Source of the DNA: Candidatus Desulforudis audaxviator MP104C
Lineage (GTDB): Bacteria; Bacillota; Desulfotomaculia; Desulfotomaculales; Desulforudaceae
Length of the DNA: 64,000 nt
Direction of reading: 5' to 3'
Assembly: GCF_000018425.1 (NCBI RefSeq)
Contig: NC_010424.1
Coordinates: forward strand, 1,690,501 to 1,754,500
Part shown: positions 1 to 64,000 of the stretch, one piece after another
How the letters are laid out: every line of letters begins with the position of its first letter
Numbering within the stretch: position 1 is the stretch's first letter
Position numbers and translations under genes: made by a program
The notes under the pieces: generated by a model
Told to the model about the DNA's origin: nothing
Database searches by the model: none
Seen by the model: the letters and a program-made list of their open reading frames with translations, nothing else

Positions 1-676
1 TAATTTCAGGACCCAGGGCGGCGATGCTGACGTGCTCGTTATCGTCGTACACCAGCTTTTCGTAAATCTCGTCCGAAATGACGGTCAGGCCGGCCTCCAG
101 GATCACCGGGACCAGGGCCTCCAGTTCGGCCCGGCTATAGACCGCCCCGGTGGGATTGGACGGGCTGTTCAAGACCAGCACTTTGCTCTTTGGACTGAGC
201 GCGGCAGCCAGTTCCCCAGGGGTGAGCTTGAAACCGTTCTCGGCACGGGTGGTCACCAGGCGAACCTCTGCATCCGTCAGCCGGATCTGCTCCAGGTAGC
301 TCACCCAATACGGGGACGGCAGGATCACCTCGTCCCCCGCCTGGCACAAAACCTGAAAGGCATTGTAGAGGGAGTGTTTGGCCCCCGCGGAAACCACGAT
401 CTGGTCCGGTTCGTAGTCGAGCCCGTTCTCCCGTTTCAACTTCTCCTGGATAACCTGTTTCAGGGCCGGCATCCCGGCCACCGCCGTGTACCTGGTCATC
501 CCCTGCTCAATCGCCTGCCGCGCGGCCTCCCGGATGTGCTCCGGGGTGTCGAAGTCCGGCTCGCCGGCACCGAAGTTGAGCACGTTCATACCCGCCGCCC
601 GCATTTCCTTGGCCCGGGCGTCGATTGTCAGAGTCGGCGACGGGTTTATTCGCCGGGCCCGTTCCGCCAGTTCCAT
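1..676 (-). CDS. Pyridoxal-phosphate aminotransferase, aspartate aminotransferase type (partial)
   Basis: Class I/II PLP-dependent aminotransferase of the AspB family, expected to move an amino group between aspartate and a 2-oxo acid in the cytoplasm. About 225 N-terminal residues are present: the start MELAERARRINPSPTL, the substrate-loop segment NFGAGEPDFDTP near residue 35, and SPSNPTGAV near residue 170. The PLP lysine and the C-terminal domain lie beyond the left edge. The ATG at 674-676 follows GGGAGGGTG at good spacing. It sits 42 bases downstream of dapL on the same strand, so co-transcription with the lysine/diaminopimelate genes is likely. Exact substrate cannot be fixed from the visible part. 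Confidence 0.88.
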   Translation of the reverse strand, partial: MELAERARRINPSPTLTIDARAKEMRAAGMNVLNFGAGEPDFDTPEHIREAARQAIEQGMTRYTAVAGMPALKQVIQEKLKRENGLDYEPDQIVVSAGAKHSLYNAFQVLCQAGDEVILPSPYWVSYLEQIRLTDAEVRLVTTRAENGFKLTPGELAAALSPKSKVLVLNSPSNPTGAVYSRAELEALVPVILEAGLTVISDEIYEKLVYDDNEHVSIAALGPEI

Positions 677-718
677 TCCGGTTCACCCTCCCTTTTTTCA
701 CCAAACACGAAACACCGT

Positions 719-1897
719 CTAAAAGGTAACCCGGCCCAGGCACCCGCGCAGCCGCTCCATCGCCTCCACCAGCCGGGGAGTCGGGAGCGTCAGAGAAATC
801 CGGAAGTAGCCTTCTCCGTACGTACCGTAGCCGGTGCCGGGGGTGATAACCACTCCCGCTTTTTCCAGGACCATTTCGGCGAACGACGACGCGTCGTGCC
901 CGGCCGGTACCGGCGCCCAAATGTAAAAGGTCGCCCGGGGCCTCGTCAATCGCCAACCCAGGTCGTTTAACGTGTCCACCACCAGGTCACGCCGCTCCCG
1001 GTACATTTCGCAGAGGGACTGCACTCCGTCCTGCGGCCCGTTCAGCGCGGCGATGGCCGCGTACTGCACCACCTGGAAGACCCCGGAGTCCAGGTTGGAC
1101 TTCAGCCGGCCGAGGGCCTCCACGGCACCGGCGTTCCCGGCCGCCCACCCGGCCCGCCAGCCGGTCATGTTGTAGGTCTTGGAAACCGAGTGGAACTCAA
1201 TCCCCACTTCCCGGGCCCCCGCGACTTCCAGGAAACTGGGCGGCCGGTACCCGTCGAAGGCGATCTCCGAGTAGGCGGCGTCGTGGCACACCAGGATGCC
1301 GTATTCCCGGGCGAAGTCCACCACCCGGGCGAAAAACTCCTTCGAGGCGACCGCCCCGGTGGGGTTGTTCGGGTAGTTGATGAACATCACTTTGGCCCGG
1401 CGCGCGGTTTCCGCGGGAATCGCCGCCAAGTCGGGCAGGAAACCGTTCCCGGCGGTCAGCGGCACCGGGTGGGGTATCCCGCCGGCCAGGATGGTACCAC
1501 CGGCGTAGACCGGGTAACCCGGATCGGGCACCAGCACGACATCCCCGGGGTCCACGAAGCACCAGGGCAAGTGTGCGATTCCCTCTTTCGAGCCGATCAG
1601 GGAGACCACCTCCCGCTGGGGATCGAGTTCGACCCCGAAACGGCGCGCGTACCAGTCCGCCACCGCCCGCCGGTAGGCGGGCATGCCGGCTGAACTCGGG
1701 TACTGGTGGTTTGCCGGGATTTTCAGTTCTTTCTCCGCCGCCTCGATAATGTGGTCCGGAGTCGGCACGTCGGGGTCACCGATTCCGAGGCTGATCACAT
1801 CCACTCCCTGGGCCTTTTTGTCGGCGATCAACTGTTCGATCCGGGCGAAAAGGTAGGGCGGCAGATTCCGGATCCGCTTGGCCTCCACAAAAGACAC
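719..1897 (-). CDS. dapL: LL-diaminopimelate aminotransferase
   Basis: 392 residues. DapL converts tetrahydrodipicolinate directly to LL-diaminopimelate with glutamate as donor, bypassing the acylated intermediates of the usual lysine/peptidoglycan route. Seen: [11 protein letters not shown] (residues 37-47), [10 protein letters not shown] (174-183) and the PLP-lysine motif [15 protein letters not shown] with Lys240. GTG start at 1895-1897 behind GAGGAGGAG. It lies just downstream of dapF, whose product epimerises the LL-DAP made here, which supports the DapL assignment over a general aminotransferase. Confidence 0.93.
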
Positions 1898-1980
1898 GCA
1901 ATACTCCTCCTCATCTGAAACCGGGGTCAGACCTTAAAAACTTCAAAGTTCAAGGGGCGGGGACAAATTTATTAAGCTTC

Positions 1981-2817
1981 CTAAGCTCTGACCCACTTTC
2001 CGTCGAACACTTCCTCGGCCGGACCGGACATGTACACCGGCCCCGCGTCGTCCGGCCATTCAATCAGCAGTACGCCCCCGGGCAGCCGCACGTGCACCCT
2101 CCGGGCGGTCCGGCCGGTCAATACCCCAGCCACGGCCACCGCACAGGCTCCGGTGCCGCAGGCCGGCGTCGGCCCGACCCCCCGCTCCCAGACCCGTACC
2201 GCCACTTCCCCGGGACTCAAGACCTCTACAAACTCTACGTTGGTCCGGGCCGGAAATGCCGGGTGGACCTCCAAAAGCGGACCGTATTTTCGAAACCCGG
2301 CGTCGTCCAGGTCCGCACCGAACACCACGCAGTGCGGGTTGCCCATGGAAACGGCCGTCACCATAAACGACCGCTCCCCGGCGTCCAGCACCTCACCGAC
2401 CACCGGCCCCGCGGGGCCCCGCATGGGAATCTCGGCCCGCTCCAGCCGCGGCCGGCCCATGTCCACCCGCACCGTTTCCCGGTCGCCGTCGAGCAGGATT
2501 TCCGGCCGGATCAGCCCGGCCAGGGTCTCCACCTCGAGCTGCGTTTTGGCAACTAGACCGCGCCGGCGGGCGTAAAGGGCCACGCACCGGATGGCGTTGC
2601 CGCACATCTCGGGCTCACTGCCGTCCGGGTTGAAGACCCGCATCCGCAGGTCCGCCGCCGCCGAGGGCAGAAGCAGCACCAGCCCGTCCGCGCCCACCCC
2701 GAGCCGCCGGTCGCAAACCCGCCGGGCCAGAGCCCCCGGGTCATCCGGAAGGGACTGGCCGAACCCGTTCACAATCACGAAGTCATTGCCCAGACCGTGC
2801 ATTTTCGTAAATTCCAC
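1981..2817 (-). CDS. dapF: Diaminopimelate epimerase
   Basis: 278 residues. Interconverts LL- and meso-diaminopimelate without a cofactor, using two cysteines as acid and base. Both catalytic cysteines are visible: CGNAIRC (Cys72) and ACGTGAC (Cys220). The N-terminus [13 protein letters not shown] is the standard family start. I chose the GTG at 2815-2817, preceded by AGGGGTGG at 5 bases; a GTG three codons upstream (2826) is possible. The gene abuts the M20 peptidase stop, and dapL follows. Confidence 0.95.
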
Positions 2818-2828
2818 GCCGGCCACCC

Positions 2829-3935
2829 CTATGTGGTGATAATCTCCAGCACCAGTTCCGCGCTTTTGATCAGGTCCTCAATCACGATAAACTCTTCTGT
2901 GGTGTGCACCTTCTGCATGCCGCAGGAAAGGTTCACCGTCGGCACGCCCAACTCGTTCAGAATATTGGCGTCGCTCCCGCCGCCGGTCTGTTCCAGGCGG
3001 GGTTCCAGTCCCAACCGGGACGCGGCCCGCCGGGCGATCTGCACCACCGGGTCTTCCGGGCGCAGCCGGAATGACGGGTACACCAGTTCCACTTCTATTT
3101 CCGCCCGCCCCCCCACGCTCTCCGCCCCTTCAGTAAGCAGGCGGCAGATTTCAGCGGTCAGGGCGGCCCGCTTTTCGTCGTCCAGGCTGCGGGTTTCCCC
3201 CTCGATATTTACCACTTCCGGAACGATGTTTGTGGCGTGCCCGCCCCTGATCACCCCGATGTTGGCCGTGGTCTCGGGGTCGATCCGCCCGAGCCTCATG
3301 GACGCGATGCCCCGGGCGGCAGCTTGAATGGCGTTGATTCCACCTTCCGGGTCGATGCCGGCGTGGGCCGCCCGGCCCCGGACGACGGCCGTGATCCGAT
3401 CCTGGGACGGGGCCTCGATCACAATCTTCCCCGGCGGTCCGTCACTGTCCAGCACGTACCCGAATTCGGCAGTCACGAGCCCCGCATCCAGGCACTTGGC
3501 GCCGACGAGCCCCTGTTCCTCGGCGACCGTAAACAAAAGTTCCAGGGGCAGCGCGGGCAGTCCGCGTTCCCCGAGCACCCGCACGACCTCCAATAGGGCC
3601 GCGATCCCGGCCTTGTCGTCGGCGGCGAGGATGGTCTTGCCGTCGCTGTACACCGTGCCGTTTCTCACCTGCGGTTTGACCCGGCAGCCCGGTTCCACCG
3701 TGTCCATGTGGGCGCAAAACAGGATGGTGGGACCCTCCCGGGTGCCCGCCCGAAAGACGTACAGGTTGCCCGCCTGACCGTTGACCTGCTCGGCGGCCCG
3801 GTCCTCAAACACGCGGCAGCCCAGCCCTTCCAACACGTTCCGGAGATAGTCGGCCACTTCCCGTTCCCGATACGAAGGGCTGTCGATCCGCACCAACTCC
3901 AGGAAGGTTTCCAGGCAGCGTTCCCGGTTAACCAC
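2829..3935 (-). CDS. M20 family metallopeptidase, peptidase T-like
   Basis: About 368 residues. Di-zinc exopeptidase of the M20 family, closest in layout to PepT-like tripeptidases; cytoplasmic peptide turnover is the likely role. Metal ligands are visible in order: CAHMDTV (His76), LAADDKAG (Asp106) and [10 protein letters not shown] (catalytic Glu139, ligand Glu140), then the lid domain and a final His near residue 342 (KVHTTEEF). I chose the GTG at 3933-3935 because GAGGAGA precedes it by 8 bases; another in-frame GTG is at 3962. The start overlaps the end of korC by 8 bases, so it is translationally coupled to the kor genes. Substrate is not determined. Confidence 0.87.
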
Positions 3936-4506
3936 TGGCCAGTCTCTCCTCGGCCGGCACACCCTTGAAAGCCGCCCCCAGGGCCGCCCCCTGCTCCAGC
4001 GCCCTTTGGTTGGCCGGAATCAGTTTGTGCCGGTGCGCGGGCAGGACTTCTTTCAGCGCCGCCACCGCCGCGGCTACGCTGATCACCCCCGACAGGCCGA
4101 TATAGGCCCCCAGAACCACGTTGGCCGCCACCCGGACGTCCCCGATCTCCTCGGCCACCCGGTTGGCGTCCACGCCCAGCACCAGGATCCCGGGCCACGG
4201 GCGGTAGTTTTTGATCAGCGAACTGTTGTACAAGATAACGCCCCCCGGCACCACCGCGGGGCCGTACTTCTCAAGGGACGGGCCGTTCATCGCAATCAGG
4301 ACGTTTGGCTCCGTCACCAGGGGGGAGCTGATCTCGGTATCGGAAAGGGTGACCCCGCAGTTGGCCGTGCCGCCCCGCATTTCCGGGCCGTACGAGGGAA
4401 TCCAGGCCACGTGCAGACCTTCCCGCATCCCGGCGCAGGCCAGGAGTTGGCCCGTGGACAAGATACCCTGGCCCCCGAAACCGGCAATCAGGACTTCCGC
4501 AAGCAC
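3928..4506 (-). CDS. korC: 2-oxoacid:ferredoxin oxidoreductase, gamma subunit
   Basis: 192 residues. Gamma subunit of a four-subunit thiamine-diphosphate 2-oxoacid:ferredoxin oxidoreductase, which oxidatively decarboxylates a 2-oxo acid to the acyl-CoA and reduces ferredoxin (reversible in anaerobes). The N-terminal GFGGQGILSTGQLLA and the later YGPEMRGGTANC are typical of KorC/VorC. GTG start at 4504-4506 immediately after the korB stop (TAAGTG). The D-A-B-C gene order favours 2-oxoglutarate or branched-chain 2-oxoacid substrates; sequence alone does not separate the two. Confidence 0.9.
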   Translation of the reverse strand: MLAEVLIAGFGGQGILSTGQLLACAGMREGLHVAWIPSYGPEMRGGTANCGVTLSDTEISSPLVTEPNVLIAMNGPSLEKYGPAVVPGGVILYNSSLIKNYRPWPGILVLGVDANRVAEEIGDVRVAANVVLGAYIGLSGVISVAAAVAALKEVLPAHRHKLIPANQRALEQGAALGAAFKGVPAEERLASG

Positions 4507-5259
4507 TTAAACCGCCTCCTCTTCCGCCGGTTTCCGAAACTCGCCCAGCGGGTAAACCGGGAGCATATGTTCCTCCAACCAGGTCAGGGCTTCCAGGGGA
4601 CTCAAGCCCCAGTTGGTTGGGCAGGTCGACAGCACCTCAACCATGGTGAATCCCAGACCTCTGAGCTGGAATTCAAAGGCTTTTCGGATGGCCCGCCCGG
4701 CCTGGATAACGTGCCGCGGGTTGTGTACCGATACCCGGGCGATGTACACTGCCCGGTCAATCGTGCTCAGCAGCTCTGAAACCTTGATCGGCATGCCGGT
4801 GTTTTCCACGTCCCGCCCGAACGGGGTGGTAGTGGTTTTCTGCCCTACCAGGGTGGTCGGCGCCATCTGCCCTCCGGTCATCCCGTAAATGGCGTTGTTT
4901 ACAAAAATAGTGGTGAACTTTTCGCCGCGGGCGGCCGCGTGGATGGTCTCGGCCATTCCAATGGCCGCCAGGTCACCGTCCCCCTGGTAGGTGAACACCA
5001 CCCGGTCGGGGTGCACCCGCTTGACGCCGGTGGCCACCGCCGCGGCGCGGCCGTGGGCCGCCTGGACCATGTCGCAGTTGAAGTATTCGTACGCGAACAC
5101 GGCGCAACCCACGGGGCAGACGCCGATGGTTCGAGTCCGCACGCCCAACTGGTCGATGGCCTGGGCCACCAACCGGTGGATGATCCCGTGCGTGCACCCC
5201 GGACAGTAGTGCAGGGGTTTATCCGTTAGTGCCTGCGGCCGCTCGAAGATCTTCTTTAT
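4507..5259 (-). CDS. korB: 2-oxoacid:ferredoxin oxidoreductase, beta (TPP-binding) subunit, probable AUA start
   Basis: 250 residues if started at ATA 5257-5259. The reading frame encodes [21 protein letters not shown], the normal KorB start with its iron-sulfur CPGC pair, then the TPP motif [14 protein letters not shown] and [11 protein letters not shown]. Between the upstream in-frame stop and HYCPGC there is no ATG, GTG or TTG. The ATA codon is preceded by AAGGAGGTGA, a perfect anti-16S match, with 6 bases between. The first canonical start is a GTG at 5172, which would delete the iron-sulfur cysteines. The start lies inside the end of korA. A CTG near 5215 is a weaker alternative. Confidence 0.85.
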
Positions 5260-6322
5260 CGCCGGTCACCTCCTTGATCCGCTTGACTTCGTTCCAGACC
5301 TCCCGCACCGTGGGCACCGTTCCGCCGGGCCGGCCATAGAAATGGACCGGCTTTCGCCCGTTCACGGCGAGCCGCACATCCTCGACCATCTGACCGAGGT
5401 TCATCTCGACCACCAGGAAGCCGTCCACCCGAGCCGCGGCCCGGCTGACGGCGTCGTCCGGAAAAGGCCACAGGGTGACGGGTCTGATCAATCCGACCCG
5501 CAAGCCCTCGGCGCGGGCCCGGTCCACCACCGCCTTGGCCACCCGGGCCACGGTGCCGAAAGCCACCAGGATCAGGTCGGCATCGTCCAGCCGATATTCC
5601 TCGGCGCGCTGCTCCCGCCGCCGGATTTCCTTTTGAACCCGCTCCAGTTCCCGGTTAAAGCGTTCGTTATCTTCGGGCACGATATGCAGGGAACTGATGA
5701 TGTTCCGCTCCGGCCGGTCTCCCTGCCCGGTGACGGCCCAGGGTTTCTCGGGCAGGATGACCGGTTTCTCCTCGTGCACCGCGACCGGTTCCATCATCTG
5801 GCCCAGCACCCCGTCCCCCAGAACGAGGACCGGGTTGCGGTAGGTGTCGGCCAGTTCGAAGGCCAGTTCCATAAGTTCGATGATCTCCGGAACCGAGGAC
5901 GGGGCCAGCACGATCAGGCGGTAATCACCGTGACCACCGCCCTTGACCGCCTGCAGGTAGTCCCCCTGGGAAGGGGCGATATTCCCCAGTCCTGGGCCGC
6001 CCCGCATCACGTTGATGATCACGCACGGCAGGCGGGCGCCCACGAGATATGAGATACCCTCCTGCATCAGGCTGATGCCGGGGCTGGACGAAGAAGTCAT
6101 CGCCCGCGCCCCCGCCGCTGCCGCCCCGAAAACCATGTTAACCGCCGCCACCTCGCTCTCAACCTGCAGGAAGACCCCGCCGGCCTCGGGCAGGCGCCGG
6201 GCCAGGAAATGTACAATTTCTGACTGCGGGGTGATCGGGTACGCAAAGGTATAACGGCAGCCCGCCCGGAGCACACCCTCGGCGAAAGCTTCGTTCCCCC
6301 TCATGAGCATCTTAGAAGGCAA
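5219..6322 (-). CDS. korA: 2-oxoacid:ferredoxin oxidoreductase, alpha subunit
   Basis: 367 residues. Alpha subunit with the pyrimidine-binding and domain II regions: [28 protein letters not shown], and [20 protein letters not shown] are typical of KorA/VorA. I chose TTG at 6320-6322, which has GGAGGGAG about 5 bases upstream; an ATG at 6310 is the alternative. The start overlaps the ferredoxin stop by 11 bases and the end overlaps korB, so korD-A-B-C form one translationally coupled operon. Confidence 0.92.
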
Positions 6323-6554
6323 TTGACTCCCTCCTCGCCGTCGGTCTCTGTACCTTGGCAACCTCGATCACCAGGTCGGGGCACATCCAGGCGCACACCG
6401 CGCAACCGGTGCACTGCGCCCCATTGGCAACCATCGCCGGGTGGAAGCCCAGGGAGTTAAAGTGGCTCCCCAGGACGATGATCTTTTTGGGACAGAACTG
6501 CACACACAGGCCGCAGCCTTTGCACCGCTCCTCTCGAAAAGTGACGCTGCCCAA
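6312..6554 (-). CDS. korD: 2 x [4Fe-4S] ferredoxin-like delta subunit of 2-oxoacid oxidoreductase
   Basis: 80 residues. Two 4Fe-4S binding motifs: CKGCGLCVQFCP (Cys11, 14, 17, 21) and CTGCAVCAWMCP (Cys48, 51, 54, 58). In four-subunit 2-oxoacid:ferredoxin oxidoreductases this subunit carries electrons from the TPP site to free ferredoxin. Its position immediately before korA, overlapping it, supports this over a free ferredoxin. Confidence 0.92.
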   Translation of the reverse strand: MGSVTFREERCKGCGLCVQFCPKKIIVLGSHFNSLGFHPAMVANGAQCTGCAVCAWMCPDLVIEVAKVQRPTARRESIAF

Positions 6555-6576
6555 ACTTATCCATCCCTTTCTAGTT

Positions 6577-7272
6577 CTATTCCCACGGCGGCCGCATGAA
6601 AAGCTTGAGCGGCAGGACCGGCGTCACCGGATCCAGAGCCCGTACCGCCTCCGCAATCTCCGGGCGTACCCCGGTGAAAGCCAGGGGCACCCCGCGCGCC
6701 CGCACAACGGAATCCAGCATCCGGCGTCCCGCGATCACGGTCGCCGCTTCCGTCTCCAATCCCAGATTGGTGTTATTCACTAGGTAGTCGATCCGTACCC
6801 GGGCCGCACGTTCGACCCGGTCCACCATCCGGTGAATGTCGGTCAAGGTTGCTACTTGAGGCCGGCAGGTGTTGACGACAAAAAAAACGGCATACTGTTC
6901 CGCCGGCAAAAAAGGTCGAAAGCGGCCCAGTACCCGGGCGCCGATATCATCGCCCCCCACGTCGAAGACTTCCCGCAGGTCGTCCCGGGCCAGCACGGCG
7001 GTAATCGCCGGGGGCAAAGCCGGCACGTCGGCCAGCGACATGTTACCGGGAGGGCACACCACATTCATCCCGCGGGCGGCCAGTTCCGCTTTCACGCGGC
7101 GCACGCGGTAATACGGGTTAATCACGTCCAGGTCAACCAGCGCGACCGGAACCTTTTCCGCCAGCACCAGGGCGGTGTTGATCGCCAGTTCGGTCTTGCC
7201 GCTTCCCAGGGGACCCACAAAAATGTTGATCCGCTTGTCCGGGTAAAAACATCGGCCCACAAGTCTAACCAT
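6577..7272 (-). CDS. P-loop NTPase of the MinD/CobQ type, function unknown
   Basis: 231 residues. A Walker A motif GPLGSGKTE lies near residues 20-28, followed by VALVDLDVINPYYR, which resembles the Walker B/switch region of deviant-Walker (MinD/ParA/CobB) ATPases. It also has FDVGGDDIGARVL and NNTNLG (base-recognition-like). No membrane segment. It sits between a lipid-phosphate glycosyltransferase and the kor genes and reads into korD with a 22-base gap. A housekeeping or maturation role for the oxidoreductase is possible, but nothing in the sequence fixes it. Confidence 0.75.
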   Translation of the reverse strand: MVRLVGRCFYPDKRINIFVGPLGSGKTELAINTALVLAEKVPVALVDLDVINPYYRVRRVKAELAARGMNVVCPPGNMSLADVPALPPAITAVLARDDLREVFDVGGDDIGARVLGRFRPFLPAEQYAVFFVVNTCRPQVATLTDIHRMVDRVERAARVRIDYLVNNTNLGLETEAATVIAGRRMLDSVVRARGVPLAFTGVRPEIAEAVRALDPVTPVLPLKLFMRPPWE

Positions 7273-7275
7273 TCG

Positions 7276-8118
7276 CTATCTTTTGGGGAATTCCTCCTGA
7301 TTACGGCCCAATCGATCCACAAAATCCAGAACCCGGTTGCCCGAGATTAACTGGGTCAGGGAGTGCCGCTCGGTGAGGAGGTGCAGACCGATCAGGAAAG
7401 CCAGCACGGCGAGCTTGGCCGGCCAGGCCAGCACCCAGGCCGCGGTCAGGCCCAGCGTGACCCCCAGGACGTTGGCGCCCGCGTCACCCATCATAACCCG
7501 GGCCTTGAGGTCGGTGGGCAGATAGGCGGCGAGCGCGCCGGCCACCACCGCCGGAAACACCAGGAGCGGGCTGCCCCAGGCGGCCGCGAAAAGAAGACCC
7601 CCGCCCAGAATAAACCCCTTGCCGGCCCGGCCGGGCCGTAGGTCCAACAGGTTTAAGGCGTTGGCCGCCAGCGCGATCACCAGCGTGTTCAAAAGAACCT
7701 CGGCCCCGTGCCCCGGGGTGGTGCCCCAACTGACCACGAAGGCTATCACCAGGCCCCCGATTGCTTTCAGGGCGCCGGTGGTGAAGTCTCCGCGCAAAAG
7801 CCGCCGCAGGTGCCCGCGCAGGCCGCTCGCCCGACGTGAACCGTACAGGTCGTCAATCAACCCGAGAAAGGACATGCCCCCGGTGACCATGACAAAGGCG
7901 GGAACCAATCCCAGATAGGCGCCGTCGGGGTGCACGTTCAGGGCGCCCAGCAGCAGCACGGACGGCACGATGAAGAACAGCACGCCCACGCTCACGGGAA
8001 TGCGGTCCCCGCGGTAGTTGTACCCCACGTGCCCCGCGGCGGCAATAATCCTGATCAGTAAGGGGAGAAAAAAGGCGGCCGCCGCCAGCCCTAACGTGAA
8101 GAAAATGAGGACTTCCAA
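7276..8118 (-). CDS. MraY/WecA-family polyprenyl-phosphate glycosylphosphotransferase-like membrane protein
   Basis: 280 residues with about nine hydrophobic segments. The FLGLIDDLYGSR motif (near residue 85), NALNLLDLRPG and MMGDAGANVLG (near 205) match the catalytic signature of the MraY/WecA family, which transfers a phospho-sugar to undecaprenyl phosphate. It is shorter than MraY (about 320), so it is not the main peptidoglycan enzyme. TTG start at 8116-8118 behind AGGTGA. It follows the GT2 gene by 6 bases in the spo0A-steA cluster, suggesting a cell-surface polymer made at the septum or spore. Confidence 0.8.
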   Translation of the reverse strand: MEVLIFFTLGLAAAAFFLPLLIRIIAAAGHVGYNYRGDRIPVSVGVLFFIVPSVLLLGALNVHPDGAYLGLVPAFVMVTGGMSFLGLIDDLYGSRRASGLRGHLRRLLRGDFTTGALKAIGGLVIAFVVSWGTTPGHGAEVLLNTLVIALAANALNLLDLRPGRAGKGFILGGGLLFAAAWGSPLLVFPAVVAGALAAYLPTDLKARVMMGDAGANVLGVTLGLTAAWVLAWPAKLAVLAFLIGLHLLTERHSLTQLISGNRVLDFVDRLGRNQEEFPKR

Positions 8119-8124
8119 ATCAGT

Positions 8125-8820
8125 TCACCTTGCCGTCCGCTTTCGGTACTGAATACGGCGCCGGATCAGGGTCAACATGATGTCCCGGAACTGGCGGCCC
8201 CGGTGCACAAAACCCCGCCAGTTCCTCCCGGTCTCCCGGTGCCGCATCTGGACCGGCACCTCCAGGAGCCGGTAGCCCCGCACGGCCGCGTCGATGGTCA
8301 TTCCCACCTCGACGCCGTAGCCCCCGGCCAGGGGCAGCAACTGAGAAAGCAACTCCCGCCGCACCGCCCGCTGCCCGGAGATCGGGCTTTCCATCTCCAG
8401 CCCGGTGAAGTGGCGGATTCCTCTCCGGGCCAGACCCTTGACCAGGCCGAACCCGCCGCGGCGCCGCGCGGCCGGAAAGCGGGCGATCGTCAGGTCGGCC
8501 CGGCCCTCCAGGATCGGCAGTATCAGCTTGTGTGCTTCGGCGGCGCTGTCACCAAGATCGGCGTCCAAAAGCACGATCACCTCGCCGCCGGCGGCCGCGA
8601 TTCCGGCGTTTAAAGCCGCGCCCTTGCCCCGGTTCACCGGCAGCGAGACCACCCGCGCCCCGGAATCCCGCGCCCGGGCGGCGGTGTCGTCCGTGGAGCA
8701 ATCGTCGACGACGATCACCTCCGAGACTCCCGGCAGGTTTCGGACCGCGGCCACCGTCCGGGCGATCGCCCGGCCCTCGTTAAAGGCGGGTATGACCACG
8801 CTCACTCCGGTCGCGGACAC
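8125..8820 (-). CDS. Glycosyltransferase family 2 (dolichyl-phosphate-mannose synthase type)
   Basis: 231 residues. GT-A fold family 2 glycosyltransferase: VSVVIPAFNEG at the start, VIVVDDCSTDDT and the DxD motif VLLDADLGDS. The acceptor is not determined; close relatives glucosylate or mannosylate polyprenyl phosphate. The frame stays open upstream through the previous gene, but the family start is at GTG 8818-8820. That GTG is preceded by a run of ten G that serves as the SD. The run directly follows the steB-like stop. Confidence 0.85.
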   Translation of the reverse strand: MSATGVSVVIPAFNEGRAIARTVAAVRNLPGVSEVIVVDDCSTDDTAARARDSGARVVSLPVNRGKGAALNAGIAAAGGEVIVLLDADLGDSAAEAHKLILPILEGRADLTIARFPAARRRGGFGLVKGLARRGIRHFTGLEMESPISGQRAVRRELLSQLLPLAGGYGVEVGMTIDAAVRGYRLLEVPVQMRHRETGRNWRGFVHRGRQFRDIMLTLIRRRIQYRKRTAR

Positions 8821-8824
8821 TTCG

Positions 8825-8834
8825 CCCCCCCCCC
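8825..8834 (-). repeat. Ten-base poly-G tract at the GT2 ribosome binding site
   Basis: A homopolymer of ten C on the plus strand (ten G in the mRNA) lies between the TAA of the steB-like gene and the GTG of the glycosyltransferase, with only CGAA between tract and start. It is the only purine-rich SD-like sequence there. Length change by slippage would alter SD-start spacing; whether it varies cannot be judged from one sequence. Confidence 0.8.
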
Positions 8835-9701
8835 TTAATCCAGGGCTGGAATAAACCGCTGCGCCGTGTCCTTGACGCCGTAGTGACCGTCCAGCCCGGC
8901 CAGCACCCGGACCAGCGCGAACTGGCCGGGAACGGTGTCCACGTTGTCCACCGTGCAATCCAATTTGGTCTGGTATTCCTTCATATATGAAACCGGCGCC
9001 TCGCGTGTCTCCACGCCGCACACCCGGAGACCGTAACTCTGGAACCTTTGGATCATGGACATATCCAACCAGTGCGGCGTATCGGCTGCGGGATCGCTCC
9101 CGCCGCCCACGAGCACCACGGCGTGAAACGGGCGTCCGTACTCGCCGTCGATATTCACGAGCCTTTCGTTGACCAGGTACTCCACCACCGGCGACGGTCC
9201 CTCCACCAGGGCGCGGGCCATTTCATCGGCCACCAGGCCCTGCAGCCCGTCTTTCGGCACCTTCTGCCACTCACCCAGGGCCAGCAGTTGCTGCTCATGT
9301 TCAGCCAGTTCCAGGCCGCCGGGAATGGTGGTTACCGACACCACCTCGGCCCCCGCCATTTTCAGCAGGTTACGCAAGTCGGTGTCCACCGGGTAGGCGG
9401 CTGTCTGCACCAGGGCGATCCGGCGGCCTTCCAGTTGCCCGGCCACCAGACGGGGCAGGGTTTCACGCAGGAACTGCTTCTGGAGTTCCATCTCGGCTTC
9501 CACCGCGAGCACTTCGGCCCGCATGGCCTGGTTCTCCTCGCGGAGTTCGTTCAGGTGGTTCTCCAGCCGCTCGGCGATTTGCTCCTGCTGCTTTTCCAAG
9601 GTGTCCACGCTCAATATGAAACTGCCCACCAGGATACCGATCCCCAGGGCCAGGAAAACAGCCACCAGCGAGGCGATATGGTAACGCAGGTTAATGATCA
9701 T
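8835..9701 (-). CDS. SteB-like membrane coiled-coil protein (MctB/DUF3186 family)
   Basis: 288 residues. One N-terminal membrane helix (IASLVAVFLALGIGILVGSF, residues 10-29), a coiled coil rich in Glu and Gln (about 35-80), then an extracytoplasmic alpha/beta domain starting RRIALVQTAAYPVD. The family includes mycobacterial MctB (named a copper transport protein) and corynebacterial SteB, which pairs with SteA at the division septum. The steA-like gene lies 11 bases upstream, so the SteB role is the better inference. Confidence 0.8.
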   Translation of the reverse strand: MIINLRYHIASLVAVFLALGIGILVGSFILSVDTLEKQQEQIAERLENHLNELREENQAMRAEVLAVEAEMELQKQFLRETLPRLVAGQLEGRRIALVQTAAYPVDTDLRNLLKMAGAEVVSVTTIPGGLELAEHEQQLLALGEWQKVPKDGLQGLVADEMARALVEGPSPVVEYLVNERLVNIDGEYGRPFHAVVLVGGGSDPAADTPHWLDMSMIQRFQSYGLRVCGVETREAPVSYMKEYQTKLDCTVDNVDTVPGQFALVRVLAGLDGHYGVKDTAQRFIPALD

Positions 9702-9712
9702 TTAATCTTCCC

Positions 9713-10840
9713 TCAAATCCCTAATAATACCCTTAACTGGATGTACAGGAGCCGGAGCAGTTCACGAGTGGCCGGGGCCATGACCAGCACCGCCGCCAGC
9801 GGCACAGAGGCTGCCAGAACGATCATGGCGACGTGCTTCGGTCGCAAGGGGCTCCGGTAGAGCTGGGACACCCCCCGGGCGTCAATGAGCCGGGCTCCCA
9901 CCTTCAGCCGGACCAGGAAGGTACTGGCCATTCCCTTGCGCCCTTTTTCTAGGAAGTCGAAGAGATTGGAATGGGTCCCCACCGCCACGATCAGCTCGGC
10001 TCCCTTTTCGTAGGCCAACAGCATGGCGATATCTTCAGACGTTCCGGGGGCCGCGAAGACTTTGGCTTTCAGGCCCAACCGCTTCACCCGCTGCAGACCC
10101 GGGGCCCGCCCGTTCGGGTACGCGTGCACGATAATCTCTCGGGCCGCGGTCAAAGTCCGGTCATCCACGCTGTCCATATCCCCGATGACAATGTCGGGGG
10201 TCAGGCCGAATTCACGCAGGGCATCCGCGCCGCCGTCAACCCCGATCAGGACCGGGCGGACCTCCTTGATGTACGAGTGAATGGCCCGCAGGTCCTCGCG
10301 GTAGTTGTCACCCCGCACCACCACCAGGGCGTGCCGGCCTTTGATACGGGTCAGGATTTCCGGAATCTCGATCTGGTTCCCGGTCAGGAGGCCGACCTCC
10401 CGGCGCGCGTAGGTCAACGTATTCTCCACAAAGCGCTCCAGCACCTCGTCAAGCCGCTCCCTGGTAGCCTTGAGCTCCGAGTCGATGATCTCCGGCGTCA
10501 GGACCCGGCCCCGGGCCGCCATTCGGCCGTCGTAGTAGACGGTGTCATTGACGATCTCGAGCAGCGCCCCCTCCGGCACCCGGTCCAAGAAATCCGCGCC
10601 CACGGCATCCAACAGGTGGATACCGGCCTCGACAATGATCATCGGCCCGCTGTTCGGATACTCATTGCTGACCGAGGAACTGCAGTTGATCACGGCCCTC
10701 GCCCGGGAGGCGACCAGAGCTTCGGCCGCTAATTTATCAATGCCCTCGTGGTCAATAACGGCAATATCGTGGGGCTGCAAGCGTTTGACCAGGTTTTTGG
10801 TGCGGCGGTCGACGCGGGCTCGTCCCCTGATTACGGTCAT
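9713..10840 (-). CDS. steA: SteA-like septal protein with thiamin-pyrophosphokinase-like domain
   Basis: 375 residues. Matches the SteA family: N-terminal RGRARVDRRTKNLVKRL, AVINCSSSVSNEYPN, then GVDGGADALREFGLTPD followed by GDMDSVDDRTL, a thiamin-pyrophosphokinase-like fold. A C-terminal membrane helix (about 330-350) precedes a short tail. In Corynebacterium SteA and SteB form a complex that helps late cytokinesis. The ATG at 10838-10840 is the family start; the frame stays open much further upstream into spo0A but codes there for nothing recognisable. The position between spo0A and a SteB-like gene supports the call. Confidence 0.85.
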   Translation of the reverse strand: MTVIRGRARVDRRTKNLVKRLQPHDIAVIDHEGIDKLAAEALVASRARAVINCSSSVSNEYPNSGPMIIVEAGIHLLDAVGADFLDRVPEGALLEIVNDTVYYDGRMAARGRVLTPEIIDSELKATRERLDEVLERFVENTLTYARREVGLLTGNQIEIPEILTRIKGRHALVVVRGDNYREDLRAIHSYIKEVRPVLIGVDGGADALREFGLTPDIVIGDMDSVDDRTLTAAREIIVHAYPNGRAPGLQRVKRLGLKAKVFAAPGTSEDIAMLLAYEKGAELIVAVGTHSNLFDFLEKGRKGMASTFLVRLKVGARLIDARGVSQLYRSPLRPKHVAMIVLAASVPLAAVLVMAPATRELLRLLYIQLRVLLGI

Positions 10841-10921
10841 AAACCAAGACCTGCCTCTAAGCCAATCATCCCAAGTATAGTATGCCTGCCTGGACTTGGG
10901 CAAGCCGTGGCCGTTTCTCAA

Positions 10922-10951
10922 TAAAAAACCTGGCGTTGTGCCACCAGGTTT
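10922..10951 (-). terminator. Rho-independent terminator after spo0A
   Basis: In minus-strand sense, AAACCTGG and CCAGGTTTTTT form an eight-pair stem with a ten-base loop and a six-U tail, 24 bases beyond the spo0A stop. It separates spo0A from the steA gene group, which must then have its own promoter or rely on read-through. Confidence 0.8.
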
Positions 10952-10974
10952 ACAAGCAGTATTAAGCTCGGTTA

Positions 10975-11745
10975 CTAGCTGACTTTGCTCTCGATACGCA
11001 GCTTGTCGGCGATCATGGCAATGAATTCCGAATTGGTAGGTTTGCCCCGCTCCAGGTTGATGGTGTAGCCGAAGAACTTGTTCATCATTTCCACGTTGCC
11101 CCGGTCCCAGGCCAGCTCGATGGCATGACGGATGGCCCGTTCCACACGGCTCGCCGTCGTGTTGTACTTTTGGGCGATCATCGGGTAAAGCTCTTTGGTC
11201 ACCGCCCCCAAAAGGCTGATCTCTTCGATTACCATCAGAATGGCATCCCGGAGATAGTGGTAACCCTTGATATGTGCCGGCACTCCCATCTCGTGGATAA
11301 TGTTGGTGACCGCCACGTCCATGTTCTTCTCCTTTACGACGGCCACGTACGGCGTCACGCACACGCCGTTCGCCAACTGCCGGATCCGGGTGGCCAGGAC
11401 CGAAAAGTCAAACGGCTTGAGAATGAAATAGTCGGCCCCCAACTCCACCGCCCGCTGGGTTACGTTTTGCTGCCCGAAAGCAGTTAACATGATGATTTTG
11501 GGGCGGTGACCGCTGTGGCTCGTGGCCAGTTTTTCCAGAACCCCGATGCCATCGAGGTGCGGCATAATGATGTCCAGTACCACGACGTCCGGTTTTCCCT
11601 GGTCGATACGGTCAACGGCCTCCAAACCGTTATGGGCAATCCCGAGCAGTTCGAAGTCGTCCTGCTGCTGGATGAAATCTTTCAGGGTTTCGCAAAACTC
11701 GCGGTTATCATCAGCAATCAGGATTCTGATGGTCTCTTTAGGCAT
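10975..11745 (-). CDS. spo0A: Sporulation master response regulator Spo0A
   Basis: 256 residues. Receiver domain with acidic pocket Asp12/Asp13, phospho-acceptor Asp58 (VVVLDIIMP) and Lys110 (FILKPF), then a linker and the Spo0A C-terminal DNA-binding domain (about 150-256). That domain contains the conserved [19 protein letters not shown] and [12 protein letters not shown]. Phosphorylated Spo0A binds TTGTCGAA boxes and commits the cell to sporulation. It sits just downstream of spoIVB, the classical Firmicute arrangement. It is the best evidence that the organism belongs to an endospore-forming lineage. Confidence 0.97.
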
Positions 11746-11788
11746 ACGTACGCCCGCCTCCCACTACTTATATTTTCCAATAAATAGC

Positions 11789-11813
11789 TTTCGACGGCAG
11801 GCAAAAATATCCT
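11789..11813 (-). promoter_or_regulatory. Candidate sigma-H promoter and 0A-box upstream of spo0A
   Basis: In the mRNA sense, AGGATAT (11813-11807) is followed after 12 bases by TCGAAA (11794-11789). This resembles the sigma-H pattern AGGAWWT-N12-GAAT, as used at the spo0A Ps promoter of Bacillus. CGTCGAAA overlapping the -10 differs from the Spo0A box TGTCGAAA by one base. Both matches are imperfect, so this is a suggestion only. Confidence 0.35.
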
Positions 11814-11907
11814 GCTGGCCCAAAAACTTTTTTACTATTTACTTCCTGTCACTTAAAAAGGCCCGGAATAAAAAGTTTGGCGCAACTTGGGTCTTCATTA
11901 TGAGTCA

Positions 11908-13230
11908 TTATCCGACCTTACGCCATTGGATGGACACCTCCGTCGGTTTCTTCAACAGGCCGGACTCCCGGAGCATCCATTCGATAGGTACTCCGTAACC
12001 CCGGGAGGGATTGTTGATAAACACGTGGGTCACCGCGCCGACCAACCGGCCGTTTTGAATAATCGGACTGCCACTCATCCCCTGAATGATTCCGCCGGAA
12101 CGCTCCAGCAGCCGCTCGTCGTCGATCCTGATCACCAGGCCCTTCCCGTCACCGCCGTTTTCGGGTCGGACCTCTTCGATCATCAGGTTGAACCGTTCGA
12201 TCTGCCGGTCGTGAAGCACGGTCAGCATTACGGCCGGGCCGGGCCGTACGTGGTGCAACAGGGCCACTGGGATCGGTTCCCGGAAATACGGGTTGGAGAT
12301 GTTCCCTTCCAGGGTGCCGAAAATCCCATACGTGGTGTTCCGATCAATGGAACCGGTGAAAGAACCTTCCCCCGCAAAAGCACCCAGTTTCTCTCCCGGG
12401 CGGCCGCGCATCCCCGGGTGCACCCCGCGGATTTCGGCTTCCACGATCCGGCCGTCGGTCAATTCCAGGCGCTGTGGCGAACGGCCGTCGGTGATCACGT
12501 GCCCGAGAGCCCCGTAGGAACCCGTTTTCGGATCATGAAACGTCAGCGTGCCCACCCCGGCGGCGCTGTCGCGGACCAAAAGCCCCACCCGGTACCGGCC
12601 GGTCCGCTCACAATAGTCGGGTGTTACTCCCACCAGGAACTCGACGCCGTTACGCTTCAGGCGCACGGCCAGTCTCTCGCCGTTTCCGCCTACTTCGTTC
12701 ACCATTTCCCGGACGTCGGCCTCACACCGCACCTCCCGGCCGTTGATGGAAAGGATCACGTCCCCCTCCCGGATGCCCGCCTGGTACGCCGGGCTGTATT
12801 CCCTCTCCCCGCTCTCGAGGGGTGCTTCACCGATCACGATCACACCCCGGGAATGAAGGAGCACACCGATCGACTGACCGCCCGGCAGCACCTTCACTTC
12901 GGGCACAGCGCTTACGGTCAGGTGTCGCAGAGGGATAAATCCGAACAGTTTCAGACTCAAGCGGTACTCACCGGCCTCCCTGATCACCGGTGACCCGCCG
13001 GTTTCCAGCAGCCGGATCGCTTCCGGGCGGTCGGACTCCCACTGCAGAACCGATTTTAGAGATCCGGGCACTTGAAGGGAAGGAGCAACCGACTCCCCTA
13101 CCAGTATGTTCTGATAGACGGGTAAACCGAAAAAACTACGTGAAAAAGGAGTAAAACAACCGAAAATGAGCAAAATAGCAAAAAAAATAAAGCCGGCTTG
13201 GGAAATTCTCTTTCTGATGGACCCAGGCAC
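11908..13230 (-). CDS. spoIVB: SpoIVB serine peptidase
   Basis: 440 residues. Forespore-secreted S55 peptidase that signals to the mother cell by cleaving SpoIVFA, allowing pro-sigma-K processing. An N-terminal membrane anchor (about 10-28) is followed by a PDZ domain (about 120-205, SPAYQAGIREGDVILSING). The peptidase domain shows catalytic His244 (GALGHVITD), an Asp near 370 and Ser386 (IIQGMSGSPI). GTG start at 13228-13230 with GAGGGGG upstream. It directly precedes spo0A. Confidence 0.96.
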   Translation of the reverse strand: MPGSIRKRISQAGFIFFAILLIFGCFTPFSRSFFGLPVYQNILVGESVAPSLQVPGSLKSVLQWESDRPEAIRLLETGGSPVIREAGEYRLSLKLFGFIPLRHLTVSAVPEVKVLPGGQSIGVLLHSRGVIVIGEAPLESGEREYSPAYQAGIREGDVILSINGREVRCEADVREMVNEVGGNGERLAVRLKRNGVEFLVGVTPDYCERTGRYRVGLLVRDSAAGVGTLTFHDPKTGSYGALGHVITDGRSPQRLELTDGRIVEAEIRGVHPGMRGRPGEKLGAFAGEGSFTGSIDRNTTYGIFGTLEGNISNPYFREPIPVALLHHVRPGPAVMLTVLHDRQIERFNLMIEEVRPENGGDGKGLVIRIDDERLLERSGGIIQGMSGSPIIQNGRLVGAVTHVFINNPSRGYGVPIEWMLRESGLLKKPTEVSIQWRKVG

Positions 13231-13276
13231 TCCGATTCCCCCTCTCTTAAACTCAGAGTGCCCCGGTCAAAATGCA

Positions 13277-13285
13277 ATTATATCA
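13277..13285 (-). promoter_or_regulatory. Extended -10 promoter candidate upstream of spoIVB
   Basis: TGATATAAT in the minus-strand sense, 47 bases before the spoIVB GTG; no clear -35 at 16-18 bases. It fits an extended -10 sigma-A promoter. Sigma-F or sigma-G control would be expected for spoIVB and I could not identify such boxes. Confidence 0.35.
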
Positions 13286-13334
13286 GGAAAATGTGGTCAC
13301 CAGAGCCGAACGCCGATTACATAAGGATTGGTAA

Positions 13335-15362
<2,028 letters not shown>

Positions 15363-15442
15363 TCACCTCCAAGGTCAAGCCTTAGTGACGGGGCTAAACC
15401 TTTTAGAGACACCTGGTTGATACGCCTGCCCCGGTCGTCCAT

Positions 15443-15457
15443 CGGTTAAAGTAACCG
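15443..15457. promoter_or_regulatory. Perfect inverted repeat between amj and ligA
   Basis: CGGTTA and TAACCG are separated by AAG, a perfect 6-base dyad in the 157-base gap ahead of ligA. It could be an operator, but no regulator or promoter boxes were recognised next to it. A 15-base dyad can also arise by chance. Confidence 0.2.
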
Positions 15458-15510
15458 CTTTTCCACTCCAACGCTTTCAACTTCAGTTTCTCCCAGACTC
15501 GGATTATTGA

Positions 15511-16386
15511 CTAGACCAACAGTTGGGCGACCCAACGGATCATCAGGGCCGCCGGAATAAACAGTACCTGCGCCAGCAGAGTGCCCAAAAAGCGCGTTAC
15601 CGCCAGCCACATCACCATCAACTTCACGTCCCGCCGGCTGCGTTCGCCCCGCATGGCCTGGTCGGTGAGCCGGGCGGCGGTCGGGTCAACCACAGTGGCC
15701 ACCAGCACGGTCGCAAACCCGTTTACAATCGCCGAGAGCAGCACGGCCGTAGTGCGGTACTGGGGGAACAGCGCCCCTGCGTATAACGCCGAAAGCACCC
15801 CGATGGTGTAGATCCCGGTGACAAAAACGTTGGCCACGAGAAAACCTTTGGGAATGGGCAGCCGCTCGCGGGCGGCACCCCGGATGGCTTCCATCCCGGG
15901 CATCTGGGCCCCGGTCAGGCTGCGCCAGACCTTGCGCGGCGAGAAGAGAACCCTGGCCGCCAGGCGGGGCACCGAACCCACCTCGTCAAACACCAGGATG
16001 ACCCGGGAAAACACCTGCACGAACACCGGGATCAGGAACGCCCCCACCACCGTACCGAAGGTGGCCGCCAGAATCACCAGGCGGATGTCGTCGGCCAGGA
16101 TTCCAAGCTGTGCCTGGTAGAAGGGGGACGCCACCACCTCCTCGACCCGTTCCGGGTGGGCCGCCCCGGCCAGGCCGCGGTTGATCGCCCCCTCCACGAT
16201 CGTTGACAGAAGCGGGGCTTGAATCGTGTGCGCCGCGCTTGAAATCAAGAAAATGATATTAAAAAGCGAAATCGCGGTGGCCAGGCGCCGCGTCTGGACC
16301 CCGGACAGGCGCACCCCGTAAATCAGGGTGTTGATCAGGTGGATCGTCGCGGTCAGCACGGCCACGACAATTAAACGTGTCGCCAT
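15511..16386 (-). CDS. amj: Lipid II flippase of the Amj family
   Basis: 291 residues, strongly hydrophobic with about seven membrane helices. The N-terminus (VVAVLTATIHLINTLIYGVR) and the internal SLFNIIFLISSAAHTIQAPL match the Amj (YdaH, DUF2837) family. In Bacillus subtilis Amj moves lipid II across the membrane in parallel with MurJ and is induced by envelope stress. A murJ gene is also in this window (53016-54581), so two unrelated lipid II flippases are encoded. Unlike Bacillus, no sigma-M-like promoter was recognised. Confidence 0.85.
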   Translation of the reverse strand: MATRLIVVAVLTATIHLINTLIYGVRLSGVQTRRLATAISLFNIIFLISSAAHTIQAPLLSTIVEGAINRGLAGAAHPERVEEVVASPFYQAQLGILADDIRLVILAATFGTVVGAFLIPVFVQVFSRVILVFDEVGSVPRLAARVLFSPRKVWRSLTGAQMPGMEAIRGAARERLPIPKGFLVANVFVTGIYTIGVLSALYAGALFPQYRTTAVLLSAIVNGFATVLVATVVDPTAARLTDQAMRGERSRRDVKLMVMWLAVTRFLGTLLAQVLFIPAALMIRWVAQLLV

Positions 16387-16512
16387 CTTACCCTAGCTTT
16401 CCCCGTTCGGCGGCCCAAGAATCGGACGCCGCGCCAGCCGCCGCTCTTTCCCCGCTATCTCCGGTTAGAATTCAACTCCTGCTATTAATTTCCTTCAGCC
16501 AGACAGCGAATG

Positions 16513-16536
16513 AAAAAAGGGGCCAGGCCCCTTTTT
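16513..16536 (-). terminator. Palindromic repeat serving as pcrA terminator (copy 1)
   Basis: Core GGGGCCAGGCCCC flanked by A6 and T5. It lies 26 bases beyond the pcrA stop and reads as a stem followed by U in the minus-strand sense. One of eight near-identical copies in the window. Confidence 0.75.
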
Positions 16537-16562
16537 GATCCAGTTCCCCTTTCTAACCGGCT

Positions 16563-18701
16563 CTACCCCCGGCCCCGGAGCAGTTCCAGGGGCGCGTAGC
16601 GGACCATAAGCGTTTTGACGCCCTGATCGGGAAACGCCACCTTCACCTGGGCGTCCAGGCCGGTCCCGTCGGTCTGGACCACCATGCCTTCGCCCCACTT
16701 GCCGTGCCAGACCCGGTCGCCCGGCCGGAACTCGGCTCTTCCGGTTTCCGGCCGTTCCGCCGCCTGTTCCGCAGCGGCCCCTGCTTCCGGTTCCCCGCCC
16801 GCGAAAAGCTCGGGCGGGATCTCCCTCAGAAACCGTGATGGCACGCCGTAGTAAACATTCCCGTACAAGAGCCGACTCTCGGCAAGCGTCAGGAAAAGGC
16901 GCTCCCGGGCCCGGGTGATGCCCACGTAGCAGAGGCGCCGTTCTTCCTCCATCTCCACCGGTTCGGAGAAGGCCCGGGTGTGCGGGAACACCCCTTCCTC
17001 CATCCCGGTCAGAAAGACCACCGGGAATTCCAGGCCCTTCGCGCTGTGCAGGGTCATCAGCGTCACCTGGCTGGATTCCCCGTCGAAACGGTCCAGGTCG
17101 GTGTACAACGCCAGGTCGTTTAAAAACTCGGCCAGGGTCCCGCCCCGCTGGAGGTCGAACTCCCGGGTCACTGACAAGAACTCGCTCAGGTTTTCCATCC
17201 GGGTGCGCGCCTCCACCGTGCGCTCGGCCTCCAGCGCCGTCAGGTACCCGCTCTCCTCCAGCACCTGCTCGGTCAGGCCGGTCACCCCGCCCTCCCGCTC
17301 CCGCCAGCGTGCCAACTGTTCGCCCAGTGCGCCCATCGCCTCCCGCACCCCGGCGCTCAAGCCCCTTATCCGGTCGGCCTCCCGCAGGGCGTCCGCGCAC
17401 GCCACCGAGCTCTCCCGGACGTAGGCGAAAAACTTGACCAGCGAAGCCTTCCCCACCCCCCGCCGGGGCACGTTGATGATCCGGGTCAGCGCCACGTCGT
17501 CGTCCGGGTTGACGATGAGCTTCAGGTAGGCCAAGAGGTCCTTAATTTCCTTGCGGTCGTAAAACTTCACGCCCCCGATGATCGTGTACGGCACCCCGTG
17601 GCGCAGGAGTTCGTCCTCCAGCACCCGGGACTGGGCGTGGGTGCGGTAGAACACCGCGAAATCACGGTAACTGCGGCCTTGAGCTCGCAGGCGCCGGATC
17701 TCTCGGGCCACGAACCGGGCTTCCGCCCTCTCGTCCCGGGCCTGGTGCAGCACCGGCGCCTCCCCCGCGCCGCGCGCCGTCCAGAGTTCTTTCTCCTTGC
17801 GGTGCCGGTTGAACCGGATCACGTGGTTGGCCGCCTCCAGGATGCGGCCCGTGGAACGATAGTTCTGCTCCAGCTTCACCACCCGGGCGTCGGGATAGTC
17901 GCGCTCGAAATTCAGGATGTTCCGGAGGTCGGCCCCCCGCCAGCCGTAAATGCACTGGTCCGGGTCGCCGACCACCGTCAGGTTCCGGTGCGTCTGGGCC
18001 AGAAGGTTCACCAGGACGTACTGGGCATGGTTGGTGTCCTGGTACTCGTCCACCAGGAGGTGCAAGAAACGCCTCCGGTACTGTTCCAGGACGGGTGGGA
18101 ACTCGCGGAAAAGCCGCACCGCCAGGAACAGGAGATCGTCAAAGTCCAGCGCGTTGTTCCGCTCCAGGCGCGCCTGGTAGGCGGCGTACACCCGCGCCGT
18201 CAGTTCCTGGTGCTGGTCGTAGGCGGCCCCGGCGAACTCCGCCGGGCCGACCAGCGCGTTTTTCTGCCATGAGATGGCGGCGCTGAACATGGCCGGCGGG
18301 TGCTGGCGGGGTTCCAGATTCAATTCCTTCAGGCAATCCTTAATGACCGTCTGTTGGTCGGCCTCGTCGTAGATTACGAAGTTCTTGCTGTAGCCGAGCT
18401 TTTCGATTTCCCGGCGCAGGATGCGCAGGCAGGCAGCGTGAAAGGTCATCACCCACAGGTCGTCCACCGCGTGGGGCACCAGGCTCGCCACCCGCTCCTT
18501 CATCTCCCGGGCAGCCCGGTTGGTGAACGTGATGGCCAGGATGCGGTGGGGCTCGACCCGGTGGACCCGCACCAGGTAAGCGATCCGGCTGGTCAATACC
18601 CGAGTCTTGCCGCTGCCGGCCCCCGCCAGAACCAGAAGCGGCCCCCCCGGATGACACACGGCCTCGGCCTGGGCCGGGTTGAGTTCAGTCAGAAAATCCA
18701 A
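16563..18701 (-). CDS. pcrA: ATP-dependent DNA helicase PcrA/UvrD
   Basis: About 712 residues. Superfamily 1A 3'-5' helicase for repair and plasmid or rolling-circle replication. Motifs in order: ELNPAQAEAV (Q motif), LAGAGSGKTR (Walker A), LLVDEYQDTN (II), VVGDPDQCIYGWRGAD (III), EQNYRST (IV), LMTLHSAKGLEFPVVFL (V) and CYVGITRARERL (VI). A C-terminal Tudor-like segment (GDRVWHGKWGEGMVV) follows. I chose TTG 18699-18701 because GGAGGCAGGGGAA precedes it. An upstream TTG (18719) would use an SD that probably lies at or before the transcription start. Confidence 0.95.
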   Translation of the reverse strand: MDFLTELNPAQAEAVCHPGGPLLVLAGAGSGKTRVLTSRIAYLVRVHRVEPHRILAITFTNRAAREMKERVASLVPHAVDDLWVMTFHAACLRILRREIEKLGYSKNFVIYDEADQQTVIKDCLKELNLEPRQHPPAMFSAAISWQKNALVGPAEFAGAAYDQHQELTARVYAAYQARLERNNALDFDDLLFLAVRLFREFPPVLEQYRRRFLHLLVDEYQDTNHAQYVLVNLLAQTHRNLTVVGDPDQCIYGWRGADLRNILNFERDYPDARVVKLEQNYRSTGRILEAANHVIRFNRHRKEKELWTARGAGEAPVLHQARDERAEARFVAREIRRLRAQGRSYRDFAVFYRTHAQSRVLEDELLRHGVPYTIIGGVKFYDRKEIKDLLAYLKLIVNPDDDVALTRIINVPRRGVGKASLVKFFAYVRESSVACADALREADRIRGLSAGVREAMGALGEQLARWREREGGVTGLTEQVLEESGYLTALEAERTVEARTRMENLSEFLSVTREFDLQRGGTLAEFLNDLALYTDLDRFDGESSQVTLMTLHSAKGLEFPVVFLTGMEEGVFPHTRAFSEPVEMEEERRLCYVGITRARERLFLTLAESRLLYGNVYYGVPSRFLREIPPELFAGGEPEAGAAAEQAAERPETGRAEFRPGDRVWHGKWGEGMVVQTDGTGLDAQVKVAFPDQGVKTLMVRYAPLELLRGRG

Positions 18702-18734
18702 TTCCCCTGCCTCCAGCAAAATGAATCTCTCCCA

Positions 18735-18743
18735 TTATATCAC
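18735..18743 (-). promoter_or_regulatory. Extended -10 promoter for pcrA
   Basis: TGATATAAT in the minus-strand sense, with transcription expected to begin near 18728. There is no recognisable -35 hexamer, consistent with an extended -10 promoter. The short leader favours the 18701 start for pcrA. Confidence 0.5.
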
Positions 18744-18930
18744 CGGCGGGACTGCAAGACACAGGATTCCACGGCCCGGAATAGGTGATCCACCGCTCTG
18801 GCGGTCTTCGTGATCGCCCTACCGGCGCTCCCTTGCGGTCCCGCATCCTGGTGGTGATCCGGTGGCTGGGCTCGCGGTCCAGGCGCGACTAACATCGCGA
18901 TGGGAGCCATGGTGCAAAAATCATGGGCCC
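18744..18930. other. Intergenic region without recognised gene
   Basis: Between the divergent pcrA and thioredoxin-like genes. A 74-codon minus-strand frame (18740-18964) is open, but it has no SD, runs through both promoters, and its translation matches nothing known to me. I see no RNA gene here. Confidence 0.5.
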
Positions 18931-18972
18931 TTGACGGCTGGCCAAGGACATCATAGTATACCAATATATGAT
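18931..18972 (+). promoter_or_regulatory. Sigma-A promoter with overlapping dyad, thioredoxin-like gene
   Basis: TTGACG (18931-18936), 17-base spacer, TAGTAT (18954-18959). An imperfect dyad ATCATAGTAT...ATATATGAT spans 18950-18972 and covers the -10 and the start point. That placement is typical of a repressor operator; ArsR-family regulators often control thioredoxin-like genes of this type. The regulator is not in the window. Confidence 0.55.
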
Positions 18973-18997
18973 AAACAGCTGATAAGGGGGTAGGGCC

Positions 18998-19522
18998 GTG
19001 TTCTTCAAGAAGAAGGATGAACCCGGGAAGGCTGAAGCCACCCAGGTCAACATCGGGGGAGTCCGGGTGGGAATCATCGGCATAGACGACGCCCTAGAGG
19101 CTGTGAAAAAACTGGATCTGAAAACGGACCGGGAGATCGGAAACGCATTGGTGGAGTTGCTGCGTCCGAATAACTACATTCCCGAGGCAGCCCTGGACGA
19201 GTACCGGGCCGATCTGGCACGCTATTACCGGATCCGGATGGGGTTGCCCGTGGAAAAACGAGCCCCGGTGCCCGGCCTCCTGGAGATCAAGGTTCTCGGA
19301 CCGGGCTGCAGCCGCTGCAAGCAGGTGTTCGAGCTGGTGCGCGACGTGGTGGCGGAAGAAGGCATCGCGGCCGATCTGGAATACGTGGACGACATCGCCG
19401 AGTTCGCCAACTACGGGGTACTGATCACTCCGGCGCTCCTGATCAACGGAGAGGTCAAGCTGGCCGGGAAGGCCCCGACCAGAAACCAACTGGTTGCGTG
19501 GCTGAAGGAAGCGAATTCATAA
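18998..19522 (+). CDS. Thioredoxin-like CxxC protein (small redox-disulfide type)
   Basis: 174 residues, no signal peptide. The C-terminal half (from about 95) is a thioredoxin/glutaredoxin-like domain with the active pair CSRC (Cys104, Cys107) in LGPGCSRCKQVFELV. It ends ITPALLINGEVKLAGKAPTRNQL, with the cis-proline segment ITPAL; this matches the family called small redox-active disulfide protein 2. The N-terminal 90 residues include a segment I do not recognise. GTG start with GGGGG upstream. Monocistronic, divergent from pcrA. Partner unknown. Confidence 0.8.
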   Translation: MFFKKKDEPGKAEATQVNIGGVRVGIIGIDDALEAVKKLDLKTDREIGNALVELLRPNNYIPEAALDEYRADLARYYRIRMGLPVEKRAPVPGLLEIKVLGPGCSRCKQVFELVRDVVAEEGIAADLEYVDDIAEFANYGVLITPALLINGEVKLAGKAPTRNQLVAWLKEANS

Positions 19523-19584
19523 GGGAAACACACGGTTCCGGAAGCGCCGGGCGAGGGGGCACGCCCGCCTCCCCCCACCGTTTT

Positions 19585-20319
19585 CTACTTCCGCCGCGCC
19601 TGCAGTTCCCGCAGGACGTCGTCGAGGTGCACGTTCTTCTCCGCGAGCAGCACCAGGACGTGGAAGAATAGGTCGGCCACCTCGTTGATCACTTCTTCGC
19701 GGATGTTGTTCTTCGCGCCGACGATGACCTCGGTGGTTTCCTCGCCCACCTTCTTCAGGATCTTGTCCAACCCTTTGTCGAAAAGGTAGGTGGTGTAGGC
19801 GCCGGCGGGCCGCTTTTGCTTGCGGTCCTTGATCAGTGCGTACAGCATCTCCAGCACCCCGCAGGTGGCCTGAAACTCCTCCTCGCTTAGCACCCGCTTA
19901 CGGGGTTTTTTGACCTCGTCGGCCTCGGGCGGCTTGCGCCCGTACACCACATCCGGGTCAAAGGCGAGTTCACCCACGACGGCCACGCCGCCGGTGGGGT
20001 CCATCCGGTAGTGGAAACAACTGCGGTAACCCTCGTGGCAGGCCGCGCCGACCTGATTCACCCTGATCAGCAAGGTGTCGGCGTCGCAGTCGTGATAGAT
20101 CTCGTCCACTATCTGCACGTGCCCGGAGGTCTCCCCCTTCTGCCAAAGCTTCTGGCGGCTCCGGCTCCAGAACCAGGTGTGACCGGTCGTCACGGTCTTC
20201 TCAATGGCATCGCGGTTCATCCAGGCCACCATGAGCACCTCATAGGTCCGCGCGTCCTGAATAACGGCCGGGATCAGACCGTCCTTGTCGAGCTTGATTT
20301 TGTCCAGTTTGTACGGCAT
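19585..20319 (-). CDS. hisI: Phosphoribosyl-AMP cyclohydrolase / phosphoribosyl-ATP pyrophosphatase
   Basis: 244 residues, the fused HisIE form carrying steps 2 and 3 of histidine synthesis. The cyclohydrolase half shows [29 protein letters not shown] and [13 protein letters not shown] with the zinc cysteines in [12 protein letters not shown]. The pyrophosphatase half (about 145-244) has [13 protein letters not shown] and [16 protein letters not shown]. The ATG at 20317-20319 follows GGAGGTG by 8 bases; the open frame upstream is non-coding. Last gene of the his operon; a 28-base repeat lies between it and hisF. Confidence 0.95.
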
Positions 20320-20381
20320 CTGGGGAAACACCTCCAGAATAAACCTCAAATACCATTGAGCACGGAACCTGTCGACGCGCA

Positions 20382-20409
20382 GCACGGAGCCAAGCGGCGG
20401 CTCCACCGG
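20382..20409. repeat. 28-base dispersed repeat, copy 1 (hisF-hisI gap)
   Basis: Contains the arms GGAGCC and GGCTCC around AAGCGGC, able to form a hairpin. An identical 28-base copy is at 43173-43200. Both begin 2-4 bases after the stop codon of the upstream minus-strand gene (hisF here, hypD there). Confidence 0.85.
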
Positions 20410-20413
20410 CCCC

Positions 20414-21172
20414 CTATAGGCGCACCGCAATCCCCCGTGCCGCCAAATACTCCTTGACCTCGCGGATCGAGTACTCCCCGAAGTGGAAGATCGAGGCGGC
20501 CAGGGCCGCGTCCGCACCTCCTTCGGTCAGGCCCTCGGCGATGTGCTCGAGCGTGCCCACCCCGCCCGACGCGATCACCGGGATACGCACGGCATCGGCG
20601 ACCGCCCTGGTCAGCAGCAGATCGTACCCGTCCTTCGTGCCGTCACGGTCCATGCTGGTGAGCAGGATTTCACCGGCTCCCAGCGACTCCACCCGGCGCG
20701 CCCATTCCACCGCATCCAGTCCGGTCGGCGTACGACCCCCGTGGATGTATACCTCCCATTTACCGGAACCGGTCTGTTTGGCGTCGATCGCCGCGACGAT
20801 GCACTGGGTGCCGAACTTCTCGGCGGCTTCGGCGATCAGTCCCGGGTTCTTTACGGCGGCAGTGTTTATTGAAACCTTGTCCGCGCCCGCCTTCAGGATT
20901 GCCCGGATGTCCTCGACGGTCCGGATCCCACCCCCCACGGCGAACGGGATGAACACCTGCTCGGCCGTCCGGCGCACCATGTCGAGCACGATGTCCCGCC
21001 CCTCGGCCGAGGCGGTGATATCCAGGAACACCACCTCGTCGGCGCCCTCCCGGTCGTAGACGGCGGCCAGTTCCACCGGATCGCCGGCGTCCCGCAGGTT
21101 CACAAAGTTGACGCCCTTAACCACGCGGCCCCGGTTCACATCGAGGCAGGGAATGATCCTCTTGGCCAACAT
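20414..21172 (-). CDS. hisF: Imidazole glycerol phosphate synthase, cyclase subunit
   Basis: 252 residues, a TIM barrel. Pairs with HisH to make imidazole glycerol phosphate and AICAR. Catalytic aspartates are visible: Asp11 in [10 protein letters not shown] and Asp in [14 protein letters not shown] (about 130). Phosphate loops are AVGGGIRT and [15 protein letters not shown] at 21170-21172 behind AAGGAGAAGG. It overlaps the end of hisA by about 56 bases, so it is coupled. Confidence 0.97.
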
Positions 21173-21905
21173 TATCCTTCTCCTTCCGCTCAAGAGCCAA
21201 GGCTTCGGCCAGGGTGATCGTGCCGGCGTACAGCGCCTTGCCGATGATCACGCTGTCCACGCCCAGGTGCTCCAGTTTTTTAAGGGCCCGGAGGTCCTCC
21301 AGCCGGGAGACCCCGCCCGAGGCAATGACTTTCAGTTCGGTATGCGCCGCCACACGCGCGATCTCTTCCAGGTTGGGGCCCTCAAGGGTGCCGTCCCGTT
21401 TCACATCGGTGAACACCACCCGCCGCACGCCCCGCCGGACTAACTCTTCCAGGAACGGCAGAACATCCGTTGCGGCCGTCTGCTCCCAGCCCTGCACGCA
21501 GACCCGGCCGTCCCGGCAGTCGACGCCCACCACGATCCGCTCCCCGTAGGCGGCCACCACCGCGTCCAGGAACTCCGGGTTAGTCAGGGCGGCGGTGCCC
21601 AGGATCACCCGGTCAACTCCGTGTTCCAAGTAGCACTTGACGTTCTCCGGGTTACGGATGCCGCCGCCCACCTGTACCGGGATGTTAACGCTTTTGACGA
21701 TGTCCAGCACCACCCCGCTGTTCTGCGGCTTGCCCGTGAACGCCCCGTCGAGGTCCACCACGTGCAGCCGACGGGCGCCCTGCTCCTCCCAGGTCCGGGC
21801 CACAGCCACCGGGTCGGTGCTGTAAACCGTCTCCTGGTCCGCGCGCCCCTGAAAAAGCCGTACACAACGGCCCCCGCGCAGGTCTACCGCCGGGATGATC
21901 AGCAT
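21117..21905 (-). CDS. hisA: ProFAR isomerase
   Basis: 262 residues. Aldose-ketose isomerase converting ProFAR to [20 protein letters not shown] carries the catalytic Asp8, and [16 protein letters not shown] carries the second Asp. VGGGIR and VIASGGVS are phosphate loops. About 20 residues longer at the C-terminus than usual because it runs into hisF (tail [12 protein letters not shown]). ATG shares TAATG with the hisH stop. Confidence 0.96.
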
Positions 21906-22522
21906 TATTCAATCATCCTTCCAAAGTTCCGCAGGACCTGAAGCCCCAGGGAACTGCTCTTCTCCGGGTGGAACTGGATGCCGAATACCTTGTCCCGGCT
22001 CACCACCGAGGCGAACCGCACGCCGTATTCAGTCTCTCCCAACACGATTCCGGGGTCGGCGGGCGCCACGTAGTAGGAATGCACGAAGTAGAAACGGCTG
22101 CCGTCCGGAATCCCGTCGAACAGGGGCGGGGAACCGCGGAAAAACACCTGGTTCCAACCCATGTGCGGCACCTTCACTTCCGCGGGCAGCCGCCGCACCC
22201 GGCCCGGGAAAACCCCGAGGCCGGGCGTTGGGCCCCACTCCTCACCGGCCTCGAACAAGAGCTGCTGCCCCAGGCAGATGCCCAGGAAGGGCTTGCCCGC
22301 GGACACCGCCCGCAAAATCGCCTTATCCATCCCGGCCGCACGGAGGTTCGCCATCGCGTCCGCGAACGCGCCGACGCCGGGGAGCACCACCCCGGCCGCC
22401 CGGTCCACCTCCCGCGGGTCGGCCGTGATTACGGCCGCCCAGCCGGCCGTTTCCAGGCCTTTCAAAGCGCTCATCAGGTTCCCGGTACCGTAGTCGATAA
22501 CCGCAATATACTTGTCAGTCAC
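21905..22522 (-). CDS. hisH: Imidazole glycerol phosphate synthase, glutamine amidotransferase subunit
   Basis: 205 residues. Class I glutaminase that feeds ammonia to HisF. The nucleophile Cys lies in GKPFLGICLGQQLLFE (near residue 80); the His-Glu pair is in FGIQFHPEKSS near the end. GTG start at 22520-22522, 4 bases after the hisB stop; its only SD-like sequence is inside hisB at long range, so reinitiation is likely. Confidence 0.95.
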   Translation of the reverse strand: MTDKYIAVIDYGTGNLMSALKGLETAGWAAVITADPREVDRAAGVVLPGVGAFADAMANLRAAGMDKAILRAVSAGKPFLGICLGQQLLFEAGEEWGPTPGLGVFPGRVRRLPAEVKVPHMGWNQVFFRGSPPLFDGIPDGSRFYFVHSYYVAPADPGIVLGETEYGVRFASVVSRDKVFGIQFHPEKSSSLGLQVLRNFGRMIE

Positions 22523-22526
22523 TTTA

Positions 22527-23147
22527 TTAGTTGATAACCCCCTTGGTCGAGGGGACCCCACGTTGGGCATTAATCCGTGCCGCCGACCCCAATGCCACGC
22601 CCAGGCCCTTAAAGACCGCCTCAATTATGTGGTGGGTGTTCGCCCCGGCCAGCAGGCGGACGTGCAGGTTGAATCGGCCGTTGTAAGCCAGGGCCCGCAG
22701 AAATTCCTCCACCAGTTCGGTGTCGAACCGGCCGACCTGGGGGGAGGGCATCGGCACATCAAAGGCCAGGTACCCCCGGCCGCTGAGGTCGACGGCCACC
22801 AGGGCCAGGGCGTCGTCCATCGGCACGATCGCGTGCCCGAACCGTCCGATCCCGGCTTTATCCCCCAACGCCTTCACCAGGGCCTCACCCAGACAGATCC
22901 CCACGTCCTCCACCGTGTGGTGGTCGTCGACATCCAGGTCGCCGCGCGCCCGGATCTGCAGGTCAAACCCGCTGAACTTGGCCGTCAGGGCCAGCATGTG
23001 CTCCAGGAAGGGCACCCCGGTGTCCAGGGCGTATTCCCCGGTCCCGTCCACCTGCAGCTGCACCCGGATCTCGGTCTCCCTGGTTTGTCTGCGCACTTCC
23101 GCCTTTCTGATCAGCATCCGAAAACCCTCGCTTTCGATTTTCGCCAT
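22527..23147 (-). CDS. hisB: Imidazoleglycerol-phosphate dehydratase
   Basis: 206 residues, the monofunctional form without a phosphatase domain. Manganese-binding motifs FLEHMLALTAKFSGFD and DDHHTVEDVGICLGEAL are present, repeated in the second half as VEEFLRALAYNG and NTHHIIEAVFKGLG. ATG at 23147; an ATG ten codons downstream (MLIRKAEVRR) is the alternative. Follows hisC in the operon. Confidence 0.95.
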   Translation of the reverse strand: MAKIESEGFRMLIRKAEVRRQTRETEIRVQLQVDGTGEYALDTGVPFLEHMLALTAKFSGFDLQIRARGDLDVDDHHTVEDVGICLGEALVKALGDKAGIGRFGHAIVPMDDALALVAVDLSGRGYLAFDVPMPSPQVGRFDTELVEEFLRALAYNGRFNLHVRLLAGANTHHIIEAVFKGLGVALGSAARINAQRGVPSTKGVIN

Positions 23148-23193
23148 CGGCCCTGAAAGGCCCTTTTTACTGGTTTCCGCCAGCCGGTGGTCA

Positions 23194-24261
23194 CTACCCG
23201 GTCCGCAGCACGTCAGCCAACCGGTTGCAAAAAATCAGGTTCTCCTCGGGCCGGCCGACCGACACCCGCAGGCAGCTCGGCAGGTCCGGACGGTCCAGCA
23301 GGCGCACCAGCACACCCCGCTGCAAAAGCCCGCTGAACACCTGCTGGGCGCGCATCTCGGTCCGGAACAGCAGGAAATTCGCCCGGGACGGGTAGACGGT
23401 AAGCCCCGGCAGGTAACGCATCGCCGCGAACAGCTCGTCCCGCGACCGGCAGATCTGCCGGACACGGCGCTCGAACAGCGGTTGCCATTCCAGCACCCGG
23501 ATGGCGGCCTGTTGGGTGAAGGCGTTCACGTTAAAGGGCTGCTGGACGCGTTGGATGATCCCAGTCACCTCCGGTCCGGCCAGCATATAGCCCAGCCGGA
23601 GCCCGGCCAAGCCGAACGCCTTGGAAAAGGTGCGTAAGAGCACCAGCTGCGGGTATTTGTCCAGTAGGGACACGGCCGTTTCGCCGCAGAACTCGTAGTA
23701 GGCTTCGTCTAGCACCACCACCGCCCTGGTGTGCTTAAGGATTTTCTCCGTCACCTCCAAAGGGGTGGTGTTCCCGGTCGGGTTGTTCGGAGAACACAGC
23801 ACCACCATTTTCACTCCGGGCCGGGTGGCGGCCTCGATCACGGCGTCCGGGTCCACGCTGAAATCGGCCTTGCGGGGCAGGGCCACCGGCTCGGCCCCCG
23901 CGATGACCGCGTGAATCTCATACATCGTGAATGTCGGCGTGCAGATCACCACCTTGCCCCCGGCGGCGAAGGCCAGCATCAGGTCCAGGATCAGCTCGTC
24001 CGATCCGTTGCCGACCGTGATCCGGTTTCGGTCCACGCCGGTGTACCGGGACAGGGACTCCCGCAGTTGCAGCGCCGACGGGTCCGGATAGCGCCCGAAG
24101 GTTTGTCCACCTATGGTGCTTAAGACCTCTTCCAGGACTTGCTCGGGAAAGTCATAGTTGTTCTCGTTGGCGTCCAGCTTGATCATCCCAGGGTATACCG
24201 GGACGTGGTAGGGCTGCAAGTCCAATAGTTCCGAACGCACCAGTTCATTTATGGAACGCAT
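23194..24261 (-). CDS. hisC: Histidinol-phosphate aminotransferase
   Basis: 355 residues, class II PLP aminotransferase acting on imidazole acetol phosphate. Seen: LDANENNYDFP (30-40), GNGSDELI, NPNNPTG-type CSPNNPTGNTTP and LRTFSKAFGLAGLRLGY with the PLP lysine near residue 218. Downstream of hisD with a 4-base gap and upstream of hisB. Confidence 0.95.
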   Translation of the reverse strand: MRSINELVRSELLDLQPYHVPVYPGMIKLDANENNYDFPEQVLEEVLSTIGGQTFGRYPDPSALQLRESLSRYTGVDRNRITVGNGSDELILDLMLAFAAGGKVVICTPTFTMYEIHAVIAGAEPVALPRKADFSVDPDAVIEAATRPGVKMVVLCSPNNPTGNTTPLEVTEKILKHTRAVVVLDEAYYEFCGETAVSLLDKYPQLVLLRTFSKAFGLAGLRLGYMLAGPEVTGIIQRVQQPFNVNAFTQQAAIRVLEWQPLFERRVRQICRSRDELFAAMRYLPGLTVYPSRANFLLFRTEMRAQQVFSGLLQRGVLVRLLDRPDLPSCLRVSVGRPEENLIFCNRLADVLRTG

Positions 24262-24265
24262 GCCC

Positions 24266-25555
24266 TCATTCCCCCCGTTCCCCGAGCCTGACCTGGACCG
24301 CCAGGGCGTGGGCCGGCAGCCCTTCCACCCCGGCCAGTTCGATGACCTTCGGGCCGAGTTGTTCCAGGCTCCGGCGCGAACAGTGGATCACGTTGATCCG
24401 CTTCAAAAAGGTATCCACCCCGAGGCCGGAAAAGAACCGCGCCGTGCCCCCGGTGGGCAGCACGTGGTTCGGCCCGGCGAGATAATCTCCCACCGCCACC
24501 GGGGAGTAGGGCCCCAAAAACACCGCGCCGGCATTCTTCACCCGGTCCAGCCAGTGTTCCGGATCGGCCACCATCAACTCCAGGTGTTCCGGAGCAAAAC
24601 AATTGGCCAGGCCGAAAGCCTCGTCCAGGTCACGGGTGACCACGATCAGGCCGCCGTCCGCGAGGGCCCTGGTCAGAAGCTCCCGCCGCTCCAGCCCGTC
24701 CAGGAGGCGGACCACTTCATCACGCACTTTGCCAGCCAACTCCCAGCTCGGCGTAAGCAGCACGGCGCGCGCCAGCACGTCGTGCTCGGCCTGCGCCAGC
24801 AGGTCGGCGGCCACGTACACCGGGTCGGCCCCGGCGTCGGCAATGATCAGCACCTCCGAAGGGCCGGCGAGCATGTCGATGTCCACCCGTCCGAACACCT
24901 GCTGCTTGGCCACGGTCACGTAGATGTTCCCCGGGCCCGTGATCTTGTCTACCCGGCGGATGCTCGGCGTGCCGTAGGCCAGGGCGGCCACCGCCTGGGC
25001 GCCGCCCACCTTGTAGATTTCCTCCACCCCGGCTTCCGTGGCGGCAACCAGGGTGTACGGGTGCATCCCGCCACCCCGCGCCGGGGGAGTCACCATCGCG
25101 ATCTCCTTCACCCCGGCCACCACCGCCGGAATGGCATTCATCAACACCGAGGACGGGTAGGAAGCCGTGCCGCCGGGCACGTAAATGCCGACCCGGTCCA
25201 GGGGCCGCACCAACTGGCCCAGCCAGACACCCTCACCGGTATCAAACCAGGAACGGGGCAACTGCCGGCGATGAAAGGCAAGAATCCGGTCTCGGGCCAG
25301 ACGGATGGTTTCCAGAAAGCGAGCGTCCACCTCGCGGTAAGCCGATCGCACCTCGTCCTTGGACACCCGCAGGTCGGCGGGCTCAAGTTCCACCCCGTCA
25401 AAGCGGGCCGTAAAAGCGCACAGGGCCTGATCACCCTCCACCCGCACCACTTGAATGATCTCGTTCACCCGGAGCACAATCTCGTCCGGCACGACGAATT
25501 CGCGGATAAACCCCCTCCGGGCGGCTTCCCCCGCGGCTATCGTCTTGAGCAACAC
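24266..25555 (-). CDS. hisD: Histidinol dehydrogenase
   Basis: 429 residues from the GTG at 25553-25555, the usual family length. Oxidises histidinol to histidine with two NAD. Seen: GIYVPGGTASYPSSVLM, KVGGAQAVAALAYGT, GPGNIYVTVAKQQV, GPSEVLIIAD and the catalytic FAPEHLELM. AAGGGGG precedes the chosen GTG by about 5 bases. ATGs at 25582 and 25585 are possible but have no SD. First gene of this his operon, directly after the purD terminator; hisG and hisZ are not here. Confidence 0.93.
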   Translation of the reverse strand: MLLKTIAAGEAARRGFIREFVVPDEIVLRVNEIIQVVRVEGDQALCAFTARFDGVELEPADLRVSKDEVRSAYREVDARFLETIRLARDRILAFHRRQLPRSWFDTGEGVWLGQLVRPLDRVGIYVPGGTASYPSSVLMNAIPAVVAGVKEIAMVTPPARGGGMHPYTLVAATEAGVEEIYKVGGAQAVAALAYGTPSIRRVDKITGPGNIYVTVAKQQVFGRVDIDMLAGPSEVLIIADAGADPVYVAADLLAQAEHDVLARAVLLTPSWELAGKVRDEVVRLLDGLERRELLTRALADGGLIVVTRDLDEAFGLANCFAPEHLELMVADPEHWLDRVKNAGAVFLGPYSPVAVGDYLAGPNHVLPTGGTARFFSGLGVDTFLKRINVIHCSRRSLEQLGPKVIELAGVEGLPAHALAVQVRLGERGE

Positions 25556-25658
25556 AAAGGCCCCCTTGCTCTTCGATAGCATCATTTTACTATACCCGGG
25601 CGTAAAAAGGCGAGAAATTTGTCGTGGCGGCCTGCCTAGCGCAGAAGGTCGAACACAC

Positions 25659-25682
25659 AAAAAAGGGGCCAGGCCCCTTTTT
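25659..25682 (-). terminator. Palindromic repeat serving as purD terminator (copy 2)
   Basis: Core GGGGCCAGGCCCC with A6 and T5 flanks, starting 2 bases after the purD stop. In the minus sense it is preceded by AAGTCAAAGATAGTAAAA, related to the flank of copies 3 and 5. Confidence 0.8.
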
Positions 25683-25683
25683 A

Positions 25684-26961
25684 CTATCTTTGACTTTTAG
25701 GGAGGGCTTTGCGGCCGATATCCCGCCGGAAATACATCCCCTCAAAGCTGATCAATTCAGCGGCCGCGTAAGCCAGCCGGATGGCCTCCGGAAGCTCGCC
25801 GGCCACGGCGGTTACTCCCAGCACCCGGCCCCCAGCGGTTACCAATCGTCCGTCCCGCTCGGCCGTGCCGGCGTGGAAAACAAGCGCCCCGGTGAGTTCG
25901 GCGGCCTCCAGCCCCCCAATGACGCACCCCTTGCGGTAATCCCCGGGGTACCCTCCGGAAGCAAGCACGACGCAAACGGCCGCACCCGGACGCCAGGAAA
26001 GATCGACTTCGTGCAGGCGGCCCTCGATCACAGCCTCGGCGATATCCACCAGGTCGGTTTCGAGCAGGGCCAACAGGGGTTGGGCTTCCGGGTCACCGAA
26101 ACGCACGTTGAACTCCAGCACCTTCGGCCCCTCGGCCGTGAGCATCAGCCCGGCGTAGAGCACTCCCCGGTAAGGCGTCCCGCTTTCCCGGAGCGCGCGC
26201 ACCGTGGGTGCCAGGATCTCTTCGGCTATCCGGGTGTAGATTTCGGGCGTGCACACCGGTGCGGGGGCGTAGGCGCCCATCCCGCCGGTGTTGGGCCCAA
26301 GATCACCCTCAAAAACCGGCTTGTGGTCCTGAGCCGGCAGCATGGGACGGATGGTCCGCCCGTCGGTGAACGCCAGGATACTGACCTCCTCACCGGAAAG
26401 TCGTTCCTCCACCACCACGCGGTTCCCGGCCGCACCGAAAGCCCGGGCCACCATCACCTCATCCACGGCGGCCAGCGCCTCCTCGACGCCGTCGCACACG
26501 ATGACCCCCTTGCCGGCGGCCAAACCGTCGGCTTTGACCACGCACGGCCCGTCCAGATGGCGGACGTACTCCCGCGCGGCGGCGGGATCCGCAAAGGTCC
26601 GGTGAGCCGCCGTCGGAATCCCGTATGCGGCCATCAGGTCTTTGGCGAAAGCCTTACTGCCCTCAAGCGCCGCCCCCTGCCGGCGAGGCCCGAATACCCT
26701 TAAGCCCGCTTCTTCAAACACATCGGCCAGACCGTCCACCAGCGGCGCTTCCGGACCGGCAAACGTCAGGTCGACGCCCCGCTTGCGGGCGAGGTCCAGA
26801 AGACCCGGAATGTCACCGGCCGACACCGGAACGCACTCGGCCAGCCGGGCCATCCCCGGATTACCCGGGGCGGCGATGATTTCGCCGACCCGCGGGCTTT
26901 TGCTCAATTTCCATACCAGGGCGTGCTCCCGCCCGCCCCCGCCGATTACCAGAATCCTCAC
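25684..26961 (-). CDS. purD: Phosphoribosylamine-glycine ligase (GAR synthetase)
   Basis: 425 residues. ATP-grasp enzyme of purine step 2. N-terminal VRILVIGGGGREHALVWKL, then GPEAPLVDGLADVFEEAG, VVKADGLAAGKGVIVC and FNVRFGDPEAQPLL. GTG at 26959-26961 with AAAGGAGATCC upstream; the frame extends 16 codons further without coding signal. Last gene of the pur operon, 160 bases after purH. Confidence 0.96.
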   Translation of the reverse strand: MRILVIGGGGREHALVWKLSKSPRVGEIIAAPGNPGMARLAECVPVSAGDIPGLLDLARKRGVDLTFAGPEAPLVDGLADVFEEAGLRVFGPRRQGAALEGSKAFAKDLMAAYGIPTAAHRTFADPAAAREYVRHLDGPCVVKADGLAAGKGVIVCDGVEEALAAVDEVMVARAFGAAGNRVVVEERLSGEEVSILAFTDGRTIRPMLPAQDHKPVFEGDLGPNTGGMGAYAPAPVCTPEIYTRIAEEILAPTVRALRESGTPYRGVLYAGLMLTAEGPKVLEFNVRFGDPEAQPLLALLETDLVDIAEAVIEGRLHEVDLSWRPGAAVCVVLASGGYPGDYRKGCVIGGLEAAELTGALVFHAGTAERDGRLVTAGGRVLGVTAVAGELPEAIRLAYAAAELISFEGMYFRRDIGRKALPKSQR

Positions 26962-27031
26962 TTTGGATCTCCTTTCACCTGGGTCCTGAAAAGAATTCAG
27001 AAACCTCACTGCTGTTTGGACAAAGGAACAG

Positions 27032-27096
27032 CCCCTTTTTTCCCGCCCGTCATACGTACCGCGAAGAGCAAGACTGTCTATGCGGGAAAAGGAGCC
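27032..27096. repeat. Hairpin element TTCCCGC...GCGGGAA, copy 1
   Basis: Lies in the purH-purD gap. TTCCCGCC and TGCGGGAAAAGGAGCC flank a variable middle of about 40 bases, so a long hairpin is possible. A related copy is at 49451-49510 with the same outer arms and a similar interior (AAGAGCAAGACT versus AAGAGCCAGGTT). Confidence 0.6.
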
Positions 27097-27140
27097 CTAA
27101 CCCCAGTCCCTAACCCGTCCATGTGAAAGTCAGGGAAAGT

Positions 27141-27164
27141 AAAAAGGGGCCTGGCCCCTTTTTT
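27141..27164 (-). terminator. Palindromic repeat serving as purH terminator (copy 3)
   Basis: Core GGGGCCTGGCCCC with A5 and T6 flanks, 6 bases after the purH stop. Flanked on the left by AAGTCAGGGAAAGT, shared with other copies. Confidence 0.75.
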
Positions 27165-27170
27165 GTGGGT

Positions 27171-28712
27171 TTAGTGCTTGAAGTGGCGGACGCCGGTGAA
27201 CACCATCGCGATCCCCCGGGCGTCCGCAGCTTCGATCGACTCCTGGTCCCGCATCGAGCCTCCTGGCTGGACGATGGCTGTAATGCCCGCCTCGGCCGCC
27301 GCGACCACGGTGTCCGCAAACGGGAAAAAGGCGTCGGATGCCAGCACGGCGCCCAGAGCCTTGTCCCCGGCCTGTTCCAGGGCGATCCGCGCCGCTCCGA
27401 CCCGGTTCATCTGCCCGGCCCCCACGCCGATGAGCGTCTGCTCACGGGTCACCACGATGGCGTTGGACTTGACGTGCTTGACGATCTTGAAAGCGAAATC
27501 CATCTCGACAAGTTCTTCAGGTGTGGGTGCGCGCCGGGTCACCACCCGGAAGTTGGTGTAGGGAAAGAGCTGGCGGTCAGCCTGCTGCACCAGAAGGCCC
27601 CCGTTCACTTTCCGGACGTCCATCCAGTCCAGGGTGAGCGGGGTCAGGTCTCCAGTTTCGAGCACCCGCAGATTCTTCTTGTCACTCAATACCGCCAGCG
27701 CCTCGGGCGTGAACTGCGGGGCGATGACCGCCTCCAGGAAAATCTTGACCATCTCATGCGCCGCCTCTTCGTCCACCGGGCAGTTAAAAGCGACAATTCC
27801 GCCGAAGGCGGAAACCTCGTCGGCCGCAAAGGCCCGGCGGTACGCCTCGGCCGGAGACGGGCGGCAGGCCGTTCCACACGGGTTGTTGTGCTTGACGATC
27901 ACCGCCGCCGGCGTACTGAATTCCCGGACCAGTTCCAGGGCGGCATTCAGGTCGAGGATGTTGTTGTACGAAAGCTCCTTGCCCTGCCGCTGCACGGCGG
28001 AAGTCACCGAAGCTCCCCGCCGGCGCGGGTCCTGGTAAAAGGCCGCCTTCTGGTGGGGGTTCTCGCCGTAGCGCAAGAGCTGCTTTCTCTCAAACGGCAG
28101 CGCGATTTCCCCCGGGAAGAGGTCCTGTTCCTCCACGAACTCGCCCAGGTAAGCGGCGATCACGGCGTCGTAGTGGGCGGTGTGCGCAAAGGCCTCCCGG
28201 GCCAAGGTCAGGCGCATCCGGTCGTCGACCGTTCCCGCCTTGAGGGCGGCCAGCACTTCCGGGTACCGGTCCGGGTTCACGACCACCAGCACGTGACGGT
28301 GGTTCTTGGCCGCTGCCCGAAGCATCGCCGGCCCGCCGACGTCGATCTGTTCAACGGCCTCCTCCAGGGTGACGCCCTGCCGGGCGATGGTCTCCTTAAA
28401 CGGATAGAGGTTGACCACCACCAGGTCCACCGGGCGGATCCCAAACTCGGCCAGTTGCCCCATGTGCTCGGGCGTGCGCCGGGCTAGAATTCCCCCGTGG
28501 ATGCGGGGGTGCAGCGTCTTTACCCGGCCTCCGAGGATCTCGGGAAACTCGGTGACCTCGGACACTCCAAGCACCCCGAAGCCCATCTCCCGGAGTACCC
28601 GGGCCGTGCCCCCGGTGGACACGATCTCCATCCCCAGTTCGGTCAGGCCCTGAGCCAGCTCCAGCAACCCCCGCTTGTCGGAAACACTGATCAGTGCCCG
28701 CTGCATTGCCAT
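27171..28712 (-). CDS. purH: Bifunctional AICAR transformylase / IMP cyclohydrolase
   Basis: 513 residues, normal length. The N-terminal IMP cyclohydrolase (1-195) begins [19 protein letters not shown] and contains [13 protein letters not shown] and [16 protein letters not shown]. The C-terminal transformylase has [25 protein letters not shown] and [15 protein letters not shown] at 28712 with GGAGGC 8 bases upstream. Follows purN. Confidence 0.97.
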
Positions 28713-28739
28713 ATAAAAAAGCCTCCTTAAAAAAGATGA

Positions 28740-29384
28740 CTACGGGCAGCGATCCCGCCGCGACCTGGTGAATTTCTCAGGATGAATCCGCACCCGCCGG
28801 CCCTCCAGCTCCAGACGCCCCTCCAGGTACAGCTGAATGGCTTCCAGGTAAATGCAGTGTTCCTGCTCCAGAATTCGTTCGGACAGGCTCTCGACCGTAT
28901 CATCGTGGTGCACGGGCACCACGGCCTGCATAATAATCGGCCCCGCATCCACCGCTTGATCCACAAAGTGCACGGTGCAGCCGGTATAGCGCACGCCGTG
29001 CTCCAGGGCCTGCCGCTGGGCTCCGATTCCCGGAAAAGCCGGCAGCAGGGATGGGTGGATGTTCATAACTCGGTTCTTGTAAGCGTTCAGGAAGACCGGG
29101 GTCAGAATGCGCATAAACCCGGCCAGGCATACCAGTTCTACCTCGTGCCGCTCCAAAATGGAAATTATCCGGCGCTCCGCACTTTCTCTATCCGGAAAAG
29201 CACCATAATCCACAAAAAACTCGGGGATGCCGGCCTGACGGGCCCGTTCCCGGGCTTGAGCTTCGGGCTGGTCAACCACCACCACAGCGACCTGCGCCTC
29301 CAGATCGCCCCTTTTGGTGGAATCGATCATCGCCTGCAGGTTGGTGCCCCGGCCTGAAGCCAGCACTCCCAGTCTCAGTTTCAT
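28740..29384 (-). CDS. purN: Phosphoribosylglycinamide formyltransferase
   Basis: 214 residues. 10-formyltetrahydrofolate-dependent formylation of GAR. Seen: GVLASGRGTNLQAMID (6-21), LAGFMRILTPVFL and NIHPSLLPAFPGIGAQRQAL with the catalytic Asn-His pair; the catalytic Asp is in VDQAVDAGPIIMQ. ATG at 29382-29384 after AGGGGGT; the open frame upstream is non-coding. Confidence 0.96.
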   Translation of the reverse strand: MKLRLGVLASGRGTNLQAMIDSTKRGDLEAQVAVVVVDQPEAQARERARQAGIPEFFVDYGAFPDRESAERRIISILERHEVELVCLAGFMRILTPVFLNAYKNRVMNIHPSLLPAFPGIGAQRQALEHGVRYTGCTVHFVDQAVDAGPIIMQAVVPVHHDDTVESLSERILEQEHCIYLEAIQLYLEGRLELEGRRVRIHPEKFTRSRRDRCP

Positions 29385-29500
29385 CGCAGGTGACCCCCTC
29401 ACCCAGTCAAAAGACTTGCGAACCGTCACTGCAAAAGCACCGATCGCGCGGCAATGGGTCAGATAAATTGCAGGCCGGACGCTTACGCCCGGCGGTTCTT

Positions 29501-30544
29501 CTAAGCCAACTGCACTTCATTTTGACCCCGCACCACCTCCCCGATCAGGAAGGCCGGCTCCCGGTGTTCCCGCAGCGCCGCGATCACCTGGTCGGCCTCA
29601 GCCGGCGGCACCACCAGCACGAAGCCGATGCCCATGTTGAACGTCCGGTACATTTCGGATTCCTCGACCCCGCCCAGTTCCTGAATCAGGCTGAAAATGC
29701 CCGGCACCGGCCAGGTCCCGCGGCGGAGCCGGACGGCCACGCCCCGGGGCAGGATGCGGGGAATGTTCTCCAGAAGCCCCCCCCCGGTGATGTGGGCCAT
29801 GCCCCGCACCTTGAACCGCTTCAGCACGGAGAGCACGGGGCGCACGTAGATCCGGGTGGGCACCAGAAGCTCTTCACCCACCGTCCGTCCCAGAGAAGGG
29901 AGGTAGTTGTCGATTTCGTAATTCGCCACGTCAAAGAGCACTTTCCGGGCCAGCGAGTAACCGTTGCTGTGCAGCCCGGCGGACGCGCAGCCGATGAGAA
30001 GATCCCCGGCACGGATGTCCGCCCCGCTGATCACCCGGCTCCGCTCCACCACGCCCACCACGAAGCCGGCAAGGTCGTATTCATCCGGCGCGTAGAAACC
30101 CGGCATCTCGGCCGTCTCTCCGCCGATGAGCGCGCAGCCGGCCTTGCGGCAGCCCCAGGAAACGCCCTCGATGATCGCGGCCACCTTCTCGGGTTCCAGG
30201 CGGCCGACGGCGAGGTAGTCCAGGAAAAACAGCGGTTCGGCCCCGTGCACCAGAATGTCGTTCACGCACATAGCCACCAGGTCGATGCCCACGGTGTCGT
30301 GGCGGTCCGCCATAAAGGCCACGCGCAGTTTGGTGCCCACTCCGTCGGTTCCGGAAACCAGTACCGGTTCCCGGTACTTTTCGGTGTCCAGCGCAAAAAG
30401 GCCGCCGAAACCCCCGATGTCGGTCAAGACTCCGGGTCTGAAGGTCCGGCGGACCGCTTGGCGCATAAGCTCAACGGCCCGGTTCGCGGCCGCGATGTCC
30501 ACGCCGGCCGCGGCGTAGGTCAGACCCTTGTCATTCCTTTTCAT
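29501..30544 (-). CDS. purM: Phosphoribosylformylglycinamidine cyclo-ligase (AIR synthetase)
   Basis: 347 residues. Seen: [12 protein letters not shown] at the N-terminus, [45 protein letters not shown] and [19 protein letters not shown]-dependent ring closure of FGAM to AIR. ATG at 30542-30544; a TTG six codons upstream is also open. Its substrate FGAM is made by PurSQL/PurL, not encoded in this cluster. Confidence 0.96.
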
Positions 30545-30604
30545 TGAAGACCGCCCACCCAATTAAAGCTTATCACAACTAAAAGCAGAACCGAAGGGGC
30601 TGTT

Positions 30605-32014
30605 TTATTTGTATTTAAAGACTGCACAGCTGCCCCCGCCGTCGACCGGAACCGGGTAGCGGCCGTCGAAACAGGCCGTGCAGAAATTCCGCCCGTAGTC
30701 CCCGAACGCCCCCAACAGCCCCTCCAGGCTAAGATAGGCCAAGGTGTCGGCTCCGGTGAACTCCCGGATCTCCTCCACTTCTTTTTCGGCGGCGATCAAC
30801 TCCTTCCGGTTGGAGGTGTCGATGCCGTAATAGCAGGGGTGGGTGATCGGCGGGGAACTCAAGCGCAGGTGAATCTCGCGCGCCCCCGCTTCCCGCAGCA
30901 GCCGCACGATCTTGCCGCTGGTCGTGCCACGCACCAGGGAATCGTCCACCAGGACCACCCGCTTCCCGGCGAGCACCTCCCGGATCGGGTTGAGTTTCAG
31001 GCGCACCCCCAGTTCGCGCTGGTTCTGGGAGGGCTGAATGAAGGTCCGGCCGATGTACCGGTTCTTCATCAACCCCTCCTCTAGGGGAATGCCCGAACCG
31101 TCCGCATAGCCCCGGGCGGCGGGCGTTCCGGAGTCGGGCACGGGGAGTACGATGTCGGCGTCCGCCGGGCACTCCCGGGCCAACTGCTCGCCCAGTTTCC
31201 GGCGGACCCGGTTCACGTTGAAGCCGTCGATGCAGCTGTCCGCCCGGGCAAAATAAATGTATTCGAACACACAGTGCGCCCAGTGTTCCCGCCTGGCGAC
31301 CTGGATCGAGTTCATTCCGTTTCGGTCCAGGACCACGATCTCACCCGGCGCCACATCCCGGAGGAAACGCGCGCCGATGGTGTCCAGAGCGCAGGATTCG
31401 GAAGCGACCACCACGGCGTTCCCCAACTCGCCGAGGCACAAGGGGCGGAAACCGTACGGGTCGCGCACGGCCAGCAACTGGTTTTCCGCCAGGATCACCA
31501 GGGAATAGGCACCCCGGATTTCCCGGACACAGTGTGCGAGCGCCTCTTCCAGGTCGCGCCCGCCGCTGCGGGCGATCAGGTTGACGATGACCTCGCTGTC
31601 CGTGGTCGTCTGAAACACCGCGCCTTCGGCGGCCAGCTGGCGGCGCAGGCTTTCGGTGTTGGTCAGGTTCCCGTTGTGGGCCAGCCCGATCTGACCGCGC
31701 CCGTAATGAAACACCAGGGGTTGGGCGTTAATCGGGTGGCTTGCCCCGGTGGTCGAATAGCGGACGTGCCCAATGGCCAGGTGTCCGCGCAGGTCGTTGA
31801 TCACCCGGTCGTTGAACACTTCCGGAATCAGGCCCATCCCCTTATGCAGTTCGATGCGCCACCCGTCGGCAACCGCCATCCCCGCGCTTTCCTGCCCGCG
31901 GTGTTGGAGGGCGTACAGGCCGTAAAAGGTTAACCGGGCCACATCCAGTCCGGGTCCGTAGATACCGAACACACCGCAGTAGTGCCGCGGTCGGTCTTCG
32001 ATGTGCAACTCCAA
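30605..32014 (-). CDS. purF: Amidophosphoribosyltransferase
   Basis: 469 residues. First committed step of purine synthesis. A 12-residue propeptide precedes the glutaminase nucleophile Cys13 (HYCGVFGIYG). The PRPP-binding loop is VVLVDDSLVRGTTSGKI (about 345-361), and the C-terminal FCTACFDG plus upstream cysteines suggest the Bacillus-type iron-sulfur cluster. TTG start at 32012-32014 behind AGGAG. Its start is only 7 bases from the purC stop, where many Firmicutes carry purS-purQ-purL. Confidence 0.96.
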   Translation of the reverse strand: MELHIEDRPRHYCGVFGIYGPGLDVARLTFYGLYALQHRGQESAGMAVADGWRIELHKGMGLIPEVFNDRVINDLRGHLAIGHVRYSTTGASHPINAQPLVFHYGRGQIGLAHNGNLTNTESLRRQLAAEGAVFQTTTDSEVIVNLIARSGGRDLEEALAHCVREIRGAYSLVILAENQLLAVRDPYGFRPLCLGELGNAVVVASESCALDTIGARFLRDVAPGEIVVLDRNGMNSIQVARREHWAHCVFEYIYFARADSCIDGFNVNRVRRKLGEQLARECPADADIVLPVPDSGTPAARGYADGSGIPLEEGLMKNRYIGRTFIQPSQNQRELGVRLKLNPIREVLAGKRVVLVDDSLVRGTTSGKIVRLLREAGAREIHLRLSSPPITHPCYYGIDTSNRKELIAAEKEVEEIREFTGADTLAYLSLEGLLGAFGDYGRNFCTACFDGRYPVPVDGGGSCAVFKYK

Positions 32015-32021
32015 CCCACTC

Positions 32022-32732
32022 CTATCTGATCAGGCGCCTCATTATCTCGGCGTAGGCTTCCTCCACCCCGCCCAGATCACGGCGAAACCGGTCCTTGTCG
32101 AGCTTTTTCTTGGTGTCCCGGTCCCACAGCCGGCAGGTGTCGGGAGAAATCTCGTCGGCGAGGACAAGCCGCCCGTCGTCGAGGGTCCGCCCAAATTCCA
32201 GCTTAAAGTCCACCAGGTCAATCCCCCGGCCGGCCAGGTACTCCTTCAAAACCTCGTTCACCACCAGCGCCGCCGCCCGCATGGCCTCCACCTCTTCGGG
32301 CGCGGCCAGGTTCAGGAGCCGGATGTGGTCGTTGTTGATCAGCGGGTCATGCAGTTCGTCGCTTTTGTAATAGGTCTCCACCACCGGTTGGTCAAGGACC
32401 AGGCCTTCCTCCAGCCCCAGGCGCTTGGCCAGGCTGCCGGCGGTGATGTTCCGCACCACGATTTCCAGGGCAATGATCCGCACCGCCCGGACCACCATCT
32501 CCCGGTCGCTCACGAGCTCCACGAAATGCGTAGGCACCCCGTGCCGCTCCAGCAACTGGAACAGGTGCGCGGACACCAGGTTGTTCACAACGCCCTTGCC
32601 GGCGATCGTGCCCTTCTTCAGGCCGTCGAACGCCGTGGCGTCGTCCTTGTATTCCACCAGGTACAGCCCCGGGTCGGGTGTCCGGTAAATCTTCTTGGCC
32701 TTACCCTCATACAAAAACTCGGTCTTTTCCAT
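32022..32732 (-). CDS. purC: SAICAR synthetase
   Basis: 236 residues. Joins aspartate to CAIR. Seen: [13 protein letters not shown] at the N-terminus, [29 protein letters not shown] and DFKLEFGR. I chose ATG 32730-32732 because it matches family starts; GGAGG lies upstream of it within the longer frame (ATG 32756), although spacing is long. Between purB and purF. Confidence 0.95.
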
Positions 32733-32771
32733 AGTTGATACTTGTTGATCCTCCATAAATATTCGCGTTGT

Positions 32772-34070
32772 TTATTCGGACAGCCCGAACCGGCTGTAAA
32801 CCCGGCCGATCCGCTTGGTAAAATAACCGTAGTCAAACAGCGCGTCCAACTCCTCCGGACCCAAGACCGCCTGCACCCCGGGATCTTCACCCAGCAACTC
32901 CCGCAAGGGGCGGCCGGTTTCCCAACAGCGCATGGCGTTGTCCTGGACCAGCGCGTAGGCCGCTTCCCGCGAGAGCCCCTTCTCGATCAGGGCCAAAAGC
33001 ACCCGCTGGGAAAACACCAGCCCGTGGGTGCGCTCCAGGTTCCGGCGCATGTTGTCCGGATACACCAGGAGGTCGGTCACCACGTCCGTGAACCGGAACA
33101 CCATATAGTCCAGCACCGTGGTGCTGTCCGGGATCACCACCCGCTCCACCGAGGAATGGGAGATATCCCGCTCGTGCCAGAGGGCCACGTTTTCGAGTCC
33201 CACGATCGCGTTCGCCCGCAGGAGCCTGGCAAGACCCGAAATCCGCTCGCACACGATGGGGTTGCGCTTGTGCGGCATCGCCGAAGAGCCCTTTTGCCCA
33301 GCCCGGAAAGGCTCCTCCACCTCCCGCAGGTCGGTGCGCTGCAGGTTCCTGATCTCCACCGCGAATTTCTCCAACCCGCTTCCGATCACAGCCAGCGCCG
33401 CCAGGAAGGCGGCGTGCCGGTCCCGCTGGATTACCTGGGTGGAGACTTTCTCCGGGGTCAGGCCCAGCCTAGCGCAAACGTACTCCTCCACAAACGGGTC
33501 GACCGTCGAGTAGGTGCCCACCGCCCCGGCGAGCTTACCCACGCTGATCTCGGCGATCGCCCGGTCCATTCGCTCCAGCCCGCGCTCCACCTCGGCCGCC
33601 CAGAGCAAAAACTTCAAGCCCAACGTAGTCGGTTCGGCATGCACGCCGTGCGTCCGGCCCGGCATCAGGGTGTCCCGGTATGCCTCGGCCTGCCGCAGAA
33701 GCACCGCGTGCAGTTTCTCCAGCCGTCTCCGGATCAAAAGGCCGGCTTCGCGCATCCGCACCGCCAACGCCGTGTCCACCACGTCCGACGAAGTCAGCCC
33801 CAGGTGCAGGTAGCGGGCCTCCACACCCACGTATTCCCCTACACAGGTTAGAAAAGCAATCACGTCGTGGCGGGTCGTCTTTTCAATCTCCAGGATCCGG
33901 GCCACGTCGAAGCGGGCCCGCTCTCGGATCACCCGCACGGCCTCCCGAGGCACCTGACCCAATTCGGCCATAGCCTCGGCCGCCAGCACCTCTATTTCCA
34001 GCCACTTGGCGAAGCGGTTTTCGTCCGACCAGATCCGGCCCATTTCCGGCAGGGTATACCGTTCAATCAC
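32772..34070 (-). CDS. purB: Adenylosuccinate lyase
   Basis: 432 residues. Fumarase-superfamily enzyme releasing fumarate from SAICAR and adenylosuccinate. Seen: [36 protein letters not shown] and the signature loop [14 protein letters not shown] at 34068-34070 with GGGGGAGA at 8 bases. It overlaps the end of the purE stub by 8 bases and probably relies on that stub for coupling or promoter. Confidence 0.96.
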
Positions 34071-34152
34071 CGGGGCCGTCTCCCCCCTCCCCGGCATAGG
34101 CCACGGCCTGACTACCCATCAGGATTCCAACTAAAGGATCCGCCAAAGCCAT
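34063..34152 (-). pseudogene. purE: purE 5' remnant (29 codons)
   Basis: An ATG at 34150-34152 with a strong GGAGGTG upstream starts MALADPLVGILMGSQ, the usual N-terminus of N5-CAIR mutase PurE (PLVGIxMGSxSD). After the Gln the homology stops and the frame runs AVAYAGEGGDG to a TGA inside the purB start. The rest of purE (about 145 residues) appears deleted, joining codon 15 to the region just before purB. The purE ribosome binding site and promoter survive and may now serve purB. Confidence 0.7.
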
Positions 34153-34176
34153 CCACCTCCGACTCGTGCTATTTTC

Positions 34177-34182
34177 ATTATA
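34177..34182 (-). promoter_or_regulatory. TATAAT -10 box of the pur operon
   Basis: A perfect TATAAT in the minus sense, 25 bases before the purE-stub ATG. The -35 region is poor (AAGGGATT). No purine riboswitch or PurR box was recognised in the roughly 130 bases upstream. Confidence 0.5.
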
Positions 34183-34313
34183 ACGTATCCCACGAAGGAA
34201 TCCCTTACCACCCTCGATTCTCCTCATCCATCCGGCAGAACCGCCCCTCAGGTTACCTCCTGTATACGCTGTGCGGCGCGCCGGGGCGCTGACCGCAGGT
34301 CCCCTTGGGAGCA

Positions 34314-35855
34314 TTACTCCCACTCTATGGTTCCCGGTGGCTTGGACGTAATGTCGTACACCACCCGGTTGATGCCTTTCACCTCGTTGACCAGCCGCCG
34401 TGACATCGTCTCCAGCACCTCGTACGGCAGCCGCACCCAGTCGGCGGTCATGGCGTCCACGCTTTCCACCGCCCGGATCACAATAGTATAGCCGTAAGTC
34501 CGCTCATCCCCCATCACACCCACGCTCCGAATAGGAGGCAGCACGGCGAAGGACTGCCAGACCTGCCGGTACAGCCCGGCCCGCCGGATCTCCTCGTCCA
34601 CGACCGCGTCGGCCGCGCGCAAGCACTCCAGTTTCTCCCGGGTGACCTCGCCCAGCACGCGCACCGCCAGCCCCGGCCCCGGGAAAGGCTGCCGCCACAC
34701 GATCTCTTCCGGCAGGCCCAACTCCTCACCGAGCACGCGCACCTCATCCTTGAAAAGCCAACGCAGCGGTTCAATCAGCTTAAAACGGATGTCTTCGGGA
34801 AGCCCCCCGACGTTGTGGTGGGTCTTGATCACCGCCCCGGTGGCCGTTCCGCTCTCCACCACGTCCGGGTAGATGGTCCCCTGGACCAGGAAGTCGATCG
34901 GGCCGAGCTTGGCCGCTTCCTCCTCAAAGACCCGGATGAACTCCGTCCCGATGATCCGCCGTTTAGCCTCCGGGTCTTCCACCCCGGCCAGGCGGTCCAA
35001 AAAGCGGTCCTGGGCTTCCACGTGCACCAGCCGCATCCCGAAGCGGCGCGCGAAGGTCTCCCGTACCTGTTCGGACTCACCCTGCCGCAGCAGGCCGTGA
35101 TCGACAAACACGCAGGTCAGCCGGTCTCCCACGGCCCGGTGCACCAGCGCCGCCGCCACCGAAGAGTCCACACCCCCGCTCAGGGCGCACAACACCCGGC
35201 CGTCACCGACCTCCCGCCGAATCTGGGCGACCGCGTCCTCCAGGAACGAAGACATGGTCCAGTCTCCGCGGCAGCCGCACACCTCGTAAAGAAAACGCTG
35301 CAGAATCTGAACACCCCTGGGGGTATGCCGCACCTCGGGGTGAAACTGCAACCCGAACAACTTCCGCACCGGGTCGGCCATCGCCGCGACGGGCGAGTGG
35401 GCGGTGCGCGCCGTAACCGCGAAACCCGGGGGCGGCGCGTCCACCCGGTCGCCGTGGCTCATCCAGCACCTTTCACGGTCCTCCAGTCCCCGGAACAAAC
35501 CGCTCCCGTCCAACACCTCTAGCTCGGTCTTGCCGTATTCCCGCCGCTCCGCCGGTGAGACCGTGCCGCCAAGCTGGCGGGCCATCAGCTGCATGCCGTA
35601 GCAGATCCCCAGGATCGGAATCCCGGCGTCGTAAAGCGAAACCGCGCACTGGGGCGCGCCCTCCTGGTAGACGCTCGACGGGCCGCCGGAAAAGACAATC
35701 CCCTTCGGCCGCCGGGAGACGATGTCCTCCGCGGGAGTGTGGTAGGGCAGGATTTCGCAATAAACCCGGCACTCTCTGATCCGCCGGGCGATCAGCTGGG
35801 TGTACTGCCCGCCGAAATCGAGCACCAGCACAAACTCATCAACGGGTGCCTGCAC
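34314..35855 (-). CDS. guaA: GMP synthase (glutamine-hydrolysing)
   Basis: 513 residues. Converts XMP to GMP. The glutaminase domain has Cys85 in [12 protein letters not shown] and the His/Glu in [12 protein letters not shown]. The ATP-pyrophosphatase domain has the P-loop [12 protein letters not shown], and the C-terminal dimer domain ends [12 protein letters not shown] at 35853-35855 behind GGAGGAGG. Probably co-transcribed with hpt, 29 bases upstream. Confidence 0.97.
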
Positions 35856-35884
35856 GGGGGAACCTCCTCCTGAATTCACCATTC

Positions 35885-36457
35885 CTATTCTGAATTCTGG
35901 ATTCTGAATTCTGAATTCTTCTTCCCATAGACCTCGGGCTTCAGAACCCAGACGTCGGGCAAGTTGCGGTAGCGCCCGCCGTAGTCCAGCCCATATCCGA
36001 CCACGAACTCGTCCGGAATCACAAAACCCGGGTAATCGATCGGCACCTCGACCCGCCGCCGGTTGGGCTTGTCCAGCAACACACAGACCCGCAGGCTGGC
36101 CGGGTTCCGGGTGCGGAGAGTTTCCAGCAGGTAGTTCAGGGTGAGGCCGGTGTCGACGATGTCCTCGATCAGGAGCACGTCTTGGCCCTCGATGCTCTCA
36201 TCCAGGTCCTTCAGGATGCGGACCACCCCGGATGAGGAAGAGGAAAGGCCGTAGCTGGCTACGGCCATGAAATCGAAAGAAACGGGTATGGAGATGGCCC
36301 GGACCAGGTCGGCCATAAAGATGGTAGAGCCCTTCAGGATGCCAACGGTTAAGAGTTGCTTTCCCGCGTAGTCCCTGGAGATCTTCCAGCCCAACTCGGC
36401 GACCTTGGCCTCGATATCCCGCCCCGGGACCAGAATCCGGTCCAGGTCGGAGTGCAT
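35885..36457 (-). CDS. hpt: Hypoxanthine phosphoribosyltransferase
   Basis: 190 residues. Salvages hypoxanthine and guanine with PRPP. Seen: [17 protein letters not shown], the PRPP loop [19 protein letters not shown], and [19 protein letters not shown] at 36455-36457 with GGAGATG at good spacing. The last ten residues ([10 protein letters not shown]) are encoded by a 7-base tandem repeat, so the natural C-terminus has probably been extended. Confidence 0.96.
35887..35919. repeat. Seven-base tandem repeat at the hpt 3' end
   Basis: About 4.7 units of GAATTCT/GGATTCT. It encodes the hpt C-terminal tail and ends at its stop. A similar array lies at 49849-49875 beside mvhA. Confidence 0.75.
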
Positions 36458-36504
36458 GCGTTCATCTCCGTTCACACGCGAAATAACGGGAAAAATCTGG
36501 CCTG

Positions 36505-36534
36505 ATTATAACAGGAGAAACGCCCGGATGTCAA
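36505..36534 (-). promoter_or_regulatory. Sigma-A promoter of hpt-guaA
   Basis: TTGACA (36534-36529), 18-base spacer, TATAAT (36510-36505): both hexamers are perfect consensus. Transcription should start near 36498, about 40 bases before the hpt ATG. Confidence 0.85.
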
Positions 36535-36634
36535 CGCAACCGGGCGCCGGAAGAAGCAGCGAAGCCGGAATACCGCTCGATGGGCTGTATTCCCACCTCA
36601 GGGGAAGCCAACTGCAAGGAGCTATTTTTCTTCC

Positions 36635-37348
36635 TTATTCCTCGGGCGCAGTATCGGGCGGTTCAATTACGATCTTGCCGTTGTGGTCCCAAAGCTCGAT
36701 CTCCACCAGCAGCCGCTGGCCCTTGGCACTTTTGCTCTCCGCGGAGACCTGGGCCCTGGTGATCAGGTGGTCGCGGGAGTCGATCCACAGCCGGTAGTCA
36801 AAGTCGGTGAACTGCATCTCGAGGAAGGGGTTCATCACCATCGGGCTGAACTCCAGGATTTCGTTGGTCCGGCCGATCCGCCCGTCCCGGCCCTCGTAGA
36901 GGATTTCTGGTACATCCTTGAAGTTGAACACGCTCAAGGGGTTGAGTTCGGTAATAAAGAGTTCCGACTGGGCCAGCCGGTTGCCCTTCAGAACCAACCA
37001 CTTGTCGGTGATCTGGTCCCGCATATAGGTGGTGTCGTCGATCTGGACCAGTTCAATCGGGCTGTTGATCAGGGTGCCCTTGATATAAGTCCGGTCGGGC
37101 ACGACCGTGGCCCCTTCAACCTTGCTGAAGTAGCGCGGTTCTTCACCCGGGGTCTCAAGGCGGGAGTTGATGCGAAACCGGTAGGATTCGCTGGCCCTGG
37201 TTTTTTCCAGGGCTTCGGCCAGCAGCGCCTCCTTCTCCACCCCGGGAGCCGGAATGAAACCTTTCAGCACCCAGAACGCCAGGACCACCACCACCGCCAC
37301 CGCCAGCAGCAGCCAGAGCCTGCTCCGGGGCATCACCACCCATCGCAT
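36635..37348 (-). CDS. Membrane-anchored extracytoplasmic protein, LolA/LppX-like fold possible
   Basis: 237 residues. An N-terminal helix (LWLLLAVAVVVVLAFWVL) anchors an outside domain starting GFIPAPGVEKEALLAEALEKT. The segments SYRFRINSRLE, TYIKGTLINSPIELVQI and YRLWIDSRDHLITRAQV resemble the beta-rich lipoprotein-carrier-like domains common in Firmicutes. ATG at 37346-37348 behind GGGGAGGGG. Monocistronic, divergent from the DUF1015 gene. Function not known. Confidence 0.7.
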   Translation of the reverse strand: MRWVVMPRSRLWLLLAVAVVVVLAFWVLKGFIPAPGVEKEALLAEALEKTRASESYRFRINSRLETPGEEPRYFSKVEGATVVPDRTYIKGTLINSPIELVQIDDTTYMRDQITDKWLVLKGNRLAQSELFITELNPLSVFNFKDVPEILYEGRDGRIGRTNEILEFSPMVMNPFLEMQFTDFDYRLWIDSRDHLITRAQVSAESKSAKGQRLLVEIELWDHNGKIVIEPPDTAPEE

Positions 37349-37474
37349 CCGGACCCCTCCCCGCCAGAATTGCGCGTTCCCCTGCGTACACTTAGACATA
37401 AATACGCGGGGCGGGCAGGGAATATGCCGGGGACGTCCAATAAGCTCCACCTTTATCCACGGGTTGTTTTAAGT

Positions 37475-37480
37475 TATAAT
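37475..37480 (+). promoter_or_regulatory. TATAAT -10 box upstream of the DUF1015 gene
   Basis: Perfect TATAAT, 58 bases before the TTG start; the -35 candidate TTTATC at 17 bases is weak (3 of 6). Confidence 0.45.
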
Positions 37481-37537
37481 TGAGCCGGGACAATCCCAGC
37501 CGCGCAATTTCAATCCGTACGAGGAGGCCCCACAAGT

Positions 37538-38821
37538 TTGGCCAGAATCCTGCCCATCCGGGGACTGCGCTACAACCCGGCAGTGGTCGAAGACTTGTCC
37601 CTGGTCGTCACCCCGCCCTACGACGTGATCGACGAGGAAGCCCAGAACCGCTACTACGAACGTCATCCGCACAACATCATCCGTCTGGAATACAACCGGA
37701 TCCACCCCGGGGACACCGCGGCCGACAACCGGTACACGCGGGCCGCGGCCACGTTCCGGCAGTGGCGCCGCGAGGGCGTGTTGGTGCGCGAAAAACAGCC
37801 GGCCCTCTACCTGTACGAACAGGAATTCAGTCTGCGCGGGCGGACGTTGACCCGACGCGGTTTTTTTTGCGCCCTGTATCTAGAGCCGTACAGCACCGGG
37901 ACGGTGCGCCCCCACGAGGAGACTATGGCCGGGGCCAAGCAGGACCGCCTGAACCTGTTGCGCGCCTGCCGGGCGAACTTCAGCCCCATTTTCGGACTGT
38001 ACGCCGAAAAGGAACTGACGGCGGTGCAGACCCTGGTGGAGGCGGCCGCCCCCGAGCCCGCCGTCGATTTCCGTGATGAGCAGGGGCAAACGCACCGGCT
38101 CTGGCCGGTCAGCGACCCCCGGGCAATCAACAAGGTGCTGTTCATCCTGGAACAGTACCCCGTGTTTCTGGCCGACGGCCATCACCGGTACGAAACCGCC
38201 CTGGCCTACCGTGATGAAATCAGCGCCCCCGGTCTTCACAACTCCGTGCTGATCGTGCTGGTCAGCCTGTACGACCCCGGACTGGTAATCCTCCCCACCC
38301 ACCGCCTGGTGAAGAGTCCGCGGGGCCTGGAGGCGGCCGCCCTCCTGGCCGCGCTGGAGACCCACTTCGAGGTGCACCCGGTGGAAACGGCCGATTTTAG
38401 GGCCTTTATGACCGACCTGGAAGGCCGGCCGCGGTATACTTTTGGGCTTTACACCGGGGCCGGCCGGTTGCACTTCGTAACCCTGAAGCCGGAACTGGAT
38501 CTGGAGCTCCTGATGCCGGCCGACCGCTCTTCTAACTGGCGGCGGCTGGAGGTGTCCGTCCTGCACCACCTGATCCTGGAGAAGCTCCTGGGCATCGGCG
38601 GCGCCGAGCGCGCCCACGGGGACTACCTTAAATACACCCGGGAAGAGGAGGGCGCGCTTTCCCGGGTCGATGCCGGGGAGTACGATTTCGCCTTCTTCCT
38701 GAACCCGCCCGGCGTCGAGGAACTGGTGGCCGTGGCCGAGGACGGGGAACGCATGCCCCAGAAGTCCACCTACTTCTACCCGAAGCTCAGCGCCGGGCTC
38801 GTGCTGAACGCCTTCGACTGA
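37538..38821 (+). CDS. DUF1015 family protein
   Basis: 427 residues, cytoplasmic. Whole-length match to DUF1015 by its signatures: ILPIRGLRYNP and VVTPPYDVIDEEAQNRYYERHPHN at the start, HFLADGHHRYETAL (FLADGHHRYET, about 207-217), and NPPGVEELVAVAEDGERMPQKSTYFYPK at the end. The family is related to the SbnI free-serine kinase group and is common next to amino-acid genes. TTG start at 37538 with GAGGAGG upstream. The substrate here is unknown. Confidence 0.85.
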   Translation: MARILPIRGLRYNPAVVEDLSLVVTPPYDVIDEEAQNRYYERHPHNIIRLEYNRIHPGDTAADNRYTRAAATFRQWRREGVLVREKQPALYLYEQEFSLRGRTLTRRGFFCALYLEPYSTGTVRPHEETMAGAKQDRLNLLRACRANFSPIFGLYAEKELTAVQTLVEAAAPEPAVDFRDEQGQTHRLWPVSDPRAINKVLFILEQYPVFLADGHHRYETALAYRDEISAPGLHNSVLIVLVSLYDPGLVILPTHRLVKSPRGLEAAALLAALETHFEVHPVETADFRAFMTDLEGRPRYTFGLYTGAGRLHFVTLKPELDLELLMPADRSSNWRRLEVSVLHHLILEKLLGIGGAERAHGDYLKYTREEEGALSRVDAGEYDFAFFLNPPGVEELVAVAEDGERMPQKSTYFYPKLSAGLVLNAFD

Positions 38822-39183
38822 CACCAAATTTTGTTCACAATTGGGAAGGAATCGAAGCCCCGGATGTAGAATTACCGGGCAGTGCCGGCACGAAGCCGCA
38901 TTCCCGGCGCAAAGCGCCCTACCTCGGACGGCAAGCGAAGCGCAAAACGGATGAACCATGAAGGTTCCGGCCCGCCGAAGCGGGACAGTACTTCGTGGTT
39001 TTTGTTTTTTGTTTTCGCTTATGAGTAGTGAAGAACCACGATGTCCACCGGTCGGTCGATTCCAGCGCGCAGTCTTTTCCGCCGGGGGAAAATCACACTC
39101 TCTAAGGAGGGTAGGGGTTAGGGATGGGTTATGTGGCAAGCCTCGGCACGAAAAAACCACACTCTTGAGGAGGTAGATAGAAA
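38822..39183 (+). other. Leader region of the DUF4198 gene
   Basis: About 360 bases without a convincing gene. It holds the DUF1015 terminator at its left. It also holds two related SD-like blocks, CACACTCTCTAAGGAGGGTAG (39096-39116) and CACACTCTTGAGGAGGTAG (39157-39175). Between them ATG 39124 opens a 14-codon frame (MGYVASLGTKKPHS) that stops inside the second SD, like a leader peptide. No metal riboswitch was recognised. Confidence 0.45.
38954..39013 (+). terminator. Terminator-like hairpin after the DUF1015 gene
   Basis: Outer arms AACCATGAAG and CTTCGTGGTT surround an inner CCCGC-CGAA-GCGGG hairpin, followed by a run of T broken by single G. It fits a rho-independent terminator for the plus strand. 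Confidence 0.55.
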
Positions 39184-40128
39184 ATGCGCAGCAGAGCGGG
39201 TAGGTTGACGGTACTGGCGCTGACCCTGGTGTTCATTCTGGCCTTTGCAAGCCCGGCGGCGGCCCACGAACTGTACTTCTTAAACCCCGAGGAGGGCCGG
39301 CAGGGGGAGACGGTGGCGGTCAAACTGTATTGGGGGCACTTCCCCAATGAGCCGGACCCCAAGAGCAATTACTTCGCCCAGGTGCCCGGCGGCCGCCTGT
39401 ACGTTCTGGCGCCCGACGGGCGGGAAATCGATCTGAAAATCGAGGTGCGGGACGACCATTTCGTTTCCGCTTTCACCCCGGAAACAGGCGGCGACCACCA
39501 GGTAGTGTTCGTCCACGACCGGGGGGTACTGGACTGGAAGCACAGCGAACCGCAGGGGATACAGCGTGTGATCACCGCCGCCAAGGGGTTCATCCCGGTG
39601 GACGGCGAGCCCGACATCCACGCCTACGACCGCCCGGCGGGGCTGGACCTGGAGCTTATCCCCCTGACGGACATCGGGCACTTCCACGCGGGCAGCGAAT
39701 TCCGGGGTGAAGTGCGCTACCTGGGAGCGCCCCTGGCCGGCGCGAAAGTCTACGCGGTGGGACCCGCCAAGGCGACGGACTCGCACGACGCGCCCAAAAC
39801 CATCGAGCTCACCAGCGGGGCCGACGGCGTCATCTCCTTCGTGCCCGATGCCGAAGGCACCTGGATGCTCAAACTGGCGCACTACGACGGCGACCGGCCG
39901 GGCGAACTCGACGGCCGGAGCTATGAGGGCGTGCGCTACTCCCTGACCACCTTCTTCCCGGTGCACGGACACGGGGGGCATGCCCACACCGCCGACGCCA
40001 CGCAGCCTCAAGAAGCGGCGGCTACCGGGGGAATCTCCGGCACGGCCTGGATGTTGGGCGCCGCCGCGGTGCTGGCCGCCGGGGCTGCGGCCTTCCTGCT
40101 CCTGGGCCGCAAGAAGACCCGGACCTAA
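39184..40128 (+). CDS. DUF4198 exported protein with C-terminal membrane anchor
   Basis: 314 residues. A signal peptide (LTVLALTLVFILAFASPAAA) ends at about residue 27, leaving HELYFL as the mature start. The domain shows DUF4198 features (AHELYFLNPEEGRQGETVAV, GRLYVLAPDGREIDLK). A His-rich stretch HGHGGHAHTADA (about 259-270) precedes a C-terminal helix and KKTRT. DUF4198 proteins are often extracytoplasmic partners of nickel or cobalt ECF transporters. No transporter is here, but the neighbouring hyp operon makes a nickel role reasonable. Metal binding is inferred from the His cluster. Confidence 0.78.
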   Translation: MRSRAGRLTVLALTLVFILAFASPAAAHELYFLNPEEGRQGETVAVKLYWGHFPNEPDPKSNYFAQVPGGRLYVLAPDGREIDLKIEVRDDHFVSAFTPETGGDHQVVFVHDRGVLDWKHSEPQGIQRVITAAKGFIPVDGEPDIHAYDRPAGLDLELIPLTDIGHFHAGSEFRGEVRYLGAPLAGAKVYAVGPAKATDSHDAPKTIELTSGADGVISFVPDAEGTWMLKLAHYDGDRPGELDGRSYEGVRYSLTTFFPVHGHGGHAHTADATQPQEAAATGGISGTAWMLGAAAVLAAGAAAFLLLGRKKTRT

Positions 40129-40134
40129 CCTCCG

Positions 40135-40157
40135 AAAAAGGGGCCAGGCTCCTTTTT
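40135..40157 (+). terminator. Palindromic repeat after the DUF4198 gene (copy 4)
   Basis: GGGGCCAGGCTCC with A5 and T5 flanks, 6 bases after the stop. One mismatch in the stem compared with the other copies. May attenuate rather than fully stop transcription into the next gene. Confidence 0.6.
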
Positions 40158-40217
40158 GGCTAAGGAACATTCCCCCGTTCCATAAAAAAGGGATTCCTTT
40201 TAGAGAGGTGTGCAGCA

Positions 40218-40682
40218 GTGGTGGAACGCAGGGAAAAGAACCGGTGTGTAAACATGGGGTGGAAGGCGCTCGTGCCGGCATTGGTGCTGCTGATGGTCCT
40301 GGCCGCTGCCGACCCGGCATGGGCTCACCGCCTGACAATGTATGAGGAAGAACCAGGGGTGCTACGCGTGCACTACGAAGGTGACATCCCGGCCCCGGCG
40401 GCCGTGGTGACCCTGTACGATGCCCGAGAAGCGCTGCTCCTGGAGGGGCAGGTGGACGCACAGGGGTACTTTCGCTACGACCACGCGCGATTTCCAGCAG
40501 TCAGCGCCGCGGCCGACGACGGTATGGGACACCGGGTCTTCATCCGCCTGGACGCGGGCCCGCCCGCCGAGATTCCTTTAGTTGTCAGGACGGTTTTCGG
40601 TTTGTCCCTTTTGCTTTTCGTCCTGTCATTTTTCGGTTACTGGTCACGCCGCAAAAAGAACGCCGCGGCTCCTGGCGACTGA
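40218..40682 (+). CDS. Small exported membrane-anchored protein, carboxypeptidase-regulatory-like
   Basis: 154 residues. Signal segment WKALVPALVLLMVLAAADPAWA, mature start HRLTMYEEEPGVLRVHY, a compact beta domain (VVTLYDAREALLLEGQVDAQGYFRYD) and a C-terminal helix (VFGLSLLLFVLSFFGYW) before a basic tail. The layout mirrors the preceding DUF4198 protein and resembles NikN/NikL-type accessory proteins of nickel uptake; that role is inference. GTG start behind GAGAGGTG; ATG 40254 is an alternative. Confidence 0.7.
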   Translation: MVERREKNRCVNMGWKALVPALVLLMVLAAADPAWAHRLTMYEEEPGVLRVHYEGDIPAPAAVVTLYDAREALLLEGQVDAQGYFRYDHARFPAVSAAADDGMGHRVFIRLDAGPPAEIPLVVRTVFGLSLLLFVLSFFGYWSRRKKNAAAPGD

Positions 40683-40819
40683 GAAAGTCGTACCCGCGGG
40701 CGACGGACCGGAACGGTTTTCCCTCGCCAATCCGCCCTCTCTCTCTCATGGGGTGTCGGCGGCCGAACGACAACAAGGCCGCCGGCCCCCCGCAGCCCTT
40801 TGCATTGTCGGACGACGGT

Positions 40820-41704
40820 CTAGCCCTGCTTGACCACCAGCACCGGTCGGTCCACCGTGCGCACGAATTCCGCGCACGTCCCACCGAGCAGCATTTCGCG
40901 CACCCTGCTCAGGCCGTGGGAGCCCATCACCACCAGGGTCACACCCTCTTCCCGCACCGTGCCGGCAAGCCGCACAAAGGGAACGCCTCGCTTTAAGAGT
41001 GTGCGCACCCGGTATCCGGCCGCTTCCAGGCTCCGAGCCACCCGCCGTAATTGGGCCGGTGCCTCCTCATACTGCCGCTCTGAGAAGACCGTGAAACGGT
41101 CGGCCACGTGAATGACGATCAGTTCCTCCACGGCCTCCCGCAGGTGCTCCGCCAGCCCTAATATATAGTCCCTGGCTTCCAACGAGGCATCCGAGAAGTC
41201 GGTGGGCACCATGATCCGGCGGAAAAGGTTCAGGTGGTCCGGGCCGCACGGCGCCTCGTCTCCGGCGCTTCCGGGCCCGCACTTGATCACCAGTACCGGC
41301 ATTGGAGCGTAACGGAGCACGCGTTCGGACACGCTGCCCAGGACCGCGCCCTTCACCAATCCCCAGCCCTGGGAACCGATCGCGATCAGTTGGGCATCCT
41401 CCTCACGAGCGGTGGCGATAATCCCGTCCGCCGCCTTCCCGAACTTCACCACCGGGCGCACCGGGATATTCCACCCGTTGGCCTGTTCGGCGGTCTCGGC
41501 CAGGATGGACTCGACCTGGGTCTTAATCCGCGCCAACTGCTGGTCGGAGCCCAGTCCCGACAGCACGTGGGCCAGGTCGTGGGGGTTGATCACGTGCAGC
41601 AGCACCACCTCGTCGAACCCCAAGACCTTAAGCGCCGGAATACAGTCCAGCGTCCTCTGGGCACATTCCGAGAAATCGGTGGTTAATACCACTCTCCTGG
41701 TCAC
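40820..41704 (-). CDS. Tandem-domain universal stress protein
   Basis: 294 residues, two UspA domains. Domain 1 (1-140) begins RRVVLTTDFSECAQRTL and has IAIGSQGWGLVKGAVLGSVSERVL. Domain 2 (about 158-294) begins RRIMVPTDFSDASLEAR and has VVMGSHGLSRVREMLLGGTCAEFV. Both carry the ATP-binding G-x(2)-G-x(9)-G pattern. GTG start with AAGGGGAGGG at 5 bases. Transcribed alone from the strong promoter just upstream. Confidence 0.9.
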   Translation of the reverse strand: MTRRVVLTTDFSECAQRTLDCIPALKVLGFDEVVLLHVINPHDLAHVLSGLGSDQQLARIKTQVESILAETAEQANGWNIPVRPVVKFGKAADGIIATAREEDAQLIAIGSQGWGLVKGAVLGSVSERVLRYAPMPVLVIKCGPGSAGDEAPCGPDHLNLFRRIMVPTDFSDASLEARDYILGLAEHLREAVEELIVIHVADRFTVFSERQYEEAPAQLRRVARSLEAAGYRVRTLLKRGVPFVRLAGTVREEGVTLVVMGSHGLSRVREMLLGGTCAEFVRTVDRPVLVVKQG

Positions 41705-41757
41705 GAAACCCTCCCCTTCTAAACCGAAAGCATTCCGGGGACAAGTCTGTTTGTTCC

Positions 41758-41786
41758 ATTATATGCATGCCCGGACAGAGCGTCAA
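41758..41786 (-). promoter_or_regulatory. Sigma-A promoter of the UspA gene
   Basis: TTGACG (41786-41781), 17-base spacer, TATAAT (41763-41758), about 54 bases before the GTG. Confidence 0.8.
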
Positions 41787-41791
41787 AGGGC

Positions 41792-41821
41792 AAAAGGGTT
41801 ACGGCTCTTAAGCCGCAACCC
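41792..41821 (-). terminator. Rho-independent terminator upstream of uspA
   Basis: In the minus sense GGGTTGCGGCT-TAAG-AGCCGTAACCC forms an 11-pair stem (one G-U) with four-base loop, followed by TTTT. It probably ends transcripts from the hyp operon before the UspA promoter. Confidence 0.75.
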
Positions 41822-42119
41822 GATACAATAACGCCCATGTTCCTAAACAAAACGTCAGTTTTCAGACTCGAAAAAGCTGTGAAATACCTGATGACGACAA
41901 CACGGCATTGAGCCGCCGCAACTGGATCCCGCCGATCCGCGCCCACTGCTGGTGATCCCCGACAGCCGCGCAAGGTTCCGCAGTACCGCTTTGGCACGTG
42001 GGTTTCGGCGGCCCTGAGGACCGTTCAGAAACGAGCATGGCAAGGAAAGCGAAGTCGCCCGACGCGGAGCGTACTGGTCGGTGAGCTTGACGAAGCAAGG
42101 CGAAGTTTATCAACGATCT
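41822..42119. other. Intergenic stretch without recognised gene
   Basis: 298 bases between hypE and the terminator. Short frames on both strands lack SD sequences and known motifs. A degenerate repeat or gene remnant is possible; I cannot name it. Confidence 0.4.
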
Positions 42120-43136
42120 CTAGCAGATCCTGGGGAGTGGAGCCCCGGCCAGCAAATCCAGATACTTCGTTCCCCCCAGCGCCGTCTTCAGGAACACGTT
42201 CCCCGCGCCAGCCTTGACCTCGCCGATGATCCGGGCGTTACGGCCCAGTTCGTCCGCCCGCATCAGCGCGAGCGCCTTCTCGGCCTCGCCGGGCGCCACC
42301 ACCGCCAGGAACTTCCCTTCGTTCGCCAGGTACAGCGGGTCCACCCCCAGCATCTCGGCCGCACCCTTCACCCCGGCTCCGACCGGAATATCGGTCTCGC
42401 TGAGCCAGAGGTCCACTCCGGACGAGGTCGCGATCTCCTTGGCCGAGGTGGCCAGTCCACCCCGGGTCAGGTCGCGCATCAGCTTGACCCCTTCAAGCTC
42501 GGCGAGCAGCCGGCCCGTGATCCGGTGCAGCGCCGCGCAGTCGCTTACCAGCCGGTCTCCGAAGCCGAAACCTTCCCGGGTGGCCAGGACGGCCATCCCG
42601 TGGTCGCCCAAGTTCCCGTTCACCAGGATCCGGTCTCCAGGTGAAATCCGGTGGTAGCCCAGATCCACTCCCGCGGGGATGACGCCCACTCCGGTGGTGT
42701 TGATGAAAATCCGGTCCAGGTGCCCGCGGCCCACCACCTTGGTATCCCCGGCCACGATTTCGATCCCCGCGTCCCGGCAGGCCGCGGCCATCGAAGCCAC
42801 CACCCGCTCCAGGTCCGCCAGCGGAAAACCCTCCTCGATCAGGAACGCCGCCGTCAGGTAACGGGGCTCGGCCCCGCTCACGGCCAGGTCGTTCACTGTG
42901 CCGCAAACGGCCAGTTTCCCGATGTCCCCCCCCGGGAAAAAGGGCGGGTCGATTACGAACGAGTCGGTGGTCACCGCCATCCGGCCTTCCCCGACCGGAA
43001 AGGCGGCCGCATCGGTCATCGCTTCCAGCACCCGGTTACCCAGGTGGCGCAGGAAAAGCCCCGTCACCAGTTCGTGGGTCAGCCGGCCCCCGTCGCCGTG
43101 GGCCAGCAGGACAATGTCTTCGTTATGCGTCGGCAC
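42120..43136 (-). CDS. hypE: Hydrogenase expression/formation protein HypE
   Basis: 338 residues. Dehydrates the thiocarbamoyl group on its own C-terminal cysteine to thiocyanate, the source of cyanide for the NiFe site. The conserved C-terminus LPRIC is intact. AIRS-fold signatures are present: AHGDGGRLTHELV near the N-terminus, DSFVIDPPFFPGGDIGKLAVCGTVNDL and MRDLTRGGLAT. GTG start with GAGGAGGT at 7 bases. Last of the hyp genes. Confidence 0.97.
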   Translation of the reverse strand: MPTHNEDIVLLAHGDGGRLTHELVTGLFLRHLGNRVLEAMTDAAAFPVGEGRMAVTTDSFVIDPPFFPGGDIGKLAVCGTVNDLAVSGAEPRYLTAAFLIEEGFPLADLERVVASMAAACRDAGIEIVAGDTKVVGRGHLDRIFINTTGVGVIPAGVDLGYHRISPGDRILVNGNLGDHGMAVLATREGFGFGDRLVSDCAALHRITGRLLAELEGVKLMRDLTRGGLATSAKEIATSSGVDLWLSETDIPVGAGVKGAAEMLGVDPLYLANEGKFLAVVAPGEAEKALALMRADELGRNARIIGEVKAGAGNVFLKTALGGTKYLDLLAGAPLPRIC

Positions 43137-43172
43137 CTATTGGACCTCCTCTGAGTTCAAAACTTAAGCGGG

Positions 43173-43200
43173 GCACGGAGCCAAGCGGCGGCTCCACCGG
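43173..43200. repeat. 28-base dispersed repeat, copy 2 (hypD-hypE gap)
   Basis: Identical to 20382-20409, with GGAGCC/GGCTCC arms. It lies 2 bases after the hypD stop. Confidence 0.85.
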
Positions 43201-43202
43201 TC

Positions 43203-44324
43203 TTAGCCGGCCGCGGTCCGCCGCTCGTACTGGTAGAATGCGGCGCAGGCCCCTTCCGACGACACCATGCACGGGCCCACCGGGTGGCTCGGCGTGCAGG
43301 CGGTCGCGAACAGCCGGCAATCCCGCGGGGTGAGCTTCCCCTTCAGAAGGTCCCCGCACCGGCAGCCCTGCGGGATCCGCGGGGCGGCCACCTCGGGCGC
43401 GAAACGGGCCCGGGCGTCAAACTCCCGGTACTCCGGCTTCAGTTCCATTCCGCTCCCCGGGATGGTTCCAAACCCCCGCCAGGAAACATCGGCAATCTGG
43501 AAGAACCGGTCCAGAGTCTCCTGGGCCCGGACGTTCCCTTCCTCCCGCACCACCCGGGTGTAACCGTTAACCACCCGGGGCGGGTCGTCGGATATCAGCT
43601 GCTGCAGGAGGTTGTAAAGCGCGTCCACGATATCCAGCGTCTCAAAGCCGGTGATCACGGAGGGCAGCCCGTACTCCTCAGCGATGAAGTCGTAGGCGCG
43701 GCGGCCGATGATCGCCGAGACGTGGCCGGGCAGGATCAACCCGTCGAGTTTCATTTCCGGATCGGAACCGAGCGCGGCAAGCGCCGGGGGCACCACCTTG
43801 TGCACGGTGAACACGCTGTAGTTCTTCAGCCCCAGCGCCTTGGCTTGGGCCACGCTCAAAGCCACGGCTGGCGCCGTGGTCTCGAAACCCACCCCCAAAA
43901 ACACCATTTGCCGCTCCGGGTTCTCTTTAGCCCACTTCACCGCGTCGGCTGGCGAATAAAACACCCGAACGTCGGCGCCCCGGGCCTTTTCCCGCTCGAG
44001 CGAGGTCCGGCTGCCGGGCACGCGCACCATATCGCCGAAAGTGCCCACCGTCACCCCGGGCAGCCGCCCGAAGGCCACCATGGCGTCGATGTCGCCGTAG
44101 TCGGTCACGCACACCGGGCAGCCCGGGCCGCTCCGGAGTTTGAGTTTTTCTTCCAAAAGGCTTCTCAAGCCCGCCTTCGAGATGGCCACCGTGTGGGTGC
44201 CGCAGACCTCCATGAAGACCGGCGGGCGTCCCAGCTTGTCCCGTGCCCGGTCGGCCAGCGCGATCACCTTTTCCAGGAGCGCCCGGCCGAGTTCGGGATC
44301 ACGAAACCTGTCCAGGATATGCAT
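43203..44324 (-). CDS. hypD: Hydrogenase maturation protein HypD
   Basis: 373 residues. Iron-sulfur scaffold where Fe(CN)2CO is assembled with HypC. Seen: FMEVCGTHTVAISKAGL (His and Cys), SGPGCPVCVTD, FETTAPAVAL, PGHVSAIIG and the cluster-binding GCRCGDLLKGKLTPRDCRLFATACTP near the end. ATG at 44322-44324 overlaps the hypC end by 26 bases. Confidence 0.97.
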   Translation of the reverse strand: MHILDRFRDPELGRALLEKVIALADRARDKLGRPPVFMEVCGTHTVAISKAGLRSLLEEKLKLRSGPGCPVCVTDYGDIDAMVAFGRLPGVTVGTFGDMVRVPGSRTSLEREKARGADVRVFYSPADAVKWAKENPERQMVFLGVGFETTAPAVALSVAQAKALGLKNYSVFTVHKVVPPALAALGSDPEMKLDGLILPGHVSAIIGRRAYDFIAEEYGLPSVITGFETLDIVDALYNLLQQLISDDPPRVVNGYTRVVREEGNVRAQETLDRFFQIADVSWRGFGTIPGSGMELKPEYREFDARARFAPEVAAPRIPQGCRCGDLLKGKLTPRDCRLFATACTPSHPVGPCMVSSEGACAAFYQYERRTAAG

Positions 44325-44541
44325 CTCTCAAAATCTCCTCCCACAGCTTCAGCCGGATTTGGGCCTCTTCCACGTCGAGCTTCTCGATGGCGTAGCCGGT
44401 GTGCACAATGAGGTACTCCCCGGTGTGCACCTCGCCCACCAGAAACGTGCTGATCTCCCGCTGCACGCCGAAGATCTCAATCACCGCGCTGTCCGATTCC
44501 GGTTTCACGTCCACCACAAGACCCGGTATACCTAAACACAT
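44299..44541 (-). CDS. hypC: Hydrogenase maturation chaperone HypC
   Basis: 80 residues. Carries the Fe(CN)2CO group to the large subunit through Cys2; the conserved MCLGIPG start is present and so is a VGEVHTGEYLIVHTGYAIEKLD core. It overlaps hypF by 10 bases and hypD by 26, so hypF-C-D are coupled. Confidence 0.97.
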   Translation of the reverse strand: MCLGIPGLVVDVKPESDSAVIEIFGVQREISTFLVGEVHTGEYLIVHTGYAIEKLDVEEAQIRLKLWEEILRDAYPGQVS

Positions 44542-46817
44542 TCCTTACTCCACCTCCGGTATGCGATTACAGCCTGACCCAGGCAAAGTCCCCCGTCGTT
44601 CGCCGGCACCTGCCGGTGCGTGAGTACCCGGAATCCGTCCAGCGGCAGGGTTTCCCGCGCGCGCCGGAAAAGGTACCGGTTCTGCCAGGTGCCGCCGCTC
44701 AAAGCCACGGTACGAAGCCCCGTCGCCGCGCCCACCCGGCGCACGGCTTCGCGCACCATCTCCAGGACGGTGTTGTGGAAGCGGGTGGCGATCGTCTCCA
44801 CGGGCACCCCCCGCTCCAGGTCCTCCACCACCCCGGCGACCGTACCCGCCGCCGAAATCGTTCCCTCTTCAATTGAAAAAGGATAGACCCCGAGCTTCGC
44901 GCCTTCAGCGTCGTCGCGCACGAGTTCCCCCAGTTCGATCGCCGCCTGGCCCTCGTAGGTGCTCCGCGTGCACACGCCCACCAGCGCCGCCACCGCATCG
45001 AACAGCCGGCCGCAGCCCGAACTCGGCGGGGCGTTGAAACCCTTGGCGAGCATCCGGCGCACCACGTCCAGCTCCAGGCCGTGGCCGCCGAACAATCGCC
45101 CGGCCGTCCGGTCGCCGTCCTCGCCCAGGTAGGTCAGAAGGTAGGCAACCGCCGTGCGCCAGGGGGAGCGCACCGCCGCCTCGCCGCCCGGCAGGGGCAC
45201 GGGGGCGAGGTGCATCTCCCGCTTAAAACCCAGGCAGTCGCCGCTTATTATCTCAAAACCCCACAGCGTGCCGTCCGGACCGTAGCCGGTGCCGTCCAGG
45301 ATCACCCCGATCGCCCGCTCGTCCACCAGGCCATTGTCGGCCAGGCAGGACGCCAGGTGGGCGTGATGGTGCTGCACCTCGTAGCGCTTTTCCGCCGGCA
45401 CCTTCCGGGCCAGGCGCGAGGAACGGTAGTCGGGGTGCATGTCGTACCCGACCACCTCGGCCTCGATGTCCAGGAGCCGCTGGAAGTTCAACAAGCTGGA
45501 GAAAAGGTTCTCCTCGCCCTCCAGGTGGTCCAGTTCCCCGATGTGCTGGCTCACGAAAGCCCGCCCCTTTTTGAGCAGGCAGAAGGTGTTCTTCATTTCG
45601 CCGCCGATGCCCAGCACCACCGGCCCGTCCCCGGTCGGGACGCGCACCGGCACCGGCACCCAGCCGCGCGATCGCCGCAGGAGCTGCACTTCCCCGTCCA
45701 TCACCGCCGCCAGGGAGTCGTCGCACCGGTTCACGATCTCCCGGTTGTGCCAGAGGAAGTAGTCGGCGATGCCGCCCAACTCCGCCAGCGCCCGGACGTT
45801 CTCCTTCGCCAGCGGCAGTTCGCTGTAGTTGCCGCTGGTCATCACCAGAAGGTCGAACGGCCCGGTGAACACCAGAAAGTGCAGTGGGGTGTACGGGAGC
45901 ATCACCCCCAGGGTCTTGAGGCCCGGCGCGAGTTCAGGCGGCAGGTCGGTCCCCGGCCGCCGCTTGAGGATCACGATCGGCGCCTCGGGGGAAGTCAGGA
46001 GTTCCCGCTCCTGATCGTTTAAGTGGCAGTACCGCTCCACCACGGCCGGGTCCCGGGCCATCACCGCGAACGGCTTAGCGTCGCGGCCCTTGCGCCGCCT
46101 GAGTTCCCGCAGGGCATCGCGGTTTTGCGCATCGCACACCAGGTGAAATCCGCCCAGGCTCTTCAGGGCCAGGATGCGGCCTTCGGCCAGGAGGTCCCAG
46201 CAGTTCCGCCGCCACTCGCCCGGCACCGGCTTGCCGCCGGCGTCCACCAGTTCCACGGCCGGGCCGCACACCGGGCAGGCCACCGGCTGGGCGTGAAACC
46301 GGCGGTCGGCCGGGTCGTGGTACTCCCGGGCGCAGTCCGGGCACATGGGAAAGACGGCCATCGAAGTCTTCGGCCGGTCGTAGGGCAGCTCCCGGACGAT
46401 GGTGAACCGGGGGCCGCAGTTAGTGCAGTTCGTAAACGGGTAGCCGTAATGCCGGTCTTGGGGGTCGAAGGTCTCCCGGGCGCAGTCCGGGCAAAGGCCC
46501 ACGTCCGGCGGCACCAGCGCTTCGATCTCCGCGCCGCCCGTGCTGGCGATGATCTCAAAACCGGTGTGGCCCGCCGGGGGCAGCGCTTCCCAGGACACCT
46601 CGTCCACCCGGGCCAGCCGCGGCGGATGCGCCCGCACCGCCTCCAGGAAGCGGCGCACGGCGTCCGGCGCACCCTCGGCGTCCACGATCACGCCCTGGCC
46701 CGCGTTCAGCACGCTGCCGGCGATCCCGCAGTCCCGGGCCAGGTTATAGATGAACGGGCGGAAACCGACGCCCTGGACGGTGCCCCGGACGACTACCCGG
46801 TAACGGACCCTTCCCAT
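44532..46817 (-). CDS. hypF: Carbamoyltransferase HypF
   Basis: 761 residues. Transfers a carbamoyl group from carbamoyl phosphate to HypE. Domains in order: acylphosphatase (RYRVVVRGTVQGVGFRPF, 3-90), two zinc-finger motifs (CPDCARE..., CTNCGPRFTI, about 105-185), YrdC-like (about 200-370) and Kae1-like carbamoyltransferase with HHAHLASCLAD and ALSGGTWQNRYL. ATG 46815-46817 is the family start; the frame continues upstream through a degenerate copy of the hypB 3' end. DNA of codons 1-11 is also part of that duplication. Confidence 0.95.
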   Translation of the reverse strand: MGRVRYRVVVRGTVQGVGFRPFIYNLARDCGIAGSVLNAGQGVIVDAEGAPDAVRRFLEAVRAHPPRLARVDEVSWEALPPAGHTGFEIIASTGGAEIEALVPPDVGLCPDCARETFDPQDRHYGYPFTNCTNCGPRFTIVRELPYDRPKTSMAVFPMCPDCAREYHDPADRRFHAQPVACPVCGPAVELVDAGGKPVPGEWRRNCWDLLAEGRILALKSLGGFHLVCDAQNRDALRELRRRKGRDAKPFAVMARDPAVVERYCHLNDQERELLTSPEAPIVILKRRPGTDLPPELAPGLKTLGVMLPYTPLHFLVFTGPFDLLVMTSGNYSELPLAKENVRALAELGGIADYFLWHNREIVNRCDDSLAAVMDGEVQLLRRSRGWVPVPVRVPTGDGPVVLGIGGEMKNTFCLLKKGRAFVSQHIGELDHLEGEENLFSSLLNFQRLLDIEAEVVGYDMHPDYRSSRLARKVPAEKRYEVQHHHAHLASCLADNGLVDERAIGVILDGTGYGPDGTLWGFEIISGDCLGFKREMHLAPVPLPGGEAAVRSPWRTAVAYLLTYLGEDGDRTAGRLFGGHGLELDVVRRMLAKGFNAPPSSGCGRLFDAVAALVGVCTRSTYEGQAAIELGELVRDDAEGAKLGVYPFSIEEGTISAAGTVAGVVEDLERGVPVETIATRFHNTVLEMVREAVRRVGAATGLRTVALSGGTWQNRYLFRRARETLPLDGFRVLTHRQVPANDGGLCLGQAVIAYRRWSKECV

Positions 46818-46957
46818 TTCCGACGCGCGATTTCCCTGAGCCAAAGGCACCATGCCTCCACACTCCGGCCGGTGGGCGGCCGAGGTCATAAACAGCTGAA
46901 TTTCCGGATTGACGGTCCGGATTTCGGCTTGCACTCTATTCATACCAGAATCGGTGC
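46787..46957. repeat. About 170-base direct repeat, copy A (degenerate hypB 3' end plus hypF start)
   Basis: Closely similar to 47697-47866 (estimated above 80% by eye). Copy A encodes, with frame disruptions, NRVQAEIRTVNPEIQLFMTSA, the counterpart of hypB NKVQAEIRTINPEIQIFVTSA, and continues into the first eleven hypF codons. The two copies bracket the 739-base insertion described below. Confidence 0.8.
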
Positions 46958-46969
46958 ACAAAAGCAAAC

Positions 46970-47152
46970 CCAAAGCATCTTCTGGAACGACTCGATCTGG
47001 TTCAGGAAGTCGATGATCCGGCCGCCGACGGCCTTGATGACCCGCACCATCTGGAACCAGTTCTCGGCGTGGTCCTCGCCGGCGGTCTCCATCTCGTCAA
47101 GATTCAGCACTTCGTTCTTCAGATAGAAGTCGAGCTCGCAGGAGAGGAACCC
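46970..47152 (-). pseudogene. Fragment of a type III DNA methyltransferase (Mod)
   Basis: 61 open codons without a start. They contain GFLSCELDFYLKNEVLNLD, ENWFQMVRVIKAVGGRIIDF and LNQIESFQKMLW, a pattern (RELDFYxKNEVLxLD...KIIxFLAQIEDFQKxLW) I know from the N-terminal half of site-specific adenine methyltransferases of type III restriction systems. A TAG bounds it upstream, and frame is lost where repeat copy A begins. No restriction gene or methylase motif (DPPY) is present, so it is a remnant. Confidence 0.7.
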
Positions 47153-47189
47153 CTACAGGGATATTTTTCAGGCGGGTAAGGTATCCCGG

Positions 47190-47597
47190 CTACCACATTG
47201 TTGATAGATACCAGACGACAGCCGCCACCACCGCGATCGCCAAGGCGACTTTGATAAAACCGCTTACTGCTTTAAATACGAAGAGCCCTATCAGGAAGGC
47301 CGCGATCACAAGAAGGATCGGTAGCCCTTTGACGAAGTCGAACGCTTGCTGTACTTGATCCCCGGCAATTTCTTTGGCACCCTCAAGCTTGGTCGCCAGT
47401 TGCTCCTCGATCTTCTGGGTCAGTTCGGTCGCGGCCTTCTCCATTTGTTTTTCCAGGGTTTCGCTTGAACCGTCAGAACCCCACGCGGGTGCACCGGCGA
47501 ATGCAAAGGCGACCAGCAAAAGTAGAACCCAACAAACAAACTTGGTTTGCAAACGAGCTCGCGGAAACAAACCGCGGACGCAGAGCTGACGCATGGA
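47190..47597 (-). CDS. Small membrane protein with signal-like N-terminus, unknown function
   Basis: 135 residues from ATG 47595-47597. A hydrophobic segment FVCWVLLLLVAFAFAGAPAWG (about 20-40) looks like a signal peptide, followed by a short helical, charged stretch (KQMEKAATELTQKIEEQLATKLEGAKEIAG) and a C-terminal transmembrane segment (ILLVIAAFLIGLFVFKAV) with a second hydrophobic stretch. SD is weak. It lies inside the hypB-hypF insertion and I do not recognise a family. Confidence 0.5.
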   Translation of the reverse strand, partial: SMRQLCVRGLFPRARLQTKFVCWVLLLLVAFAFAGAPAWGSDGSSETLEKQMEKAATELTQKIEEQLATKLEGAKEIAGDQVQQAFDFVKGLPILLVIAAFLIGLFVFKAVSGFIKVALAIAVVAAVVWYLSTMW

Positions 47598-47696
47598 AAG
47601 CACCCACAATCTGTTATCTTCTTGCACTTTCGTAAGAAACCGGCGCGAAAAGTTCTTTCGTTCCAGCCCCCATATGTGTTCCGGTGCCGGCAAAGC

Positions 47697-47866
47697 GGAC
47701 GACTACCCGGCAGCGTGCCCTTCCCGTTTCCGACGCACGATTTCCCTGAGCCAGAGGCACCACGCCTCCACACCCTCGCCGGTGGTGGCCGAGGTCACGA
47801 AGATCTGGATTTCCGGGTTGATGGTCCGGATCTCGGCCTGCACTTTATTCATATCAAAATCAGTGT
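47697..47866. repeat. About 170-base direct repeat, copy B (hypB 3' end)
   Basis: The intact counterpart of copy A, covering the last 54 hypB codons. The bases just after the hypB stop still match the hypF start region of copy A (GGGTAGTCGTCCG), showing that hypB once ran directly into hypF. Confidence 0.8.
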
Positions 47867-48392
47867 AAGGAAGCAGATCGCTCTTGTTGATAACCACGGT
47901 GTGGGACTCCTTGAACACCAGCGGGTACTTGGTCGGCTTGTCGCCGCCCTCGGTCACGCTCAGGAGCGCCGTCTTGTAGTCCTCGCCCAAGTCGAACTCG
48001 GCCGGACAGACCAGGTTCCCCACGTTTTCGATGAACAGGAGGTCCAGCCGGTCGAGGTCCAGCTGGTCGAGGGCGCGTCCGACCATGTTCGCATCCAGGT
48101 GGCAAAGCCCCCCGGTGTTGATCTGGACCACCGCGGCCCCCCGGCCGGCGATCCGCTCGGCGTCGCGGGTGGTGTAGATGTCGCCCTCCACCACCCCGAT
48201 TCTGAATTCGTCCCGCAGGGTGATGATCGTCTTCTCTAAGAGCGTCGTCTTGCCGGCACCCGGCGAGCTGATCAGGTTCACCGTCGTCAGCCGTGCCAGG
48301 CGTTCCCGGTTTTCACGGGCCACCTGCTCGTTCGCCCGCAGGATCTTCTGGGCCATTACCACCTTCACGTTCATCTTCCTTTCCATCATCAC
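47703..48392 (-). CDS. hypB: Hydrogenase nickel-insertion GTPase HypB
   Basis: 229 residues. SIMIBI GTPase that with HypA inserts nickel. Walker A ISSPGAGKTTLLEKT (about 42-56), EGDIYTTRDAERI, the Cys-His pair NTGGLCHLDANMV that binds metal at the dimer interface, FIENVGNLVCPAEFDLGE and NKSDLLPY. It lacks the N-terminal His-rich nickel store. It overlaps hypA by 80 bases; ATG 48392 or 48374 are both possible. Confidence 0.96.
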   Translation of the reverse strand: MMMERKMNVKVVMAQKILRANEQVARENRERLARLTTVNLISSPGAGKTTLLEKTIITLRDEFRIGVVEGDIYTTRDAERIAGRGAAVVQINTGGLCHLDANMVGRALDQLDLDRLDLLFIENVGNLVCPAEFDLGEDYKTALLSVTEGGDKPTKYPLVFKESHTVVINKSDLLPYTDFDMNKVQAEIRTINPEIQIFVTSATTGEGVEAWCLWLREIVRRKREGHAAG

Positions 48393-48723
48393 CTTCGAAA
48401 AAGTCTATGTACAGTTCCCGCCCGCCGGTGATGCGGGCGCGCCCGCTGCACTCCGGGCAGAAGTAGGCCAGCTCGTCCGTCACCGTCCGGGCGCCGCAGT
48501 GCTCGCACTCCAGGGTGATCGGCACCGTCTCGATCTCCAGTTGGGCGCCCGCGAATATCGTTTCCGGAGTCAAGACCGTAAACGCGAACTCCAGCACGTC
48601 GGGCAGCGCGCCGTTCAAGCGCCCGACCACCAGGCGCACCTTGGTCACCCGCGTGATGTTGCTCCGGGCGGCCACCTGGGAAATCTCATTCATCACCGTC
48701 TGGATCAGTCCCACTTCGTGCAA
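48313..48723 (-). CDS. hypA: Hydrogenase nickel-insertion protein HypA
   Basis: 136 residues. MHEVGLIQTVMNEI gives the nickel-binding His2, and the zinc site is CEHCGARTVTDELAYFCPECSG (pairs near residues 73-76 and 91-94). TTG start at 48721-48723 after GGAGGAGGAG. The family usually ends near GRELYIDFFEG (about 113); here the frame runs 22 residues further into hypB, giving an unusually acidic then Gly/Pro tail. Confidence 0.93.
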   Translation of the reverse strand: MHEVGLIQTVMNEISQVAARSNITRVTKVRLVVGRLNGALPDVLEFAFTVLTPETIFAGAQLEIETVPITLECEHCGARTVTDELAYFCPECSGRARITGGRELYIDFFEGDDGKEDEREGGNGPEDPAGERAGGP

Positions 48724-48740
48724 GGCTCATTACTCCTCCT

Positions 48741-48899
48741 CCAGCCGGCACCGCTTCGCGCCCGGCGCCTCACTCCGCATCCAGCCGGCCAAATTCGTGC
48801 ACGGCGCTTCGCTCTGCATCAAACCGGCGCCACTTCACATATGGCTTTTCACTCCCCCTCCAGCCAGCGCCGCAGTTCCCGGCGCACCGCCGCGGCCGC
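48741..48899. repeat. 40-base degenerate tandem repeat around the hypA start
   Basis: Units begin CCAGCCGGC (48741), CCAGCCGGC (48781), AAACCGGCG (48821) and CCAGCCAGC (48860), a period of 39-40 bases. The last unit is the 3' end of the maturation protease gene; the first adjoins the hypA SD and start. Each unit carries a GGAGTGA- or GGAGTAA-like string, so the hypA initiation region seems to be a product of local duplication. Confidence 0.6.
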
Positions 48900-49334
48900 G
48901 CGGGGCACCGCCTCCGCCACCGCCGGCATAAGGCCCATGTGCCAGGGCTCGACGTTCGCGACCGTGATCCCGATGACCACCACCTCTGCCGGCAGTTCCA
49001 GGACCCCGGACTTGCGCCCGAACTCCAGGGCATCGCGCACCCCGATGTCGTGTACCGAAAGCGGCGGCGCCTCCTTGCGGGGCACCTCGTCCTCGCGCCA
49101 GCGGACCACCAGGCCGGGCTCCATGTCCGCAGCCAGCACCGCGTCCACGATCACGGCCTTGTCGGCGCCGTACATGAGGTCGAGCATCCCCAGGCCCGGC
49201 GCGCCGGCCTCCACCACGGTCACCCCGTCTGGAAGCGGCTCCTTCTCCAGCTCCCGCAGCACCTCGATCCCCACCGCATCGTCACCGGCGAAGATATTGC
49301 CGCACCCCAGCACCACAATCCTCTTCTTCCCCAT
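48849..49334 (-). CDS. [NiFe] hydrogenase maturation protease
   Basis: 161 residues, HyaD/HycI/FrcD-like family (M52). It removes the C-terminal peptide of the large subunit after nickel insertion. Seen: VLGCGNIFAGDDAVGIEVL (Asp/Glu nickel-sensing site, 8-26), VDAVLAADMEPG and the His of LSVHDIGV (about 95). The target is presumably MvhA, which has a C-terminal extension after DPCFSCATH. ATG with GGAGGGGGAGA directly upstream. Confidence 0.92.
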   Translation of the reverse strand: MGKKRIVVLGCGNIFAGDDAVGIEVLRELEKEPLPDGVTVVEAGAPGLGMLDLMYGADKAVIVDAVLAADMEPGLVVRWREDEVPRKEAPPLSVHDIGVRDALEFGRKSGVLELPAEVVVIGITVANVEPWHMGLMPAVAEAVPRAAAAVRRELRRWLEGE

Positions 49335-49346
49335 TCTCCCCCTCCG

Positions 49347-49368
49347 AAAAAGGGGCCAGGCCCCTTTT
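49347..49368. repeat. Palindromic repeat (copy 5), upstream of the protease gene
   Basis: Core GGGGCCAGGCCCC with A5 and T4 flanks, 13 bases before the protease ATG. It is followed on the plus strand by ACCTTCTTTGACTTTCAAAG, the flank shared with copies 2 and 3. As a stem so close to the start it could affect translation. Confidence 0.75.
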
Positions 49369-49450
49369 CACCTTCTTTGACTTTCAAAGACGGCCCCGGC
49401 TCCAGGCGACAGGATCACCAAGGTCCCCGGGTCCCCGAGGGGGACAGGCA

Positions 49451-49510
49451 CCTTTTCCCGCCTGTAACCGACACCGGTAAGAGCCAGGTTTCCGTGCGGG
49501 AAAAGGAGCC
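49451..49510. repeat. Hairpin element TTCCCGC...GCGGGAA, copy 2
   Basis: Same outer arms as 27032-27096, with interior TGTAACCGACACCGG and AAGAGCCAGGTT. Followed by AGTCCC, as in copy 1. Confidence 0.6.
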
Positions 49511-49571
49511 AGTCCCCTGACCAAGCCCGCCATTCCGCCTGCGGAAGCGAGGCAACCCCCTAAGTTCTCTG

Positions 49572-49594
49572 AAAAAGGGGCCTGGCCCCTTTTT
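49572..49594. repeat. Palindromic repeat (copy 6)
   Basis: Core GGGGCCTGGCCCC with A5 and T5 flanks, in the mvhA to protease gap. Confidence 0.75.
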
Positions 49595-49723
49595 CTGTTT
49601 CAGGCACCTTTTTCACCCTCTGACACCTTTTACTCACCTTTTACCTTCTCTGACTTGAAAGACTACTGCGTTCTTTACCTGTTAGTATTCGCCAAAAGGG
49701 GGCGTCGTCCTCCGAAGGAAAGT

Positions 49724-49758
49724 AAAAAGCCCTTCCGGAGAGACTCTCCGGAAGGGCT
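49724..49758 (-). terminator. Strong terminator of the hydrogenase operon
   Basis: A perfect 14-pair stem AGCCCTTCCGGAGA/TCTCCGGAAGGGCT with a three-base loop, followed in the minus sense by five U. It lies 124 bases beyond the mvhA stop. Confidence 0.88.
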
Positions 49759-49764
49759 AGGAAA

Positions 49765-49836
49765 CAGGTACAAGGCGCTCGGCAGCGTTACCTGCTCCCA
49801 CGACCGCCGCCCCTCGGCGGGTTTCGTCCGTGGGAG
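49765..49836 (-). ncRNA. Candidate structured element: two hairpins between mvhA and its terminator
   Basis: In the minus sense a first stem CTCCCACG/CGTGGGAG (49836-49829 with 49802-49795) encloses CCGCC-GAGG-GGCGG. It is followed directly by CAGGTA/TACCTG enclosing an ACGCT/AGCGC-like stem, and then the terminator. Three consecutive stems suggest a stable 3' UTR or processed RNA. No known family was recognised. Confidence 0.4.
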
Positions 49837-49848
49837 ACTCTATTCCCG

Positions 49849-49875
49849 ATTCTGACTCCTGGATTCTGGATTCTG
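49849..49875. repeat. Seven-base repeat array near the mvhA stop
   Basis: GATTCTGACTCCTGGATTCTGGATTCTG, related to the array at the hpt 3' end (35887-35919). It lies 7 bases beyond the mvhA stop. Confidence 0.5.
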
Positions 49876-49881
49876 CAAATG

Positions 49882-51339
49882 CTACCTGCTCAGGGTCTTA
49901 TACAGTTCGCCCTTGCTGTCGTAGATGTTCACCGTCAACGGCAGCTCGCCCAGAACGGCGTGTGTCGCGCAGCTGAAGCACGGGTCGTAGGCCCGGAAGG
50001 CCATCTCCACCATGTTCAGTAGGCCGTTGGTGATCTCCACACCCGGCTTGATGACGCCCATCGCCGCCTTCTTGATGGCCATCGAGATCGGGGCGTTGTT
50101 GTTGGTGGTGCCCACGATCAGGTTCGCCTTCACCACGATGCCGTTCGGATCGGTGGCGTAGTGGTGGGTCAGCGTGCCGCGCGGCGCCTCGATAATTCCG
50201 ACGCCCTCCTTCGGGGTGCCGGTCGGGATATTCCGGATGTCGGGGCTGGTGATTTCCTCGTCCAGTGCCAGCTCCAGCAGACGCTCCGCCGCGTACATCA
50301 GCTCCACCAGGCGCGCCCAGTGAGTGGCCAGCACGGCGTGGGTCGGACGGCCCAGAACCGAGATGAACTTCTCGTAGGCTTCCTGCGCCAGCGGAGTGGC
50401 CATACCGTCGCAGGCGTTGATCCGGCCCAGGGGAGCCGCCTGGTAGATGGCGGTGCCGGGGCCTTCGACGAAGCCGGTCCAGCCGAACTTCTTCAGGTAC
50501 GGGTACTTCAGGTAGCTGTAAGGCTCGACATGCTCGGCCACGTAGTCCACGTACTCGCGCGGGCCGTACTTGAACAGCTCCTTGCCTTCGGTGTCCACCA
50601 CGCGGACCTTGCCCTCGTAGAAGTTAATCTTGTTGTTCTCGTCCACGAGGCCCATGTAGTTGGTTTCGAGCCTGAAGATATCACCCACGATCAGGTCGAC
50701 GTACGCCTGATTCGCCAGCACCACGTCGTCAAAGAGCTTCAGGGAGAACTTGGCAAACTCCACGCAGGACTTGGCCATTTCCACGACCTGCTTGCGCTCG
50801 TCCTCGGTGAGCCCCTTGCTCACGCCGCCGGGAAGGGTCCAGGCCGGGTGGGTGGCCTTGCCGCCCAACATCGCCTGAATCTGCTGCCCGTAAGCCCGGT
50901 GCTTGATCACCTCGCCGCCGATCTCCAGGCCCACCTTGCCGATCACGCCTAACACGTTGCGCACGGCCGGGTCGGCGTCCGGGCCCATCACGAAGTCCGG
51001 CGCCGCCAAAGCATAAAAGTGGGCGATGTGGCTGTGGACCATATGGGCGCTGTAGTAAAGCTCGCGCAGTTTCTTCGCCGCCGGTGTCGGCTCGACGCCG
51101 AACACCATATCCATGGCCTTACCCGAGGCCAAGTGATGTGCGGCCGGTCAGACGCCGCAGATGCGGCTGACGATCTGCGGGACCTGGTCGGCCGGACGGC
51201 CCTCGCAGAACTTCTCAAAACCGCGAAGCTCCGGGACCTGGAAGTAGCAGTTTTCCACACCCCCCGCATCGTTCAGGAAGATCTCGATCTTCCCGTGGCC
51301 CTCAAGCCTGGTGATCGGATCAATGGAAATGCGTTGCAT
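49882..51339 (-). CDS. mvhA: [NiFe] hydrogenase large subunit (MvhA type), predicted selenoprotein
   Basis: 485 residues when TGA 51148-51150 is read as selenocysteine (U64). Heterodisulfide-reductase-linked, F420-non-reducing hydrogenase catalytic subunit. Segment 1 ends RICGV, the TGA follows, and PAAHHLASGKAMDMVFGVEP continues in the same frame. The family reads RxCGxCPxxHH here, so TGA replaces the second L1 cysteine. The C-terminal motif DPCFSCATH (Cys454, Cys457) is normal and is followed by a 25-residue tail for the maturation protease. A hairpin 22 bases after the TGA fits a SECIS element. The ATG shares TAATG with the mvhG stop. A plain TGC-to-TGA mutation is the alternative. Confidence 0.88.
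51114..51131 (-). promoter_or_regulatory. Predicted SECIS hairpin in mvhA
   Basis: UGGCCU (51131-51126), loop CGGGUA (51125-51120), AGGCCA (51119-51114): six perfect pairs. The apical loop starts 23 bases after the UGA and has G in its second position, matching the bacterial rule (16-37 bases to the loop, a G in the first two loop bases). Confidence 0.7.
51148..51150 (-). other. In-frame UGA, predicted selenocysteine codon (MvhA U64)
   Basis: Lies between GTC (Val63) and CCG (Pro65). By alignment it is the second cysteine of the L1 motif, equivalent to a cysteine bridging nickel and iron in [NiFe] hydrogenases. Confidence 0.8.
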
Positions 51340-52292
51340 TACTTAGCCCTCCTTAACAGCGAACCAGGCAGACCGTAGCGGTAGAACAAGCCCGCCGGAT
51401 CGGCTATTTCGCTGATTATCCGGTCAGCCTCATCGGGGGAGTCGGCGTCAACTACGGAAGCCAGCGCCGAGATGTACTTGGCGCCCTGGTCGATAACCCC
51501 GTCGACCGGACCGTAACAGCCGGTGCACGGCTGGTTGGCGCTGACGCACTGGTTGCCACAGCCGGCCCGGGTCACCGGACCCATACAGGTCAGTCCCTGC
51601 TCCAGCAGGCATTTCTCCGGATCGGTGATAATCTGATACGGCTGGTAGAATTTCTTGACTTTCTTGTCGGTCTTGGTCCGCGTGCAGGTGTTGCACAGCG
51701 TCTGGTTCTCGCAGCCGACAAACGCGCCCTTGGGCGGCAGCGCGCCGGAAGCAATCACCTGGATGACCGCCCAGATCTGAGCCGAGGTGGGTGGGCAGCC
51801 CGGCATGAAGTAGTCGACGTCCACCACGTCGCTCAGGGATTTTACCTCTTTATAGAACTCGGGAAGCTCCAGAACACCCTCCGGCACCGCGTAGTGCGTC
51901 TGCGGATAGACCTTTTCCGGGTTCTGGGTAGATTGGCTTTCAATATACACCCGGTAGAAAATGTCGTTCTTCTGCTTGAAGTTCGCCAATCCCGGAATCC
52001 CGCCCGAGATGGCGCAGGAACCGAAGGCCACCATCACCTTCGACTTCTTCCGGAGCAGCTTCGCGACATGTTCACCCTCAGAGTTGCGGATGGCCCCGTG
52101 GAACAGGCACACATCGATGAATCCGTCCTCGTAGCCTTCCACGTCCGCATACTTAAAGTCCACGGCGATCGGCCAAAACACGATATCGGCCACCGCGGCC
52201 ACATCCACGATCTTTTCGTGAATGTCGAGGATGGCCACGTCACAGCCGCCGCAGGCTGCCGCCCAGTAGGAAGCTAACTTCAACTTACTCAT
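51339..52292 (-). CDS. mvhG: [NiFe] hydrogenase small subunit (MvhG type)
   Basis: 317 residues. Electron-transfer subunit with three iron-sulfur clusters. The proximal-cluster ligands start in WAAACGGCDVAIL (Cys14, Cys17), then AFGSCAISGGIPG and MPGCPPTSAQIW. The C-terminal part has CTRTK, CLLEQGLTCMGPVTRAGCGNQC and CTGCYGPV for the medial and distal clusters. No Tat signal, so the enzyme is cytoplasmic, as expected for the Mvh type. ATG at 52290-52292, 2 bases after the mvhD stop. Confidence 0.95.
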   Translation of the reverse strand: MSKLKLASYWAAACGGCDVAILDIHEKIVDVAAVADIVFWPIAVDFKYADVEGYEDGFIDVCLFHGAIRNSEGEHVAKLLRKKSKVMVAFGSCAISGGIPGLANFKQKNDIFYRVYIESQSTQNPEKVYPQTHYAVPEGVLELPEFYKEVKSLSDVVDVDYFMPGCPPTSAQIWAVIQVIASGALPPKGAFVGCENQTLCNTCTRTKTDKKVKKFYQPYQIITDPEKCLLEQGLTCMGPVTRAGCGNQCVSANQPCTGCYGPVDGVIDQGAKYISALASVVDADSPDEADRIISEIADPAGLFYRYGLPGSLLRRAK

Positions 52293-52294
52293 GT

Positions 52295-52735
52295 CTAACC
52301 CTCCCCACCGGCAGCCGCTTTTTGTTCGGACTTAAACGGCCCCAGCTGCCGAAGCTCTTCGGTGAATTCAGAGATCACCTTGGCGAACTTGGTGCCCTCC
52401 GCCGAGGAGATCCATTCTAACCGAACCCGTTCGTCCTCAACACCCAGTTGGTTCAAAACCATCTTCATCAGCTGGAAGCGCCGCTGGGTTTTGTAATTGC
52501 CACTAACATAGTGGCAGTCGCCGATGTGTCAACCAGCAACCAGTACGCCGTCCGCACCGTCACTCAAGGCCTTGAATACGAATTGCGGGTCGACGCGCCC
52601 CGAGCACATTAACCGAATGATCCGTACGTTAGGTGGATACTGTAGCCTGGACACGCCGGCCAGGTCAGCGCCACCGTAACTACACCAGTTGCATAGAAAA
52701 CCGATGATCTTGGGTTCAAATTTGGTGTTCGCCAT
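52295..52735 (-). CDS. mvhD: Mvh delta subunit (hydrogenase iron-sulfur subunit), predicted selenoprotein
   Basis: 146 residues when TGA 52529-52531 is read as selenocysteine (U69). MvhD passes electrons from the hydrogenase to heterodisulfide reductase (HdrA) through a [2Fe-2S] centre. Segment 1 has [18 protein letters not shown] and MCSGRVDP and ends GVLVAG; after the TGA the frame continues [18 protein letters not shown], the family motif G-C-H-x-G-D-C-H-Y with the first Cys replaced. The frame then stays open to the normal C-terminus. A strong hairpin follows at SECIS spacing. ATG with GGGGCGGGA upstream. Confidence 0.9.
52498..52516 (-). promoter_or_regulatory. Predicted SECIS hairpin in mvhD
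   Basis: UGCCACUA (52516-52509), loop UGU (52508-52506), UAGUGGCA (52505-52498): eight perfect pairs. The loop starts 21 bases after the UGA and has G in its second position, a very good match to the bacterial SECIS rule. Confidence 0.8.
52529..52531 (-). other. In-frame UGA, predicted selenocysteine codon (MvhD U69)
   Basis: Between GGT (Gly68) and CAC (His70), in place of the first cysteine of GCHxGDCHY. Archaeal VhuD proteins are known selenoproteins, which gives precedent for selenocysteine in this family. Confidence 0.85.
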
Positions 52736-52959
52736 TCCCGCCCCTTCTTTCTTGCAGAGTTTCAAGAACGTGCAAGTTCACCGCTCCGCCGCGAACTGCT
52801 TTTTACTCCCACCTCCAAAAAATTTGAAATTGAATTCGTTTCGAAGGCAATGCTGCGCCGATGCTGTAACTGCGGAATAGGTTAACCAACCAACTAAAAA
52901 ACCGACAGGACCAACCGCCATCCTGGCTGCTGACCCAACTTGTCCGAATTTATTAATAT
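52736..52959 (-). other. Long leader of the mvhDGA transcript
   Basis: About 220 bases between the promoter and mvhD. It contains a GGAGGTGGGAG block (near 52813) not followed by a good start, and a 63-codon frame (52778-52969) whose start lies within the promoter. No known riboswitch was recognised. The length suggests post-transcriptional control. Confidence 0.45.
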
Positions 52960-52988
52960 ATTCTAACAAAAAGCCCCGCCCGTTTCAA
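52960..52988 (-). promoter_or_regulatory. Sigma-A promoter of the mvhDGA operon
   Basis: TTGAAA (52988-52983), 17-base spacer, TAGAAT (52965-52960). Start point near 52953. Confidence 0.75.
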
Positions 52989-53015
52989 CGAAAATCCGGA
53001 CAAATGTTCCCAAAT

Positions 53016-54581
53016 TCATGCGGGCCGCCGGCCGGCAATGGTCCGGCGCGCATAGCCGAGGATATTTAACAGTTCGTCAAGCCGGATCAAAATCCCTGCA
53101 AAGAAATAAACAATTGCGCCGGTCACAATGGTCAGTCCCACCCGGGCCAGCAGCCCAAGCCCACCGGCAGGGAAAAAAGCGGCCAAAGCTGCGTCCACCG
53201 TCACCACCACCAGACCCATCACCCCGGTGGCCACCAACACCCCGCCCAGGAAACGCACCAGGTCGGCCGTGATCAGGCCGCCGCGCAGGCGGCGCTGCAG
53301 GAGATAGATCAGGAGCACCGCATTCAGGACGGCGGTGATCGAAGTGGCCAGGGCCAAGCCGGCGTGGGCCATGGGCCCCACCAGTAGGAGGCTCGCCCCG
53401 CCCTTCACGGTCAGCGTGCCGACGGTGACCATCACCGGCGTGCGCATGTCCTGCATGGCGAAAAAGCCGCGGCTGATGAGCATCACCAGGCAATGCCCCA
53501 CCAGGCCGATGGCGAAGAAAAGCAGTGCCGCCGCAGTCATCGCCGTGGCCCGCTCGTCGAAAGCCCCTCGCTCGAAAAGCAGGGTCACGATCGGGATGCG
53601 CAAGAGGACCAAGCCGGTCACCGCCGGGACGGTGAGTAAAAGAACCACCTTCACCCCACGTCTAAGAGTGCGGACCATCTCGGCCGGATCCCCCTCGGCG
53701 ATATGGCGGCTCAAGGTCGGAAAGATGGCCGTGGACACGGCCAGCACGAAAAGGCTCTGGGGGAGTTGAACCAGTTTGTTCGCGTAGTTCAGCGCGGCGA
53801 TGCTGCCTTCGGCCAGCCCGGAGGCCAGCACCCAGTCGATCATCAGGTACACTTGGCTGACGGAAAGGCCCAGGGTGAGCGGCAGCATCAGGTACAGGAC
53901 CCTTTTCACCTCGGGGTGGCGGAGGTTCAGTTCGGGGTGGTAGCGGAAACCGGCGCGGCGCAGCACCGGCACCTGGATCAGGGCCATTACGGCGGCGCCG
54001 CCGACCACACCGGCGGCTAGGCCGTAGACCCCGTAGTAATTCCCCAGAAACAGGGCGCCGGAAATGATTACGATGTTCATGGCCGCCGGGGCGAAGGCCG
54101 GAACCCCGAACACGTTGTTGGCGTTCAGCATGCCGGTGAACAGGCCGGCCAGGCTGAAGAACACGATCGAAGGCATCATAATCATCATCAGTTGGACCGA
54201 CAGCCGGAAGGTCTCCGGGGCGAAGCCCTTCCCCAGTACGCCGACTACCGCCGGAGCCAGGATCATCCCGATCAGGGACCCGACCACCGTGAACAGGATC
54301 AAGGCGTTGGTGATCAGGCTGCAAAGCCGCCAGGCCTCTTCGCGCCGGCCCTGGGTGACGTACTCGGTGAAGATCGGGACGATCACGGTGGCCAGCGCAA
54401 TGCCGGCGACGGCGTAAAAGATGTTCGGGATGGTATAGGCCACCAGGTAGGCGTCGGTGGCGTGCGTGGCGCCGAACTGGTGGGCGATGGCCGCCTCCCG
54501 CCCCAATCCCAGCACCCGGGACAGGGCCAGCATAATCATGACCACGATGGTGGCGCGGGCGACTACCTGACCTGTAGACAT
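53016..54581 (-). CDS. murJ: Lipid II flippase MurJ
   Basis: 521 residues with about 14 membrane helices, MviN/MurJ family. N-terminal VVARATIVVMIMLALSRVLGLGREAAIAHQFGA contains the conserved Arg-Gly-Arg-Glu region, followed by DAYLVAYTIPNIFYAVAG. It moves lipid II to the outer face for cell-wall synthesis. ATG 54579-54581 with GAGGT 6 bases upstream; a GTG immediately before is possible. Amj (15511-16386) is the other predicted lipid II flippase. Confidence 0.95.
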   Translation of the reverse strand: MSTGQVVARATIVVMIMLALSRVLGLGREAAIAHQFGATHATDAYLVAYTIPNIFYAVAGIALATVIVPIFTEYVTQGRREEAWRLCSLITNALILFTVVGSLIGMILAPAVVGVLGKGFAPETFRLSVQLMMIMMPSIVFFSLAGLFTGMLNANNVFGVPAFAPAAMNIVIISGALFLGNYYGVYGLAAGVVGGAAVMALIQVPVLRRAGFRYHPELNLRHPEVKRVLYLMLPLTLGLSVSQVYLMIDWVLASGLAEGSIAALNYANKLVQLPQSLFVLAVSTAIFPTLSRHIAEGDPAEMVRTLRRGVKVVLLLTVPAVTGLVLLRIPIVTLLFERGAFDERATAMTAAALLFFAIGLVGHCLVMLISRGFFAMQDMRTPVMVTVGTLTVKGGASLLLVGPMAHAGLALATSITAVLNAVLLIYLLQRRLRGGLITADLVRFLGGVLVATGVMGLVVVTVDAALAAFFPAGGLGLLARVGLTIVTGAIVYFFAGILIRLDELLNILGYARRTIAGRRPA

Positions 54582-54718
54582 CACACAACCTCAGCTTTTA
54601 GAAGGCAGACTTGGAGGGACCCATGCACTTTGCCCCGGCAGATACTTCCCCGGCTCCCGGCCGGTTTCCAGCGTTATGGGCACACTTCAGGCGCCAGCGC
54701 ACCCTGATATCCAGATAG

Positions 54719-54727
54719 ATTGTAGCA
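54719..54727 (-). promoter_or_regulatory. Extended -10 promoter candidate for murJ
   Basis: TGCTACAAT in the minus sense, about 140 bases before the murJ start; no good -35 at 16-18 bases. Confidence 0.35.
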
Positions 54728-54814
54728 CACATACGGGGGTTGCGGCCTCAAAAACTTTAACCCCCCCCCGGTGACAGTCGCGACTGTTGACCGATGAGGT
54801 GAACCGGTTTCCGG

Positions 54815-54836
54815 AAAAAGGGGCCAGGCCCCTTTT
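54815..54836. repeat. Palindromic repeat (copy 7) in a divergent gap
   Basis: Core GGGGCCAGGCCCC with A5 and T4 flanks. It lies between two divergent genes, so it does not follow any gene and cannot be an ordinary operon terminator. Confidence 0.8.
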
Positions 54837-54964
54837 CCAGCTCCCGGTGCCGCCGAAGCGGATCGCCGATCGCCCCTGTCGCTCTCCTTGCGCGTGACCT
54901 ACGAACCGGCTGGCCACCGGAAAAGTGCGACTTCGGTCAAAAGCTGGCATCGGACCAGTTAATA

Positions 54965-54973
54965 TGATACAAT
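54965..54973 (+). promoter_or_regulatory. Extended -10 promoter candidate for otsA
   Basis: TGATACAAT, 147 bases before the TTG start of otsA; -35 hexamer not recognisable. Confidence 0.35.
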
Positions 54974-55119
54974 AAATCCAGGGGTTGGCCCACTCAGATG
55001 CTCTAAGAGCCGTGAAACGATTTATCACCGGACCTGCCGGGTCTTCCGCCCGCAGGTCCAAGTGTCTGGAAAGCGGGAGGCTTTAGCAATCCCCACCCCG
55101 AGCCTGGAGGTGGAACCCG

Positions 55120-56655
55120 TTGACTGTCCTGCACAACCTGGAGCGCCTGGTCGTCGTATCCAACCGTGGCCCGGTGGAGATCAAGGAAACCCCTTCCGGG
55201 GTTTCGGTGTCCCATACGGTCAGCGGCCTCGTTTCGGCCGTGGAGCCGATCATCGAAGCGACCGGGGGTATCTGGATCGCCTGGTGCGGCCGCAAAAAGC
55301 GTAAGCCGGGGGTGGGCCATACCTGGCCCGTACCGCGCACCGAACCGCGATACAGTGTTCGCGAGGTCACCCTCTCTGCGTCCGAGCACCGGGATTTCTA
55401 CCTGGGCTTTGCCAACGATTGCCTCTGGCCCCTGTGTCACAGCTTTATCGACCGCTGTGTCTTCAACCCCGACTACTGGCGGAGTTACCAACTGGTGAAC
55501 CAACGGTTCGCGGACGCGGTGGCGGCGGACTGGCGGGAAGGCGACGTGGTGTGGATCCACGACTATCAGCTGGCCCTCACGCCCGCGATGTTCCGCGCGC
55601 TCCGACCGGAGGCCCGGATCGCCTTTTTCTGGCACATCCCGTTCCCGTCCTACGACGTGTTCAGTATCCTCCCCTGGGCCCGGGAGATCCTTAAGGGCTT
55701 TCTGGCATGCGACAACATCGCCTTTCACTCTCCGGTCTACCTTGACAACTTCCTGCACTGCGTCTCCTGGCTCCTGGACCTCGAGGTCGACCCGGAGGCC
55801 GGTATCGTCCGCTGGGAGGGACGCGACATCATCGTCCGGGCGCTGCCCATCGGCGTCGATGCCGCGCGGTTTATCGCCCTAGCCACCGAGCCGGCCGTCC
55901 GACAGCGGGCGGAGGCAATCCGGCGCTCCATCGGCGCACGCTTTCTGGTCCTGGGGGCCGACCGGCTGGACTACACCAAGGGAATCCTGGAACGGCTCCA
56001 GGCGGTCGAGCTGTTTCTGGAGCGAAACCCCGGCTACGCCGACGACTTCACCTTTCTGCAGGTGGCCGTGCCCACCCGCACCGAGGGCAAAGCCTACCGC
56101 GAACTCCGCCGGGCCGTCGAGGAAACTGTGGGCCGGATCAACGGACGGTTCGGGGAGCAGTGGCGGGTGCCGGTGCGTTACCAGTTTCGTTCGCTCAACC
56201 CCGAATACCTGGTGGCCCACTACCTCGCGGCCGACGTGGCCCTGGTCACACCCTTGCGGGACGGGCTGAATCTGGTGGCCAAGGAATTTGTCGCCTCGCG
56301 CATCGACAACACCGGCGTGCTGGTGTTGAGCCCTTTCGCCGGGGCCGCCGAGCAGCTTACCGAGGCGGTGATCGCCAACCCTTACTACCCGCACGACGTG
56401 GCCGAGCAGCTCCGGTTCGCCCTGGAGATGCCGCGTGAGGAACAGGCCCGACGGATGCGGGCCATGCGCGAAAACGTGACCAGGTACAACCTAACTCACT
56501 GGTGGCAGAGCATCCTGGACAGCCTAGCCCAAACCCTGGGCGGGCACCTGCGCCTCTCGGGCCTGCCCGCCACCGTGGATGAGGCCGGCTGCCCGCAATA
56601 TCTCCGGCGCAAGCCCCTGCCCATTCCCGAGCTGGTCCAGGTAACGAGGAGCTAG
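55120..56655 (+). CDS. otsA: Trehalose-6-phosphate synthase (GT20)
   Basis: 511 residues. Makes trehalose 6-phosphate from UDP- or ADP-glucose and glucose 6-phosphate. Seen: [12 protein letters not shown] (residues 9-20), [47 protein letters not shown] and [18 protein letters not shown], all OtsA/GT20 landmarks. TTG start at 55120 behind GGAGGTGG. The downstream otsB supports trehalose; glucosylglycerol-phosphate synthase is a related alternative. Probably a stress solute in this organism. Confidence 0.92.
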
Positions 56656-56671
56656 TTTCAAGGAGGTAGGA

Positions 56672-57457
56672 ATGAACTTCGACGAAAAAAACGAAGTGCG
56701 CCTGTACTTGTTCCTGGATTACGACGGGACCCTGGTCCCGATCGCCCCCACCCCGGACGAGGCCGTCCCCCCGCCGGAGTTGCTGCGGTTACTGCACACC
56801 CTGGTCGGCCGGGACGGTCTTCGCGTGGCCATTATCAGTGGCCGGGGACTGAAGAACCTGCAAGAAATGCTCCCCGTGCCGGGCCTGTACCTTTCCGCCT
56901 GCCACGGGGCGATCATTCAGCACCCCGGAGCACCGCCCCGTTTTCTGGCCGCCCCCACGGCCCTGGAGCAACTGGACCACCTGACCGAGGAGGCCCAGGA
57001 GCTGATCGAGGGCCGGACCGGTTTCCAGATCGAAAGGAAGGAAATGTCCGTCGCCCTGCACTACCGCCTCGCCGACCCGGACGAGGTCGACACCGTTTTG
57101 GACGCTTTCTTGGACCTGCGCGAGCAGTACTGCCCCGACCTGGAGTGCGACCTTCTGGCCGGGCGTAAAGTGCTTGAGGTGCGACCCAAGGGCGTGAGCA
57201 AAGGGACCGCCGTGAAGATACTGCTCGCCGCCTGCCCGGACGCCCTGCCCGTGTACATAGGGGACGATGTCACCGACGAGGACGCCTTCCGCGCCCTGTC
57301 CGGCCGGGGACTGACCATCCTGGTCGCCGACGCGCGCCGGGCGACCACCGCCCGCCGCCGCCTCACCCGCCCGGCGGTGCTGGACCTTCTGCGGGGTGTC
57401 GCCGAACACGGCCCCAGCTACATCACCTCGCCGGACTCCCTCCCCACCCCCCCTTAA
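56672..57457 (+). CDS. otsB: Trehalose-6-phosphate phosphatase
   Basis: 261 residues, HAD superfamily type IIB. Nucleophile motif FLDYDGTLVPIAPTP (Asp16, Asp18), motif II ISGR, Lys in RPKGVSKGTAV, and the acidic motif YIGDDVTDEDAF. Releases free trehalose. ATG with AAGGAGGTAGGA upstream, 16 bases after otsA. Confidence 0.94.
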   Translation: MNFDEKNEVRLYLFLDYDGTLVPIAPTPDEAVPPPELLRLLHTLVGRDGLRVAIISGRGLKNLQEMLPVPGLYLSACHGAIIQHPGAPPRFLAAPTALEQLDHLTEEAQELIEGRTGFQIERKEMSVALHYRLADPDEVDTVLDAFLDLREQYCPDLECDLLAGRKVLEVRPKGVSKGTAVKILLAACPDALPVYIGDDVTDEDAFRALSGRGLTILVADARRATTARRRLTRPAVLDLLRGVAEHGPSYITSPDSLPTPP

Positions 57458-57481
57458 AAAAAGGGGCCTGGCCCCTTTTTT
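57456..57481. terminator. Palindromic repeat (copy 8) as bidirectional terminator
   Basis: Core GGGGCCTGGCCCC with A7 and T6 flanks, lying exactly between the convergent otsB and galE ends. Works as a terminator in both directions. Confidence 0.85.
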
Positions 57482-57484
57482 GCG

Positions 57485-58453
57485 TTAGGGGAGTTCCCAG
57501 CGCCAGGCGGTTTCCACGATCAGCCGCAGGTCGTCCAGGCGCGGCTGCCAGCCGAGCCGCTCCCGGATCAGGCGGCTGTCCGCCACCAGGGCTGGCGGGT
57601 CTCCCGCCCGGCGTCCGGCGTACTCAACGGGGAAATCCACGCCGGTCACCTCCCGCACCGCGTCCAGTACCTCCAGCACCGAATACCCCCGCCCGTAACC
57701 GCAGTTGAAGACTCCGCTCTCCCCCGTCGCCAGCAGGTGCTCCAGGGCCAGGACGTGCGCCTCGGCCAGGTCCGACACGTGGATGTAGTCGCGCACGCCG
57801 GTGCCGTCCGGCGTCGGGTAGTCGGTCCCGAACACCGTCATCCCGGCCCGCCGCCCGGCGGCCGCCCGCACCGCCACCGTGATCAGGTGCGGCGCCCACT
57901 CCTTGCCCTCGCCCAGGCGCCCGCCGGGGTCGGCGCCGGCCACGTTGAAGTAGCGCAGGGCAATGTAGTCGATCTCCCCGGCGCGGGCCATGTCCCGGAG
58001 TATCCGCTCGACCATGGCTTTGGTATGCCCGTACGGGTTTATCGGCCGGAGCGGCGCGTCCTCCGCCACCGGGATCACCTCCGGAATGCCGTACACCGCC
58101 GCGCTGGACGAGTAGATCAGGTATCGGGGCCCGTGCCGGACCATCGCTGCCAACAGGTTCAGCGTGCCGCCCACGTTGTTCACGTAATACATAAGCGGCC
58201 GTTCCACCGATTCGGGCACCTGGATGTGCGCCGCGAAATGCACCACGGCGTCGAAGCGCCGCGCCGCGAAGAGCCGGTCCAAACCCTCCCGGTCGAGCAG
58301 GTCAAGCTCCACCAGTTCCCCGTGCCGCACCGCCCAGCGGTGCCCCGCGGACAGGTTGTCCAGCGTGACCACGTCGTAGCCCCTCTCCCCCAGGGCCAGC
58401 ACGGTGTGGCTGCCGATATACCCGGCCCCGCCGGTGACCAGAATTGTCTTCAC
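57485..58453 (-). CDS. galE: UDP-glucose 4-epimerase
   Basis: 322 residues, short-chain dehydrogenase fold. NAD-binding LVTGGAGYIGSHTVLAL (4-20), the catalytic Ser in YSSSAAVYG, the YxxxK pair in NPYGHTKAMVE, LRYFNVAGADPGG and VFNCGYGRGYSVLEV. Interconverts UDP-glucose and UDP-galactose for surface sugars. GTG start behind AAGGAGG. Confidence 0.93.
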   Translation of the reverse strand: MKTILVTGGAGYIGSHTVLALGERGYDVVTLDNLSAGHRWAVRHGELVELDLLDREGLDRLFAARRFDAVVHFAAHIQVPESVERPLMYYVNNVGGTLNLLAAMVRHGPRYLIYSSSAAVYGIPEVIPVAEDAPLRPINPYGHTKAMVERILRDMARAGEIDYIALRYFNVAGADPGGRLGEGKEWAPHLITVAVRAAAGRRAGMTVFGTDYPTPDGTGVRDYIHVSDLAEAHVLALEHLLATGESGVFNCGYGRGYSVLEVLDAVREVTGVDFPVEYAGRRAGDPPALVADSRLIRERLGWQPRLDDLRLIVETAWRWELP

Positions 58454-58539
58454 TCGCGGTGCCTCCTTGGTACGTGAATCCTCTCCCCTCGTCAGGGGGC
58501 CTGCGGGCCGTCACGCGGCCCCGCCTCCCGGCAGGCCGG

Positions 58540-58701
58540 TCAGTATCCGGTGAACCCGACTACCAGCGGCACCAGGCCGGCCAGACCCAGCCAGGCCAGC
58601 GGGGTCCGCGGCCCCACAAAGGCCAGCGGCACCAGGCTCAACAGCGCCAGCCCGGTCACGACGCGCAGCACCCGCAAGCGCGGGGTCAGGTTTGGCTTCA
58701 A
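58540..58701 (-). CDS. DUF2892-type small membrane protein, truncated at a TGA
   Basis: 53 residues with two membrane helices (LRVVTGLALLSLVPLAFV, LAWLGLAGLVPLVVGFTGY). The start KPNLTPRLRVLRVVTGLALL fits DUF2892. The family continues GYCPxYxLLG; here a TGA (58540-58542) stands at the Cys position, followed in frame by PACREAG and 8 more codons to a TGA at 58492. TTG start at 58699-58701 after GGGGGTG; GTG 58728 is an alternative. Confidence 0.65.
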   Translation of the reverse strand: MKPNLTPRLRVLRVVTGLALLSLVPLAFVGPRTPLAWLGLAGLVPLVVGFTGY

Positions 58702-58819
58702 TGCCCGGACACCCCCTTTGAACAGCACACCATCCCGATTGTACTTTCTTTAACAAACAGGCAGGAATCAGCCTTTACCCGTAGAATTAAAGCCTAACAA
58801 CATCCGGGAGGGATCCGTC

Positions 58820-59197
58820 TTGTGCTTTTTCTGCAACCTGCCGCCGGAAATCATCATCCTGGAAAACGAACTGGCATGGGCCATCTACGACAAGTACCCC
58901 GTCAACCCCGGTCACATGCTGGTGATTACCAAGCGCCACTTCCCCACCCTGTTCGAGGCGACCGAGGAGGAGATCCTCTCCGCCTACCGCCTGATCCAGG
59001 AGGCGAAAGTGCTCCTTGACGAAAAGTACCGCCCGGACGGGTACAACGTCGGGGTCAACATCGGCGAGTGCGCCGGGCAGACCATCTGGCACCTGCACTT
59101 CCACGTCATCCCCCGGTTCATCGGGGATGTGGACAAACCCCTGGGCGGGGTGCGCCGCGTCAAGCCCAACCTGGCCATGTCCCCCCGGGAAAGCTAG
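58820..59197 (+). CDS. HIT family nucleotide hydrolase
   Basis: 125 residues. HIT triad HLHFHVIPR (about 94-102), with an N-terminal MCFFC and NELAWAIYDKYPVNPGHMLVI. These proteins cleave nucleoside phosphoramidates or dinucleoside polyphosphates; the exact substrate is not known. TTG start at 58820 behind GGGAGGGA. Confidence 0.9.
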   Translation: MCFFCNLPPEIIILENELAWAIYDKYPVNPGHMLVITKRHFPTLFEATEEEILSAYRLIQEAKVLLDEKYRPDGYNVGVNIGECAGQTIWHLHFHVIPRFIGDVDKPLGGVRRVKPNLAMSPRES

Positions 59198-59469
59198 CCG
59201 CTCTGAGCGGGTTCCTCATCCTCTGCGGCCGGTGCGGCCTGGGCCCGCCACTTGATCTCTATTTCCAGTTCGTGCTCATCGTCTTCGACCTCGTACTCAA
59301 TCTCGAGCATCACCTCCCCCGGCGGGCCGACCTCCACCCGGCGCTCGCCCTGTGCCAGGATCAAGACCCCCCGCTCCAGGCCATCGGCCGCCGCGCGCAA
59401 AAAAGCGGCAATCTCAGATAGACTCTTACGTTCCTCGCTCTCGAACAGCACCTCTTTCGGCGATCCCAT
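59194..59469 (-). CDS. Amphi-Trp domain protein
   Basis: 91 residues, acidic. The block VLFESEERKSLSEIAAFLRAAADGLERG followed by beta strands ending LEIEIKWRAQ is the amphi-Trp domain pattern. Function in bacteria is not established. ATG at 59467-59469 with GGAGGTG upstream. Convergent with the HIT gene and overlapping its stop by 4 bases. Confidence 0.8.
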   Translation of the reverse strand: MGSPKEVLFESEERKSLSEIAAFLRAAADGLERGVLILAQGERRVEVGPPGEVMLEIEYEVEDDEHELEIEIKWRAQAAPAAEDEEPAQSG

Positions 59470-59547
59470 ACCAGACACCTCCATTACTTGATTACTTTGA
59501 ATTATAACCGATTTACCAAAGCATTTCTCCATGAAAACCCATTAGGT

Positions 59548-59690
59548 CTACTCATAGGCAATGAGGGGCTGCTCCGGGCCGAGGAAAGCCGGCAAAAGGC
59601 GTCGTTTACGAAAGTCAGCGTCCCATCCGGCAAAAACCGGCAGACCAGCGTGGGCAGATCCACCGCCCCCGGACCCTCGCCCCAGGTCCC
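59548..59690 (-). pseudogene. PAS-domain remnant
   Basis: One frame reads VDLPTLVCRFLPDGTLTFVN and then DAFCR, the standard start of a PAS domain. Homology then shifts frame to FLGPEQPLIAYE and stops. About 45 codons remain, between the acyltransferase-like gene and the amphi-Trp gene. No start, no output domain. Confidence 0.55.
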
Positions 59691-59694
59691 AGTC

Positions 59695-60735
59695 TTACAC
59701 CTTAAGCCGCAGCCCCGCCCGCTGGGCCACCGGGGTAAGCACTAAAAGCGCCACCGCGGCCGCCAGGGCCATCAGGCCCGCCAGCGGCCAGGCAAAGTGA
59801 CCGAAACCCACGGTCAAGACCACCGGACCGTACACCAGCGCCTGCAGCACCCAGGCCGTAAGCGGGTATTGTCCCGCCCGGCGGAAAAACGCCCCCCAGG
59901 CCGGACGCCGAAACTCAAACCACACGAACACCAGGGCCGCGACCCCGGCCCCGAACAACGTATAGGAGGCGGTGACTAGGATCCGGTCCAGCGGCGCCAC
60001 TAGAAAGTGAACCAAAAGCCCCAGGCTTGTCAGGACGAGGCCCATCCTCAGTCCCCACTCCAAAAAGACTTGTCGCGGCGCCCGGTACAAGAGTTCTCCG
60101 CAAATAGTGCCCGCGACGATGATCACCGACCAGGACAGGACGGCCGCCGGCCCGCCCTCCACCAGCGACCGGACCGCCTCGGCCACGGCGGGCAGCGGCA
60201 GCAGAAACAACTGGTAGAAGAGCGCTAACGCCAGGGCCGCCACCAGGCGCAGGTCCAAGCGCAGGTGACAAAGCAGGAAGGCCAGCACGTAGGCTAGGGC
60301 CCAGGTCTCCAGGATGCCCCAGGTTCGCGCGGCGTTCTCCCACAGGGAAGCCGCCGCCGCATACCCGTACCAGAAGTCGGGCACATAGCCGATGAGAAAA
60401 AGAAGCGCCGCCCGGCGGGCCACCCGGGAGAGCACCCGCTCTCCGTCACCGGCCCCGCCGGTGCGCGCCCGCGCCCGGGCCAGCGTCAGCGGCAGGCAAA
60501 GGCCGATGGCGAAGCCGAACAGCGGGGCCACCAGGTCCAGGGGCAAAAACCCTTCCGGCCGGGCGTGGTTCACCAGAAGCGGCGGGTCCGCGGCGAAAAC
60601 CACCACAAAGTTGGCGTTGAACATCAGGAACACCGCCAACCCCCGAAAATCGTCGATACTGTTGTACCGTCCGCCTTCACCGAACACCGCGCCGCCCCTT
60701 TTCGCAAACCGTCCCGCTCCAAGGGTGCCCCACAT
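59695..60735 (-). CDS. Multispan membrane protein, heparan-glucosaminide acetyltransferase-like (DUF1624/DUF5009)
   Basis: 346 residues with about ten hydrophobic segments. The N-terminal RYNSIDDFRGLAVFLMFNANFVVVF resembles the R-x-x-S-x-D-x-xRG start of NagX/HGSNAT-like transmembrane acyltransferases, followed by PLDLVAPLFGFAIGLCLPL. It likely acetylates a surface sugar, but this is inferred. ATG 60735 has a weak SD; GTG 60687 is an alternative. Confidence 0.65.
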   Translation of the reverse strand: MWGTLGAGRFAKRGGAVFGEGGRYNSIDDFRGLAVFLMFNANFVVVFAADPPLLVNHARPEGFLPLDLVAPLFGFAIGLCLPLTLARARARTGGAGDGERVLSRVARRAALLFLIGYVPDFWYGYAAAASLWENAARTWGILETWALAYVLAFLLCHLRLDLRLVAALALALFYQLFLLPLPAVAEAVRSLVEGGPAAVLSWSVIIVAGTICGELLYRAPRQVFLEWGLRMGLVLTSLGLLVHFLVAPLDRILVTASYTLFGAGVAALVFVWFEFRRPAWGAFFRRAGQYPLTAWVLQALVYGPVVLTVGFGHFAWPLAGLMALAAAVALLVLTPVAQRAGLRLKV

Positions 60736-60866
60736 CAGCTTGCCACCACATTTCCCTCGGGGGTGATCACAACTCTACTCCCTGAGATGGCCTGAGAAGT
60801 TTGGTGCGACAGGAGAACCGTCCCCTGTCGCAACCCTGTCGCAAAGGACCGGTGGCACCGAAGAGG

Positions 60867-61589
60867 CTAGAGCCGGATCTGGTCCTCCTTGACCGGCCGG
60901 TGGTGGTAGTAGTAATAGTAACCGTAATCCTTGGCGGACAGCCGCACCTTGTTCAGCACCACGCCCAGGACCCGCCCGCCCGCCTTCGCCAACTGGGCCT
61001 TCGCCTCCTGGGCCAGGTCCACCCGGGTGTCGGCCGCCCTGATCACCAGGAGCACCCCGTCCACCTGGCCGGCCAGCAGGCTGGTATCGGTCACCGCCAG
61101 CACCGGGGGCGAGTCGGCCAGCACGAAGTCGTACCGTTCCGCAAGCCGGTCCAGCACCTCCTGCATGCGGCCCGAACCCAACAATTCCGCCGGGTTCGGC
61201 GGAATCGGCCCGCTGGGCAAAAGCGCCAGGCGGTCAACTTCCGTGTTCACCACCACCTCTTCCAGGCCGGCGTTCTGGGACAGCACGTTGGTCAGCCCCG
61301 CCGTGTTTTCCACCCCGAACAACCGGTGCAGCCGGGGTTTGCGCAAATCGGAGTCCACCAGGCACACACTGTGCCCCGCCTGCGCCAGCACCACCGCCAG
61401 GTTGCTCACCGTGGTCGTTTTCCCGTCCGCCGGTCCCGCACTGCTCACCAAAATGACCCGGGCCGGCCGGTCGGGCGCCGCGAAACCCAGGTTGGTCCGC
61501 AGGGTGCGGTAGGCCTCGGCCGCCGCCGACTTGGGATGCTTATGGGCGACCAGGTCCACGAAAGCGCCGTTTTTGCCGGTCATCTGCAT
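60867..61589 (-). CDS. CpsD/CapB-type bacterial tyrosine kinase
   Basis: 240 residues. Walker A SSAGPADGKTTTVSNLAVVL (about 50-69), Walker A' VCLVDSDLRKPRLHRLF and B segment YDFVLADSPPVLAVTD. The C-terminal tyrosine cluster YGYYYYYHHRP is the expected autophosphorylation site. It partners the Wzz-like protein just upstream to control surface polysaccharide export. ATG at 61587-61589 with AGGAGGCGG. Confidence 0.92.
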   Translation of the reverse strand: MQMTGKNGAFVDLVAHKHPKSAAAEAYRTLRTNLGFAAPDRPARVILVSSAGPADGKTTTVSNLAVVLAQAGHSVCLVDSDLRKPRLHRLFGVENTAGLTNVLSQNAGLEEVVVNTEVDRLALLPSGPIPPNPAELLGSGRMQEVLDRLAERYDFVLADSPPVLAVTDTSLLAGQVDGVLLVIRAADTRVDLAQEAKAQLAKAGGRVLGVVLNKVRLSAKDYGYYYYYHHRPVKEDQIRL

Positions 61590-61632
61590 CTCGTTCCGCC
61601 TCCTGTACGTTATCCTCGCCGCGTGTCCGGCG

Positions 61633-62970
61633 TCAGTAGGTGGACCGCTGCGCCGCCCTCGCGTCCACCGCGGGCACCACTCCCAGCACCGGCAGCTCCA
61701 GGTGCCGCTCCACATCCTCCGGGTTCTTGATCGTGTAGTCCAGGTGTTCCAGCACGAAGGCCAATCCCACGAACACCATCAGTCCCAGCACCAACGCCAC
61801 CGCCATGTTCAGTTTCTTGTTCGGCTTCACCGGCGTGGTCGGCGTGTTCGCCGGCGACACCACCACCACCGAGGTCTGGCCCAGGTCAATGGATCGCGCA
61901 ATCTGGGTTTCCGTCACTTTCTGCGCCAGCAGATTCGCCGTGGCATCCAGACGGTTCACCTCGTCCCGCAGCCGGTCCAGGCCGGCCCGCTTGGTCGTCA
62001 GTTCGGCCAGCAGCACGCTGGTCTCTCCCTCCAGGCCGGCGATCAGCTGGGTCAGTGCCTGTACCTCGGCTTCCTTCTCCGCCTGGGCGGCCTTGCGCTC
62101 GCTCAAACGTTCGGACAGGGTCGCGTAAACCGGGTTGGGCTCCCGGGCGGTGACCACTCCTTCATCAGTGCTTCGTTCCACACTGATGGTCTGCGGCGTG
62201 GCGTTCAATTCCTCCTGCATCCGGGCCACGCCGGCGCTGATCTGCTGCAGCTCGATCACGGCCGTGTTCAGCCGCGACTTGTACCGGGCCAGATCTTCTG
62301 ACTTCTGGGTGAATTCCGCCTCCAACACGGCCACGCTCCGCGGCTGCGCTTCGAACTCCTTCAGTTTTCCCTGCGCCTCGTCCAGCCGCGCTAGGGCTTC
62401 GTCCCGCTGGCGTTCCAGGAAGTCCACCGACCGGGCCATCTGCTCCTCGTTCTTGTCGGACAGCATCAACAGATACTCGGTATTGATGGCGTTCGCGATA
62501 TCCCGCGCCAGCACCGGGTCGGTGTGCCGCACTCGCACTTCGATCAGGTTGGCGTCCTTGATCACCGAGGCGTCCACCATCTCCAGCAGGTGCCTGGGCT
62601 CATACAGCGCCCGGTCCAGGCCCAGCTTTGCGATCACCCGGTCCATCAGGGCCTCGCTCTTGATCTGCCCCAGGTAGGTGTTCATGGTCATCACCGGAAT
62701 CCGCGAGAGGGTCCCGACCACGCCCTCCAGGCCGTCCTGTTCCACCACCCGCTGCCGGTCCGCGGCCTGGGTGACCATCAAGAGCGTTTTGGCCTCGTAC
62801 ACCGGCTGCAGAATAAAGAAACTCAGGATGCCGCTGGTGAGCACGGCCAGAAAGGTCCCCAGCGCGATCACCTTGCGCCACTTGTGCAGGACCTTGAAAT
62901 AAGCCCGCAGGTCAATCACGTCCTCGGTGAATGCCGGCCTTTGCGGTCCGTTCTTCTGCTGCTCGTTCAT
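61633..62970 (-). CDS. Wzz-family polysaccharide chain-length determinant (kinase activator)
   Basis: 445 residues. An N-terminal helix (about 37-56, IALGTFLAVLTSGILSFFIL), a large extracytoplasmic coiled-coil region (about 175-340, KSEDLARYKSRLNTAVIELQQ) and a C-terminal helix (MAVALVLGLMVFVGLAFVLE) after VKPNKKLN. Paired with the separate tyrosine kinase downstream, as in Gram-positive CapA/CapB or CpsC/CpsD systems. Confidence 0.9.
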   Translation of the reverse strand: MNEQQKNGPQRPAFTEDVIDLRAYFKVLHKWRKVIALGTFLAVLTSGILSFFILQPVYEAKTLLMVTQAADRQRVVEQDGLEGVVGTLSRIPVMTMNTYLGQIKSEALMDRVIAKLGLDRALYEPRHLLEMVDASVIKDANLIEVRVRHTDPVLARDIANAINTEYLLMLSDKNEEQMARSVDFLERQRDEALARLDEAQGKLKEFEAQPRSVAVLEAEFTQKSEDLARYKSRLNTAVIELQQISAGVARMQEELNATPQTISVERSTDEGVVTAREPNPVYATLSERLSERKAAQAEKEAEVQALTQLIAGLEGETSVLLAELTTKRAGLDRLRDEVNRLDATANLLAQKVTETQIARSIDLGQTSVVVVSPANTPTTPVKPNKKLNMAVALVLGLMVFVGLAFVLEHLDYTIKNPEDVERHLELPVLGVVPAVDARAAQRSTY

Positions 62971-62984
62971 GATCGGCCTCCCTT

Positions 62985-64000
62985 TTAGAGTACGGGCAGG
63001 GCCAGGACTTCCTCAAACCGCCTGTCCGTGTCCCCCTGCTCCGCCCGGAGCCAGGTCAAGATTTCCTCCACCGTATCCTCTTCGCCCATCCGGCTGTAAG
63101 CCGCCGCCCGCCATAGCTCACTCTCCCACTTTAGCTCCTTATTGGCCGCCGCGGCGCGCAAGAATGCCTCCGCCGGCTCGTATTCGCCCCGCAGGTAGTG
63201 GGCCTGTCCCAGCACCAGCTTTAGGGAAGCGCTCTGCTCCGCCGCCTCCCGCCACCGAGTCACGAACCGCTCCTCCAGCCGCTCAGCCTGCCGCTCCACC
63301 CGCCCGGGCAAGTCCAGCGCCTTTTGCACGTAATCCCGGGCCGCTTCCAGCTCGCCGCGCTCGATACCGTAACGGGCCGCCCCGATGTAGGTCCGGCCCA
63401 GGATTTCGTAATTGGGCAAATGCAGCGGGTTCGTCAGCAGCAGGGCCTCCGCCTCTGCCACCACCAGTTTGGGCTCCCGCAGGAGATGGTACACGTTCAA
63501 ATTGGAGGACCGGATCTTGATCCCGTAGGGTTCCAGCGCCGCTGCCCGCCGCGCGTACCCGATCGCCCGGTAACGCTTCACCGCGTCGTCCTCGGCCAGC
63601 GCCTGCACCGCGTAAATCTGCGCCAGGTCGCCGGGATAGGTGGCCGTAAACGGGTCCCGCCGGGCCGCCTCCTGCAGCAGCTCTGCCGCCTGGTCCAGGT
63701 CTCGGCCGTACATGGCCCGGGCCCCCTCCGCCCCCAGCCTTCCGGCGGCATACAGACTGGACGCCGGCACCACCAGCACCGCCGCCGCGACCGTACCGAT
63801 CACGGCCACCCCGATCAGCCGCCGGGGCCGGGCGGACACCTCCGGCCCGCTTTCCTCGCCCTTCCCCTTCTTCCGCCTGCGCCCCTCTCCCGGGGCAACA
63901 TTCCCGGAGGCACCAACAGCCAACCCCGCCCCCGCGCGCACCAGGCCCATATAGGCGAAAAGCAGGAGACCCATGGCCGCCATGGACAGATTGAAGTCGA
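62985..64000 (-). CDS. O-antigen ligase-like protein with C-terminal TPR region (partial)
   Basis: About 338 residues are visible; the gene continues past the right edge. The visible part begins DFNLSMAAMGLLLFAYMG, resembling the Wzy_C motif DFDLSxPA, followed by a helix and a basic linker (RRRKKGKGEE). A second helix (about 60-80) precedes a tetratricopeptide-type region (ARAMYGRDLDQAAELLQEAARRDP, ARRAAALEPYG, LGQAHYLRGEYEPAEAFL). It sits ahead of the Wzz and kinase genes in the same direction. Confidence 0.72.
   Translation of the reverse strand, partial: DFNLSMAAMGLLLFAYMGLVRAGAGLAVGASGNVAPGEGRRRKKGKGEESGPEVSARPRRLIGVAVIGTVAAAVLVVPASSLYAAGRLGAEGARAMYGRDLDQAAELLQEAARRDPFTATYPGDLAQIYAVQALAEDDAVKRYRAIGYARRAAALEPYGIKIRSSNLNVYHLLREPKLVVAEAEALLLTNPLHLPNYEILGRTYIGAARYGIERGELEAARDYVQKALDLPGRVERQAERLEERFVTRWREAAEQSASLKLVLGQAHYLRGEYEPAEAFLRAAAANKELKWESELWRAAAYSRMGEEDTVEEILTWLRAEQGDTDRRFEEVLALPVL

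Follow-up and report, generated by a model that had tools for sequence, protein, structure and literature searches.

The group 3c hydrogenase large-subunit gene mvhA carries an in-frame TGA in place of the second cysteine codon of its L1 motif. We consider it highly probable (roughly 0.92) that this codon is read as selenocysteine (Sec) by SelA, SelB, SelD and tRNA-Sec together with a hairpin that follows it, which would make MvhA a [NiFeSe] hydrogenase with a bridging selenolate; the same would hold for a second, HysA-type hydrogenase of the same genome. The evidence consists of the codon and its conservation, hairpins that are frozen at the synonymous level, the decoding machinery, the recurrence of the arrangement and one apparent return to cysteine. 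Coordinates (Table 1) refer to the window, that is, the whole 64,000-nt stretch of DNA analysed, unless a contig is given; the host genome is G000 and its contig is G000:C1.

Table 1. Features of the hydrogenase region and of related loci elsewhere
Feature	Position	Strand	Remarks
mvhA / vhuA-like [NiFe] hydrogenase large subunit, group 3c type	49882..51339	-	485 aa with TGA as Sec
TGA codon 64, predicted Sec at the L1 second Cys (RICGV-U-P)	51148..51150	-	Ni-Fe bridging ligand by homology
bSECIS hairpin TGGCCT-CGGGTA-AGGCCA	51114..51131	-	Loop 22 nt past UGA; 17-nt core in 17/17 Sec-type mvhA
L2 motif DPCFSC	49967..49984	-	Both L2 ligands Cys; unlike the known NiFeSe arrangement
mvhG-like hydrogenase small subunit	51339..52292	-	Oxidored_q6; VhuG 224.7 bits
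mvhD-like subunit, predicted selenoprotein of the known MvhD kind	52295..52735	-	FlpD match
Hydrogenase maturation endopeptidase, HyaD/HycI type	48849..49334	-	ORF list, named from sequence
hypA, hypB, hypF, hypC, hypD maturation genes, downstream of mvhA	43203..48723	-	ORF list, named from sequence
selD, two genes	G000:C1:1618939-1619862 and 2090681-2091601		In-frame TGA in each
HysA-type group 1 large subunit with L1 TGA	G000:C1:1095001-1096455 (L106 4502-5959)		QRICGV-TGA-PISHG; L2 DPCIAC
MvhA of G196 with L1 Sec codon (L075 / L109)	G196:C19:63222-64667		Own short hairpin, different from main clade

The TGA codon of mvhA

The initial annotation had proposed that an in-frame TGA replaces the second L1 cysteine of MvhA, that coding similarity persists beyond it and that L2 reads DPCFSC, and all three statements are confirmed. 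From its start at 51339 on the minus strand the mvhA frame is interrupted only once, by the TGA of codon 64 (51150-51148) in the context SRICGV-TGA-PAAHHLASGKA, after which it stays open down to a normal stop at 49882 and includes an intact L2 motif. In [NiFe] hydrogenases the second cysteines of L1 and L2 bridge nickel and iron, whereas the NiFeSe enzymes replace the first cysteine of L2; in the enzyme of D. gigas, for example, Cys68 and Cys533 are bridging and Cys65 and Cys530 are terminal. We take codon 64 to specify a bridging ligand, the role of the aligned cysteine being that of the established structures; the annotation's distinction between a bridging L1 position and the terminal L2 Sec of NiFeSe enzymes is correct as judged by homology and by what is established. 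The read-through protein aligns over its full length with solved MvhA/VhuA chains, scoring 410.7 bits over residues 2-481 in an end-to-end alignment with the MvhA of PDB 5odc, and there codon 64 falls on the second cysteine of RICGIC. Its best family is NCBIfam VhuA (431.6 bits, which is under the 800-bit equivalog cut-off), and it also has a Pfam PF00374 match. Full-length homology, the L1 and L2 motifs and the MvhD and MvhG operon partners place it among the group 3c MvhA/VhuA proteins, and its in-frame UGA stands, as in bacterial selenoproteins, where homologues have a cysteine.

The genes mvhD and mvhG lie directly upstream of mvhA. Within the maturation cluster, positions 46793 to 47000, located at the hypF start and upstream of it, are similar to the C-terminal portion of hypB (VQAEIRT.NPEIQ), apparently as a broken partial duplicate.

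The TGA at the L1 codon of mvhA is present in 17 of the 113 genomes of the order, with exactly one in-frame TGA per gene, and a check of the codons found it at L1 in all 17. Homologues have TGA, TGC or TGT at precisely this codon; among the named public assemblies, 9 of 22 relatives have TGA and the others TGC or TGT, these nine being largely the same organisms as within the 17, which is the count to use. Since TGA is one base from TGC, a sequencing or assembly error that conceals a true TGC would suffice as an explanation were a single genome affected. However, TGA and a hairpin that the Cys genes lack occur together in 17 genomes, so that an artefact is extremely improbable; for the main clade the independent genomes refute it, and the presence of TGA in many separate genomes contradicts TGC as the true codon. 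For the singletons G196 and G147 (see below), with one genome each, a base error is possible. It is likewise hardly credible that mvhA is a pseudogene, or that it yields a truncated product of 63 residues with the remainder a relic. Although the stop codon breaks an otherwise intact gene, which annotation pipelines would split or drop, the dN/dS values downstream of the TGA (0.07-0.18 in the pairs tested) indicate purifying selection, the 17 Sec-type genes contain no other stop or frameshift, and the L2 motif and the operon are conserved.

The probable SECIS hairpin and the selenocysteine machinery

A 16-nt spacer (51147-51132) separates the TGA from a hairpin made up of the stem TGGCCT (51131-51126), the loop CGGGTA (51125-51120) and the returning stem AGGCCA (51119-51114). 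The published bSECIS model specifies a loop of 3-9 nt, a stem of 4-16 bp, a G in the first two loop positions, a distance of 16-37 nt from the UGA and an MFE of at most -7.5. With a stem of six, a loop of six, a G at loop position 2, an energy of -8.5 kcal/mol when folded alone and the spacing given in Table 1, every one of these constraints is satisfied by the mvhA hairpin. The six-base stem at SECIS distance, with its G within the first two loop bases, is therefore as the initial annotation had described it, and the SECIS check that it suggested around 51147-51100 finds that the published model fits.

By itself this hairpin is modest or even weak evidence, and fold energy alone does not reveal the element. 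Single hairpins are not unusual for GC-rich coding DNA, and a scan behind every codon found an equally good one after 0.9-3.7% of the other codons in the same mvhA genes. The 48-nt fold after the mvhA TGA has z = -0.4, and in most cases examined the single-sequence z-scores of such 48-nt stretches lie around zero or above it. Rfam, at its gathering threshold, gave no match within the window, and the near-invariance of the main helix leaves little covariation to test. What lifts the hairpin above chance is its conservation and, as the strong test, its synonymous freeze. All 17 Sec genes retain TGGCCTCGGGTAAGGCC unchanged and none of the Cys genes has it, and the exact 17-mer core of the hairpin is found in all Sec genes of the main clade and in none of the Cys genes compared; the Cys homologues are mostly without any qualifying hairpin at the equivalent place. 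Of 242 degenerate codons whose amino acid is invariant, 13 (5%) do not vary among the 17 Sec genes; five of these 13 are the consecutive codons 71-75 (GCC TCG GGT AAG GCC), which are the hairpin. In a permutation test of the longest run, such a five-codon freeze was obtained in 0 of 200,000 trials.

The host genome is closed, a single contig of 2,349,476 bases that is 99.98% complete, and all four of the genes whose presence the proposal calls for were found in it: selC, encoding tRNA-Sec (74.5 bits), selB (344.6 bits), the adjoining selA (636.8 bits) and selD, which is present twice. MvhD belongs to an accepted selenoprotein family, according to a 2026 review of prokaryotic selenoproteins, and the TGA of the mvhD gene in the window, at 52531-52529 within VAG-U-HIGDCHY, has a strong hairpin behind it. 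The Sec of MvhD was considered as the cause of that in MvhA and rejected, as seen from loci L051-L056 and L058, which combine a Sec MvhA with a Cys MvhD.

It seems very unlikely that the UGA is read as cysteine, or as some other amino acid, by a readthrough that involves no selenium. Cysteine is likely the ancestral residue, and reading it at codon 64 would keep the normal ligand of the enzyme. Nevertheless, the full Sec machinery, the bSECIS geometry and the frozen hairpin all speak against this, the accepted selenoproteins MvhD and SelD of the same genome use the same codon, and a TGA with a frozen hairpin would be pointless were cysteine wanted. If the codon is indeed one for Sec, SelB and the hairpin would direct selenium insertion at codon 64 to give a full-length MvhA with the L1 sequence RICGVU, and the Hyp proteins encoded downstream would load the cofactor. 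The nickel site would then consist of three cysteines and one Sec, with the latter bridging to iron rather than being terminal. In the HysA-type group 1 enzyme of the same genome, the same replacement would be served by a different SECIS element.

Comparison with known selenium hydrogenases

In the openly accessible literature searched, no description of an L1 Sec in a natural [NiFe] hydrogenase was found. The table of the 2026 review gives hydrogenase alpha subunits only as UxxC, and a 2022 review likewise has hydrogenase selenium only in this form; the initial annotation's remark that no example at L1 had been characterised is thus borne out for the literature searched. The genome paper of Desulfotomaculum gibsoniae Groll lists an MvhADG-like enzyme, and the word "selenium" does not occur in it in any of the word forms searched for.

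As in the [NiFeSe] HysAB enzymes of Desulfovibrio vulgaris and Desulfomicrobium baculatum, the codon for one of the four nickel-ligand cysteines has been replaced by one for Sec. However, the Sec of HysAB is the first L2 residue (DPUxxC) and a terminal nickel ligand, whereas in both host enzymes it is predicted at the second L1 position, where it would be bridging, and L2 has the form DPCxxC (DPCFSC in MvhA and DPCIAC in the second hydrogenase). Selenium would replace a ligand sulfur just as in the known NiFeSe enzymes, but, judging by sequence, at the bridging position of L1 and not at L2. The methanogen VhuA/VhuU and FrhA proteins are also group 3 catalytic subunits with Sec, in operons with an MvhD-type subunit that is sometimes a selenoprotein too. 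Their Sec is in the UxxC of L2 (in M. voltae on a separate small VhuU), in contrast to the L1 position in the host MvhA, and their SECIS elements are archaeal and mostly in the 3' UTR, whereas that of the host mvhA is bacterial and inside the reading frame. The bacterial MvhA2DG of Db. autotrophicum HRM2 has been called a "selenocysteine-containing hydrogenase", but in the passage concerned it is the mvhD subunits, and not mvhA, that are among the selenoproteins, and that passage describes no L1 Sec (PMC2702500). Finally, Sec has been placed artificially at each nickel ligand of E. coli Hyd-1 and Hyd-2, including the equivalent position (Evans et al. 2021, 2024), and according to papers citing this work the activity was reduced and a benefit reported only for L2.

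Sec might also be inserted and yet make no stable Ni-Fe bridge in the folded enzyme, leaving a terminal selenium or a rearranged site. A displaced cysteine reported for the H. thermoluteolus SH indicates that group 3 enzymes are capable of rearranging their coordination (PMC10214449). Nevertheless, the homology to the bridging cysteines of solved MvhA and HysA, and the fact that the other three ligands are unchanged, make such a site very improbable. A bridging Sec64 should be structurally tolerable: in a Ni-Fe model complex selenium lengthens the bonds to the metals by about 0.1 angstrom and alters the Ni-Fe distance little (PMC4510704), so that the site should accommodate the swap.

As to what a bridging selenolate might be for, our leading guess, a speculative one, is that it makes oxidative damage reversible or reactivation faster; the guess derives from an O2-tolerant group 3 enzyme in which the tolerance comes from reversible sulfoxygenation of the bridging cysteines (PMC12596923). 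A speculative alternative is the tuning of redox potential for the uptake of H2 at low concentrations. The engineered Hyd-1 counts against the proposal, since there Sec at any of the four nickel ligands lowered H2 oxidation and O2 tolerance rose only for the L2 terminal site (PMC9961374). This loss implies either that the natural enzymes have compensating surroundings or that they put selenium to some other use. The natural selenium so far listed in [NiFe] sites is at the terminal L2 position, which underlies the arguments about proton transfer, O2 tolerance and the bias towards H2 production. If the present reading is true, selenium between nickel and iron would mark the bridge itself for spectroscopy (77Se, Se K-edge), and would raise the question of the role of the bridging chalcogenolate in catalysis, protection and cofactor assembly.

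Recurrence and origins of the L1 codon

A hydrogenase-family search of the host genome found the HysA-type TGA gene, which adjoins a gene for a Tat-signal small subunit and has ferredoxin-like and NrfD-like genes downstream (these partners were named from sequence). The closest solved relatives of its product are the D. vulgaris [NiFeSe] hydrogenases, with Sec at L2 (496 bits to 5jsu), and its TGA aligns with the second L1 cysteine of solved HysA. A third [NiFe] large subunit of the host (2,044,076-2,045,437) has cysteine at all of these positions. The HysA-type L1 TGA is found in nine genomes of the order and is followed in all nine by the invariant codons CAC GGC ATC AGT TCG GTG CTA, a freeze of seven consecutive codons that was equalled in 1 of 200,000 permutations. 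The corresponding hairpin, GGCATC-AGTTC-GGTGCT, bears no relation to the mvhA one and has its loop 18 nt past the UGA. Folded alone it has an energy of -6.6 kcal/mol, slightly short of the model's -7.5 (the 48-nt fold gives -10.3), and the background scan found an equally good hairpin after 8-17% of the other codons of the gene.

A search of the 398 genomes of the phylum with the pattern RICG[VIM]-TGA-P gave eight matches in five genomes, and the reversed control gave none. It added G147, from another family of the phylum, with a HysA-type gene that has the L1 TGA (L140 / L148, G147:C4, ~105216) and a strong hairpin, GACAGC-GGCTGC-GCTGTC, with a stem of 6-7 bp. For a gain in this single genome separate from that of the main HysA-type clade, the AU test gave p = 0.28.

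On the MvhA tree, the distribution of Sec needs three changes. The Sec MvhA of G196 falls outside the main Sec clade (a single Sec clade is rejected with AU p = 2.7e-6) and represents a separate gain; this genome has tRNA-Sec, and its MvhD is also of the Sec type. The Cys MvhA proteins of G001 and G002 (L057 and L059), on the other hand, lie within the Sec clade (a clade purely of Sec forms is disfavoured with AU p = 0.015). On their long branch HHLASGKA has become HHICAGKA or HHVCAGKA and a matching hairpin is missing, although both genomes still possess tRNA-Sec; the simplest reading is apparently one reversion to cysteine. Since MvhA and the HysA-type proteins are distant relatives, with cysteine in most members of each, their L1 Sec codons are separate gains. 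The best reading is then that hydrogenases with an L1 bridging Sec evolved at least three times.

These origins, in hydrogenases of more than one kind and with SECIS hairpins that bear no relation to one another, argue for a real advantage. We think it likely that there is a natural class of bridging-selenolate [NiFe] hydrogenases, gained at least twice in group 3c MvhA and also in HysA-type group 1 enzymes (where one lineage would have Sec at L1 and a neighbouring one at L2), and that it reflects a property selected in deep-subsurface and other anaerobic users of H2. Because gene calling that stops at TGA truncates such enzymes, the hydrogen metabolism of Desulforudis and its relatives may be misread.

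In the neighbouring family f2, three group 1 matches with one TGA each (L133, L137 and L138, from genomes G002, G004 and G005) were rejected as L1 cases; their TGA is at L2 (residue 461), with a cysteine at L1, and they are classical NiFeSe enzymes. No gene among those examined has Sec at both L1 and L2. Recoding of TAA or TAG in group 1 matches was also rejected, the codon in L124, L126, L129 and L131 being the ordinary C-terminal stop. One further HysA-type gene, L139 (G006:C16:34826-36199), has a serine (AGT) at the second L1 cysteine and a TAA at the L2 Sec position, and is probably an odd, decayed copy or something odder.
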